Origin: Acidimicrobiales bacterium
GTDB taxonomy: Bacteria; Actinomycetota; Acidimicrobiia; Acidimicrobiales; UBA8190
Direction of reading: 5' to 3'
Assembly (NCBI GenBank): GCA_030040015.1
Contig: JASHUM010000058.1
Location: 1 to 42,474, forward strand
DNA: 42,474 bases
A model generated the notes under the pieces. That model had not been told where the DNA came from. It did not search any database and saw only the letters and a list, made by a program, of their open reading frames with translations. Below are positions 1-42,474 of this stretch, piece by piece (within the stretch, counting starts at the first letter, position 1; each line of letters starts with the position of its first letter). The position numbers and the translations under genes are program-made.

Positions 1-8
1 CTGCTCTT

Positions 9-44
9 CTCGGGCGCTGACGGCCTCTCGGGCGCTGACGGCCC
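9..44. repeat. 18-bp tandem duplication
   Basis: Two head-to-tail copies of an 18-base unit (CTCGGGCGCTGACGGCCT, the second ending in C) lie downstream of the first oxidoreductase gene. The flanking gene to the left is outside the window, so I cannot tell whether the repeat is coding there. Confidence 0.7.
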
Positions 45-78
45 CAGGTGGCGGCGTGCCGGGCTCGGCGCCCGGGCG

Positions 79-1029
79 TCAACCCGCCGGGGAGAGGCCC
101 TCGACGGCTCGGCCCAGATCGTCGCCCCCGGGCAACAGGGCGAGGACGGGCACGGTCACTCCGTTGTCGACGTAACGCTGTACATGGCGCCGGCACGCTT
201 CGGGGGATCCGTGCACGATGAGGGCGTCGACGACTTCGTCCGGGATGGCCGAGAGGGCCGCCTTGCGGTCCCCCGCCTTCCAGGCGTCCCACATGCCCTT
301 GAGCAACGGGCCCCGTCCCAGCCATTCGTGGAAGGCGGCGTAGACGGCGACGTTGAGGTAGGCGGCGATGCCCATGCGCCCGACGAAGCGTGCCCGCTCG
401 ACGTCCTCGGTGGGGCACACGAAGATGCGGGCGACGACTTCTTTTCCCGGGCCGATCTCGGGCACCACCTGCCGGACGTCGTCGGCCGAAAGCCAGTTGA
501 CGATGGCGCCGTTCGCTTCCCGTCCCGCCAGCCGGAGCATGCCCGGACGCAGGGCGGCCACGTAGACGGGCGGAGGCTGCTCGATCCGCCTCCCGAGCCG
601 GAAGCCCCGCACGGTGAAGGTCTCGAAGGAGGCGTCGACCTTCTCCCCGCTGAGGGCGAGGCGGAGGAACCTGACCGTGTCGCGCACCCGCTTGTACGGC
701 TCGTCGAACGCGGTGGCGTTCCACCGCTCGACGATCACGTCGGAGGACGACCCGATGCCGAGGGCGAAGCGCCCGGGTGCCAGCTCGGCCAGGGTGGCCG
801 CCTGCATGGCCAGCAGGCCCGGCCCCCTGGTGTACACGGGCACCACCGCCGTCCCCAGCCGGAGCCCGGGTGCGCTCAGCGCCGCCACGGCCAGGGGGGT
901 GAAGCCGTCGGCGGCGTTCGCCTCCCCGGTCCACACGTCGGTGTAGCCCAGCTCGGAGAGCCGCTCGAACCAGCGCCGATGCTCGGACAAGGGCACGTCG
1001 TCGAAGGGCACGGTCATCCCGTATCGCGC
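79..1029 (-). CDS. LLM class F420-dependent oxidoreductase
   Basis: Luciferase-like monooxygenase fold protein of 316 residues, expected to use reduced F420 or FMN; the substrate is unknown. The N-terminus (MARYGMTVPF) is the first beta strand of the family, followed by LGYTDVWTGEA, an RLGTAVVPV strand and the conserved APGRFALGIGSSSDV segment, with a PPVYVAALRPGM strand in the second half. I place the start at GTG 1029 because it fits the usual family N-terminus and lies 7 bases after a TAACAC -10-like box; ATG 1017 is an alternative. The family call is secure. F420 use is inferred from actinobacterial relatives, and the gene is not in an informative operon. Confidence 0.88.
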   Translation of the reverse strand, partial: ARYGMTVPFDDVPLSEHRRWFERLSELGYTDVWTGEANAADGFTPLAVAALSAPGLRLGTAVVPVYTRGPGLLAMQAATLAELAPGRFALGIGSSSDVIVERWNATAFDEPYKRVRDTVRFLRLALSGEKVDASFETFTVRGFRLGRRIEQPPPVYVAALRPGMLRLAGREANGAIVNWLSADDVRQVVPEIGPGKEVVARIFVCPTEDVERARFVGRMGIAAYLNVAVYAAFHEWLGRGPLLKGMWDAWKAGDRKAALSAIPDEVVDALIVHGSPEACRRHVQRYVDNGVTVPVLALLPGGDDLGRAVEGLSPAG

Positions 1030-1068
1030 CACCGCAGGAGTGTTACACCCAGGGCCCATCATGGCCAC

Positions 1069-1266
1069 ATGCAGGAACCGCTGCCCCTCACCGTCGAGAA
1101 CCCGGGCCGCCTCCGCTCCTCGCTCGCCGCCCGGCGCCGGGAGGATGCCGACTGGCGCATCGACGCCCGCACCCGCCGGGTGGGGCTCGCCGGCGTGGCC
1201 CGGGCCCGGGCCGTGCTGGAAGCGACCAAGGCGGCACAGCGCTCCACCGAGCCCGACGCCGCCTGA
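1069..1266 (+). CDS. Small basic hypothetical protein (65 aa)
   Basis: A short reading frame starting MQEPLPLTVENPGRLRSSLA and ending in TEPDAA. It is rich in Arg and Ala, with a predicted helical stretch (VGLAGVARARAVLEATKAAQ). It fits between the divergent oxidoreductase and the deacetylase gene without overlap. No Shine-Dalgarno site sits at the usual distance; a GCAGGAG lies about 28 bases upstream. I do not recognise a family. It could be a chance frame in GC-rich DNA, so confidence is modest. Confidence 0.4.
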   Translation: MQEPLPLTVENPGRLRSSLAARRREDADWRIDARTRRVGLAGVARARAVLEATKAAQRSTEPDAA

Positions 1267-1335
1267 GCCGCCCTGCGCCCGGCCGGCGCGGCTGCGTCGA
1301 GGTCAGCGCCCGCCGGGGTGAGCGGGCGCTCGGTG

Positions 1336-1341
1336 TACCGT
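1336..1341 (+). promoter_or_regulatory. Candidate -10 box (TACCGT), leaderless start
   Basis: TACCGT matches the actinobacterial TAnnnT -10 pattern and ends 7 bases before ATG 1349, so transcription would begin at or next to the start codon. No clear -35 element is visible. No Shine-Dalgarno precedes this ATG, which fits a leaderless mRNA. Confidence 0.5.
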
Positions 1342-1348
1342 CGACTGC

Positions 1349-2179
1349 ATGCCCACGCTGGCCGAGCGACTGGGGTATGCGCCCGACGCCAAGCTGCTCA
1401 TCTTGAACTGCGACGATCTGGGGTTCTGTCACGCGGCCAACGTCGGCGTGTTCGAGTCACTGCGCCAAGGCCTGGCCACGAGCGCCAGCCTCATGGTCCC
1501 CTGCCCATGGGCCCGGGGGGCGGCAGCCGAGTACCGGGGCGAGGACGTCGGGGTGCACCTGACCCTCAATGCCGAGCTCGACCTGTACCGGTGGGGGCCC
1601 ATCACCCAGGCCCCCTCGCTCCTCGACGGCGACGGGGGGTTCCCCCGCACCGTGGACGACGTGTGGGACCACGCCGATCTCGACGAGGTGCGGCGCGAAT
1701 GCCGGGCCCAGATGGAGCGGGCCATCTTGTGGGGCTTCGACGTGAGCCACCTCGACGCCCATCTCGGCGTGCTCTTGTTCCGGCCGGAGTTCTTCGACGT
1801 GTACCTGGAGCTGGCGGTCGAGTTCCGGCTCCCCATCCGGCTGTCGGGCGCCCCGGGCGAGGCCCGGGCCGGCTTCCCCTTTCGTGCCCTGGCCGCCGAC
1901 GAAGGCGTTGTGTTCCCCGACGACCTCGTCGTCACCAGCGGGACCGGGGCCCGACAGGCCCTGCTCGGCACCCTGGCCGGCCTGGCCCCCGGTGTGACCG
2001 AGGTGTTCCTGCGGCCGGCGGTGGCGAGCGACGAGCTCGCCGCCCTGACGCCGGACTGGCCCATGCGGGTGGACGATTACGACCTGCTCGTGGGCGACAA
2101 GGAGCTTCGGGCCGCCATCGAGGAGTCGGGGGCACAGCTCATCGGGTACCGGCCGCTGCGGCGGCTCATGCGGGACTGA
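1349..2179 (+). CDS. YdjC/ChbG-family carbohydrate deacetylase
   Basis: A 276-residue protein of the ChbG/HpnK (YdjC) deacetylase family, metal-dependent TIM-barrel-like enzymes that remove acetyl groups from N-acetylated sugars. Metal-site motifs are visible in order: NCDDLGFCHAAN near residue 20 (the DD pair), GVHLTLNAE near 70, and SHLDAHLG near 135 (HxxxH-type). Length is normal. The ATG is preceded by a -10 box rather than a ribosome-binding site. It stands alone on the plus strand and ends at a strong hairpin facing the SCP2 gene. The natural substrate cannot be read from sequence; chitooligosaccharides or glycolipid head groups are the family's known choices. Confidence 0.88.
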   Translation: MPTLAERLGYAPDAKLLILNCDDLGFCHAANVGVFESLRQGLATSASLMVPCPWARGAAAEYRGEDVGVHLTLNAELDLYRWGPITQAPSLLDGDGGFPRTVDDVWDHADLDEVRRECRAQMERAILWGFDVSHLDAHLGVLLFRPEFFDVYLELAVEFRLPIRLSGAPGEARAGFPFRALAADEGVVFPDDLVVTSGTGARQALLGTLAGLAPGVTEVFLRPAVASDELAALTPDWPMRVDDYDLLVGDKELRAAIEESGAQLIGYRPLRRLMRD

Positions 2180-2185
2180 CCGACC

Positions 2186-2202
2186 GACGGCCGGGGGCCG
2201 TC
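2186..2202. terminator. Perfect 7-bp hairpin between convergent genes
   Basis: GACGGCC, loop GGG, GGCCGTC forms a perfect stem between the converging deacetylase (ends 2179) and SCP2 (ends 2226) genes. There is no long T-run on either side, so it would be an L-shaped, U-poor terminator, as is common in high-GC actinobacteria. Its position makes it able to act in both directions. Confidence 0.5.
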
Positions 2203-2225
2203 TCCCGGCCCGGGCCGGTGCGGAC

Positions 2226-2612
2226 CTAGAACTCGGTGATGGCCGAGATCTCGGACTGGAGCTGCTTGTACTCCGGCGAGTTGGTGATGGGCAGGAGCGA
2301 CATCACCTTGGCCATGTTCCCGGTCACCTTGACCTTGCCCTGCATGAAGGCGGCGTTGGCGTCGAGCTCGCCCTTCTGGATCTTCATGGCGTCGTCGTAG
2401 CCGGTGGTCAAGGTGACCTCGGCGTCGCCGAGGTGTCCGCGCTGGCTCTCGAGGATCTTGCCGTTCTCGAGGACCCAGTAGTACTCGATGTCCCCCTCGG
2501 GGCTCCCGGTGACCACGTACTGCATGCGGGCCGAGGCTCCCGGCCGCTCGGGCTGGTCCTCCGCCATCTTCCTGGTCTCGTCCAGCCACTCCTGGCTCAG
2601 CCACTTGGACAT
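2226..2612 (-). CDS. SCP2 sterol-carrier-domain protein
   Basis: A 128-residue single-domain SCP2-like protein. The core pattern is visible: a YVVTGSPEGDIEYYWVLENGKI strand region broken by a turn, then AEVTLTTGYDDAMKIQKGELDANAAFMQGKVKVTG (here cited as spans), and a closing SLLPITNSPEY helix. The family binds hydrophobic ligands such as sterols or acyl chains in a tunnel; the ligand here is unknown. ATG 2612 is chosen because GGGAGG lies at good spacing upstream. It follows mca by 75 bases on the same strand. It ends in TAG. Confidence 0.87.
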   Translation of the reverse strand: MSKWLSQEWLDETRKMAEDQPERPGASARMQYVVTGSPEGDIEYYWVLENGKILESQRGHLGDAEVTLTTGYDDAMKIQKGELDANAAFMQGKVKVTGNMAKVMSLLPITNSPEYKQLQSEISAITEF

Positions 2613-2687
2613 CTGTTGCCTCCCTGGTCGCACCGTGACACCGGGACCTCCCCGGCGTGCGGTCCCCTGGCCGCACGCCGCCGGATG

Positions 2688-3611
2688 TTATCGAGTGGCC
2701 GCCTCGCGCACACCGGCGAACAGGTCGTCCTCGAGGACCTGCTCGTCGTCCTCGGCCCCAGACGCCGAGGGCGCCCCGTGCCGGGCCACGACCAGGCCGG
2801 GGGTCGTCCGGGCGAGGACGTACTCATCGACCGGATGCACGGTGCGCGCCACCTCGGGGGGCAGGCCGAACCAGAACGGCGACTCGGGATCGATCTGGGT
2901 GGCATGTGCCAGCAGGGCCCGACGCCGGACGTCGGCATAGGCGGAGACGTCGATGCGCGTCGTGTACACCCGGTCCTGGGAACGGGCTCGCTCCACCCAT
3001 CCCTCGTCGAACGGGGACTCCAGTCCGAGCTCGGTGAACTTGGCGTGCATGGCCAGGATCCGCCTCCCGGAGAAGCCGACGTAATACAGCTTGGCCGGCT
3101 GCCACGGCGGCCCGGCACCTCGGTGGGCCCTGGGGTCGCCGGCGGCGTCGAAGGCGGCGATCGAGATGTCGTGGACGCGCAGGTGGTCCGGGTGCGGGTA
3201 CCCGCTCTGGTCCTCGTCGTAGGTGACGATCACCTGGGGCCGCTCCCGGCGCACCACCTCGACCAAGCGCCCGACCGCCTCCTCCAACGGGGCGCGGGCG
3301 AAGCACGCCGGGTTCTCGTTGGCCGGCGTGCCGGGCATGCCCGAGTCGCGATAACCGAGGAGGACGACCTCGTCGTAGCCGATGACCGCCGCTGAGGCGG
3401 CCAGCTCGCGCATGCGCAGCGCGGGAAGGTCGGCACGGACCTCGGGGGTGTCCATGGCCGGGTTGAGGATGTCGCCCTCCTCTCCCCCCGTACAGCACAC
3501 GAGCACCGTTCGAACACCCTGGTCGTGGTAGCGGGCCACGGTGGCCGCACCCTTCGACGCCTCGTCGTCGGGGTGGGCGTGGACGGTCAACAGGCACAGC
3601 TGCTCGGTCAC
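2688..3611 (-). CDS. mca: Mycothiol S-conjugate amidase
   Basis: A 307-residue PIG-L/LmbE-type zinc amidase closest to Mca, which cleaves mycothiol S-conjugates of electrophiles and drugs so that the mercapturate can leave the cell. Zinc-site motifs are visible: HAHPDDEASKG near residue 12 (HPDDE) and YPHPDHLRVHD near 140 (HPDH). The AHPDDEASKGAAT form and the FWFGLPPE segment near the C-terminus favour Mca over the related MshB deacetylase. GTG 3611 is preferred over TTG 3620 because TACCTT ends 7 bases upstream of it, the leaderless geometry seen at other genes here. It implies that this organism makes mycothiol. Confidence 0.87.
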   Translation of the reverse strand: MTEQLCLLTVHAHPDDEASKGAATVARYHDQGVRTVLVCCTGGEEGDILNPAMDTPEVRADLPALRMRELAASAAVIGYDEVVLLGYRDSGMPGTPANENPACFARAPLEEAVGRLVEVVRRERPQVIVTYDEDQSGYPHPDHLRVHDISIAAFDAAGDPRAHRGAGPPWQPAKLYYVGFSGRRILAMHAKFTELGLESPFDEGWVERARSQDRVYTTRIDVSAYADVRRRALLAHATQIDPESPFWFGLPPEVARTVHPVDEYVLARTTPGLVVARHGAPSASGAEDDEQVLEDDLFAGVREAATR

Positions 3612-3618
3612 CCGTCCC

Positions 3619-3624
3619 AAGGTA
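3619..3624 (-). promoter_or_regulatory. Candidate -10 box (TACCTT) for mca
   Basis: On the minus strand GGTACCTT is followed by 7 bases (GGGACGG) and then GTG 3611. This predicts a leaderless mca transcript. Confidence 0.5.
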
Positions 3625-3721
3625 CCGGGCAGGGGTCCCCGGCCCGAGCAAACGCCGGCGGCGACGGGGCTCCCACCAGGAGCGTCACCTGAGGCGCGGC
3701 AGGAACGGGGGCCGGCTCACC

Positions 3722-3727
3722 TATGCT
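3722..3727 (+). promoter_or_regulatory. Candidate -10 box (TATGCT) for the psp operon
   Basis: TATGCT fits TAnnnT and lies about 70 bases before pspA. Unlike the leaderless genes, pspA has its own ribosome-binding site (AGAAGGGGG at about 3779-3786), consistent with a leadered message. No convincing -35 element or PspF-type sigma-54 site is visible. Confidence 0.35.
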
Positions 3728-3795
3728 CATCGGGTGGAACGCCGCGGACGAGCACGCCCGGTGACCACACGATAGGCAGAAGGGGGCCGCACGCC

Positions 3796-4620
3796 ATGGG
3801 CGTGTTCCAACGCTTGGCGAACATCTTCCGGGCCAAGGCGAACAAGCTGCTCGACCGGGCCGAGGACCCGCGCGACACCCTCGACCTGTCCTACGAGAAG
3901 CAGCTCGAGAACCTCCAGAAAGTCCGCCGCTCCGTGGCCGAGGTGGCCACGGCCAAGAAGCGCATCGAGATGCAGGCCGCCCAGCTTCAGCAACAGGGGG
4001 CCAAGCTCCAGGACCAGGCTCGGCAGGCGCTCGGGCAGAACCGAGAGGACCTGGCCCGCGAGGCGCTCACCCGCCGCTCGGCCATCGCCGCCGAGTTGAC
4101 CGACCTCGAGACCCAACACAGCCAGATCGCCGCCCAGCAGGAGAAGCTCACCGAGACCGTGCAGCGGATCCAGGGCCAGGTCGAACAGTTCCGGACCCGC
4201 AAGGAGACCATGAAGGCCAGCTACACGGCGGCCGAGGCCCAGTCCAAGATCGGCGAGGCCACCGCCGGGATCAGCGCCTCCATGAACGACGCCGGCATGG
4301 CCCTGCAACGGGCCCAGGACAAGATCGCCGACATGCAGGCGCGTGCCGGCGCCATCGACGAGCTCCTCGAATCGGGGGCGCTCACCGATCTCACCAGCAG
4401 TCGTGACGACATCCAGGCCCAGCTCGACAAGGCGGCCAGCACCTCGCAGGTCGACCAGGAGCTGGCCGCACTCAAATCCGAACTCGGCACCGGCCCGGCC
4501 GGCGCGCTGGCAGCCGGAGCCCATGACGCAGACGCCCAAGAAGCGCACGCCGAAGAGGCACAGGCCGAACAGGCACCGACCAACGGTGTCCGAGCAGAGC
4601 ACCCAGAGGTGAGCACCTGA
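3796..4620 (+). CDS. pspA: PspA/IM30 membrane-stress protein
   Basis: A 274-residue PspA/Vipp1 (ESCRT-III-like) protein that binds and stabilises the inner face of the stressed membrane. The N-terminus MGVFQRLANIFRAKANKLLD is the amphipathic membrane-binding helix, followed by the conserved DPRDTLDLSYEKQLENLQ and a long coiled coil to about residue 235. The last about 35 residues are an Ala/Glu/Asp/His-rich acidic tail that most PspA proteins lack. The ATG has a good ribosome-binding site. Its stop overlaps the htpX start by one base (TGATG), so the two are translationally coupled. Confidence 0.95.
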   Translation: MGVFQRLANIFRAKANKLLDRAEDPRDTLDLSYEKQLENLQKVRRSVAEVATAKKRIEMQAAQLQQQGAKLQDQARQALGQNREDLAREALTRRSAIAAELTDLETQHSQIAAQQEKLTETVQRIQGQVEQFRTRKETMKASYTAAEAQSKIGEATAGISASMNDAGMALQRAQDKIADMQARAGAIDELLESGALTDLTSSRDDIQAQLDKAASTSQVDQELAALKSELGTGPAGALAAGAHDADAQEAHAEEAQAEQAPTNGVRAEHPEVST

Positions 4621-5555
4621 TGGCGATCTCCCGCCGCATCCCCGCCGATCACGGGCTGAACGCCCGGATGTTCATGACCGGACTGTTCATGGTCATCCTC
4701 TATGCCGCCTTCATCGGCATCCTCTTCGCCATCTTGAAGAGCATCGTCATCATCGTCGTCATCGCCGGAGGGCTGCTGTTCTGCCAGTACTGGTTCTCGG
4801 ACAAGATCGCCCTGTTCGGCATGAAGGGCCACGTCGTCACGCCCGAGCAGGAACCCGAGCTCCATGCCGTGGTCGACCGGCTCTGCGCCCTGGCCGACAT
4901 GAAGAAGCCCAGGGTGGCCGTGTCCGAGATGGACATGCCCAACGCCTTCGCCACAGGACGGAGCCCCAAGAACGCCGTGGTGTGCGCCACCCGGGGCATC
5001 ATGCGCCGGCTGAGCGAGCCCGAGCTCGAGGCGGTACTGGCCCACGAGCTCTCGCACGTCGCCCACCGTGACGTGGCCGTGATGACCATCGCCAGTTTCC
5101 TCGGGATGCTGGCCGGCCTGCTCATGCGCATGATGATGTTCGCCGGGCTCTTCGGAGGATTCGGGGGGCGCGGTGGGCGGGGCAACCAGGGAGCGGGGCA
5201 GATCGTGCTCGTCGAGATGGCCGTGCTGCTGGTCTCGGCCATCGTCTACGCCATCAGCTACATGTTGACCATGGCCTTGTCCCGCTACCGGGAGCTGGCC
5301 GCCGACCGCTCCGGCGCCATCCTCATCGGCCGGCCCTCACTGTTGGCCTCGGCCCTGGTCAAGGTCACCGGCGAGATGGCGCGCATCCCCACCCGCGACC
5401 TGCGCTCCGCCGAGCACTTCAACGCCTTCTACTTCACACCCGCCCTGGCCCAGGGCACGAGCCTGTCGTCACTGTTCTCCACCCACCCGCCGTTGCAGAA
5501 GCGTCTGGACCAGCTGGCCAAGCTCGAGGCCGAGATGGCCGGTCCGGCCGCCTGA
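4620..5555 (+). CDS. htpX: HtpX-like M48 membrane metalloprotease
   Basis: A 311-residue integral-membrane zinc protease that degrades misfolded membrane proteins. There is a hydrophobic segment pair at about 17-58, the zinc-binding HELSH at 142-146, a further pair of membrane segments between about 155 and 225 separated by a Gly-rich loop (GGFGGRGGRG), and the third zinc-ligand region SRYRELAADR. The C-terminus carries STHPPLQKRL, typical of the family. It is coupled to pspA by a one-base overlap and is followed by pspAB, which suggests joint surveillance of membrane damage. Confidence 0.95.
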   Translation: MAISRRIPADHGLNARMFMTGLFMVILYAAFIGILFAILKSIVIIVVIAGGLLFCQYWFSDKIALFGMKGHVVTPEQEPELHAVVDRLCALADMKKPRVAVSEMDMPNAFATGRSPKNAVVCATRGIMRRLSEPELEAVLAHELSHVAHRDVAVMTIASFLGMLAGLLMRMMMFAGLFGGFGGRGGRGNQGAGQIVLVEMAVLLVSAIVYAISYMLTMALSRYRELAADRSGAILIGRPSLLASALVKVTGEMARIPTRDLRSAEHFNAFYFTPALAQGTSLSSLFSTHPPLQKRLDQLAKLEAEMAGPAA

Positions 5556-5589
5556 TCAGGCACCGCCGAGGACCGACCGTCAGCAACTG

Positions 5590-6219
5590 ATGGGACTGCT
5601 CGACACCATCTTGGGCCGGACCAAGCCGGTCCGGGCCAACCTTGACGCCCTCTTCGCCCTCCCGACGGCGGCCGTCACCCTGCAGACCTCGGCCGGCTTG
5701 GTCACGAGCGGCCACGCCGGGGTGTGCTTCAAACCCCCGACGGGCCAGTCCTTCGAAGAGGTGCAGGCCGAGCTCGAACAGGTCCTGCGAACCGGGGACC
5801 AGTCCGCAGGGAGTGGCATGCCCGAGGTGCGCCACGTGGGTGACCGCTTCGGGTACCGCTGGATCCTCATCGACTGTACGGCCATGGACGACCTCGTCAC
5901 CCGCGTCCACGTGGTGCACTCCTCGCTGGAGGACGCCGGATGGAGCACCCAGCTCCTGTGCTCGGTGTTCGGGTTCGTGCCGTCGGGGGCCGACGACGTG
6001 ACCGACGCCGTGAGCCGGCCCCTGTACATCGTGTATCTGGCCAAGCGGGGCACCTTCTACCCCTTTGCCCCCACCGGCGAAGAGGAGCGCGACAGCGAGC
6101 TCGAGCTGCGCATCCGCAGCCTCTTGGGCTCCGACCTACCGGTCGAGTCCGACCTCAGCCGGTGGTTCCCGCTGTGGGACCTGCCCCTGTCCGGCTCCGG
6201 GACCGGCGCCGCCCACTGA
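5590..6219 (+). CDS. pspAB: PspA-associated protein PspAB
   Basis: A 209-residue soluble protein matching, from memory, the PspAB family often encoded beside pspA and htpX in actinobacteria and haloarchaea. Visible features are the start MGLLDTILGRTKPV, a FALPTAAVTL strand, the GHAGVCFKP motif, and a C-terminal half with RPLYIVYLAKRGTFYPFAP followed by a WFPLWDLP ending. Its biochemical role is unknown; the context predicts a partner or regulator of PspA and HtpX. It starts 34 bases after htpX with no evident ribosome-binding site. Its 3' end overlaps the convergent DUF6687-like gene by 65 bases. Confidence 0.85.
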   Translation: MGLLDTILGRTKPVRANLDALFALPTAAVTLQTSAGLVTSGHAGVCFKPPTGQSFEEVQAELEQVLRTGDQSAGSGMPEVRHVGDRFGYRWILIDCTAMDDLVTRVHVVHSSLEDAGWSTQLLCSVFGFVPSGADDVTDAVSRPLYIVYLAKRGTFYPFAPTGEEERDSELELRIRSLLGSDLPVESDLSRWFPLWDLPLSGSGTGAAH

Positions 6220-7189
6220 GCCCTGCTCGTCGGAGCGTCCGGGCGCGCCGACCTTCGGCGAGGGCGCGCTGCAGCTCGGACAGGAACCGCTCGGGGGACA
6301 ACGTGCTCTCGGCGCCGTCGGCACGGCGCAGCGCCGGGGTGATGGCGCCGGTCCCCTCGAAGACCCACCGGCCTCCGTCCTCCTCGGCCGCCTCCAGGGT
6401 CAGCGCCAGCGGATCGAGGTCGACCCGCGGCATCACGCCACGGCTCACGAGACGCACCCACGACTCGTAGCGGTAGCGCACGTCGTACCGCCTGCCCACG
6501 ATGGTGGCCACCCGGAGACAGCTGGTGACGCTGTGGATGGCGGCAGGGTGGACGGGCGCATCTCGCCACCCGGCGCGCCCGAGCAGCGCGGCGTCCTCGT
6601 CGACCCGCACCACGGCCAAGTCGAGCCTTCGGTTCTCGGCGACGGTGACCGCACCGCGCCGGCGGAGCTCGCAAGCGGCGTCGAAGGCATCTGCCTCGTG
6701 GCCCCACAGTTCCTCGAAACGCTCGGGATGGGCCGCCAAGGCCGGCAGCTGAGCCAGGGCGCGCTCGGTGGCAGCCTCGGTGCCACCCTCCCCCGCCAGC
6801 GCGGCCAGGGCGAACGCCACGAGCGCCGGGGGACGCTCGGACACGACGTCGAAGTCCCCCACCCAGGCGGCCGAGCGCAACTCCGGCGCGTGGTGGGCGG
6901 CCAGGGCGTCGTCCACCAGGAGCCCGAGGGCGATGACCCCGTCGGCGTCGTAATGGTCGACGGTCGCCAACTCGGCCCCCGCGGGCAGGGCGCGGGGACG
7001 GTTCCTGGCCCGCAGGACGATCTCCGCCGAGGTATCGGCCCACAGCGAGCGCGGCGTGGGCGTGGCCGGCCAATGAGACAGGGTGTAGAGGCTCCCGGGC
7101 CCAGGAGCGCCGTCCACCACGACGTGGGGCCGGCTCAGGAGCTCGGAGGCGGGGACGTAGCGGAAGGTCCCTCGCCGGCGCGCCGTCAC
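6155..7189 (-). CDS. DUF6687-like protein
   Basis: A 344-residue protein that resembles the uncharacterised DUF6687 family by recall: a HWPATPTPRSLWADTSAE region near residue 40, then a VDHYDADGVIALGLL motif near 78 (an Asp/His-rich site reminiscent of DHH-type metal sites), and a long helical C-terminal part. Function is unknown. The last about 30 residues are Arg/Ser/Gly-rich and are encoded in the 65-base overlap with pspAB, so the end may be a recent extension. The GTG start overlaps the stop of the pterin dehydratase gene (GTGA), so the two genes are coupled. Confidence 0.7.
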   Translation of the reverse strand: MTARRRGTFRYVPASELLSRPHVVVDGAPGPGSLYTLSHWPATPTPRSLWADTSAEIVLRARNRPRALPAGAELATVDHYDADGVIALGLLVDDALAAHHAPELRSAAWVGDFDVVSERPPALVAFALAALAGEGGTEAATERALAQLPALAAHPERFEELWGHEADAFDAACELRRRGAVTVAENRRLDLAVVRVDEDAALLGRAGWRDAPVHPAAIHSVTSCLRVATIVGRRYDVRYRYESWVRLVSRGVMPRVDLDPLALTLEAAEEDGGRWVFEGTGAITPALRRADGAESTLSPERFLSELQRALAEGRRARTLRRAGLSGRRRSRSRTGAGPTAGTTG

Positions 7190-7482
7190 CGGGTGGGTGC
7201 CTCGGGCTCCAGCTCGTCGATGCGCCTGGCCAGCCGGAGATCCGCGTCGGTGATGCCGCCGGCGGAATGGGTCTGGAGCCGCAACGTGACCACGTTCCAG
7301 CGGATGTCGACGTCCGGATGGTGGTCGACCTCCTCGGCCAGGGCGCCCACCGCGTTCACGTAGGCAAGGGAGTCGGCGAAGTCGCGTCCGCGCCGCGCCT
7401 TGACGAGCTCGTCGCCCTCCCTCTGCCAGTGAAGGCCTCCGTCCAGCGCGGCGTCGACGGCCCCGGGGTCGAGGACGCTCAT
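7186..7482 (-). CDS. Pterin-4a-carbinolamine dehydratase
   Basis: A 98-residue pterin-4a-carbinolamine dehydratase (PCD/DCoH family), which dehydrates 4a-hydroxy-tetrahydropterin. The family signature EEVDHHPDVDIRWNVV is present around residues 50-65, with the catalytic HHPD, then LRLQTHSAGGIT. Length matches the family. No aromatic amino acid hydroxylase is visible nearby, so the substrate source is unclear; in bacteria such proteins can also serve molybdopterin or folate salvage. The ATG has a GGAGG site upstream, and its stop overlaps the start of the DUF6687-like gene. Confidence 0.88.
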   Translation of the reverse strand: MSVLDPGAVDAALDGGLHWQREGDELVKARRGRDFADSLAYVNAVGALAEEVDHHPDVDIRWNVVTLRLQTHSAGGITDADLRLARRIDELEPEAPTR

Positions 7483-7522
7483 CGCCTTGCCCTCCTCGAC
7501 GCGTCGGCGGTGGGTGGCGGTG

Positions 7523-8914
<1,392 letters not shown>

Positions 8915-8921
8915 GCGCGGG

Positions 8922-8927
8922 AGGCTA
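8922..8927 (-). promoter_or_regulatory. Candidate -10 box (TAGCCT) for fumC
   Basis: On the minus strand TGTAGCCT is followed by 7 bases and ATG 8914. This predicts a leaderless fumC mRNA. The identical hexamer stands before the divergent ald gene. Confidence 0.5.
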
Positions 8928-8990
8928 CAGCCCACCCGGTCGGGGCCCGAACCGGTCGTCGACCTCCCCCGATAACCGAGAGGCGGGCGG

Positions 8991-8996
8991 TAGCCT
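8991..8996 (+). promoter_or_regulatory. Candidate -10 box (TAGCCT) for ald
   Basis: GGTAGCCT is followed by 6 bases (CGCCAG) and then GTG 9003. There is no purine-rich ribosome-binding site, so a leaderless ald transcript is predicted. Confidence 0.5.
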
Positions 8997-9002
8997 CGCC
9001 AG

Positions 9003-10112
9003 GTGATCGTCGGCGTCCCGGCGGAGGTGAAGACCGGCGAGAACCGCGTGGCCCTCACGCCCGACGGTGCCCGGGAGCTGACCTCGCACGGCGTGCGCGT
9101 CTTGGTCGAGGCAGGGGCCGGAGAGCCTTCGGCGCTCCACGACGCCGACTACGCCGCGGTCGGGGCGGAGCTGGTGGGCACCGAAGACGCCTGGGGAGCC
9201 GAGCTCGTGCTCAAGGTGAAGGAGCCCCAACCCGAGGAGCACCGGTTCCTTCGAGAGGACCTGGTGCTCTTCACCTACCTCCATCTCGCTGCCTACCCGG
9301 CCGTCGCCGACGCCCTCCTGAAGCACAAGACCACGGCGTTCGGGTACGAGACCGTCCGCAGCCCCTCGGGCTCCCTGCCCCTCTTGGCACCGATGAGCGA
9401 GGTGGCCGGACGGCTCTCACCTCAGATCGGCGCCCACTTCCTGGAACGTGCCGCCGGTGGCCGCGGGGTCTTGATGGGCGGAGCTCCCGGTGTTCGGCCC
9501 GCCCGGGTGGTGGTGGTGGGCGCCGGAACGGTCGGGCTCAACGCCGCTTGGATCGCCCAGGGCATGGAAGCCGAGGTGTTCCTGCTCGACCGCGACCTGG
9601 ACCGGCTCAGGGTGGTGGACCAGATCCACCGGGGTCGCATCATGACCTTGGCCTCGAACCGGGCCGTCCTCGAGCGCTCGGTCGTCGACGCCGACTTGGT
9701 CATAGGCGCCGTGCTCGTCCCCGGTGGCCGCGCCCCGGTGGTGATCACGAAGGACATGGTCCGCAACATGAAGCCCGGCTCGGTCATCGTCGACGTGGCC
9801 GTGGACCAGGGTGGGTGCGTGGAGACCACCATGGAGACGACACACGACCGCCCGGTAGTGGAGCACTACGGCGTGCTCCACTACGGCGTCGGGAACATGC
9901 CGGCGGCGGTGCCGCACACCTCGACGTACGCGCTCACCAACGCCACCATCCCCTACGCCGTGACGCTGGCCACCAACGAGTTGGGCGACGCGCTCCGTGC
10001 CGATCCGGGCCTGGTCTCGGGTCTGGCCACGGCCCGAGGATCGCTCACCAACGCCACCACCGCCGAGGCCCTGGGCCGAGACGCGCTCGACCCCCTCGTC
10101 GCTTTGCGCTGA
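9003..10112 (+). CDS. ald: Alanine dehydrogenase
   Basis: A 369-residue NAD-dependent alanine dehydrogenase, interconverting L-alanine and pyruvate plus ammonia. The N-terminal [16 protein letters not shown] is the family signature. Lys73 (LKVKEP) and His94 (YLHLAA) align with the known catalytic Lys/His pair. The Rossmann motif [12 protein letters not shown] is at about 171-182, and the family's [12 protein letters not shown] segment is near 295. GTG 9003 starts the first beta strand exactly. The gene faces the oxidoreductase at 10123 with only 10 bases between stops. Confidence 0.97.
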
Positions 10113-10122
10113 GCCGGGAAAC

Positions 10123-11034
10123 TCAGAACGAATCGCCGGCACCTGAGACACCGAACCGCTCGACCAGGGCGACGCCCATGGCACCGACGGTGTCGGGTGC
10201 GGTGGCGACGGGCACGTCGAGGACGACGCCGTCCGCCCCTCCGGCAAACGTGGTGCCCACCGCCTCGATGACCGCCGTCGCCGGTGGCGTCGTCCAGCTG
10301 GCCGGGGCGGTCCGTACGAGCGCCATCGCCCAGAGGTGACCAGGCGGCCGGGCCTTGCGCCGTCGGGCGTCGACCACTGCGGCAAGGGAGACGGGCGCAT
10401 CCGCCCTTTCGCCGAGGACGCACAGAGCGTCGGCCCGGCGCAGGGCGACGTCGACCAACCGTCGTCCCGATCGGCCGGCGAGGACCACCGGCAAGGCCGG
10501 GCCCTGGGGGGGCGCCGGGCGGTTGGCGGCGTGGTCGAGGCTCAAGCGGCGTCCGTGGACGGTGACCTCCTCGGCCTCGAACAGCGCCCGGCACACCTCC
10601 ACCGCCTCCTCGAGCCGCTGCAGGCTCCAGGTGCCGCGCCACGCCGACCTGGGCGGTGGTCCCAGGCCGAGCACGGCGCGGCCGCCCGAGATGACGTCGA
10701 GAGCGCTCACCTGTTTGGCCAGCAACGCCGGTGGTCGCGTCGTCACGGCGGTCGCCAGTGCGCCGAGTCGCGCTGTCGTCGTGGCGGTCGCCAGCGCCCC
10801 GAGGAGGGTGTAGGCCTCCAACGCGTCGGCCCCGGCGATCGGCGAGGTCGGTCCACCCCCCCGCACCACCCGTGCCGGATCGTCCTCGATCCATATGGAG
10901 TCGAAGCCGGCCTCCTGGGCGGCCTGCGCCAACGTGAGCACCTCGGCGAGGCCCGGACCCGGCCGTGGCCGGGACGGGCGCGCCCGGTCGGGCCCGAAGA
11001 CCAATCGGATCCCGAGGCGGATGAGTGACGGCAC
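10123..11034 (-). CDS. LLM class F420-dependent oxidoreductase
   Basis: A 303-residue luciferase-like monooxygenase fold protein. Visible family segments are EAGFDSIWIEDDP near residue 45, LLGALATATTTARLGALAT (an alternating strand-helix) near 80, KQVSALDVISGGRAVLGLGPP near 110 and LPVVLAGRSGRRL near 185. F420 or FMN dependence is inferred from family. An Arg/Pro-rich stretch at 18-28 after the first strand is unusual. It starts 11 bases after the NYN gene on the same strand. Substrate unknown; it is only distantly like the copy at the window start. Confidence 0.85.
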   Translation of the reverse strand: MPSLIRLGIRLVFGPDRARPSRPRPGPGLAEVLTLAQAAQEAGFDSIWIEDDPARVVRGGGPTSPIAGADALEAYTLLGALATATTTARLGALATAVTTRPPALLAKQVSALDVISGGRAVLGLGPPPRSAWRGTWSLQRLEEAVEVCRALFEAEEVTVHGRRLSLDHAANRPAPPQGPALPVVLAGRSGRRLVDVALRRADALCVLGERADAPVSLAAVVDARRRKARPPGHLWAMALVRTAPASWTTPPATAVIEAVGTTFAGGADGVVLDVPVATAPDTVGAMGVALVERFGVSGAGDSF

Positions 11035-11045
11035 CGTGAACGCGA

Positions 11046-11420
11046 CTAGCCGTCCAAGCGGCGGCGGAACGTCCCCGCCCCCACCACGCCTGCCCCGAGC
11101 GACCGGACCCGGTCGGCCAAGGTGCTGTCCGAGGTGACGACGACCAGCGTGGCCGGATCGGTGTCGGCCTCGACGGTGGAGACGATGCAGTCGTCGGCTG
11201 CATCGGGTCCCCCTGGGGCGAAGTGCGCGGTGACGTGCACGTCGCCGGCTGCCTCGACCTCACCCGGCTGCGGGCGGCCGTCGAACACCACGGCGACCTC
11301 GTCACCGTCGGCCAGCGTGGCGAGCTGGGCCACGAGCGCCCGGCGTGCCCCGGGGCGGTCGCGCCACCAGCCGTCGGGGCGGCTCCCCACCACGTTCATG
11401 CCGTCGACGAGATAGCGCAC
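11046..11420 (-). CDS. NYN/PIN-like domain protein (YacP type)
   Basis: A 124-residue NYN-domain protein, a PIN-like fold that in characterised members is a metal-dependent RNase. The Asp-based signature starts immediately (RYLVDGMNVVGSRPDGWW), followed by VAVVFDGRP near 45 and VVVTSDSTLADRVRSLGA near 92, each carrying an acidic residue expected at the active site. YacP-like proteins are implicated in RNA turnover, but the role here is not shown. GTG start right after dprA; it ends in TAG. Confidence 0.83.
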   Translation of the reverse strand: MRYLVDGMNVVGSRPDGWWRDRPGARRALVAQLATLADGDEVAVVFDGRPQPGEVEAAGDVHVTAHFAPGGPDAADDCIVSTVEADTDPATLVVVTSDSTLADRVRSLGAGVVGAGTFRRRLDG

Positions 11421-11423
11421 GCC

Positions 11424-12548
11424 CTACCTTGTCATCCAGAACCCGCCTTCGGCGCGGACGAAGCCCGCCTCGGCCAGCTCTTCGAGGGCGAGTGCCACCT
11501 GGCCGAGAGGCTTCCCCGAGCGCAACACCAGGCTGTCGAGCGTCGTCGGCTCCGATCCCACGGCGCCCAGGATGCCTGCCGCCTCGGAGCTGAGGCCGAG
11601 TCCCCCGTCGGCCCGCCTCGGCCGTCTCCGCCCGGCTGGATCTCGGGCGAGGCGGCCGACACGACCCAGGAGGTCGACGACGTCGGCGCCGTCGCGCACG
11701 CAAAGGGCGCCCGACACCAACAGCGCGTTCGAACCCTCCGACGCGCTGCTCCGCGACGAGCCAGGGACGGCAGCAACCGGGATCCCTCTGCGCTGCGCGT
11801 GGGCCACGGTGTGAAAGGCACCTCCGCGCTCGTGCGACTCGACCACGACCACCAGGTCGCACAGGGCAGCGATCACTCGGTTGCGCACGGCGAAGCGCCA
11901 CCGGGAGCTGGCCACGGTCGGGGGGAGCTCCGACACCACTGCCCCGCCGGCGCAGAGTGCCGAGGCCAACCGGCGCTGGTCGACGCGGACGAGGCCGTCA
12001 TGAGCCGTGCCGAGCACCGATATGGCCGGCGATGCCTCGGCCGACACCGCACCCGACAGCGCTTCGACGTCGATGCCCGGCGCCAGGCCCGAGACGACTC
12101 CCACCCCGGCACTGGCCAGGGTGGCGCCCATGTCGAAGGCGCACTGACGGCCGGCACCCGTGGCGCTCCGAGTGCCTACCAGGGCCACAGCGGGCACATC
12201 GTCGACGCAGCGAGGATCTCCTCGGGCGAAGAGCACAGCCGGGGCGTCGGGATCGTCCGACAGCCTGCGGGGGTACCGCGCCGAGCCCGGCACCACGATC
12301 TCGATGCCTGCGTCCGAGCACCGACGGGAGATCTCCTCGGGCATCCCCGTCCGAGCCAGACGGTGGCTGCGGCGCTCGGGGTCGGCGGGATGATCTCCGG
12401 CCAGCACGCCCTCCCAGCAGTCGCGTGCCGACCCGACGGCGAGAAGGCGTCGCAACCGAGCGGGCGAGACCCCGAGTGCGGCCAGGGCGGCGGCGCACGC
12501 CTCGTCGTCGGAACACCCAGACCGCTCAGGCCGCGAGTCGATGATCAC
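11424..12548 (-). CDS. dprA: DNA-processing protein DprA
   Basis: A 374-residue DprA/Smf protein, which loads RecA on incoming single-stranded DNA during transformation. A helical N-terminal domain precedes the Rossmann-like DprA core: VALVGTRSATGAG near 140, SGLAPGIDVEAL near 175 and VVVVESHERGGAFHTVAHA near 255. The C-terminal winged-helix-like DML1 domain includes the LALEELAEAGFVRAEGG end. The usual SGxARGID loop reads SGLAPGID. The GTG start overlaps the comM stop (GTGA). It ends in TAG. Pairing with comM suggests at least a remnant of natural competence. Confidence 0.95.
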   Translation of the reverse strand: MIIDSRPERSGCSDDEACAAALAALGVSPARLRRLLAVGSARDCWEGVLAGDHPADPERRSHRLARTGMPEEISRRCSDAGIEIVVPGSARYPRRLSDDPDAPAVLFARGDPRCVDDVPAVALVGTRSATGAGRQCAFDMGATLASAGVGVVSGLAPGIDVEALSGAVSAEASPAISVLGTAHDGLVRVDQRRLASALCAGGAVVSELPPTVASSRWRFAVRNRVIAALCDLVVVVESHERGGAFHTVAHAQRRGIPVAAVPGSSRSSASEGSNALLVSGALCVRDGADVVDLLGRVGRLARDPAGRRRPRRADGGLGLSSEAAGILGAVGSEPTTLDSLVLRSGKPLGQVALALEELAEAGFVRAEGGFWMTR

Positions 12549-14047
12549 GAAAGGATCAGTGTCTCGCGTGCGGCACGCAATGCGAGCGCCTCGGCCACGT
12601 GTCGCTCGGTGAGGGGCTGACCCGGGTCTTCGAGATCGGCCACGGTACGGGCCACGCGCCACACCCGGTGCAGGCCCCGGGCGGAGAGCGTGCCGCTTCG
12701 CAAGCGGCGCTCGAGGAGAGCGGTGGCTCCCGCCGACAGCGGGCACTCCTGGCGAAGAGTGGTGACAGGCAGCTCGGCGTTGACCCGCACCCCTCGCACG
12801 ACAGCCGCCGCCCGGGCCAGGCGCACGCGCTCGGCCACCTTGGCGCTGGGCTCTCCGCACGGAGCACCCAGGAGGTCGCCGACATCGGGACGGCACAGCG
12901 GGACGGCCAGATCGAATCGGTCGAGCAAAGGCGCGGACAACCGCCGTTGATAGCGGGCGCGGGAGTGGTCGGTGCACCGGCATGCGCCGCGCATGGCACC
13001 CTCCCCGCACGGACAGGGGTTCATGGCCCCCACGAGCAGGATCCGAGCCGGGAGATCGACGGCACTTCGAGCCCGACGCACCCGGACCACGCCTTCCTCG
13101 AGAGGCTGGCGCAGTGCGTCGAGGACGGCGACGGAGAACTCCGCCAGTTCGTCCAAGAACAGCACCCCGCAGTGCGCCAAGCTGAGCTCGCCAGGACGAA
13201 GACAAGCCGTGCCTCCTCCGAGCACCGACACCTCGGTGGCCCCGTGGTGCGGGGCGCGCAGAGGCGGGTCGGTGGCCAACGCCCCACCCGGCACCGACAG
13301 GCCGGCAGCCGAGTAGATCCTCGTCACCTCGAGCGCCTCGGACCGTTCCAGTGGCGGCAGCAGGCCAGGGAGCCGCGTGGCCAGCATCGTCTTTCCCGAG
13401 CCGGGCGGGCCGACGAGGAGCAGGTGGTGGCCGCCGGCAGCGGCGACCTCCAGAGCCCGGCGACCCACCAGCTGGCCACGGACGTCGGCCAGGTCGGGCT
13501 GTGCTCGGGAGACCAAGGTGGCGGGCGGTGGCGGCGCAGGCCAGTCCCGGCGTCCGCGCACGGCGTCGACCACCTCGGACAGGGTGCGGGCGCCGCACAC
13601 CCGCGACGACAGCAGACGCGCCTCGGGGACGCACCCGAGAGGGACCACCACCCTCTTGGTGCCGAGTGCACTCACCATGGGGACGATCCCCGGTGCGGAC
13701 CGAAGCGAACCGTCGAGCCCGAGCTCACCGATGAACCCTGTCCCGGCCACCTCCCCTCCGGCCAGGGCGCCGACGGCAGTGAGGACCCCGATGGCGACGG
13801 CGAGATCGAGACCGGCGCCGGTCTTGCGCAGCGAGGACGGGGCCAGGTTGACGGTGATGCGCTGGGCCGGCCACTTGAGGCCGGTGGACAGCACGGCGGC
13901 GCGGACACGGTCACGCGACTCGCGCACGGCGGCGTCGGGAAGACCGACGACGGTGAAGGACGGAAGGCCGGACGAGACGTGGACCTCCACTTCGACGAGA
14001 CGGCCTTCGACCCCGTGCAATGTGGCGGAGAGGACGGTGGAGAGCAC
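12545..14047 (-). CDS. comM: ComM/YifB AAA ATPase
   Basis: A 500-residue Mg-chelatase-like AAA+ protein; ComM is a hexameric helicase that extends heteroduplex branches during transformation. The N-terminal domain shows GLPSFTVVGLPDAAVRESRDR near 28 (two joined motifs). Then come Walker A VGPPGSGKTMLA near 213, Walker B GVLFLDELAEF near 293, the MNPCPCGE zinc-like loop with Cys cluster near 340 and LLDRFDLAVPL sensor region near 370. GTG 14047 is preferred over GTG 14053 because AGGAG then sits at a workable spacing. It is coupled to dprA. Confidence 0.95.
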   Translation of the reverse strand: MLSTVLSATLHGVEGRLVEVEVHVSSGLPSFTVVGLPDAAVRESRDRVRAAVLSTGLKWPAQRITVNLAPSSLRKTGAGLDLAVAIGVLTAVGALAGGEVAGTGFIGELGLDGSLRSAPGIVPMVSALGTKRVVVPLGCVPEARLLSSRVCGARTLSEVVDAVRGRRDWPAPPPPATLVSRAQPDLADVRGQLVGRRALEVAAAGGHHLLLVGPPGSGKTMLATRLPGLLPPLERSEALEVTRIYSAAGLSVPGGALATDPPLRAPHHGATEVSVLGGGTACLRPGELSLAHCGVLFLDELAEFSVAVLDALRQPLEEGVVRVRRARSAVDLPARILLVGAMNPCPCGEGAMRGACRCTDHSRARYQRRLSAPLLDRFDLAVPLCRPDVGDLLGAPCGEPSAKVAERVRLARAAAVVRGVRVNAELPVTTLRQECPLSAGATALLERRLRSGTLSARGLHRVWRVARTVADLEDPGQPLTERHVAEALALRAARETLILS

Positions 14048-14142
14048 GGACACTCCTGCGTGACGTCGGCACCCACGCCGACCATGACGGACCGAGGAGG
14101 GCCGCAGGAAACGGCGCCGGCCCGACGAGACGCCGGTCTCGA

Positions 14143-14148
14143 CGCTAC
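14143..14148 (-). promoter_or_regulatory. Candidate -10 box (TAGCGT) for comM-dprA
   Basis: TAGCGT on the minus strand is the closest TAnnnT match upstream of comM, implying a leader of about 90 bases. Weak on its own. Confidence 0.3.
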
Positions 14149-14179
14149 GCGCCGGGTGTATCGGTCAGCGCCGGCGCGT

Positions 14180-14220
14180 GCGGGACGCAGGAGAAGCGGG
14201 ACGCAGGAGAAGCGGGACGC
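14180..14220. repeat. 16-bp tandem repeat, about 2.6 copies
   Basis: The unit GCGGGACGCAGGAGAA is present at 14180-14195 and 14196-14211, with a partial third copy to 14220. It lies in the 177-base gap between the cupin stop (14225) and comM, just beyond the cupin gene's 3' end. No open frame spans it in a convincing way. Confidence 0.75.
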
Positions 14221-14224
14221 GGAC

Positions 14225-14485
14225 TCAGTCGTGGGCTTCGGCACAACGCACGCCGCCAGGGCCGACGGTAGCGGCATGCGTCGTACCCGGCTCGAGGACG
14301 AGGCGATCGCCGGGACCGAGCTCGACGTCCCCGTCCGGCGTGTGGAAGACGATCGAGCCCGACAGACAGCACAGGGTCTTGCGATACGGATGCTGGTGGG
14401 CGCCGTAGAGAAACCCCGCTTCGTTGGACCACGTGGTCGTGGTCCGGCCCGCGGCGGCCATGTCGTCCTCGAAATCGTCGGTCAC
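14225..14485 (-). CDS. Small single-domain cupin protein
   Basis: An 86-residue cupin. The two short cupin motifs are visible: an AHQHPYRKTLCCLSGSI region near 28-45 (HxH plus the Gly at the end) and PGDRLVLEPGTTHAATV near 57-73 (PG...H). Such small cupins bind a metal and may be enzymes or ligand sensors. It is divergent from the PAS gene, with opposing promoter-like boxes between them. GTG start with AGAGGT upstream. No function can be assigned. Confidence 0.85.
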   Translation of the reverse strand: MTDDFEDDMAAAGRTTTTWSNEAGFLYGAHQHPYRKTLCCLSGSIVFHTPDGDVELGPGDRLVLEPGTTHAATVGPGGVRCAEAHD

Positions 14486-14538
14486 GGCCCGTACCTCTGT
14501 CCCCGTCCGGCCCGGCCGGGGCTCGGCACCCGGGCCGG

Positions 14539-14553
14539 TACCGTGGGAGGGTA
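14539..14553. promoter_or_regulatory. Back-to-back -10 boxes between cupin and PAS genes
   Basis: On the plus strand GGTACCGT (hexamer TACCGT 14539-14544) faces the PAS gene. On the minus strand GGTACCCT (hexamer TACCCT 14553-14548) faces the cupin gene. The hexamers are 3 bases apart and could form a compact divergent promoter. Confidence 0.4.
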
Positions 14554-14601
14554 CCCCGCCAGGCGTCGTGCCTGATCGGTTCGCGCACCAAGGAGATCCG
14601 C

Positions 14602-15015
14602 TTGACCATCGACGAGATGCCGTCGCTGGACATCCCCGACGAGGTCCACGAAGCCGTCCCCGAGTTCGCCGCCGGCGAAGGGGCGGTCGTCATCGTCGAC
14701 TTCCAAGGCCTGGTGCTCGGGCTCAACGCACCGGCCGAGGAGATGTGGGGCATGGGTTCGGAGGACATCGCCGGTGAGTTCGTCGAGATGCTGGTGCCGT
14801 CGGACCGGCGCTGGGGGCACCAGGCCTATCGACGCGGGTACCAGGTCGAGCCTCGCGACCGCGAGATGGACCCCGGGCTCTACCCCGAAGCCGAGACGGC
14901 TGAGGGCGAGCTGGTGCCCGTCCACGTGCGACTGCAGCCGGTCTACGTCGACGGGCGGCTCTTCGTCGCCGCTCACGTGACCCGGGACGACTCTCCCCGC
15001 CCGCCCCAGGACTGA
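14602..15015 (+). CDS. Stand-alone PAS domain protein
   Basis: A 137-residue protein made almost only of a PAS sensory domain: EGAVVIVDFQGLVLGLNAPAEEMWG at about 26-50, EDIAGEFVEMLVPSDRR at about 54-70 and the C-terminal strands VPVHVRLQPVYVDGRLFV. There is no kinase, cyclase, GGDEF or DNA-binding partner domain, so it must signal through another protein or bind a ligand alone. The TTG start is supported by AAGGAGAT at 14590-14597 with 4-6 base spacing. It is alone on the plus strand in a minus-strand region. Confidence 0.85.
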   Translation: MTIDEMPSLDIPDEVHEAVPEFAAGEGAVVIVDFQGLVLGLNAPAEEMWGMGSEDIAGEFVEMLVPSDRRWGHQAYRRGYQVEPRDREMDPGLYPEAETAEGELVPVHVRLQPVYVDGRLFVAAHVTRDDSPRPPQD

Positions 15016-15051
15016 GGCTCGGCCGGACGGCGGCCACCGGGTCGCAGCGAC

Positions 15052-15762
15052 CTACAGCGTGGCGCAGGCAGACAGCGTGGCCAAGGCCGCCTTGCGGGCA
15101 GCTCCTCCTGAATCGCGGGCCAACCGGGCCAGAGGCCGCACCCGAGAAGGACGGGCGAGCACATAGCGGATCGTCCGTCCGACGTGCACCGTTCCGTCCG
15201 CCTCGAGCAGTTCGAACACGCCGTGGTCGAGCAGTCCGTCCTCGGGTCGGTCGCTCACGACCCGGAACACCGACCACGGGACCTTGCGTCCCTCGCACAC
15301 CTCGGCGACGGCCGACGTCTCCATGTCGAGTGCCACCACGCCTCGACGAACCAGCTCGGCGATCCGCTCGTCGTCGACGATGAGCTCGTGGGTGGTGGCG
15401 AGCGACCCTGAGGGATGGTGGCGGCCCAAGGTCTGTGGAGTGAACCGTCTGCCCGACCCGAGGTCCTCCACCTCGGCAGGTGTGACGAGGTCGCCCACGG
15501 ACAGCGCCGGGCCGATGCCGCCGGCGATACCGGTCACCACGACATGGTCGAACGTGGCGGCCTCGAGCAGGCGTTCGGTCGAGCGGCGGGCCGCGACCGG
15601 GCCCACGCCGATCATCGCCGCCGTGACGGGATTGCTGCCCGCGGTGCCCACCTGCACGTCGGCGTCACCGAGTCGCCCGACACGGGCGCCCATGGAGCGG
15701 ACGATCGGTTTGAGCTCGGAGCGCATGGGCGCCAGGACCAGGATGCGACAGGGCTGGCGCAC
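15052..15762 (-). CDS. MTA/SAH nucleosidase-like (nucleoside phosphorylase family)
   Basis: A 236-residue protein of the PNP/UDP family, closest in pattern to 5'-methylthioadenosine/S-adenosylhomocysteine nucleosidase and HpnG-type proteins. Visible: LVLAPMRSELKPI at the start (base-side Glu), VVVTGIAGGIGPALSVGDLV near 75 and VVALDMETSAVAEVCE near 150 (the Met-Glu pair that contacts ribose), then FRVVSDRPED with the catalytic-type Asp. The substrate among MTA, SAH and other nucleosides is not settled. GTG start 3 bases after the echA stop, so one transcript is likely. Confidence 0.8.
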   Translation of the reverse strand: MRQPCRILVLAPMRSELKPIVRSMGARVGRLGDADVQVGTAGSNPVTAAMIGVGPVAARRSTERLLEAATFDHVVVTGIAGGIGPALSVGDLVTPAEVEDLGSGRRFTPQTLGRHHPSGSLATTHELIVDDERIAELVRRGVVALDMETSAVAEVCEGRKVPWSVFRVVSDRPEDGLLDHGVFELLEADGTVHVGRTIRYVLARPSRVRPLARLARDSGGAARKAALATLSACATL

Positions 15763-15765
15763 CGC

Positions 15766-16557
15766 TCAGCGTCCCTCGAAACGGGGCGGCCTCCGCTCGA
15801 CGAACGCCCGCATGGCCTCGGCGGTGTCGGCCGTGGCGAAGTTGACGGTCTGGCTCCGAGCCTCGTCCTCCAGGGCCTGGGCCATGGTGACCTGCGCCCC
15901 GTTGTTGAGGAGGCGCTTGGTCATCGACAGCGCCAGGGGTGGTCCGGAGGCCAGCCTGCCCACCCACTCGTCGACGAAGGAGTCGAGCTCGTCGTCCGGC
16001 ACGACGCGATTGATCAGCCCGATTGCTTGCGCCTCGTCGGCCGAGAGCATGTCGGCGAAGAAGGCAAGCTCCTTGGCCCGGTGCAGGCCGACGAGCCTGG
16101 GCAGGAGCCACGACGACCCCCCGTCCACCGAGAGGCCCCGCAGAGAGAAGATCTCCGACAGCCGGGAGCTGCGGGAGGCAACGGTGAGGTCGCACTGCAG
16201 GGCCAGGCTCAAGCCGGCGCCCGCCGCCACCCCGCCGATCTTGGCGATGGTCGGCTTGGGCACGTCGTGAAGAGCGAGCATGACCTCGCCCAGGTACCGC
16301 ATCCGCACCAGATGGGGGTCGGCCGGATCGCCGCTCACTCCGGACGGGTCAGTGATGTCCGCGCCCGAACAGAACGCCCCTCCGGCGCCCGTGATCACCA
16401 GGACGCGATCCTGGCGATGGTGGGTCACGTCGAGAAACGTCTCGAGGAGCTCCTGCCACATGCGCCCGTTGGCGGCGTTCTTGCGCTCGGGGCGGTTGAG
16501 GGTGACGGTCACCACGCCGTCACGACGCTCGACGATGATGGTCTCCAGTCCGCCCAC
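15766..16557 (-). CDS. Enoyl-CoA hydratase/isomerase family protein
   Basis: A 263-residue crotonase-fold protein. The N-terminus reads VVTVTLNRPERKNA; the first oxyanion-hole motif is GAFCSGADITD near 65; the second is IGGVAAGAGLSLALQCDL near 108; SEIFSLRGLSVDGGSSW near 135 lies at the active-site entrance, where acidic residues sit in true hydratases. It may be a hydratase, isomerase or related enzyme. Start GTG 16557 is set by a GGGAGAGGGAG site and by the family N-terminus. A perfect palindrome and -10 box lie upstream. Confidence 0.9.
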   Translation of the reverse strand: MGGLETIIVERRDGVVTVTLNRPERKNAANGRMWQELLETFLDVTHHRQDRVLVITGAGGAFCSGADITDPSGVSGDPADPHLVRMRYLGEVMLALHDVPKPTIAKIGGVAAGAGLSLALQCDLTVASRSSRLSEIFSLRGLSVDGGSSWLLPRLVGLHRAKELAFFADMLSADEAQAIGLINRVVPDDELDSFVDEWVGRLASGPPLALSMTKRLLNNGAQVTMAQALEDEARSQTVNFATADTAEAMRAFVERRPPRFEGR

Positions 16558-16600
16558 GACCCGCTCCCTCTCCCGGTTCCGCCCGTCTCGGGTGCCCGAC

Positions 16601-16606
16601 ACCCTA
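16601..16606 (-). promoter_or_regulatory. Candidate -10 box (TAGGGT) for echA-like gene
   Basis: AGTAGGGT on the minus strand lies about 44 bases upstream of GTG 16557 and directly abuts the palindrome at 16607-16620. Confidence 0.4.
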
Positions 16607-16620
16607 CTGAGCGCGCTCAG
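16607..16620. promoter_or_regulatory. Perfect 14-bp palindrome, possible operator
   Basis: CTGAGCGCGCTCAG is a perfect inverted repeat that touches the -10 box of the enoyl-CoA hydratase gene and overlaps the stop codon of yraN. Its size and position fit a TetR- or FadR-type operator, although no regulator gene is adjacent. Confidence 0.4.
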
Positions 16621-17003
16621 GCCCCGGCTCCCTCGAGCACCTCGACCACGGGAACGCCTCTCCGGCCAGGCCGCACGGCGGCGACGTCGATGCGCACGGC
16701 GCGCACCACCGGCGCGTTCGGGCGCCCCTCCTCCAGGTACCGCCCGGCGAGGCGGCGGAGACGACGCAGGCGAAGCGGGGTCACGGCCTCGAACGGGGAG
16801 CCGAAGGCGGACGAGGTACGGGTCTTCACCTCGCAGAAGACCAAGGTGCTCGAACCCTCGTGCACCAGCACCAGGTCGACCTCGCCGCCGGGACAGCGCC
16901 AGTTGCGCTCCACCACCTGATAGCCGCGCCCGAGGTACCACTGGGCGACCACGTCCTCGCCACGCCGGCCGATGCGCCGGCGTCGCTCCGCGCCCGCGCT
17001 CAG
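16617..17003 (-). CDS. yraN: YraN/UPF0102 endonuclease-like protein
   Basis: A YraN-family protein of 128 residues as drawn. The Holliday-junction-resolvase-like nuclease core is clear: IGRRGEDVVAQWYLGRGYQVV, then RCPGGEVDLVLV (acidic pair) and LVFCEVKTRTSSAFG (ExK). The family function is unproven. There is no ATG, GTG or TTG just ahead of the conserved N-terminus. A CTG at 17003 overlaps the upstream stop as CTGA, mirroring the GTGA overlaps elsewhere, so I use it as the start. The nearest ordinary upstream start is GTG 17096, deep inside the DUF2469 gene, and an internal GTG would remove the first conserved helix. Confidence 0.85.
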   Translation of the reverse strand: MSAGAERRRRIGRRGEDVVAQWYLGRGYQVVERNWRCPGGEVDLVLVHEGSSTLVFCEVKTRTSSAFGSPFEAVTPLRLRRLRRLAGRYLEEGRPNAPVVRAVRIDVAAVRPGRRGVPVVEVLEGAGA

Positions 17004-17290
17004 CTGTCGCGCTCGGGAAGACGCTCCACGTTCACGTCCCTGAAGGTGATGACCCGGGCGTGGGGGACGAAGCGCGCCGGCCGGTACATGTCCCACACCC
17101 AGGCGTCGTCGAGCTCGATCTCCACGGCGGTGGGGTTTGACTGGAGGACGGTGATCTTGACGTCGTTGGCCAGGTAGAACCGGCGCTCGGTCTCGACCAC
17201 GTAGCGAAAGAGGGGCAGGACGGTCCGGTACTCCTGGACCAGGGCCAGCTCGATCTCCGCCTCATAGCGCTCGAGATCCTCTTCGCTCAT
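17000..17290 (-). CDS. DUF2469 family protein
   Basis: A 96-residue protein of the actinobacterial DUF2469 family, recognised by EDLERYEAEIELALVQEYR at the start, VETERRFYLANDVK near 30 and DAWVWDMYRPARFV near 60, with a closing ITFRDVNVERL. The function is unknown; the family is usually encoded next to yraN, as here. ATG 17290 matches the family start; a GTG at 17329 would add 13 residues. A TACGCT -10 box lies at 17358-17363 on the minus strand. Confidence 0.92.
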   Translation of the reverse strand: MSEEDLERYEAEIELALVQEYRTVLPLFRYVVETERRFYLANDVKITVLQSNPTAVEIELDDAWVWDMYRPARFVPHARVITFRDVNVERLPERDS

Positions 17291-17357
17291 CTTCCCCAGC
17301 GCGGCTCTCGTCGGACGTGGTGGGCTCACCCACCGGGCCGCACCCCCGTTGCGGCCG

Positions 17358-17363
17358 AGCGTA
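17358..17363 (-). promoter_or_regulatory. Candidate -10 box (TACGCT) for DUF2469-yraN
   Basis: GGTACGCT on the minus strand lies 67 bases upstream of ATG 17290 in the gap after the secreted-protein gene. It would drive the DUF2469-yraN pair. Confidence 0.4.
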
Positions 17364-17380
17364 CCGCCGGGGCGGGCGCC

Positions 17381-18871
17381 TCAGTCGCAGCCGGGGGTCT
17401 CGACCAGGTACCCCGGGTCGAGGCTGAGCATCCCGTCCGTGAGGGTCCCGGTCAACCCGGGCTCATAGGTAGTGCCGTCGTTGACGAAGACCCCACAGGT
17501 GCCCACGTAGATGCCCGGGGTGCCGAAGGGCAGGGCCGGAGAACGCTGGGGGTCGGGGTCCTCGAAGGTCTGGATCCCGGGCTCGGAGTTCACCTGCTGC
17601 GGGGTGTCCTGCCGGTAGGCGTTGGCTCCGCCACACTCGTCGGTGCCGTTGGGGTTGGGAGCTCCGGCCGAGGCGCACCCGGGTTGGTCGCTGGTGTCGT
17701 TGGAGGTGCCGTTCGTGTTGGTGTAGCAGGGCCACTCGGTGCCGGAGTCGACCGGTGCCGGGGGATTGCCGTCGGGCCCGCCGCTGTTGCAGTACTGCGA
17801 CTCCTCCGTCGACTGGGGGGTGTTGTTCTCGTAGGTGTTGGTGTTCTCGGGCACTCCCGACGCGCACTGGTCGTCGTTGGTGTCGTTCTCCGGGTTGGTG
17901 GCCCCGTCGGTGCCACTCGCCTCCCAGGTGGCGTCGTTGGGGTTGCTCGGGTCGTAGCAGCCGTAGTAATCGGTCTGCTGCTGGGTGCTGCCCTCGAAGC
18001 AGATGCTGTCGGCACAGAAGCCGCCCGAGTAGTTGGCGAGCCCCTCGGGGTTGGTCACGGTGGGAGTCGTCGGGGCGAGCAGCCACTGAGGCTCGAGGCT
18101 CAGGATCATCCCACCCCCGTCGGAGGGCCCGTTGATGGCGCCGTTGGTGCTGTCGAGACCGTCGAAGCCGTCGTGCTCGGTGTTGTCGGTGTTGTCGTCC
18201 ATGCCGTAGTAGACGACGAGCCCCTGCGTGACGATGTCGGTCAGCGCCTGGGCCGAGCCGGTGTCGGGGGTGAAGGTGGCCGGTTCCGAGGCGTAGCTGG
18301 GGTCCTCGCACGGCTCAGCTGAGGCCACCAGGGGGCAGTACAGGGCGTACAGGTCGTAGTCGGCCTCGAAGCCGGTGCCGTTGGGGTTGTTCCCGCATCC
18401 CCAGTTGTTGGCCGCCGCCTCGTTCTCGGCATTGGCCGACGACGTGGGGGGCGTGCCGGCCGGAGCCGGCCCTCCGGTGGTGCCGTCGGTGTTGGCGGCC
18501 AGGCAGCCGGCGTGGGGGGCGCCGGTGTCGCCCGGGTAGCCCAGGCTGAGCTCGGTGGGCGTGCCCTGGGAGTTGGGGTCGACCGGGTTCTGGTTGTCGC
18601 CGTACTCGACGAAGCGCGTGTTGTCCGAGTCGGCGTCACCGTTGGTGGTGCCACCCGTCTCGACGTTCAGGGCGATGCTGTGGCATCCCGGGTACTGCTC
18701 GCCCTGAGGGGTGGCCCAGGCGTCGTTGTTCCACTGGCAGTCGTTCTGGTTGGGGTTGTACCCGCCTCCGCTCACCGCTGCGGCGATGCCGCTCATGGCC
18801 CCGACCGTCATGACGGCCAGGATCCCGATGCTCGAAACGAGGAATGCCGCCCGCGTCCGCCCGCCCCTCAT
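17381..18871 (-). CDS. Secreted Asn/Thr/Gly/Cys-rich acidic protein, unknown
   Basis: A 496-residue protein with a signal peptide (basic MRGGRTR, then the hydrophobic AAFLVSSIGILAVMTVGAM and a small-residue cleavage zone before GGGYNPNQN). The mature part has 16 Cys by my count, no Lys, about three Arg and many Asp/Glu, Asn, Thr, Gly and Pro, so it should be strongly anionic, disulfide-bonded and extracellular. Two related segments, GMILSLEPQWLLAPT in the middle and GMLSLDPGYLVETP at the C-terminus, hint at a repeated module. No membrane anchor or known domain is recognised. ATG 18871 has GGGGAGGA upstream. Confidence 0.8.
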   Translation of the reverse strand: MRGGRTRAAFLVSSIGILAVMTVGAMSGIAAAVSGGGYNPNQNDCQWNNDAWATPQGEQYPGCHSIALNVETGGTTNGDADSDNTRFVEYGDNQNPVDPNSQGTPTELSLGYPGDTGAPHAGCLAANTDGTTGGPAPAGTPPTSSANAENEAAANNWGCGNNPNGTGFEADYDLYALYCPLVASAEPCEDPSYASEPATFTPDTGSAQALTDIVTQGLVVYYGMDDNTDNTEHDGFDGLDSTNGAINGPSDGGGMILSLEPQWLLAPTTPTVTNPEGLANYSGGFCADSICFEGSTQQQTDYYGCYDPSNPNDATWEASGTDGATNPENDTNDDQCASGVPENTNTYENNTPQSTEESQYCNSGGPDGNPPAPVDSGTEWPCYTNTNGTSNDTSDQPGCASAGAPNPNGTDECGGANAYRQDTPQQVNSEPGIQTFEDPDPQRSPALPFGTPGIYVGTCGVFVNDGTTYEPGLTGTLTDGMLSLDPGYLVETPGCD

Positions 18872-18915
18872 CGTCCTCCCCTTCGTCCGCCTGTGCCGCC
18901 GCACCGAGGACGAGA

Positions 18916-18944
18916 CCCTGACACGGCCGTCAGGTTGGTGTCAA
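18916..18944 (-). promoter_or_regulatory. Candidate promoter with perfect TTGACA
   Basis: On the minus strand TTGACA (18944-18939) is followed after 17-18 bases by TCAGGGT, a poor -10. The -10 lies in an inverted repeat (CCTGAC, 6-base loop, GTCAGG at 18917-18934) that could be an operator for the secreted-protein gene or a weak terminator for rplS. Confidence 0.35.
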
Positions 18945-18981
18945 GGAACGGCGCCAGGTGCTGGGCCGGGACTGTCTCGGG

Positions 18982-19347
18982 CTAGACGGGCGCCTGCCGG
19001 ACGGGCTGACGCTTCTCCTTGATCTTGGCCGCCTTCCCGGCGCGGCCCCGGAGGTAGTACAGCTTGGCCCGGCGAACATCGCCCCTGGTCAGGAGCTCGA
19101 TCTTGGCCAAGATCGGCGAGTGGACCGGGAAGGTGCGCTCGACGCCCACCCCGAAGCTCACCTTGCGGACCGTGAAGGTCTCGCGAGCGCCGGTCCCCTG
19201 GCGGCGGATGACCGGGCCCTGGAAGACCTGGACCCGCTCCCGGTTGCCCTCCACCACCCGGACGTGGACCTTGACGGTGTCACCGGGACGGAAGTCCGGG
19301 ACGTCGTCCCGCAGGCTCTCGCGGTCGACGATGTCGGTGGGGTTCAT
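18982..19347 (-). CDS. rplS: 50S ribosomal protein L19
   Basis: A 121-residue L19, a large-subunit protein at the 30S-50S interface. The family core is present: [20 protein letters not shown] near 20-40, [11 protein letters not shown], the [23 protein letters not shown] region, and [20 protein letters not shown] near the C-terminus. ATG 19347 has GAGGAA upstream. It ends in TAG. It is last in the rpsP-khpA-rimM-trmD-rplS order but is set apart by 133 bases from trmD, with its own -10-like box. Confidence 0.98.
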
Positions 19348-19448
19348 GGCGCGCGTTCCTCGAGGATGGTGGTCGAACGGCCCGGATGCCTCGACACCCG
19401 GACGAGGAACCGGCAGGAGCCCTCCCCCACCCGGTTCCGAAGCGGGAA

Positions 19449-19454
19449 AGGATA
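19449..19454 (-). promoter_or_regulatory. Candidate -10 box (TATCCT) for rplS
   Basis: GGTATCCT on the minus strand lies in the trmD-rplS gap and would give rplS its own transcript with a leader of about 95 bases. Confidence 0.4.
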
Positions 19455-19480
19455 CCTGCCCCGGCGCAGCGCCGCGTACC

Positions 19481-20254
19481 TCAGGCGCCCTGTCCGTCCC
19501 GCCCTGGCTCCTCGACGACCTCCCTCTCGACCGCCTCCAGCAGGCGCCGTTCCTCGTCGGTCAGGCCCCCCCTGGCCTCCACGAGGTCGGGCCGCTGCTC
19601 CAGGGTCCGGCGCAGAGCCATGGCCCGTCGCCAACGCTCGATTCGGCCGTGGTCGCCCTGGCGGAGGATCCCGGGCACCTCCCAGCCCCGGAAGTCGCCG
19701 GGCCGGGTGTACTGGGGATACTCGAGGAGTCCGGAGCGAAAGCTCTCGTCCCGAGCAGACGCCTCGTTGCCCAGCACGCCGGGCAAGAGCCTCGTCACCG
19801 CTTCGATCACCACCACGGCGGCGGACTCACCACCGGCGAGCACGTAGTCGCCGATCGACAGCTCGCCGTCGACCAGGTGGTCCGCCACCCGCTGATCCAC
19901 GCCTTCGTACCGGCCGCACAGCAGGGAGAAGCCGCCGGGGGCTGAGGTCTCGGTGGAGGCGAGCTCTTCGACCACCTCCTGGTCGAGTCGCCGCCCTCCC
20001 GGGCCCAGCAGGAAGAGGGGACGAGGCGGCTCCACCAGCTCCACGGCATCGAAGAGCGGACCGGGCATCAGCACCATGCCGGCTCCCCCGCCGTAGGGGA
20101 CGTCGTCGACACTGCGGCGCGGATCGGTGGTCGCAGAACGCAGGTCGTGCACACGCAGGTCGAGTGCCCCGTGATGGCGGGCGCGACCGAGAAGCGAGCC
20201 GGAGCAGAAGTGCTCGACGAGGTCGGGGAAGATGGTGAAGACGTCGATGCGCAC
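19481..20254 (-). CDS. trmD: tRNA (guanine37-N1)-methyltransferase
   Basis: A 257-residue SPOUT-class methyltransferase that makes m1G37 in tRNAs, guarding the reading frame. Starts with [29 protein letters not shown] near 53, [12 protein letters not shown] near 112 and [17 protein letters not shown] near 132 form the trefoil-knot SAM site. [14 protein letters not shown] near 183 belongs to the linker and C-terminal domain. It starts with GTG 12 bases after rimM. Confidence 0.98.
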
Positions 20255-20266
20255 GGGCAGAATCAG

Positions 20267-20716
20267 TCAGGGATCGAGGAGCCCGGGAGGCGGGTCGATC
20301 TCGACCCGGCCGTCGCCGGCGCGCACCACGAAGCGCAAGGGCACCAGCCGGCCGTCCTCGAGCTCGAGGAGATCACTGGCCGGGTTGGCGACGACAGCGG
20401 CCACCCGGCCCACCACGACGGCGTCGGAGGAGCGCAGGACCGTCGCCCCCACCAGCCGGTGGACCCACATGGCCCCGTCGTCCTCGAGAGCCTCCGCCTC
20501 CAGAACGGTTCCCCGCAGCGCCTCGGCGGCGTGACGGTCCTCGACCCCGTCGAAGGTCATGAGCCAGCGACCTTGGAACGGGCGGACCGCGACGGCCCGA
20601 AGTGCGCCCTGTGCGCTGTGGAACGACGCCCCCGGGCGGGTGCGCTCGGCGCGATTGCTCACGAGCTCGACGACGACCTCTCCCCGAAGGCCGTGCGGCC
20701 GCACGACCCGGCCCAC
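20267..20716 (-). CDS. rimM: Ribosome maturation factor RimM
   Basis: A 149-residue RimM, which helps the 30S head mature by binding S19. The N-terminal GRVVRPHGLRGEVVVELVS motif and a PRC-barrel C-terminal half (LVPLRFV...VEIDPPPGLLD) are both present. GTG 20716 is the only ordinary start; the reading frame stays open upstream with LLE just before it, as in family members, so a CTG a few codons earlier is possible. It lies 49 bases after khpA. Confidence 0.95.
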   Translation of the reverse strand: MGRVVRPHGLRGEVVVELVSNRAERTRPGASFHSAQGALRAVAVRPFQGRWLMTFDGVEDRHAAEALRGTVLEAEALEDDGAMWVHRLVGATVLRSSDAVVVGRVAAVVANPASDLLELEDGRLVPLRFVVRAGDGRVEIDPPPGLLDP

Positions 20717-20765
20717 CTCGAGCAGTGGCTCGGGGACGTCCGGGCGCGCCGGCTGGTCCGGCTGG

Positions 20766-21134
20766 TCAGTCGTCGACGAAGTCGACGTTCGTGTCCACCC
20801 CGTCGCGCGATCCGGCCACCCGGACCAGGGTGCGGACGGCCTGGGCCACCCGGCCGCGCCGGCCGATCATCCGGCCCATGTCGCCCGGAGCGACGTGGAT
20901 GCGGAAGCGGGTGGTGCGCCCCGAGTCGTCGGTCTCGATGACCACGGCGTCGGGTTCGGTGGCCAGTGACTCGGCCAGGTAGCCGAGGACGTTGCGGGCC
21001 CGGCCCCCTTCGACCCGGTTGCCGATGTCGTCCGCTTCGTTGCCGATCCCCGGGCCGTCGTCGAACTCGGCCTCGTTGCCGATGTCGTCCGCTTCGTTGC
21101 CAGGGTCGGCCTGGTTGCCGGGCTCGACGTTCAT
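20766..21134 (-). CDS. khpA: KH-domain RNA-binding protein KhpA
   Basis: A 122-residue YlqC/KhpA protein. The single KH domain occupies about residues 45-122, with the GRMIGRRGRVAQAVRTL GxxG loop-helix that binds RNA. KhpA is usually about 75-80 residues; here an extra acidic N-terminal part of about 40 residues contains two copies of GNEADDIGN. The ATG overlaps the rpsP stop (ATGA), so the two are coupled. KhpA with KhpB affects sRNA binding and cell division in other bacteria. Confidence 0.93.
   Translation of the reverse strand: MNVEPGNQADPGNEADDIGNEAEFDDGPGIGNEADDIGNRVEGGRARNVLGYLAESLATEPDAVVIETDDSGRTTRFRIHVAPGDMGRMIGRRGRVAQAVRTLVRVAGSRDGVDTNVDFVDD
21018..21101. repeat. 27-bp direct repeat inside khpA
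   Basis: The same 27 bases occur at 21018-21044 and 21075-21101, 57 bases (19 codons) apart and in frame. They encode the two GNEADDIGN copies of the acidic KhpA extension. Confidence 0.8.
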
Positions 21135-21415
21135 TTGGTCTTCGATGCCTCGAACTCCTCCCAGGCACCCGTGGAGCGCAGCAGCTTCTGCACGCGCTCG
21201 GTGGCCTGGGCACCCTGGCGGAGCCACGCCACGGCCTTGGAGTTGTCGATCTCGACCACGGCGACGGGTTCGGAACCGGAGCGTCCCCGAGGGGCGTAGG
21301 TGCCGAGGATCTCGATGAACCGCCCGTCTCGGGGCGAACGGCCGTCCGCCGCCACCAGTCGGTACGTCGGTTGCTTGGTCTTTCCCATCCGCATGAGGCG
21401 GAGCTTCACAGCCAC
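21131..21415 (-). CDS. rpsP: 30S ribosomal protein S16
   Basis: A 94-residue S16, needed for 30S assembly. The N-terminus VAVKLRLMRMGKTKQPTYR is diagnostic, with DGRSPRDGRFIEILGTY following. GTG 21415 is chosen over GTG 21424 because AGGGAG then sits 8 bases upstream and the protein begins as the family does. It opens the rpsP-khpA-rimM-trmD series. Confidence 0.97.
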   Translation of the reverse strand: MAVKLRLMRMGKTKQPTYRLVAADGRSPRDGRFIEILGTYAPRGRSGSEPVAVVEIDNSKAVAWLRQGAQATERVQKLLRSTGAWEEFEASKTK

Positions 21416-21442
21416 GTTCTGCACTCCCTGTCAGGGTCCGAG

Positions 21443-21477
21443 GGCCCCTCGTCCCGTCGTCGCCGGCCCGAGGGGCC
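21443..21477. terminator. 9-bp inverted repeat between ffh and rpsP
   Basis: GGCCCCTCG at 21443-21451 pairs perfectly with CGAGGGGCC at 21469-21477 around a 17-base loop. On the minus strand it is 86 bases after the ffh stop and 28 bases before rpsP, so it may terminate ffh or act as an rpsP leader structure. A competing shorter hairpin (CGGCCC-CTC-GGGCCG) is possible within it. The gap contains no TA step and so no TAnnnT box. Confidence 0.4.
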
Positions 21478-21562
21478 GCACGTGCGCCGTGACGCCGAAG
21501 ACGACACGGACCTCTCATTCTGCCGTCTGGCGAGAGCCCCGGCGAACCGCGCCCGTGAGGGC

Positions 21563-23140
21563 TCAGCGCGGCTCGGGGCGTCTCCCTCCGGACTTGGGCG
21601 TGACCCGACCGCCCTTCTTCTTGCCTTTGGCCCCGGCCCTGGCGCCCCTGGACCCACCCGTGGCCGGGGGCAACAGGGAGTCGAGCCCCCCGGTACCGCC
21701 CAGGTCGCTCGAGGTGAACCCGGCTCCCCCCATCCCGGCCAACGGGTCGTCGGGGCCTCCGCCGGCGCCGAGAGAGGACAGCGCCTCGGCCAGGGCTCCT
21801 GCTCCCCCGCCCGGTCCTCCGCCTGGTCCCCGGCCCCCGCCGAGCAGCCCCGACAACATGCCCGTGGACCGCATCATGGCCTGCGCCTCCTTGAACTGGC
21901 GCAGCAGCTGGTTCACGTCCTGGGTGGCGGTGCCGCTGCCCTTGGCGATGCGTTGACGACGGGGGCCGTCGACGAGAGCGGGATCGGCGCGCTCGGCGCG
22001 CGTCATCGAGCAGATGATCGCCTCCACCTGCGCCACCTGGCGGTCGTCGACGGCCGATTGCGCCTGCTTGATCTCCTTGGGCACGCCGGGAAGGAGCGAG
22101 AGGATCCCTCCGAGCGAGCCGAGCTTCTTCACCTGGCGGAGTTGCGACAGAAAGTCCTCCAACGTGAAGCGCCCCTCGAGCAGACGCGCTGCCCCTGCCT
22201 CGGCGACGTCGCGGTCGAACTCGCGCTCGGCCTGCTCGATGAGGCTGAGCATGTCCCCCATGCCGAGGATGCGGCTGGCCATTCGGTCCGGATGGAACAG
22301 GTCGAAGTCGGCCAGGCGTTCGCCGGTGGAGGCGAAGGCGATGGGCTTGCCCACCACTTCCTTGACGCTCAGGGCCGCCCCGCCACGGGCGTCGCCGTCG
22401 AGCTTGGTGAGGATCACACCATCAAGGGCCAGGGTGTCGTGAAAGGCCCGCGCCGTGCCGACGGCGTCCTGACCCGTCATGGCGTCGATGACGAGGAACG
22501 TGTACTGAGGCGACAGCACCTGCGACACTCGTCGCACCTCGTCCATGAGCTGCTCGTCGATGGTGAGGCGGCCTGCAGTGTCGACGATGAGGACGTCGCG
22601 TCCGCGCCGTGTCGCCTCGTCGAGCGCCGATCGCGCCACCGACACCGGGTCGCTGGGCTCGCTGAACACCGGGATGGCCGCCTGGTCGCCGAGGATGCGC
22701 AATTGCTCGACGGCGGCGGGGCGCTGGAGGTCGGCGCCCACCAACAGCGGGTTACGTCCCTGCTGGCGGAACCAGCGCGCCAGCTTGGCCGCGGTCGTCG
22801 TCTTTCCCGATCCCTGCAACCCGGCAAGAAGGACGACGGTGGGTGGTGCCGAGGCGTAGGCGATGCGCAGGGACTCGCCGCCGAGCACGCGCACCAGTTC
22901 CTGGTCGACCGCCTTCACCACCTGCTGGGCGGGCGAGAGACTGCGCGACAGCTCCTCGCCGACCAGGCGTCCCCGGATACCGTCCACCAGCGACCTGGCC
23001 ACTCCCACGTCGACGTCGGCATCGAGGAGGGCGGCGCGGATCTGACCCAGCGCCTCGTCGATGTCGGCTTCGCTCAGCCGGCCCCGCCCGCGCAGACGGC
23101 CGAGGATGCCTTCGAGTCGGGAGCTCAGAGCGTCGAACAC
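21563..23140 (-). CDS. ffh: Signal recognition particle protein Ffh
   Basis: A 525-residue SRP54-type GTPase that targets membrane and secretory proteins co-translationally. N domain at about 1-90; G domain with P-loop GLQGSGKTTTAAKLA near 107, VDTAGRL near 188, TKLDGDARGG near 247; M domain with the signal-binding methionines and the SRP RNA motif RQRIAKGSGTATQDVN near 405. The last about 90 residues are a Gly-rich then Lys-rich tail. It lies 7 bases downstream of ftsY. A TAGCCT box ends 9 bases before the GTG start. Confidence 0.98.
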   Translation of the reverse strand: MFDALSSRLEGILGRLRGRGRLSEADIDEALGQIRAALLDADVDVGVARSLVDGIRGRLVGEELSRSLSPAQQVVKAVDQELVRVLGGESLRIAYASAPPTVVLLAGLQGSGKTTTAAKLARWFRQQGRNPLLVGADLQRPAAVEQLRILGDQAAIPVFSEPSDPVSVARSALDEATRRGRDVLIVDTAGRLTIDEQLMDEVRRVSQVLSPQYTFLVIDAMTGQDAVGTARAFHDTLALDGVILTKLDGDARGGAALSVKEVVGKPIAFASTGERLADFDLFHPDRMASRILGMGDMLSLIEQAEREFDRDVAEAGAARLLEGRFTLEDFLSQLRQVKKLGSLGGILSLLPGVPKEIKQAQSAVDDRQVAQVEAIICSMTRAERADPALVDGPRRQRIAKGSGTATQDVNQLLRQFKEAQAMMRSTGMLSGLLGGGRGPGGGPGGGAGALAEALSSLGAGGGPDDPLAGMGGAGFTSSDLGGTGGLDSLLPPATGGSRGARAGAKGKKKGGRVTPKSGGRRPEPR

Positions 23141-23147
23141 GACAGGG

Positions 23148-24236
23148 TCAGGCTAGGTCGAACAGGGCGCCGACGAACTCCGGGGGCGAGAAGGGGATGA
23201 GGTCGTCGGGTCCCTCACCCACTCCCACCAGTTTCACGGGGATTCCGAGCTCGCGCTCCACGGCGACGACGATCCCCCCCTTGGCCGTCCCGTCGAGCTT
23301 GGTGAGCACGACGCCGGTGACGCCCACCGCCTCGAGGAACTGCCCAGCTTGGGTCAGCCCGTTCTGGCCCGTGGTGGCGTCGAGCACGAGCAGTACCTCG
23401 GTCACGGTGCCGGGGGGGCGCTCGGCGACGCGTCGGATCTTCTTCAGTTCCTCCACCAGGTTCACCTTGGTGTGCAGACGACCGGCGGTGTCGGCCAGGA
23501 CCAGGTCGTTCCCCCGGGCCGCGGCGCGCTGTACGGCGTCGAACACCACGGCGCTCGGATCTCCGCCCTCGCGGCCCCGCACCAGGTCGACACCCACCCG
23601 CTGCGCCCACGTCTCGAGCTGGTCGGCGGCCGCCGCCCGGAACGTGTCGCCTGCGGCCAGGAGCACGGAACGACCGGCGGCGAGCTGTTGACGCGCCACC
23701 TTGCCGATCGTCGTCGTCTTGCCCACGCCGTTGACACCGACGAAGAGCCACACGTTGGTGACGCCGTCCTCGACGTGCAGCGACGCGTCACCTGCCCCGG
23801 CCAGCGTCGACTCGAGGTCCTGGCGCAGGGCGTCCAACACGGCGTCAGCGCCACGCAGCTCCCCGCCACCGACCCGGGCCCGCAGGTCTTCGAGCAGGGC
23901 CGTCGTCGTCGTCAACCCCACGTCGGCCCGCAGCAAGGCCTCCTCGAGTTCGTTCCACGTGGCGTCGTCGACCGAGCCCCGGGACCGCAACGAGCGAAGG
24001 TACCCGGAGACCACCCCCCGGGTCTTGCCCAGACGGTCGTGGAGGTCCGGCGCGGTTGGCGGGGCGGGGGCGGCGGGCGGTGCCGGGGGCGGCCGGGCGA
24101 CCGAGGGCGCTCCGGCGACCACGTCCGGCTCGACGGCGCTGTCGGCGGTCCCGGCTCGGCGCGACCGGACCAGGAGCGCGGTGGTCAAGACGACGAGAGC
24201 GGCGACGACGGCCAAGGCGACCCAGAGCGCGAGCAC
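23148..24236 (-). CDS. ftsY: SRP receptor FtsY
   Basis: A 362-residue SRP receptor GTPase. It begins with one predicted membrane helix (ALWVALAVVAALVVLTTALL), followed by a Pro/Ala-rich linker (PPPAPPAAPAPPTAP) in place of a long acidic A domain. The NG domain follows: FVGVNGVGKTTTIGKVA near 168, LADTAGRLHTK near 250, TKLDGTAKGGI near 312. The membrane anchor is common in actinobacterial FtsY. GTG start; TAGGCT box 9 bases upstream. Confidence 0.97.
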   Translation of the reverse strand: MLALWVALAVVAALVVLTTALLVRSRRAGTADSAVEPDVVAGAPSVARPPPAPPAAPAPPTAPDLHDRLGKTRGVVSGYLRSLRSRGSVDDATWNELEEALLRADVGLTTTTALLEDLRARVGGGELRGADAVLDALRQDLESTLAGAGDASLHVEDGVTNVWLFVGVNGVGKTTTIGKVARQQLAAGRSVLLAAGDTFRAAAADQLETWAQRVGVDLVRGREGGDPSAVVFDAVQRAAARGNDLVLADTAGRLHTKVNLVEELKKIRRVAERPPGTVTEVLLVLDATTGQNGLTQAGQFLEAVGVTGVVLTKLDGTAKGGIVVAVERELGIPVKLVGVGEGPDDLIPFSPPEFVGALFDLA

Positions 24237-24245
24237 GGCCCGGGG

Positions 24246-24251
24246 AGCCTA
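24246..24251 (-). promoter_or_regulatory. Candidate -10 box (TAGGCT) for ftsY
   Basis: GGTAGGCT in the 24-base gap between smc and ftsY ends 9 bases before GTG 24236, predicting a near-leaderless ftsY-ffh transcript separate from smc. Confidence 0.4.
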
Positions 24252-24260
24252 CCGAGAGCG

Positions 24261-26132
24261 TCAGCCTGCGGCGGCCGTGGCCTCCTCGGGCGTGGGCCGG
24301 TGCACCTTCTGGCTCACGACCTTCGACGACCCCCCCGGGGTCATGGTGACGCCGTAGAGCGCGTCGGCCGCCTCCATGGTGCGTTTCTGGTGGCTCACCA
24401 CGATGAGCTGGGCCTCACCGCGGAACTCGTGCAGGAGGTCGAGGAAACGGTGCAGGTTGACGTCGTCGAGCGCCGCCTCGACCTCGTCCATCAGGTAGAA
24501 GGGCGAAGGCCGGCTCCGGAAGACGGCGAAGAGGAACGCCAGGGCGACGAGGGAGCGTTCCCCGCCGGAGAGAAGCGACAGCTTGCGCACGTTCTTTCCC
24601 GCCGGCCGGGCCTCCACCTCGACGCCCGTGTTGAGCAGGTCGTCCGGCTCGCTCAGGGTGAGGCGCCCCGTCCCGCCCGGGAACAAGGCGCCCACCAACA
24701 CCTGGAAGTGGGCGTTCACGTCGGCGAAGGCCTCGGTGAAGACGCGCATGATCTCGTCGTCCACCTCGCGGATGAGCTGGTGGAGCTCACGGCGCGCCCG
24801 CCGGACGTCGTCCATCTGGTCCTCGAGGAAGCGGTGGCGCTCCTCCAGCCCGCTCAGCTCCTCCATGGCCAGCGGGTTGACGGGCCCCAGCGAGGCCAGC
24901 TCCTGCTCTAGGGCGACGGCACGCTGGGCGGCGGTCGTGTCTTCGGGCAGCTCCGGGCACGGGGCGGAGACGGCGTCACCCGGCTCGCAGCCGAGCTCTC
25001 GGCGCAGCGCCTCGGCCGCCGCCTGGTGACGGACGCCGTCCTCGGCCATCTCGAGCTCGATCGACTGGAGCCGCTCGCGGACCTCGCCCACGGCCCGCTC
25101 GGCCTCGCCCCGGCGCCTGCGAAGCGACTCGAGGAGCGCACCACCGGCACGCGCCTCGTCGACCTGTCGCGACCGCTCCTGCGCCAGCTGGTCCTGCTGC
25201 TCGCCGATGCGGACGCCAGCGCGCTCGAGCACGGCGACGAGCCGGTCGACGACGGCCACGTCCTTCTCGATCCGGCGGCGCCGGTCCCCGGCCGCCTCGC
25301 GTTCGGCCACGTGGCCGGCCAAGCGCCTCTCCACGTCGGTCAGGCGGGTGGACAGCAGGGCGCGTCGCTCAGCCAGGCCGGCCGCCCGGACCTCGAGATG
25401 GCGTTCGGCCGCTTCGAGCAACTCACCTCGCTCCTCCAGCTGGCGTCTGGCCTGCCCGGCCTGCTCGAGTCTGCGGCCGGCGGCCTGGGCTGCCGCCTCC
25501 AGATCCACCAGTCGGGCCTCGAGCTCGCCCATGGCCTCGCTGTCCGCCTCGACGCGTCCAGCGACGACGTCACGCTGGCGACGCACCTCGGAGAGTTCGT
25601 CGTCGGCCCTTTGGAGCTCGGTGGCCAGCCGGGCGGCCGCCTCGACCACGGCTTGGCGACGCTCGGCGGTTCGCTCGGCGTGGCGATCGGCCTCGGCCCG
25701 GTGGGTGGCCGCCTGCCCCCAGGCGCGACGGGCGTCGTCGAGCTCCCGAGCCGCGTCGTGCGCCTCGGACGCGGCACCAGCGGCGACCCGGCGGACCTCC
25801 TCGGCGGCAGCCGCGGCGACCTGGGCCCCGCCGGCACCGACCATCCATCCCGACGCCGAGAGGCGGTCGCCGCCGGCCGTCACCACCACGAGATCCGGAT
25901 GGGCCGACGCCACGTCGGCGGCGGAGCGCCAGTCGTCGGCCACCACCACGCCGGCGAGCATGCGGTCGAGGACGGCCTCGAGCACCCGGGCCGATCCCGA
26001 CCCGGCCGGACGGGGCCGGGCCATGGGTCGCAGCGGGCGCAGGCCCCGGCGCTCCAGGGCCTCGGCGCCGGGGAGCGCGGAGCCGGGGCCGGCACCCTCG
26101 GCCTGCGCCACGGGCACCACGGTCCCCGCCAC
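24261..26132 (-). CDS. smc: SMC protein, C-terminal half (after in-frame TAG)
   Basis: A 623-residue frame with the second half of the hinge (AGVVVADDWRSAADV and VVVTAGGDRLSASGW), the returning coiled coil, and the C-terminal ATPase lobe: signature LSGGERSLVALAFLF near 545 and Walker B FYLMDEVEAALDD near 567, then VVSHQKRTME. The reading frame is the same as that of the N-terminal half, separated by TAG at 26139-26141 and two codons. GTG 26132 is six bases after the stop, with AGGA upstream at short spacing, so reinitiation is possible. Either a genuinely split SMC, readthrough, a fresh nonsense mutation or a sequence error. Confidence 0.9.
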   Translation of the reverse strand: MAGTVVPVAQAEGAGPGSALPGAEALERRGLRPLRPMARPRPAGSGSARVLEAVLDRMLAGVVVADDWRSAADVASAHPDLVVVTAGGDRLSASGWMVGAGGAQVAAAAAEEVRRVAAGAASEAHDAARELDDARRAWGQAATHRAEADRHAERTAERRQAVVEAAARLATELQRADDELSEVRRQRDVVAGRVEADSEAMGELEARLVDLEAAAQAAGRRLEQAGQARRQLEERGELLEAAERHLEVRAAGLAERRALLSTRLTDVERRLAGHVAEREAAGDRRRRIEKDVAVVDRLVAVLERAGVRIGEQQDQLAQERSRQVDEARAGGALLESLRRRRGEAERAVGEVRERLQSIELEMAEDGVRHQAAAEALRRELGCEPGDAVSAPCPELPEDTTAAQRAVALEQELASLGPVNPLAMEELSGLEERHRFLEDQMDDVRRARRELHQLIREVDDEIMRVFTEAFADVNAHFQVLVGALFPGGTGRLTLSEPDDLLNTGVEVEARPAGKNVRKLSLLSGGERSLVALAFLFAVFRSRPSPFYLMDEVEAALDDVNLHRFLDLLHEFRGEAQLIVVSHQKRTMEAADALYGVTMTPGGSSKVVSQKVHRPTPEEATAAAG

Positions 26133-26138
26133 CTCGTC

Positions 26139-27806
26139 CTACCTGAGCCGGCCGAGGGCGGAGCGAGCCGCTGCGGCGTCGTCGACCACCACGCCCGACG
26201 CCGCCGGCCCGAGCGCCGCCTCGACGGCGCCCTCCCATCCCGAGTCGACCTCGAGCAGCTGGGCGAAGACCCCGCGTACACCGGGTGCACCCGACAGCGC
26301 GTCGGCAGCCGCCGAACCGACTGCCTGGGCGGCGGCACGGCCGAGCGCCTCGGCCCGAGCCTCCAGCCGGTGCCGGCGCGCCTCGGTGTGGCGCAGGGTC
26401 TCCTCGGCTGCGTCGCGCCGAGAAGTGGCCTCCTCGAGCTCAGCTGCAGCGGCACGGCACGCCGGAGTGGCGGCGGAAAGCTCGCCGTCGAGCTCCCGGA
26501 GACGCCCGGTCAGCGTCGCCGACTCCTCCTCGAGCCGCGTGCGGCGCTCGGTCGATGCGGCGAGTCGACGATCGAGGGCGTCGAGCCCGGCGCGGTCGCG
26601 CTCGAGCGCGCCACGCTGCGCGGGCAGCTGGCCCCGGGTGACGGCGAAGTCCTCCTGGGCCCGGCGCAGCGAAGCTTCGTCACCGAAGGCGGCGGCGTGC
26701 TCGGCCTCGGCCAGAGCCAGCTCGTTGCGGCCGGTGGACAGCGCGCCGCGCTCCGGCTCCAACGACGCATCCTCGGCCGCCAACGCGTCGAGCTCGGAGG
26801 CCAACCTGGCCGCGTCCGCCTCCAACGTGGAGACCACGTCCACGTCGGCGGCCGCCTCGAGGTCGCGCACGAGGGACCGCCGCCGCTCGGCCAGCACGCC
26901 GGAGAGCCCGCGGCACCGCTCGGCCAGCGCCTGGACCCGGGTGAGGGCGGTCACGAGCTCCTCACCCCGGTGCTGGGAGAGCTCCTCGGCGGCGGCGTCG
27001 GCGGCGGTGTCGATCTCGACCATCTCCCGGCGCAGCCGGCCTTCCTCGCTGCGCAGGCGTTCGCCCTCCACGGCGCCAGCGGTTCGGCGCTCCTCGAGCC
27101 CGTGCAGCTCCCGGCCCACGAGGAACAGGCGCAGGGCACGCAGCTCGTCGGCCAGCACGGCGTGCGACCTCGCCGCCGCCGCCTGACGCTCGAGGGGGCG
27201 CATCTGGCGGCGCACCTCCCGCACGAGGTCGCTCAGACGCTCGAGGTTCTCCTCGGTCGAATCGAGCCGCCGCTCGGCCCGCTCGCGGCGACGCCGGTGC
27301 TTCAAGACGCCGGCCGCCTCCTCGATGACGGCCCGGCGATCCTCGGAGCGTGCGTTCAGGATGTTGTCGAGCTGGCCTTGACCGACGATGACGTGCTGTT
27401 GGCGCCCGACACCCGAGTCTGAGAGCAGCTCCTGGACGTCGAGCAACCGGCACGCCTGGCCGTTGATGGCGTACTCGCTGTCTCCCGAGCGGAACAGGGT
27501 GCGCGTGATGGTGATCTCGGCCAACCCTCCGGGCAGTCGCCCGGCGCGGTTGTCGATGGTGAGCGACACCTCGGCCCGGCCCAGCGCGGGGCGATCGGCC
27601 GACCCGGCGAAGATGACGTCCTCCATCTTCTGCGATCGCACAGTGCGCGGTCCCTGGGCGCCGAGCACCCACGCCACCGCGTCGACGACGTTCGACTTGC
27701 CGCTCCCGTTCGGCCCCACCACCACGGTGATCCCAGGCTCGAGTTGCAAGGTGGCGGGATCGGCGAAGGACTTGAAGCCCTTCAAGGTGAGCGACTTGAG
27801 GAACAC
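26139..27806 (-). CDS. smc: SMC protein, N-terminal half (ends at TAG in hinge)
   Basis: A 555-residue frame with the N-terminal ATPase lobe: FLKSLTLKGFKSFADP at the start, Walker A VVGPNGSGKSNVVDAV near 32, the QGQLDNILNARSEDRR Q-loop region near 145, a long coiled coil, then the first half of the hinge (GVRGVFAQLLEVDSGWEGAV and AALGPAASGVVVDD). It stops at LGRLR-TAG where the chain should continue to DEVAGTVVP. Both halves plus the gap total about 1,180 residues, the normal SMC length. GTG 27806 lies 8 bases after TAGGGT. SMC with ScpAB (not in this window) compacts and segregates chromosomes. Confidence 0.92.
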   Translation of the reverse strand: MFLKSLTLKGFKSFADPATLQLEPGITVVVGPNGSGKSNVVDAVAWVLGAQGPRTVRSQKMEDVIFAGSADRPALGRAEVSLTIDNRAGRLPGGLAEITITRTLFRSGDSEYAINGQACRLLDVQELLSDSGVGRQQHVIVGQGQLDNILNARSEDRRAVIEEAAGVLKHRRRRERAERRLDSTEENLERLSDLVREVRRQMRPLERQAAAARSHAVLADELRALRLFLVGRELHGLEERRTAGAVEGERLRSEEGRLRREMVEIDTAADAAAEELSQHRGEELVTALTRVQALAERCRGLSGVLAERRRSLVRDLEAAADVDVVSTLEADAARLASELDALAAEDASLEPERGALSTGRNELALAEAEHAAAFGDEASLRRAQEDFAVTRGQLPAQRGALERDRAGLDALDRRLAASTERRTRLEEESATLTGRLRELDGELSAATPACRAAAAELEEATSRRDAAEETLRHTEARRHRLEARAEALGRAAAQAVGSAAADALSGAPGVRGVFAQLLEVDSGWEGAVEAALGPAASGVVVDDAAAARSALGRLR

Positions 27807-27814
27807 CGGGCGCC

Positions 27815-27820
27815 ACCCTA
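27815..27820 (-). promoter_or_regulatory. Candidate -10 box (TAGGGT) for smc
   Basis: GGTAGGGT on the minus strand ends 8 bases before GTG 27806 in the 71-base gap after mutM, predicting a (near-)leaderless smc transcript. Confidence 0.45.
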
Positions 27821-27877
27821 CCGGTGCGCCCCCGGCGGGCGGGGGGACCGTCCCAGGTGGACGTCCCTGGTCAGAGG

Positions 27878-28717
27878 TCAGATCTGGCAGTGTTCGCAGA
27901 GGAACGACGAGCGGCCGTTGACTTTGACCTTCACCACCGGGTTCCGGCACCTCCGACACGCCTGACCGTCGCGGTCGTACACCTGGTGCTGGCCCTGGTA
28001 CTCGCCGACCTCGCCGTAGAGGTCCCGATACTGCTCGTCGGCCAGCGACGAACCCCGCGCCTTCACCGCCTCGGTCAACGTCTCGATCATGGCCCGGTAG
28101 AGCCGGCGCACCTCCTGGGCGCTGAGCGAGTCCGACAGCCGGTCGTAGCGAAGGCCGGCGGCGAAGAGGATCTCGTCGGAATAGATGTTGCCGATGCCGG
28201 CCACGAACTTCTGGTCCATGAGGAGGCCCTTGAGGGCGCTGCGCCGGTCGGCCAGCAGGACGCCGAAGCGCGCCCAGCTCATGACGTCTTCGAGGGGGTC
28301 GAACCCGAGGTGGGCCAGCTCCGGCACCGCCGCTCCCAGCTCCTCGGTCGACGTCACGAACATCTCACCGAAGGTGCGAGGGTCGACGAAGCGCAGCTGC
28401 CCGCCCTGGGTGAAGGTCACCACCACGTGGGTGTGGCGCTCCATGGGCTCCTTGGGGCTCTTGGCCCGAAGGAGCTGACCGCTCATGCCCAGGTGCACGA
28501 CGAGCACCTCCGCGTCGTCGAGCTGGACGAGCAGGTACTTGCCGGCGCGGCGCACCCCGGTGATCTTGTGGTTCTCGAGGCGGCCGCGGAACTCGGCCGA
28601 CGTCTTGTGCCGGCGTACCGACCGCTTGCCCTTGACCTCGACCGACTTGATGCGACGGCCCACGATCTCCTTCTCGAGGTCGCGCCGGATGGTCTCGACC
28701 TCGGGGAGTTCAGGCAC
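27878..28717 (-). CDS. mutM: Formamidopyrimidine-DNA glycosylase
   Basis: A 279-residue Fpg/MutM that removes 8-oxoguanine and formamidopyrimidines and nicks the site. The N-terminal PELPEVETIRRDL provides the catalytic Pro and Glu after Met removal; GIGNIYSDEILF near 168 is the helix-two-turn-helix; the C-terminal zinc finger is C-x2-C-x16-C-x2-C, ending CEHCQI. GTG 28717 is fixed by the need for Pro2 and has AGGGGG upstream. It overlaps the rnc stop by 8 bases. Confidence 0.97.
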   Translation of the reverse strand: MPELPEVETIRRDLEKEIVGRRIKSVEVKGKRSVRRHKTSAEFRGRLENHKITGVRRAGKYLLVQLDDAEVLVVHLGMSGQLLRAKSPKEPMERHTHVVVTFTQGGQLRFVDPRTFGEMFVTSTEELGAAVPELAHLGFDPLEDVMSWARFGVLLADRRSALKGLLMDQKFVAGIGNIYSDEILFAAGLRYDRLSDSLSAQEVRRLYRAMIETLTEAVKARGSSLADEQYRDLYGEVGEYQGQHQVYDRDGQACRRCRNPVVKVKVNGRSSFLCEHCQI

Positions 28718-29471
28718 CGGAACCACCCCCTGGTGACCCCGGCGAGCCCGTGGCGGCATTGGCCGGTGCTGGGCCTGCGGCCGGGGCGCCGTCGTCCCGG
28801 TCACCGACGAGGGTCTCCCACGCCTGGCGGGCAGCGGCCTGCTCGGCGTCCTTCTTCGAGCGCCCCTCGCCCCGCCCCGCCCGGGTGCCGCCCACGAACA
28901 CCGAGGCCGTGTAGCGCCGTGCATGGTCGGGCCCGGCCCCGTCCACCTCGTAGCGCGGCAGCTCGCCGGCCCTGCGGATCACGAGCTCCTGCAGGCGGGT
29001 CTTGAAGTCCTCGGCTCCGGGCCCGGCCGACGCCTCGGCGATGCGGTTGCCGAGAAGGCGCAGCACGAGGGCGACGGCCGCCTCCCAGCCCTGGTCGAGG
29101 TAGACGGCACCGATCACGGCCTCGACCGAGTTGGCCAGGATCGACGCCTTGAACCGTCCGCCCGAGGCGTCCTCGCCCCGCCCGAGCAGCACCGTCTGTC
29201 CCAGCTCAAGCTCGGCGGCCACCTCGGCCAGCACGTTGGTGTTCACCACCGCGGCCCGCACCTTGGCCAGAGACCCCTCGGGCAGCTCGGGATAGGCGCG
29301 GTAACAGTGCTCGGCCACCACCAGCCCCAACACGGCGTCGCCCAGGAACTCGAGGCGCTCGTTGGAGGGCATCCCGCCCGCCTCGGCGCACCAGGATCGA
29401 TGCGACAACGCCTGGATCAGCAGCTCCGGGTCGTGGAACTCGAACCCGAGACGGCGTGTGAGCGGCTCCAG
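28710..29471 (-). CDS. rnc: Ribonuclease III
   Basis: A double-strand-specific RNase acting in rRNA processing. The catalytic signature NERLEFLGDAVLGLVV, the SILANSVEAVIGAVYLDQG helix and a C-terminal dsRNA-binding domain (GEGRSKKDAEQAAARQAW) are clear, followed by a Gly/Pro/Ala tail. The first helix of the family, LGFEFHDPELLIQALSHRS, is encoded in frame but no ATG, GTG or TTG precedes it. The only ordinary start (TTG 29408) falls in the middle of this helix region, at LSHRS. I draw the start at CTG 29471 (LEPLTRRLGF), with GGGGG upstream, as the likeliest non-standard start. Confidence 0.93.
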   Translation of the reverse strand: MEPLTRRLGFEFHDPELLIQALSHRSWCAEAGGMPSNERLEFLGDAVLGLVVAEHCYRAYPELPEGSLAKVRAAVVNTNVLAEVAAELELGQTVLLGRGEDASGGRFKASILANSVEAVIGAVYLDQGWEAAVALVLRLLGNRIAEASAGPGAEDFKTRLQELVIRRAGELPRYEVDGAGPDHARRYTASVFVGGTRAGRGEGRSKKDAEQAAARQAWETLVGDRDDGAPAAGPAPANAATGSPGSPGGGSGA

Positions 29472-29532
29472 GACGGGAGCCCCCGGCCGGTCGCCGGCCG
29501 TGTCCTGGGAATCGGTGGGATCGAGTGCCGTC

Positions 29533-29829
29533 TCAGGCCGCCCCGAGCTTGGCGACGACGTAGTCGACCGCGTCGCGGACCGTCCGGAGGTCCTCGAGGT
29601 CCTCGTCCTCGATGCGGAACCCCACCGTGCGCTCCCCCAGCTCCTCCTCCAGGGCCTCGACCAGCTCGATCAATGCCAAGGAGTCGGCATCGAGGTCCTC
29701 GGCGAACGAAGAGGACTCGCTGATGGCCGAGGGCTCGATCTCGAGAATGTCAGCGAGCTGTTCCTGGATCAGCTCGAACACCTGGCGGCGGTCGAGCGGA
29801 CCCTTCTCCACATGGGTCTCGGCGGGCAC
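29533..29829 (-). CDS. acpP: Acyl carrier protein
   Basis: A 98-residue ACP. The phosphopantetheine attachment site is DADSLALIELVEALEEELG near residue 50 (Ser of DSL), inside a four-helix acidic protein. An N-terminal extension of about 15 residues (PAETHVEKGPLDRRQ) makes it longer than the usual 77-80 residues. GTG start with AGGAGA upstream. It lies between plsX and rnc, the common acyl-transfer context; coaD, which makes the CoA precursor of the prosthetic group, is in the same cluster. Confidence 0.96.
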   Translation of the reverse strand: MPAETHVEKGPLDRRQVFELIQEQLADILEIEPSAISESSSFAEDLDADSLALIELVEALEEELGERTVGFRIEDEDLEDLRTVRDAVDYVVAKLGAA

Positions 29830-29859
29830 GTCGTCTCCTGCGCTCGGCTTCGGCCGCGC

Positions 29860-29865
29860 ATCCTA
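29860..29865 (-). promoter_or_regulatory. Candidate -10 box (TAGGAT) for acpP
   Basis: GGTAGGAT on the minus strand lies about 30 bases upstream of the acpP start, leaving a short leader that holds the AGGAGA ribosome-binding site. Confidence 0.45.
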
Positions 29866-29874
29866 CCTGGTGCT

Positions 29875-29897
29875 CCCTGGCCGGCGGGCTGCCAGGG
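29875..29897. terminator. 7-bp hairpin between plsX and acpP
   Basis: CCCTGGC and GCCAGGG form a perfect stem with a 9-base loop, 28 bases past the plsX stop and just ahead of the acpP -10 box. It has no U-run. It may end or attenuate the rpmF-plsX transcript before acpP. Confidence 0.4.
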
Positions 29898-29924
29898 ACG
29901 GCCCGGAGGGACCGCCGACGCGTC

Positions 29925-30956
29925 TCAGGTGGAGCTCCTCGCACCGGCCAGCGCGTCGGCCAGCCTGCCGACCAGGCCCGCCTCGGCGACGTCGTGGGCC
30001 ACCCGGACGGCCGAGACGACGGCCCGAGCCGACGAGGAGCCGTGGCTGATGACGCACACCCCGTCGACGCCGAGGAGCACGGCTCCCCCGGTGTTGTCGG
30101 GGTCGAACTCGGCGGCCAGAGGCGCCAGATGGGGAAACAGGACCCCGGCCGCCTCCCGGGTCTTGTCGTCGTGCCCCAGGACCCCGGCCAGGGCGTCCAT
30201 GAAGAAGCGCAGCGCCCCTTCGAGGGACTTGAGCGCCACGTTGCCGGTGAACCCGTCGGTCACCACCACGTCGGCCCTCCCCGGCAGCAGGTCCCGGCCC
30301 TCGACGTTGCCCACGAAGCGGATGCCCTTCGCCTCGGCCAGGGCGGCGTGGGTCTCCTTGACGAGCGGGGTGCCCTTCGAGGGCTCCTCCCCGATGGAGA
30401 GGAGGGCCACCGACGGGTCGGACGCCCCGTACCGAGCCGACGCGTACGTGGCGCCCATCCGGGCGAACTGCACGAGCATGGGCGGCGTGCACTCGGCATT
30501 GGCCCCGGCGTCGAGGAGCACGGTCGGATGGGTGCCGGGACGGGGAATGGGCGTGGCGATGGCGGGGCGGGTCACGCCCGGCAACCGGCCCAGCCGCAAC
30601 AACGCGCTCGCCATGGCGGCCCCCGTGTTGCCTGCGCTCACCATGGCCAGAGCGCGTCCGTCTCGGACGGCTTCGGCGGCACGGACGAGCGAGGAGTCCT
30701 TCTTGCGGCGCACCCCCGAGGCGGGGTCCTCGTCCATGGCCACCACTTCGGACGCCTCGATGACCTCGAGGCCCCCGGAGTCCCCGATCTCCGCCGAACG
30801 GCCCACGAGAAGGACGGGGACGCCGAGCTCCTCGGCAGCCTGCACCGCCCCGGCCACGATCTCACCGGGGGCCTTGTCGCCTCCCATGGCGTCGACGGCC
30901 ACCGGGAGTCCACGGTCGGCCGGGCCCCCGGGGCGGCGCACCCGGTCGGCGGGCAC
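29925..30956 (-). CDS. plsX: Phosphate acyltransferase PlsX
   Basis: A 343-residue peripheral membrane enzyme that makes acyl-phosphate from acyl-ACP for phospholipid synthesis. It shows PVAVDAMGGDKAPGEIVAGA near residue 15, AMVSAGNTGAAMA near 95, LDAGANAECTP near 140, FVGNVEGRDLL near 195 and VVTDGFTGNVALKS near 215, all family signatures. The GTG start shares one base with the rpmF TAG stop (TAGTG), so translation is coupled. rpmF-plsX-acpP is a widespread order. Confidence 0.97.
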   Translation of the reverse strand: MPADRVRRPGGPADRGLPVAVDAMGGDKAPGEIVAGAVQAAEELGVPVLLVGRSAEIGDSGGLEVIEASEVVAMDEDPASGVRRKKDSSLVRAAEAVRDGRALAMVSAGNTGAAMASALLRLGRLPGVTRPAIATPIPRPGTHPTVLLDAGANAECTPPMLVQFARMGATYASARYGASDPSVALLSIGEEPSKGTPLVKETHAALAEAKGIRFVGNVEGRDLLPGRADVVVTDGFTGNVALKSLEGALRFFMDALAGVLGHDDKTREAAGVLFPHLAPLAAEFDPDNTGGAVLLGVDGVCVISHGSSSARAVVSAVRVAHDVAEAGLVGRLADALAGARSST

Positions 30957-31135
30957 TAGTCGATCTCGACGGCCTGGCGGCCCTTGTACCAGCCGCAGTT
31001 GGGGCACACCACGTGCGGCAACTTGGCCTGGTTGCAGTGGGGGCACACGCTGCGGGCGGGTGGGTCGAGCACCCAGTTGGCGGCGCGCCGGCTACGGCTC
31101 TTGGCCTTGGAGGTCTTCTTCTTGGGGACGGCCAT
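30956..31135 (-). CDS. rpmF: 50S ribosomal protein L32
   Basis: A 59-residue L32. MAVPKKKTSKAKSRSRRA is the diagnostic N-terminus, followed by a zinc ribbon with CPHC and CPNC pairs (VCPHCNQAKLPHVVCPNCGW region), so this is the zinc-binding type. ATG 31135 is the family start. It ends in TAG, coupled to plsX. Confidence 0.97.
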   Translation of the reverse strand: MAVPKKKTSKAKSRSRRAANWVLDPPARSVCPHCNQAKLPHVVCPNCGWYKGRQAVEID

Positions 31136-31150
31136 GGACGGTCTTCCTCG

Positions 31151-31223
31151 TGATCGGGCCCGGGGCGATCGGGCCCGGGGCGCTCGGGCCCGGGGTGATC
31201 GGGTCCGGGGTGATCGAGCTCGG
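31151..31223. repeat. 15-bp tandem repeat, about 4.9 copies, in rpmF leader
   Basis: The unit TGATCGGGCCCGGGG repeats at 31151, 31166, 31181, 31196 and 31211 with small changes; the last copy is partial and degenerate. Each unit contains the 6-8 base palindrome GGGCCC, so the array can fold in many ways. It lies between a candidate rpmF -10 box and the rpmF start, inside the predicted 5' untranslated leader. Confidence 0.85.
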
Positions 31224-31247
31224 CGACGGGAGCTCCGGAGCCGGACC

Positions 31248-31253
31248 ACGATA
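31248..31253 (-). promoter_or_regulatory. Candidate -10 box (TATCGT) for rpmF-plsX
   Basis: TATCGT on the minus strand lies in the 156-base gap after the YceD gene and upstream of the tandem repeats, implying a leader of about 105 bases for rpmF. Confidence 0.4.
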
Positions 31254-31291
31254 GCCGGGCCGGCCGGTCAAGGCCCCGGCGCGCCCGGGGA

Positions 31292-31834
31292 TCAGGTCCC
31301 TTCGGTGCCCTGGTCGCCGCCGCCGCGCAGGACGTCGAGGGCGGCCCAGCGAGGGTCCTGCGCCGGCGGGCAGTCACAGGGCTCGACGTTGCGGTCCGCC
31401 CCGCACACCGGGCACAGGCCCAGGCAGCTCTCACGACACAGCGGCGCCTGAGGCAGCTCGAGCAGCACGGCATCGCGCACCATGGGCTCGAGGTCGACCT
31501 CCCCGTCGTGGAGCGGGTAGGTCTCCTCACCGTCGCCTCCCTCGGTGAAGTGCTCGCGCACCGGCGTGACCAGCGTCCCACCCGCAGGCTCCAGACAGCG
31601 CCGGCAGGTGCCGGCCCACTGAGCGGTGATCGTGCCCGCCACCGCCACCCCGCCGACGACGGACTCGAGGACGACGTCGGCCTCGACCTCGGCTCCTGCG
31701 GGCACGGCACTGCCCGAGCAGGCCAGGTCGTCGATCTCTCCTCGGCGCACCTCGTGCCACCGGGTGCCGATCTGCCTCCGGAGCCTGGCCGCGTGCACCA
31801 GGAAGGGACGCGCCGCCGGCGACGACACGCTCAC
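31292..31834 (-). CDS. YceD/DUF177 family protein
   Basis: A 180-residue DUF177 (YceD) protein. These are linked to large-subunit rRNA metabolism and are nearly always encoded next to rpmF, as here. Family features are TITAQWAGTCRRCLEPA near 85 and the Cys-rich end PLCRESCLGLCPVCGADRN, likely a metal site. GTG 31834 overlaps the sepIVA stop as GTGA; GTG 31837 is an equal alternative. Confidence 0.93.
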   Translation of the reverse strand: MSVSSPAARPFLVHAARLRRQIGTRWHEVRRGEIDDLACSGSAVPAGAEVEADVVLESVVGGVAVAGTITAQWAGTCRRCLEPAGGTLVTPVREHFTEGGDGEETYPLHDGEVDLEPMVRDAVLLELPQAPLCRESCLGLCPVCGADRNVEPCDCPPAQDPRWAALDVLRGGGDQGTEGT

Positions 31835-32430
31835 CACTCCCCGGCGTCGTCCTGGTCGAAGAAGGCCCCGGTGGGTTCACCGACCATGCCGGAGGTGCCG
31901 AGCTCCTCAGGTGCCGGAGGTGGAGGCGCCGGTGTCGCCTGCAATTTCTCCCGGCCGGCCTGCACCGTCTTCAACGTGCGGTCGAGGACGATCTCGAACG
32001 AGGCCAGCTTCTGGTCGCAGAAGTCCTCGGCTTCGTGGCGCAACCGGCGGGCCTCCTCGCGGGCGTCGTCGAGGATCCGCTGGGCCACCTGGTTCGCCTG
32101 CCGGACGATCTCGGTGCGCTGCACCATGCGCTCGGCCTGGGCCCGGACGTCGTCGAGCAGGCTCTCGGCTTCCCGCTTGCGCTGGGCAATGAACTCGTCG
32201 CGTTCGCGCAACAGCCACCGCGCCTGGCGCAACTCGTCGGGCAGGAGGTCGAGCGCCCGCTGGAGCAGCTCCGCCACCTCGTCCCGGGCCACCAGCACCG
32301 AGGAGGACAGTGGCATGGTGCGCGCCGAGTTGATGGCGTCGAGCGCCTGACGCACCATGCCCTCGGTGTCCCCGGTGGGCTCGGGGGACGGAGCGAAGGG
32401 GTCGTCGGCGAAGGGGTCGATCTCGGTCAC
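31831..32430 (-). CDS. sepIVA: SepIVA-like DivIVA-related coiled-coil protein
   Basis: A 199-residue coiled-coil protein. The core LPDELRQARWLLRERDEFIAQ to RLRHEAEDFCDQKLASFEIVL region, then LKTVQAGREKL, resembles mycobacterial SepIVA, a septation factor; position next to yceD and near rnc matches mycobacterial order. A long heptad stretch with EARR/AERM repeats spans about 90-165. The N-terminal 25 residues are acidic and the C-terminal 35 are Pro/Gly-rich, both probably disordered. GTGA overlaps link it to coaD on one side and yceD on the other. Assignment rests on recalled similarity and synteny. Confidence 0.78.
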   Translation of the reverse strand: MTEIDPFADDPFAPSPEPTGDTEGMVRQALDAINSARTMPLSSSVLVARDEVAELLQRALDLLPDELRQARWLLRERDEFIAQRKREAESLLDDVRAQAERMVQRTEIVRQANQVAQRILDDAREEARRLRHEAEDFCDQKLASFEIVLDRTLKTVQAGREKLQATPAPPPPAPEELGTSGMVGEPTGAFFDQDDAGEW

Positions 32431-32903
32431 CCGAACCGGTCCTGAAGTCGTTTCATCACGGGCTTGGGCACGAAGGCGGAAACGTCGCCTCCGTAGCGCG
32501 CCACTTCGCGCAACAAGCGGGAGGCGACGAACGACGACGTCGAGCTGGTCGGGATGAACAGGGTCTCGATGCCCGAGAGCTGTCTGTTCATCTGCGCCAT
32601 CTGCAGCTCGTTCTCGAAGTCCGACACGGCCCGCAGTCCCTTGACGATGGCAGATGCCCCCACGTCGCGCGCCACCTCCACGACCAAGGTGGTCACCGAG
32701 ACGATGCGAACGTTGGGGAGGTGGACGACCGACTCGCGCAACATGTCCTCCCGCTCGGTGAGGCTGAACAAGGGCTCTGCCTTCTGGGGGTTGCGCAGGA
32801 TGGCCACGACCACCTCGTCGAACAACTTGGCGGCACCCTCTACCACCTCGAGGTGACCGTTGTGGAACGGGTCGAACGAGCCGGGGACGAGGGCGACGGT
32901 CAC
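32427..32903 (-). CDS. coaD: Phosphopantetheine adenylyltransferase
   Basis: A 158-residue enzyme of CoA synthesis that joins ATP and 4'-phosphopantetheine. VPGSFDPFHNGHLEVVE at the start holds the HxGH nucleotidyl-transfer motif; VKGLRAVSDFENELQMAQMN near 88 and FIPTSSTSSFVASRLLREVA near 120 (Ser/Arg, ISSTxxR-like) complete the active site. GTG 32903 overlaps the rsmD stop (GTGA), and its own stop overlaps sepIVA. Confidence 0.98.
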   Translation of the reverse strand: MTVALVPGSFDPFHNGHLEVVEGAAKLFDEVVVAILRNPQKAEPLFSLTEREDMLRESVVHLPNVRIVSVTTLVVEVARDVGASAIVKGLRAVSDFENELQMAQMNRQLSGIETLFIPTSSTSSFVASRLLREVARYGGDVSAFVPKPVMKRLQDRFG

Positions 32904-33520
32904 GCAGTGCCTTTCTCTTCTGGCGTCTCTCCGGGCGCCGGTTCCGGTCCCCCTGGTCCGTCGGGGACGCTCCCCGGCACGGGCGCACTGGGCGCGCCGC
33001 GGACCACTGTCACGAGCGTACCGCCATAGCGCCTGCTCCTGAGTACTTCCCAACGTGCTCCGGGCTCGAGGGGACGGTCCGACTCGAGCACGACCACCTC
33101 GGCCTCGAGCACCTCGAGCAGCCGCGGCCATGCGTCGAAGCGGTAGGGCGGATCGCACAGGGCGAGGTCGAAACGCGCCAGGCCGGCGCCCCGGCGCCGG
33201 GACAACCATGTCTCGGCGTCGGCGCGCACCACCTCGGCCCGAGCGTCGAGGCCGAGCCCGGCCAGGTTCGCCCGCAGCATGACCAGGGCGCGGGCGTCGT
33301 CGTCGACGAAGACGGCCCGATCGGCTCCTCGCGACAGTGCCTCGATCCCCATGGCTCCGCTGCCGGCGAAGAGGTCGAGCACCAGGGCACCGTCGAGGTC
33401 GACCACGCTTTGGAGCACGTCGAAGACGGCTTCCCGCACGCGGTCTGCCGTGGGGCGGGTCACGGGGCTGGCCGGCGCCCGCAACGGCCGGCCCCTGTGG
33501 GTGCCGGCGATCACACGCAC
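32900..33520 (-). CDS. rsmD: 16S rRNA (guanine966-N2)-methyltransferase
   Basis: A 206-residue RsmD. RVIAGTHRGRPLRAP at the start, DLFAGSGAMGIEALSRGA near 50 (SAM motif I) and LCDPPYRF near 125 (catalytic DPPY) are diagnostic. A C-terminal Pro/Gly/Glu tail of about 30 residues is extra. GTG 33520 lies 6 bases after TACGCT, inside the end of recG's region, so rsmD-coaD-sepIVA-yceD may start from its own leaderless promoter. Confidence 0.96.
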   Translation of the reverse strand: MRVIAGTHRGRPLRAPASPVTRPTADRVREAVFDVLQSVVDLDGALVLDLFAGSGAMGIEALSRGADRAVFVDDDARALVMLRANLAGLGLDARAEVVRADAETWLSRRRGAGLARFDLALCDPPYRFDAWPRLLEVLEAEVVVLESDRPLEPGARWEVLRSRRYGGTLVTVVRGAPSAPVPGSVPDGPGGPEPAPGETPEEKGTA

Positions 33521-33526
33521 GCCGGC

Positions 33527-33532
33527 AGCGTA
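33527..33532 (-). promoter_or_regulatory. Candidate -10 box (TACGCT) for rsmD operon
   Basis: CCTACGCT on the minus strand, directly after the recG stop (33535-33537), ends 6 bases before GTG 33520: leaderless geometry. Confidence 0.45.
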
Positions 33533-33534
33533 GG

Positions 33535-35676
33535 TCAGCTCTTGGCCAGGAAGGCCGCCTCCTCCTCCCCGACCAGCAGCTCGACCTCGTCGGCGAGTTC
33601 CGGCAGGCCGGCCAACGTCGGGTCCCCGTCGAGGAGCTCCTCGGCCACGGCACGCGCTTGCTCCACGAGCGGCCGGTCGACGCGGCGAAGCGACGCCAGC
33701 TTGAGGTCGCTCCTGCCCTTCTGGCGCGTGCCCAGGATGGTGCCTTCGCCGCGCAACTCGAGGTCCACCTCGGCGAGCTCGAAGCCGTCGGTCGTGGCTT
33801 CGAGCGCGTGCAGACGGCGCACGGCGTCGGGGCTGTCGCTGCCCGAGAGCAAGTAGCACCACGACGGCAGGGACGAGCGCCCCACCCGGCCCCGGAGCTG
33901 GTGCAGCTGGGCGATACCGAAGCGATCGGCGTCCTCGACGACCATCACCGTGGCCTCGGGCACGTCGACACCCACCTCGATGACGGTCGTCGCCACCAGG
34001 ACGTCGAGCCTCCCGCCTCGGAAGTCGGCCATGACCTGCTCTCGCTCCGCTGCCTTCAACTGGCCGTGCAGCAGGCCGAGGCGAAGGCCGTGCAGCACCC
34101 CGTCGGAGAGCCGCTCGTGCTCGGCCGTCGCCGACGCCGCCTGTACCCGTTCGGAACCCTCGACCAAGGGGCACACCACGTAGGCCCGGCGACCCTCACC
34201 CACCTCGTGACGTACCCGGGCCCACGCCTCGTCCTCGTCCTTCGGCTGGCGGAGCCACGTCGTGGTGATGGGGGTGCGGCCCTCGGGGAGCTCGTCGATC
34301 TCGGTGACGTCGAGGTCGCCGAAGACCACCATGGCGGCGGTCCGGGGGATGGGGGTGGCGGTCATCACCAACAGGTCGGGGTCGGACCCGCCGCCGGCGC
34401 GCCCCTTTGCCCCCAGGGCGGCGCGTTGCTCCACCCCGAAGCGGTGCTGCTCGTCGATCACCACCACGCCCAAGCTGGCGAAGCGCACGTCCTCGGTGAG
34501 AAGGGCGTGGGTCCCCACCACCACGTCGACCCCGCCCTCGGCCAGCTCGTGTCGCACCCGGGTTCGTTCGGCGCCGGAGGTGCGGTTGGTGAGCAAGGCG
34601 ATGCCGAGCGGCCGGTTGCCACCCAGCCGGGCCGGGTCGGCCACCTCGAGTGCCCCGAGCAACTGGCGGACACCGAGGTAGTGCTGCTCGGCGAGGACCT
34701 CGGTGGGAGCCATGAGCGCCCCCTGATGCCCGCCCTGCACCGCCGTCAGCAGTGCGGCCAGGGCCACCACGGTCTTGCCCGAGCCCACGTCTCCTTGGAG
34801 GAGCCGGTGCATGGGCAGGGTCCCGGCCAGATCGGCGTTGATCCGGGCCATAGCCCGGCGTTGGGCCGAGGTGGGGGCGAAGGGCAGCTGGTCGAGGAAC
34901 GGCTGGACCAACGCCCGCTCCGGCGGCGGGTCGACGACATGGCGAACTCCCCGGGCGTGGCGCTCAAGGTCGAGGCGCCGGCGGACCACTTGCAGCTGGA
35001 GCCGGAGAAGCTCGTCGAACGCCAGTCTCCGCCGGCCCCGGTCGCGCTCTTCGAAGGTCTGCGGTGCGTGGATGGCGGCAAAGGCGGCCGTCCGGTCGAG
35101 CAGGTCGAGACGGCGGCGGACGGGCCCGGGAACGGGATCCTCGAACGCACCGGCGCGACGCAACGCCTCGCCCACCCAGTCACCGAACTCCCAGCCGGCG
35201 ATGCCCGACTTCTCCGAGGTCGGGTAGATCGGCACCAGCCGGCCGGTGCGGTTGCCCACCAGGTCCACCACCGGGTTGGTCATCTGGCGGCGGCCCCGGT
35301 ACAGGTCGAGCTTGCCGAAGAAGAGCGCCTCGGTCCCGGCCGGCAACTGCTTCGCCCGCCAGGACTGGTTGAAGAAGGTCACCCGGAGCCGCCCGCTCCC
35401 GTCGTCGACGTCGATCTCCACCAGGGCGCGTCCGCCTCGTGCCCGGCGCGTTCGGACGTCGACCACGCTGGCCAGCACCACCGCCTCGTCCCCCACGGAC
35501 AGCTCGGACAGCGCCGCTTGACGGGTGCGGTCCACGTACCGACGGGGGTAGTGGGTGACGAGGTCGAGCACCGTCTCGATCCCCAGTGAAGCCAGCGCCT
35601 CGGCCCGCTTCTCCCCCACGCGACGGACCCTGGAGACCGGGAGCTCAGCCAGCTCCCGCAGCGTCCTGGGGCTCAC
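33535..35676 (-). CDS. recG: ATP-dependent DNA helicase RecG
   Basis: A 713-residue superfamily 2 helicase that regresses stalled forks. An N-terminal wedge/OB domain (VLASVVDVRTRRARGGRALV and RVTFFNQSW) precedes the motor: GDVGSGKTVVALAA (motif I), MAPTEVLAEQHY (Ia), VVIDEQHRFGVEQR (DEQH box), VMTATPIPRT (III), VATTVIEVGVDVPEA and QLRGRVGRSS (VI). GTG start near the fakA stop (13 bases away). Confidence 0.97.
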   Translation of the reverse strand: MSPRTLRELAELPVSRVRRVGEKRAEALASLGIETVLDLVTHYPRRYVDRTRQAALSELSVGDEAVVLASVVDVRTRRARGGRALVEIDVDDGSGRLRVTFFNQSWRAKQLPAGTEALFFGKLDLYRGRRQMTNPVVDLVGNRTGRLVPIYPTSEKSGIAGWEFGDWVGEALRRAGAFEDPVPGPVRRRLDLLDRTAAFAAIHAPQTFEERDRGRRRLAFDELLRLQLQVVRRRLDLERHARGVRHVVDPPPERALVQPFLDQLPFAPTSAQRRAMARINADLAGTLPMHRLLQGDVGSGKTVVALAALLTAVQGGHQGALMAPTEVLAEQHYLGVRQLLGALEVADPARLGGNRPLGIALLTNRTSGAERTRVRHELAEGGVDVVVGTHALLTEDVRFASLGVVVIDEQHRFGVEQRAALGAKGRAGGGSDPDLLVMTATPIPRTAAMVVFGDLDVTEIDELPEGRTPITTTWLRQPKDEDEAWARVRHEVGEGRRAYVVCPLVEGSERVQAASATAEHERLSDGVLHGLRLGLLHGQLKAAEREQVMADFRGGRLDVLVATTVIEVGVDVPEATVMVVEDADRFGIAQLHQLRGRVGRSSLPSWCYLLSGSDSPDAVRRLHALEATTDGFELAEVDLELRGEGTILGTRQKGRSDLKLASLRRVDRPLVEQARAVAEELLDGDPTLAGLPELADEVELLVGEEEAAFLAKS

Positions 35677-35689
35677 TCGATGCAGGTCC

Positions 35690-37384
35690 TCATTCGATGC
35701 TGATCAGGTAGGGGTAGAGCGGCTGACCCCCGTGATGCACCTCCACGGCCAGCTCGGGACGATGCTCCTCGAGCCACTCGGTCACACGCCGCGTCTCGCC
35801 CACCCCGGCGCCATCCCCCTCGATCAGCGTCACCAGCTCGTGGTCGCCGTCGAGGAGCTTCCCCAGAAGTCCCGTGGTGGCGTCGACGAGCGAGCCCGCC
35901 ACGACCTCGATGCCTTCGCGCGACAGGCCGAGATAGTCGCCGGCATGGATCGGTCCTTCGGGCCCCGGTGCGTCGCGCACGGCACGGGTCACTTCGCCGG
36001 GCACCACCCGGCACGCCGAGGCCGCCATGGCCTTGCAGTTCTCTTGTGCTCCCGCCTCGGGGTCGTACTCGAGGAGGGCAGCGAAGCCTTCGACGATGCC
36101 GCCGGTGGGCACCATGCGCACCGGCTTGCTGGCCAGCTCGGCCACCTGCAGCCCCACAGGATGGATGTTCTCGTTGTTCGGGAGCAGCACGACCTCCGGG
36201 GAGTCGACGGACTCCACCACGTCGAGGATCTGCTGGGTCGACGGGTTCATCGACTGCCCGCCGGGGATCAGATAGTGCACACCGAGGGAGCGGAAGATGC
36301 GGCCCACGCCGTCGCCGTTGGCCACCGCCACCACCGCCGTTCGAGGCGGCGGCCCGGTTTTCTCGCCGTCGAGGCCCCCGGCACCCTCGCGCACCCACCT
36401 CTGCTCTTCGACCTGCTCGGCCAGGTCGGTCACGCTGATGTTGCGGGGCCGGCCCACGTCCAGGCCCGCCTCGATGGCTGCCCCGACGTCGTTGGTGTGG
36501 ATATGGCAATTCCACAGGCCATCGCCGCCCACCACCACGATGGAGTCGCCGATCCCGGCCCACAGGTCGCGGAAGGCGGGAATGGTGTCGTCCGGGGCGT
36601 CCAGGAGGTACATGACCTCGTAGCGCAAGCCACCCTGGATGTCCTCGTGCGGGCCTTCGTGCTCGGGGCGGTGCCAAGCCGGTACGTGCTCGGACGTGGG
36701 CTCGTCGCCCTCGGAGACGGGGGGTGGATCGGGCAGGGAACGGCCGTCGGCGACCGCCAACAAGGCGTCGAACATGAGCAGGTACCCCGCGCCCCCGGCG
36801 TCGACCACGCCGGCCTTTGCCAGCACGGGCAGGAGGTCAGGTGTGTGGGCCAAGGCGTCGGCGGCGCTCTGGCGCGCCGTCTCCAGAACTTCGAGGAGGG
36901 CGGCACCGTGGCCGGCCGCTTCGCCCGCTCCTTCACCGGCGGCCCGGGCCACGGTGAGGATGGTGCCCTCGACCGGGCGCAGCACCGCTTGGCTCGCCGC
37001 ATCGCTCGCCGCCGCCAGCGCCTCGGCCACGGCGCCGGCCATGGCCTCTTCGTTCGTGCCGAGCACGCCGGTCAGGCCCCGGAGCAGCTGGGAGAGGATG
37101 ACCCCCGAGTTGCCCCGCGCCCCCATGAGCGAGCCGTGGGCCACCGCCTTGCACACGTCGGCCATGTGGGGACGGTCGCCGTTGGTGCCGTCGACGCCCG
37201 GCACCTGGGCGAGCTCGGCCACGACCGATTCGACGGTGAGCGCCATGTTGGTCCCGGTGTCGCCGTCGGGCACGGGATAGACGTTGAGGCGGTTGATGAC
37301 CTCCTGGTGGGTCCGCAGGACGTCGCGGTACGACGACATGACGGCGGCCAGGTCGGATGCCGCCAGGCTCTCCAACGGCCCCAT
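35690..37384 (-). CDS. fakA: DAK2-domain fatty acid kinase FakA (YloV)
   Basis: A 564-residue FakA/YloV protein, which phosphorylates fatty acids bound by a FakB partner; the acyl-phosphate feeds phospholipid synthesis downstream of PlsX. The N-terminal DhaL-like kinase domain shows NVYPVPDGDTGTNM near 35 (Mg site) and GARGNSGVILSQLLRG near 88; GGAGYLLMFDALL near 195 ends it. A middle domain (GDGLWNCHIHTNDVGAAI, His-rich) and a DegV-like C-terminal domain follow. No fakB is visible here. ATG 37384 lies 8 bases after a TAGCAT box. Confidence 0.92.
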   Translation of the reverse strand: MGPLESLAASDLAAVMSSYRDVLRTHQEVINRLNVYPVPDGDTGTNMALTVESVVAELAQVPGVDGTNGDRPHMADVCKAVAHGSLMGARGNSGVILSQLLRGLTGVLGTNEEAMAGAVAEALAAASDAASQAVLRPVEGTILTVARAAGEGAGEAAGHGAALLEVLETARQSAADALAHTPDLLPVLAKAGVVDAGGAGYLLMFDALLAVADGRSLPDPPPVSEGDEPTSEHVPAWHRPEHEGPHEDIQGGLRYEVMYLLDAPDDTIPAFRDLWAGIGDSIVVVGGDGLWNCHIHTNDVGAAIEAGLDVGRPRNISVTDLAEQVEEQRWVREGAGGLDGEKTGPPPRTAVVAVANGDGVGRIFRSLGVHYLIPGGQSMNPSTQQILDVVESVDSPEVVLLPNNENIHPVGLQVAELASKPVRMVPTGGIVEGFAALLEYDPEAGAQENCKAMAASACRVVPGEVTRAVRDAPGPEGPIHAGDYLGLSREGIEVVAGSLVDATTGLLGKLLDGDHELVTLIEGDGAGVGETRRVTEWLEEHRPELAVEVHHGGQPLYPYLISIE

Positions 37385-37392
37385 GGACGCCG

Positions 37393-37402
37393 ATGCTAAC
37401 CT
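37393..37402. promoter_or_regulatory. Shared-TA bidirectional promoter, fakA/rpmB
   Basis: ATGCTAACCT reads TAGCAT on the minus strand (fakA, ending 8 bases before its ATG) and TAACCT on the plus strand (rpmB, leader about 35 bases). The two -10 hexamers overlap at one TA step. Confidence 0.5.
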
Positions 37403-37443
37403 CTTCGTTTTGTCCCCTGAGCGCCGGGAGGAGGCGTCGCGCC

Positions 37444-37662
37444 GTGGCAGCCGTGTGTGAGATCTGTGGCAAGCATCCCTCGTTCGGCATGAGCCTGAGC
37501 CACTCCCATCGCCGGACCAAGCGCCGCTGGAACCCCAACATCCAGCGCGTCCGGGCGGTCGTGAACGGCACCCCCCGGCGGATCGACGTGTGCACCTCCT
37601 GCATCAGGGCCGGCAAGGTGACCAAGCCGGTACGACGGCCCCGGGCCCAGGCAGGCGCCTGA
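37444..37662 (+). CDS. rpmB: 50S ribosomal protein L28
   Basis: A 72-residue L28. The N-terminus AAVCEICGKHPSFGMSLSHS and the core HRRTKRRWNPNIQRVRA are diagnostic; CxxC pairs at CEIC and CTSC mark it as a zinc-binding paralogue. GTG 37444 follows GGGAGGAGG. The divergent fakA-recG neighbourhood is a widespread arrangement. Confidence 0.97.
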   Translation: MAAVCEICGKHPSFGMSLSHSHRRTKRRWNPNIQRVRAVVNGTPRRIDVCTSCIRAGKVTKPVRRPRAQAGA

Positions 37663-37663
37663 G

Positions 37664-37684
37664 GGTTCCCCGGTGGGGTGAACC
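37664..37684. terminator. Hairpin between convergent rpmB and devR-like genes
   Basis: GGTT and CCCC on one arm pair with GGGG and AACC on the other around a GGT loop, with a 2-base bulge. It sits directly after the rpmB stop, facing the devR-like gene, which ends at 37707. No T-run follows. Confidence 0.45.
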
Positions 37685-37706
37685 GCCAGGTGCCGATCGG
37701 TTCGGC

Positions 37707-38354
37707 TCAGCCCTTTTGGCGGCGCTCGGACAGGCGGGCCGCATACACCGCCGCTTCGGTGCGGCGGGCGAAGCCCATCTTCGACAGCAGGTTGGAGACG
37801 TAGTTCTTGACCGTCTTCTCGGCCAAGAAGAGCTCGTCGGCGATCTGGCGGTTGGTCCTGCCCTCGGCGATGAGCTCGAGGATGTTGCGCTCCTGGGCGG
37901 TGAGCCGGGCCAGGCGCTCGTCCTCCGCTTGCTCTCCACGTAGTCGGTCCATCACCTGCTTGGTGAGGGCCGGGTCGAGCAACGACTCCCCTGCTGCCAC
38001 CCGGCGAACGGCGTCGACCAGGTCGCTCCCCTTGATCTGCTTGAGCACGTACCCGGCGGCGCCGGCCAGGATGGCGGAGAACAGCGCTTCGTCGTCGGCG
38101 AACGACGTGAGCATGAGACAGGACAGCTCCGGCAAGGCGGATCGCAGGTCCCGGCACACCTCGACCCCGTCGCCGTCGGGGAGCCGCACGTCGAGCACCG
38201 CCACGTCCGGGCGCGTGGCCGGCACGCGGGCCAGCGCTTCCTCGGCTGTGGAGGCCTCTCCCACCACTTCGAGGTCGGACTCGGCGTCGAAGAGCTCGCG
38301 CAGCCCCCTGCGCACCACCTCGTGATCGTCGAGCAGGAAGACCCTCACCGTCAC
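37707..38354 (-). CDS. devR: NarL/DosR-like response regulator
   Basis: A 215-residue two-component regulator. Receiver domain: [14 protein letters not shown] (acidic pair), [16 protein letters not shown] near 48 (phospho-Asp), LTSFADDEA (Thr/Ser) and [12 protein letters not shown] (Lys). The LuxR-type HTH ([35 protein letters not shown]) is C-terminal. The [19 protein letters not shown] and [15 protein letters not shown] segments are notably like mycobacterial DosR/DevR, the hypoxia and NO dormancy regulator. No histidine kinase is nearby. GTG 38354 has GGAGGT upstream; TACGGT (38384-38379) is a likely -10 box. Confidence 0.85.
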
Positions 38355-38378
38355 GCCGGCACCTCCGCGTCGCTCCTC

Positions 38379-38384
38379 ACCGTA
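38379..38384 (-). promoter_or_regulatory. Candidate -10 box (TACGGT) for the devR-like gene
   Basis: TACGGT on the minus strand lies 24 bases before GTG 38354, giving a short leader that contains GGAGGT. Confidence 0.4.
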
Positions 38385-38428
38385 GGCGCGTCAGGCCCGC
38401 TTTGTGCACCCCAGCGGTGATGCCCCAC

Positions 38429-39472
38429 CTAACCGAGGTGGTCGACCGAGAAGGCGTGCTCCCAGCCTCCAGCCAGCACCTGTCCTCGCCAGCTGCGTTC
38501 GGCGGGGTCCTCGACGCACCGTCCCAGGAGATGGGGTGGGTCGAGGCCCCGGGACACAAAGACGTCGGTGAGTACCTTGGCGTCAGGCGTCGCCATGACC
38601 AGCTCGTAGTCCTCGCCCCCGTAGAGCGCCTCGTCCTCGGTCGCCCCCTGAGCCACCGGCACGTCCTCGAGGTGGATCCCGACACCCGACGCCTCGGCCA
38701 GGCGGCGGAGGTCGCCCGCCAGGCCGTCGGAGACGTCGACCATGGCCCGTGCCCGCCCGAGTCGCGCCGCCTCTCCTTGCGCCAAGCGCGGCCGAGGCCG
38801 GCGATGGGCGTCGATCAGGTACCGGTCCTCCGGAGTCTCGGGTGCCCGACGACGCGTGCGCAGGAGACGCAACCCGGCCGCGGACGCGCCCAGCGTCCCG
38901 GTGACGAAGAGCAGGTCGCCCGGCCGCGCCCCGGCGCGAAGGACGGGCCCGGGAGTGCCTTCCACCTCGCCGGTCATGGACACGGCGACACAGAGCTCTT
39001 CTGCGTTCGAGAGGTCTCCGCCCACCACGGGGCACCCGAACTCCACCGAGGCGTCGGACACACCGCGGTAGAGATCGTCCAGATCGGTGTCCGCCGGCCC
39101 GGCCACGGCGATCACCGCGTGGCAGGGCCGCCCGCCCATGGCGGCGATGTCGCTCAGCGACGCCACCATGGCCCGGTACCCGAGGTCGGCCACGGTGATG
39201 AGCTCCAGGTCGCCGTGCACGCCGGCCACGACCAGGTCGGTGGTGAGGAGCATGCGGCCACGTGGTGGCTCGAGGACCGCCGTGTCGTCCCCGATCCAGA
39301 CCTCGCCGGAGGGCGCCACGGGGCCGGCGTCGGCGAGCAGGCGCCGCAGGCGCTCGACGGTGGCGAACTCCCCGGTTCCAGGCCTCGGTACGCTCCCTTC
39401 AGCTGGGTGAAGGATTTCACCCTGGCTGCTCGGCACGACGCGTTCCGTGTCACCCGAGTTGGGATCGGGCAT
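38429..39472 (-). CDS. thiL: Thiamine-monophosphate kinase
   Basis: A 347-residue ThiL, last step to thiamine diphosphate. Family motifs: [15 protein letters not shown] after a disordered N-terminus of about 30 residues, [12 protein letters not shown] near 62, [14 protein letters not shown] near 76, [12 protein letters not shown] near 108 and [13 protein letters not shown] near 292, with [17 protein letters not shown] near 245 (metal-binding Asp). ATG 39472 is preferred over TTG 39478, as a TAGGCA box ends 6 bases upstream. It ends in TAG. Other thiamine genes are not in this window, and I see no TPP riboswitch. Confidence 0.95.
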
Positions 39473-39478
39473 GCCCAA

Positions 39479-39488
39479 TGCCTACCAT
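39479..39488. promoter_or_regulatory. Shared-TA bidirectional promoter, thiL/pckG
   Basis: TGCCTACCAT gives TACCAT on the plus strand (pckG, leader about 63 bases) and TAGGCA on the minus strand (thiL, ending 6 bases before ATG 39472). The hexamers share one TA step, as at the fakA/rpmB promoter. Confidence 0.45.
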
Positions 39489-39557
39489 TGGCCGCACCCG
39501 TTTCCGCCTCCGGCCGTCCGGTGCAGCTCGAGGAACTCGAAAGGACACCCCCAGCCC

Positions 39558-41354
39558 ATGCCGCCCACCGCCAACAAGAAGCTGGTCAGTTGGGTCGAGG
39601 AGGTGGCAGCCCTGACGACGCCCGACCGCGTCGAGTGGTGCGACGGCTCGGCTGAGGAGTACGAGCGGCTGTGCCGGCTGCTCGTGGACAGCGGGACCTT
39701 CACCCGCCTTGCCGAGGCCAAGCGACCGCACAGCTACTGGGCCTGTTCGAACCCGAACGACGTGGCCCGGGTCGAGGACCGGACGTTCATCTGTTCCCAG
39801 GACGAGACCGACGCCGGCCCGACCAACAACTGGCGACAGCCGGTCGAGATGCGGGCCACCTTGACCGAGCTCTTCCGGGGGTCGATGCGGGGCAGGACCA
39901 TGTACGTCATCCCCTTCTCGATGGGCCCGCTGGGCTCGCCCATCGCCCACATCGGCGTCGAGATCACCGACTCTGCGTACGTGGCGGTGTCCATGCGCAT
40001 CATGACCCGCATGGGGACGGGCGCCCTGGAGGTCCTGGGCGAGGACGGTGAGTTCGTCCCGTGCCTGCACTCGGTGGGCGCCCCGCTCGAGCCGGGACAG
40101 AAGGACGTGCCCTGGCCGTGCGACCCCGATCCGGACCACAAGTACATCGTGCACTTCCCCGAGACCCGCGAGATCTGGTCGTACGGATCGGGCTACGGCG
40201 GCAACGCCCTGCTCGGCAAGAAATGCTTCGCCTTGCGCATCGCCTCCGTCATGGCCCGCGACGAAGGCTGGCTGGCCGAGCACATGCTGATCCTGAAGCT
40301 GACCTCACCCCAAGGTGCGGTGAGCTACATCACCGGCGCCTTCCCCTCCGCCTGCGGCAAGACCAACCTGGCCATGCTCGTCCCCACCGTCCCGGGCTGG
40401 AAGGTAGAGACAGTGGGGGACGACATCTGCTGGATGAAGTTCGGTGACGACGGACGGCTGTGGGCGATCAACCCCGAGGCGGGGTTCTTCGGCGTGGCGC
40501 CGGGGACGAGCACCGAGACCAACCCGAACGCCATGCGGACCTTGTCCTCCAACACCATCTTCACCAACACCGCCCTCACCGACGACGGCGACGTGTGGTG
40601 GGAGGGGATGGACGGCTCCCCGCCCAGCCACCTCACCGACTGGCGGCACCAGGACTGGACGCCGGGCTCGGGCACGACGGCCGCCCACCCCAACGCCCGC
40701 TTCACCGTCCCCGCCGACCAGAACCCGGCGTGCGCCCCGGAGTGGGCCGACCCCGAGGGGGTGCCCATCTCGGCCGTGCTGTTCGGGGGCCGGCGACGCT
40801 CGACCGTCCCCATCGTCACCGAGGCCTTCGACTGGCGCCAAGGCGTGTTCCTGGGCTCCATCATGTCATCGGAGACCACGGCGGCAGCCACCGGGGCGGT
40901 CGGGAAACTGCGCCGCGACCCGTTCGCCATGCTCCCCTTCTGCGGGTACAACATGGCCGACTACTTCGGGCACTGGTTGAGCATCGGGAAGTCGACCGAC
41001 GCCAGCAAACTGCCTCGGCTCTTCTACGTGAACTGGTTCCGGCGCGGCGACGACGGACAATTTCTCTGGCCGGGCTACGGTGAGAATTCCCGGGTGCTGG
41101 CCTGGGTCGTGGAGCGCACCGCCGGACGTGGTGATGCCGTGGAAACGGCCATCGGGTGGGTCCCAGCCCCAGGAGCCATCGACACCACCGGGATGACGAT
41201 CTCCGACGACGCCATGGAGGAGCTCCTCCGGGTGGACGTCGAGGAGTGGCGTGCCGAGCTCCCGCTCATCACCGAGCACTACGCGCGCTTCGGCGACCGC
41301 CTGCCGCACGAGCTCTCCGACGAGCTCGACGCCTTGGAGCGCCGCCTCAGCTGA
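39558..41354 (+). CDS. pckG: Phosphoenolpyruvate carboxykinase (GTP)
   Basis: A 598-residue GTP-dependent PEPCK, converting oxaloacetate and GTP to PEP for gluconeogenesis. Diagnostic segments: [20 protein letters not shown] near 212 (substrate and metal site), [17 protein letters not shown] near 258 (kinase P-loop with the reactive Cys), [10 protein letters not shown] near 285, and [20 protein letters not shown] near 495. Length is typical. The ATG has GAAAGGA somewhat far upstream (about 13 bases). The 3' end overlaps the convergent MFS gene by 8 bases. Confidence 0.98.
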
Positions 41355-42474
41355 ACGATCCGTCGGCGGGTGCCACGGCGGCCGCCGCCGCTGCCGTGGC
41401 GACGTCGCGGGGGTAGCTGATCCGGGCTCGGAACAGGAAGTAGGCGCCGGCAGCCAGCGGGACGAGCATCACGAGGAACGTGTTGCGCAGCCCGACGTAG
41501 TCGGAGAGGACACCGAACAGCAGCGGGGCAAGGGCCTGAGCGCCGGTGCGCAGGAACGTTCGGATCCCTTCGGCCCGACCCCAAAGGGTCGACGGCATGA
41601 TGTCGAGCCTGGCGGCGTCGATCGGGGGGTTCTGCGCCGAGAGAGCCATCGCCGCGAAGATCACGTAGGGCAGGGCGGTGAGGATGCTGCCCGTGATCAA
41701 CGCAGGGACGAACAGCACGACGGTCAACGTCGCAGCCACCGCCGCCACGGTGACGCGTGCTTGGAGCCGGCCTCGATGCAGCCACCGGTCACTCAACGGA
41801 CCGGCAGCCATCACTCCCACCGCTGCACCCCCTCCAACCGCGATCATGAGGAGGTTGGCCAGGGCCGCGTTCACGTGGTAGTGGCTCCGAACGAACTCGA
41901 CGCCGAAGGTCTGCACGCCGGCGAGGAAGTAGTAACCGCAGGCGCTGGAAACGATCAACGCCACGTTGGTGCGCACATCGAGCACGTAACGGACTGCCGA
42001 CCGAATTCCCATGCCGGGGCGCCGGGCACGGGCCACCAGCCGAGGGTCGGGGCGGATGCCCTGTTCGGCAGCCAGCCGCTGTGCGTCGGTGACCGGAACA
42101 GCGTCGGTTGCCCCGGCGGCATCGGTTGCCCCGGCGGCATCGGTCCCGCCGTCGGCCGCTCCGGCGGGGCCACGTTGGGCGTCAGGAGACGGGCCGGCGT
42201 CGCCGACCACGGCCGGTCCGGTCCAGGGCGCCAACGGCTCGCTCGCCGACGGCGCACCCGTCTCGGACTCGGGGAGCAAAGCGGCCGCCCCGCCCCGGAC
42301 CGGCTCGGGGAGACGGAAGAGCGCCCAGGCCAGTGGGAATGCCGCCAGCGCCAGGATGACGAAGGCCGCCCGCCACGAGAGGGCAGAGATGTCGCCGGTG
42401 ACGGCGAACCCGAAGCCCGCCCCCACCAGTTCCCCGGTGAGGATGTAGCTGTAGATCCTTCCCCGCTCCGCGCC
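41347..42474 (-). CDS. MFS transporter (5' end beyond window)
   Basis: A major facilitator superfamily permease; the start is past the right edge. The visible part (375 codons) opens in the loop after TM3-4 ([21 protein letters not shown]), then TM5-6 ([21 protein letters not shown]), a long central loop with AAGATD repeats, and six further hydrophobic segments (for example [59 protein letters not shown]). The C-terminus is Ala-rich. The family is clear; the substrate is not. Confidence 0.9.
42105..42144. repeat. 18-bp tandem repeat in MFS central loop
   Basis: The unit CGGTTGCCCCGGCGGCAT occurs at 42105-42122 and 42123-42140, with the start of a third copy. It is in frame and encodes the AAGATD repeats in the cytoplasmic loop of the transporter. 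Confidence 0.8.

Follow-up and report, generated by a model that had tools for sequence, protein, structure and literature searches.

Bacterial SMC proteins (PF02463, with the hinge PF06470) are made as one uninterrupted chain, whereas the smc frame described here carries, in the assembly, one in-frame TAG in its hinge. Among the Actinomycetota, at least Corynebacterium glutamicum can do without the gene, being viable when it has no working smc (PMC11898615). A search of the literature for a natural split of SMC at the hinge returned nothing relevant.

The smc frame and its internal stop

In the window, which is the whole stretch of 42,474 nucleotides analyzed from the draft genome of an Acidimicrobiales bacterium, a single base creates an in-frame TAG in the middle of smc, on the minus strand at positions 26141-26139 and in the context CGG CTC AGG TAG GAC GAG GTG. 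This is the sole internal stop of the frame, codon 607 of 1233 in the translation of 27959-24261, and no frameshift is involved. Homology to smc begins with VFLKSLTLKGF at codon 52, at about position 27806. As judged from the sequence, the GTG at 27806 is probably the start codon of a gene that likely extends to 24261 and comprises about 1,180 codons, and the TAG corresponds to about residue 556 of the likely SMC protein.

The motifs of the SMC ATPase are present in the translation, namely Walker A (GPNGSGKSN), the Q-loop region, the signature (LSGGERS), and Walker B (FYLMDEVEAALDD). Pfam SMC_N matched both parts, the head with Walker A in the N-terminal part and the head with the signature and Walker B in the C-terminal part; the N-terminal head and the first 49 hinge positions are located 5' of the TAG and the C-terminal head 3' of it, and both parts of the hinge domain are present, set between two long coils. 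The first-pass annotation, made from the letters of the window, had described an smc of normal length (about 1,180 residues) that is interrupted by one in-frame TAG in the hinge without a frameshift and retains its motor motifs in both halves, and the sequence, the translation, and the Pfam matches agree with this description. The coordinates are listed in Table 1.

Table 1. Features of the interrupted smc gene (positions of the window)
Feature	Position	Strand	Evidence
smc N-terminal part: head with Walker A, coil, first part of hinge	26142..27806	-	translation, Pfam
In-frame TAG, variable hinge position	26139..26141	-	sequence, relatives' alignment
GTG, possible restart codon, ribosome-binding signal not unusual	26130..26132	-	ribosome-pairing energy
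smc C-terminal part: remaining hinge, coil, head with signature and Walker B, terminal TGA	24261..26138	-	translation, Pfam
Hinge region modelled, TAG read across	25755..26321	-	structure model
Stretch of about 80% G+C surrounding the stop	25990..26290		base composition

Position of the stop in the hinge

For the model of the hinge, the TAG was read through and the sequence was aligned with that of 44 relatives. The model had a mean pLDDT of 90.5 and matched the solved SMC hinges 5h69 and 1gxj in structure. Within the modelled segment, the TAG takes the place of residue 61 and closes a helix from 49 to 61; a strand from 68 to 70 follows, and the variable linker joining the two half-hinges begins about 15 residues 3' of the TAG. 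Judging by the alignment, the established fold of the hinge, and the order of its elements, the strand 68-70 should belong to the first half-hinge, and the predicted cut is inside this half-hinge, 5' of its last strand. The earlier proposal that the stop falls between the two half-hinge subdomains is contradicted by the model and the alignment. In the linker itself, at positions 26019-26030, the nearly invariant R-x-H-V of the relatives is R-P-M-A in the window, with both the H and the V replaced.

Related smc genes at the site of the stop

A total of 95 loci from about 90 genomes could be read across the site, at least 5 of the loci being duplicates of a record that occurs in two collections; the named genomes among them were mostly Acidimicrobiales. 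None of the 95 loci had a stop at this position. In wider alignments, no stop was found inside the smc of the relatives, and those that appeared were outside the gene, either 5' of the start (upstream of codon 52) or where the gene terminates (codons 1220-1221). The residue at the position of the TAG is variable (Q in 22 loci, E in 19, R in 18, S in 11, G in 8, and others), and the codons CAG (18 loci) and GAG (7 loci) are each one base away from TAG. The two halves of smc join without a spacer or an indel, and the two codons that separate the TAG from the GTG at 26132 align with the relatives. An exact-pattern scan of viral contigs did not find the same DNA.

Three genus mates (G001, G002, and G003) were unreadable at the site owing to contig ends: the contig of G001 stops about 105 codons 5' of the site, and in G002 and G003 the contig begins 3' of it, at distances of about 68 and 159 codons, respectively. 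Similarly, one contig of G013 ends 5' of the hinge and another begins 3' of it. TAGs in the smc matches of G001 and G002 were considered as a shared split and rejected, for they are upstream of the true start codon. An alignment of related smc genes across the hinge, as proposed in the first-pass annotation together with a search for decay, yielded an uninterrupted smc wherever the site could be read, but decay elsewhere in the copy of the window was not seen.

G002 possesses two smc copies on separate contigs, a close one at 72% and a divergent one at about 55-61%, and G010 and G015 have two smc N-terminal parts each, on different contigs; these genomes may have a second smc, or the bins may be contaminated. 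The closest named relative (L039) is labelled Acidobacteriota although its smc relatives belong almost without exception to the Acidimicrobiales or Actinomycetes, and the label looks wrong.

Conservation of the interrupted copy and search for other interrupted genes

Both 5' and 3' of the stop, the SMC heads are 93-95% identical to those of the genus mates, the changes being concentrated at third positions, and the heads and the N-terminal coil in the window are about as diverged from outgroups as those of the genus mates, not more. In the first half-hinge, the divergence from outgroups slightly exceeds that of four family members (0.453 vs. 0.465-0.544), a gap too small to argue for relaxed constraint on this part, which was rejected. 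ScpA and ScpB are both intact and encoded elsewhere in the genome, on contig C114. Since both halves of smc are conserved as in the genus mates and the partner proteins are intact, the data give no hint that the gene has long been decaying as a pseudogene or that it was split long ago and has adapted to the split.

When 0.95 Mb was scanned by codon usage for genes interrupted in frame, 42 junctions emerged. Ten suspicious junctions were read through; no domain extended across the stop, and they look like ordinary neighboring genes. The junctions beyond these 10 were judged by eye from the letters alone, and the junctions tested in the 0.95 Mb revealed no further gene broken in this way. A stricter scan overlooked even the smc stop, because the codon usage of coiled coils scores low.

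G+C content and contig breaks around the hinge

The 300 bases around the stop have a G+C content of 80.3%, compared with 74% for the smc gene and a mean of 69% for the sampled genome. This value is reached by 0.05% of the sampled 300-base windows, some of them at the smc stop itself, and is nearly the highest of the genome. The stretch 25900-26199 in the smc hinge, with about 80% G+C, is likewise among the richest of the genome, and contigs of the family often break in or near the hinge. The extreme G+C content together with the contig breaks around the hinge in the genus mates and in G013 suggests poor coverage of this region, and the read depth at the site of the TAG was presumably low.

Restart and use of TAG

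The GTG at 26132, two codons 3' of the TAG, has an AGGA just upstream. Its pairing with the ribosome is equalled or bettered at 15 of the 75 internal in-frame start codons of smc. Of the earlier claim that this GTG and the nearby AGGA permit a restart, the two elements stand as seen, but by this pairing the signal they form is an ordinary one. RF1 is present in the genome, and no tRNA with a CUA anticodon was among the 31 tRNA genes found, which in a genome that is 77% complete is weak evidence alone. TAG terminates 7 of the 39 clear coding ends in the window, the smc TAG included, and, across the sampled 0.95 Mb, 117 of 724 clear coding regions. With RF1 present, no CUA tRNA found, and TAG common at gene ends, recoding of TAG is not supported, in line with the initial view that TAG is used as an ordinary stop and that global recoding is unlikely.

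Explanations for the stop

Somewhat better than even is the chance that the isolated stop stems from an error in the assembly consensus and that the gene is a normal bacterial smc in one piece. In the draft assembly the smc frame is interrupted by one base at a non-conserved hinge position; the likeliest source is an error in the consensus, or a minority read, within sequence of about 80% G+C that is poorly assembled in this group, and the real smc of the organism would then be uninterrupted. We infer the base error from the isolated stop, the stop-free relatives, the lack of other decay, the extreme G+C content, and the contig breaks. One nonsense error per about a megabase would already arise if consensus errors were very rare; a search of the literature on assembly errors found no paper. 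Against a consensus error, the absence of any other interrupted gene among the tested junctions indicates that the assembly is not generally poor, and smc can be dispensable to an actinomycete, so that a real nonsense allele is biologically possible (PMC11898615). Such a recent true nonsense mutation in the strain or species, leaving a truncated, inactive SMC in a cell that lives without SMC or carries a minority allele, is the less probable of these two but a serious contender: one change from a CAG- or GAG-type codon suffices, and the absence of other decay would be expected if the mutation was recent, whereas the intact ScpA and ScpB and the intact smc in all readable relatives argue for continuing use of the protein, and the stretch around the stop is prone to poor assembly.

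Four options had been offered originally, and all evidence fits two of them, the base error and the recent nonsense mutation, but the other two, a two-chain SMC and readthrough, lack positive support. In a working two-chain SMC, the N-terminal chain would end at the TAG, translation would restart at the GTG, and the chains would associate via the hinge and the heads. The motor motifs in both parts and the closeness of the GTG with its AGGA to the stop agree with this, but a fifth of the internal smc start codons carry a restart signal as good or better, the last strand of the first half-hinge would end up on the other chain, the split was found in none of the readable relatives, and no natural SMC split of such kind is described in the literature found, all of which makes a two-chain SMC very improbable. 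As the three genus mates are unreadable at the site, such a split might be specific to the genus, with the protein assembling through the interrupted half-hinge; this version, too, deserves hardly any credence. Equally little weight can be given to readthrough or suppression of the TAG, yielding some full-length SMC: the frame runs on unshifted and the position accepts many residues, but RF1, the tRNA set recovered from the incomplete genome, and the frequent use of TAG at gene ends oppose it.

Comparison with known SMC systems

A natural two-chain SMC, if true, would mean that this motor can work with its hinge cut. What the evidence favors is an ordinary hazard of draft metagenome assembly, namely one wrong base or a nonsense allele of recent origin, here where the G+C content is extreme, and it advises caution, as split genes should not be read from a single assembly. 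A new two-part protein is unlikely; most likely the assembly is in error or the copy was broken very recently. The smc-deleted C. glutamicum is an actinomycete living without a working smc (PMC11898615), but this is a laboratory deletion and not a natural nonsense allele, and nothing shows that the present organism lacks SMC. With bacterial SMC, the gene in the window shares the sequence, the domain order, the length, the ATPase motifs, and the hinge fold.
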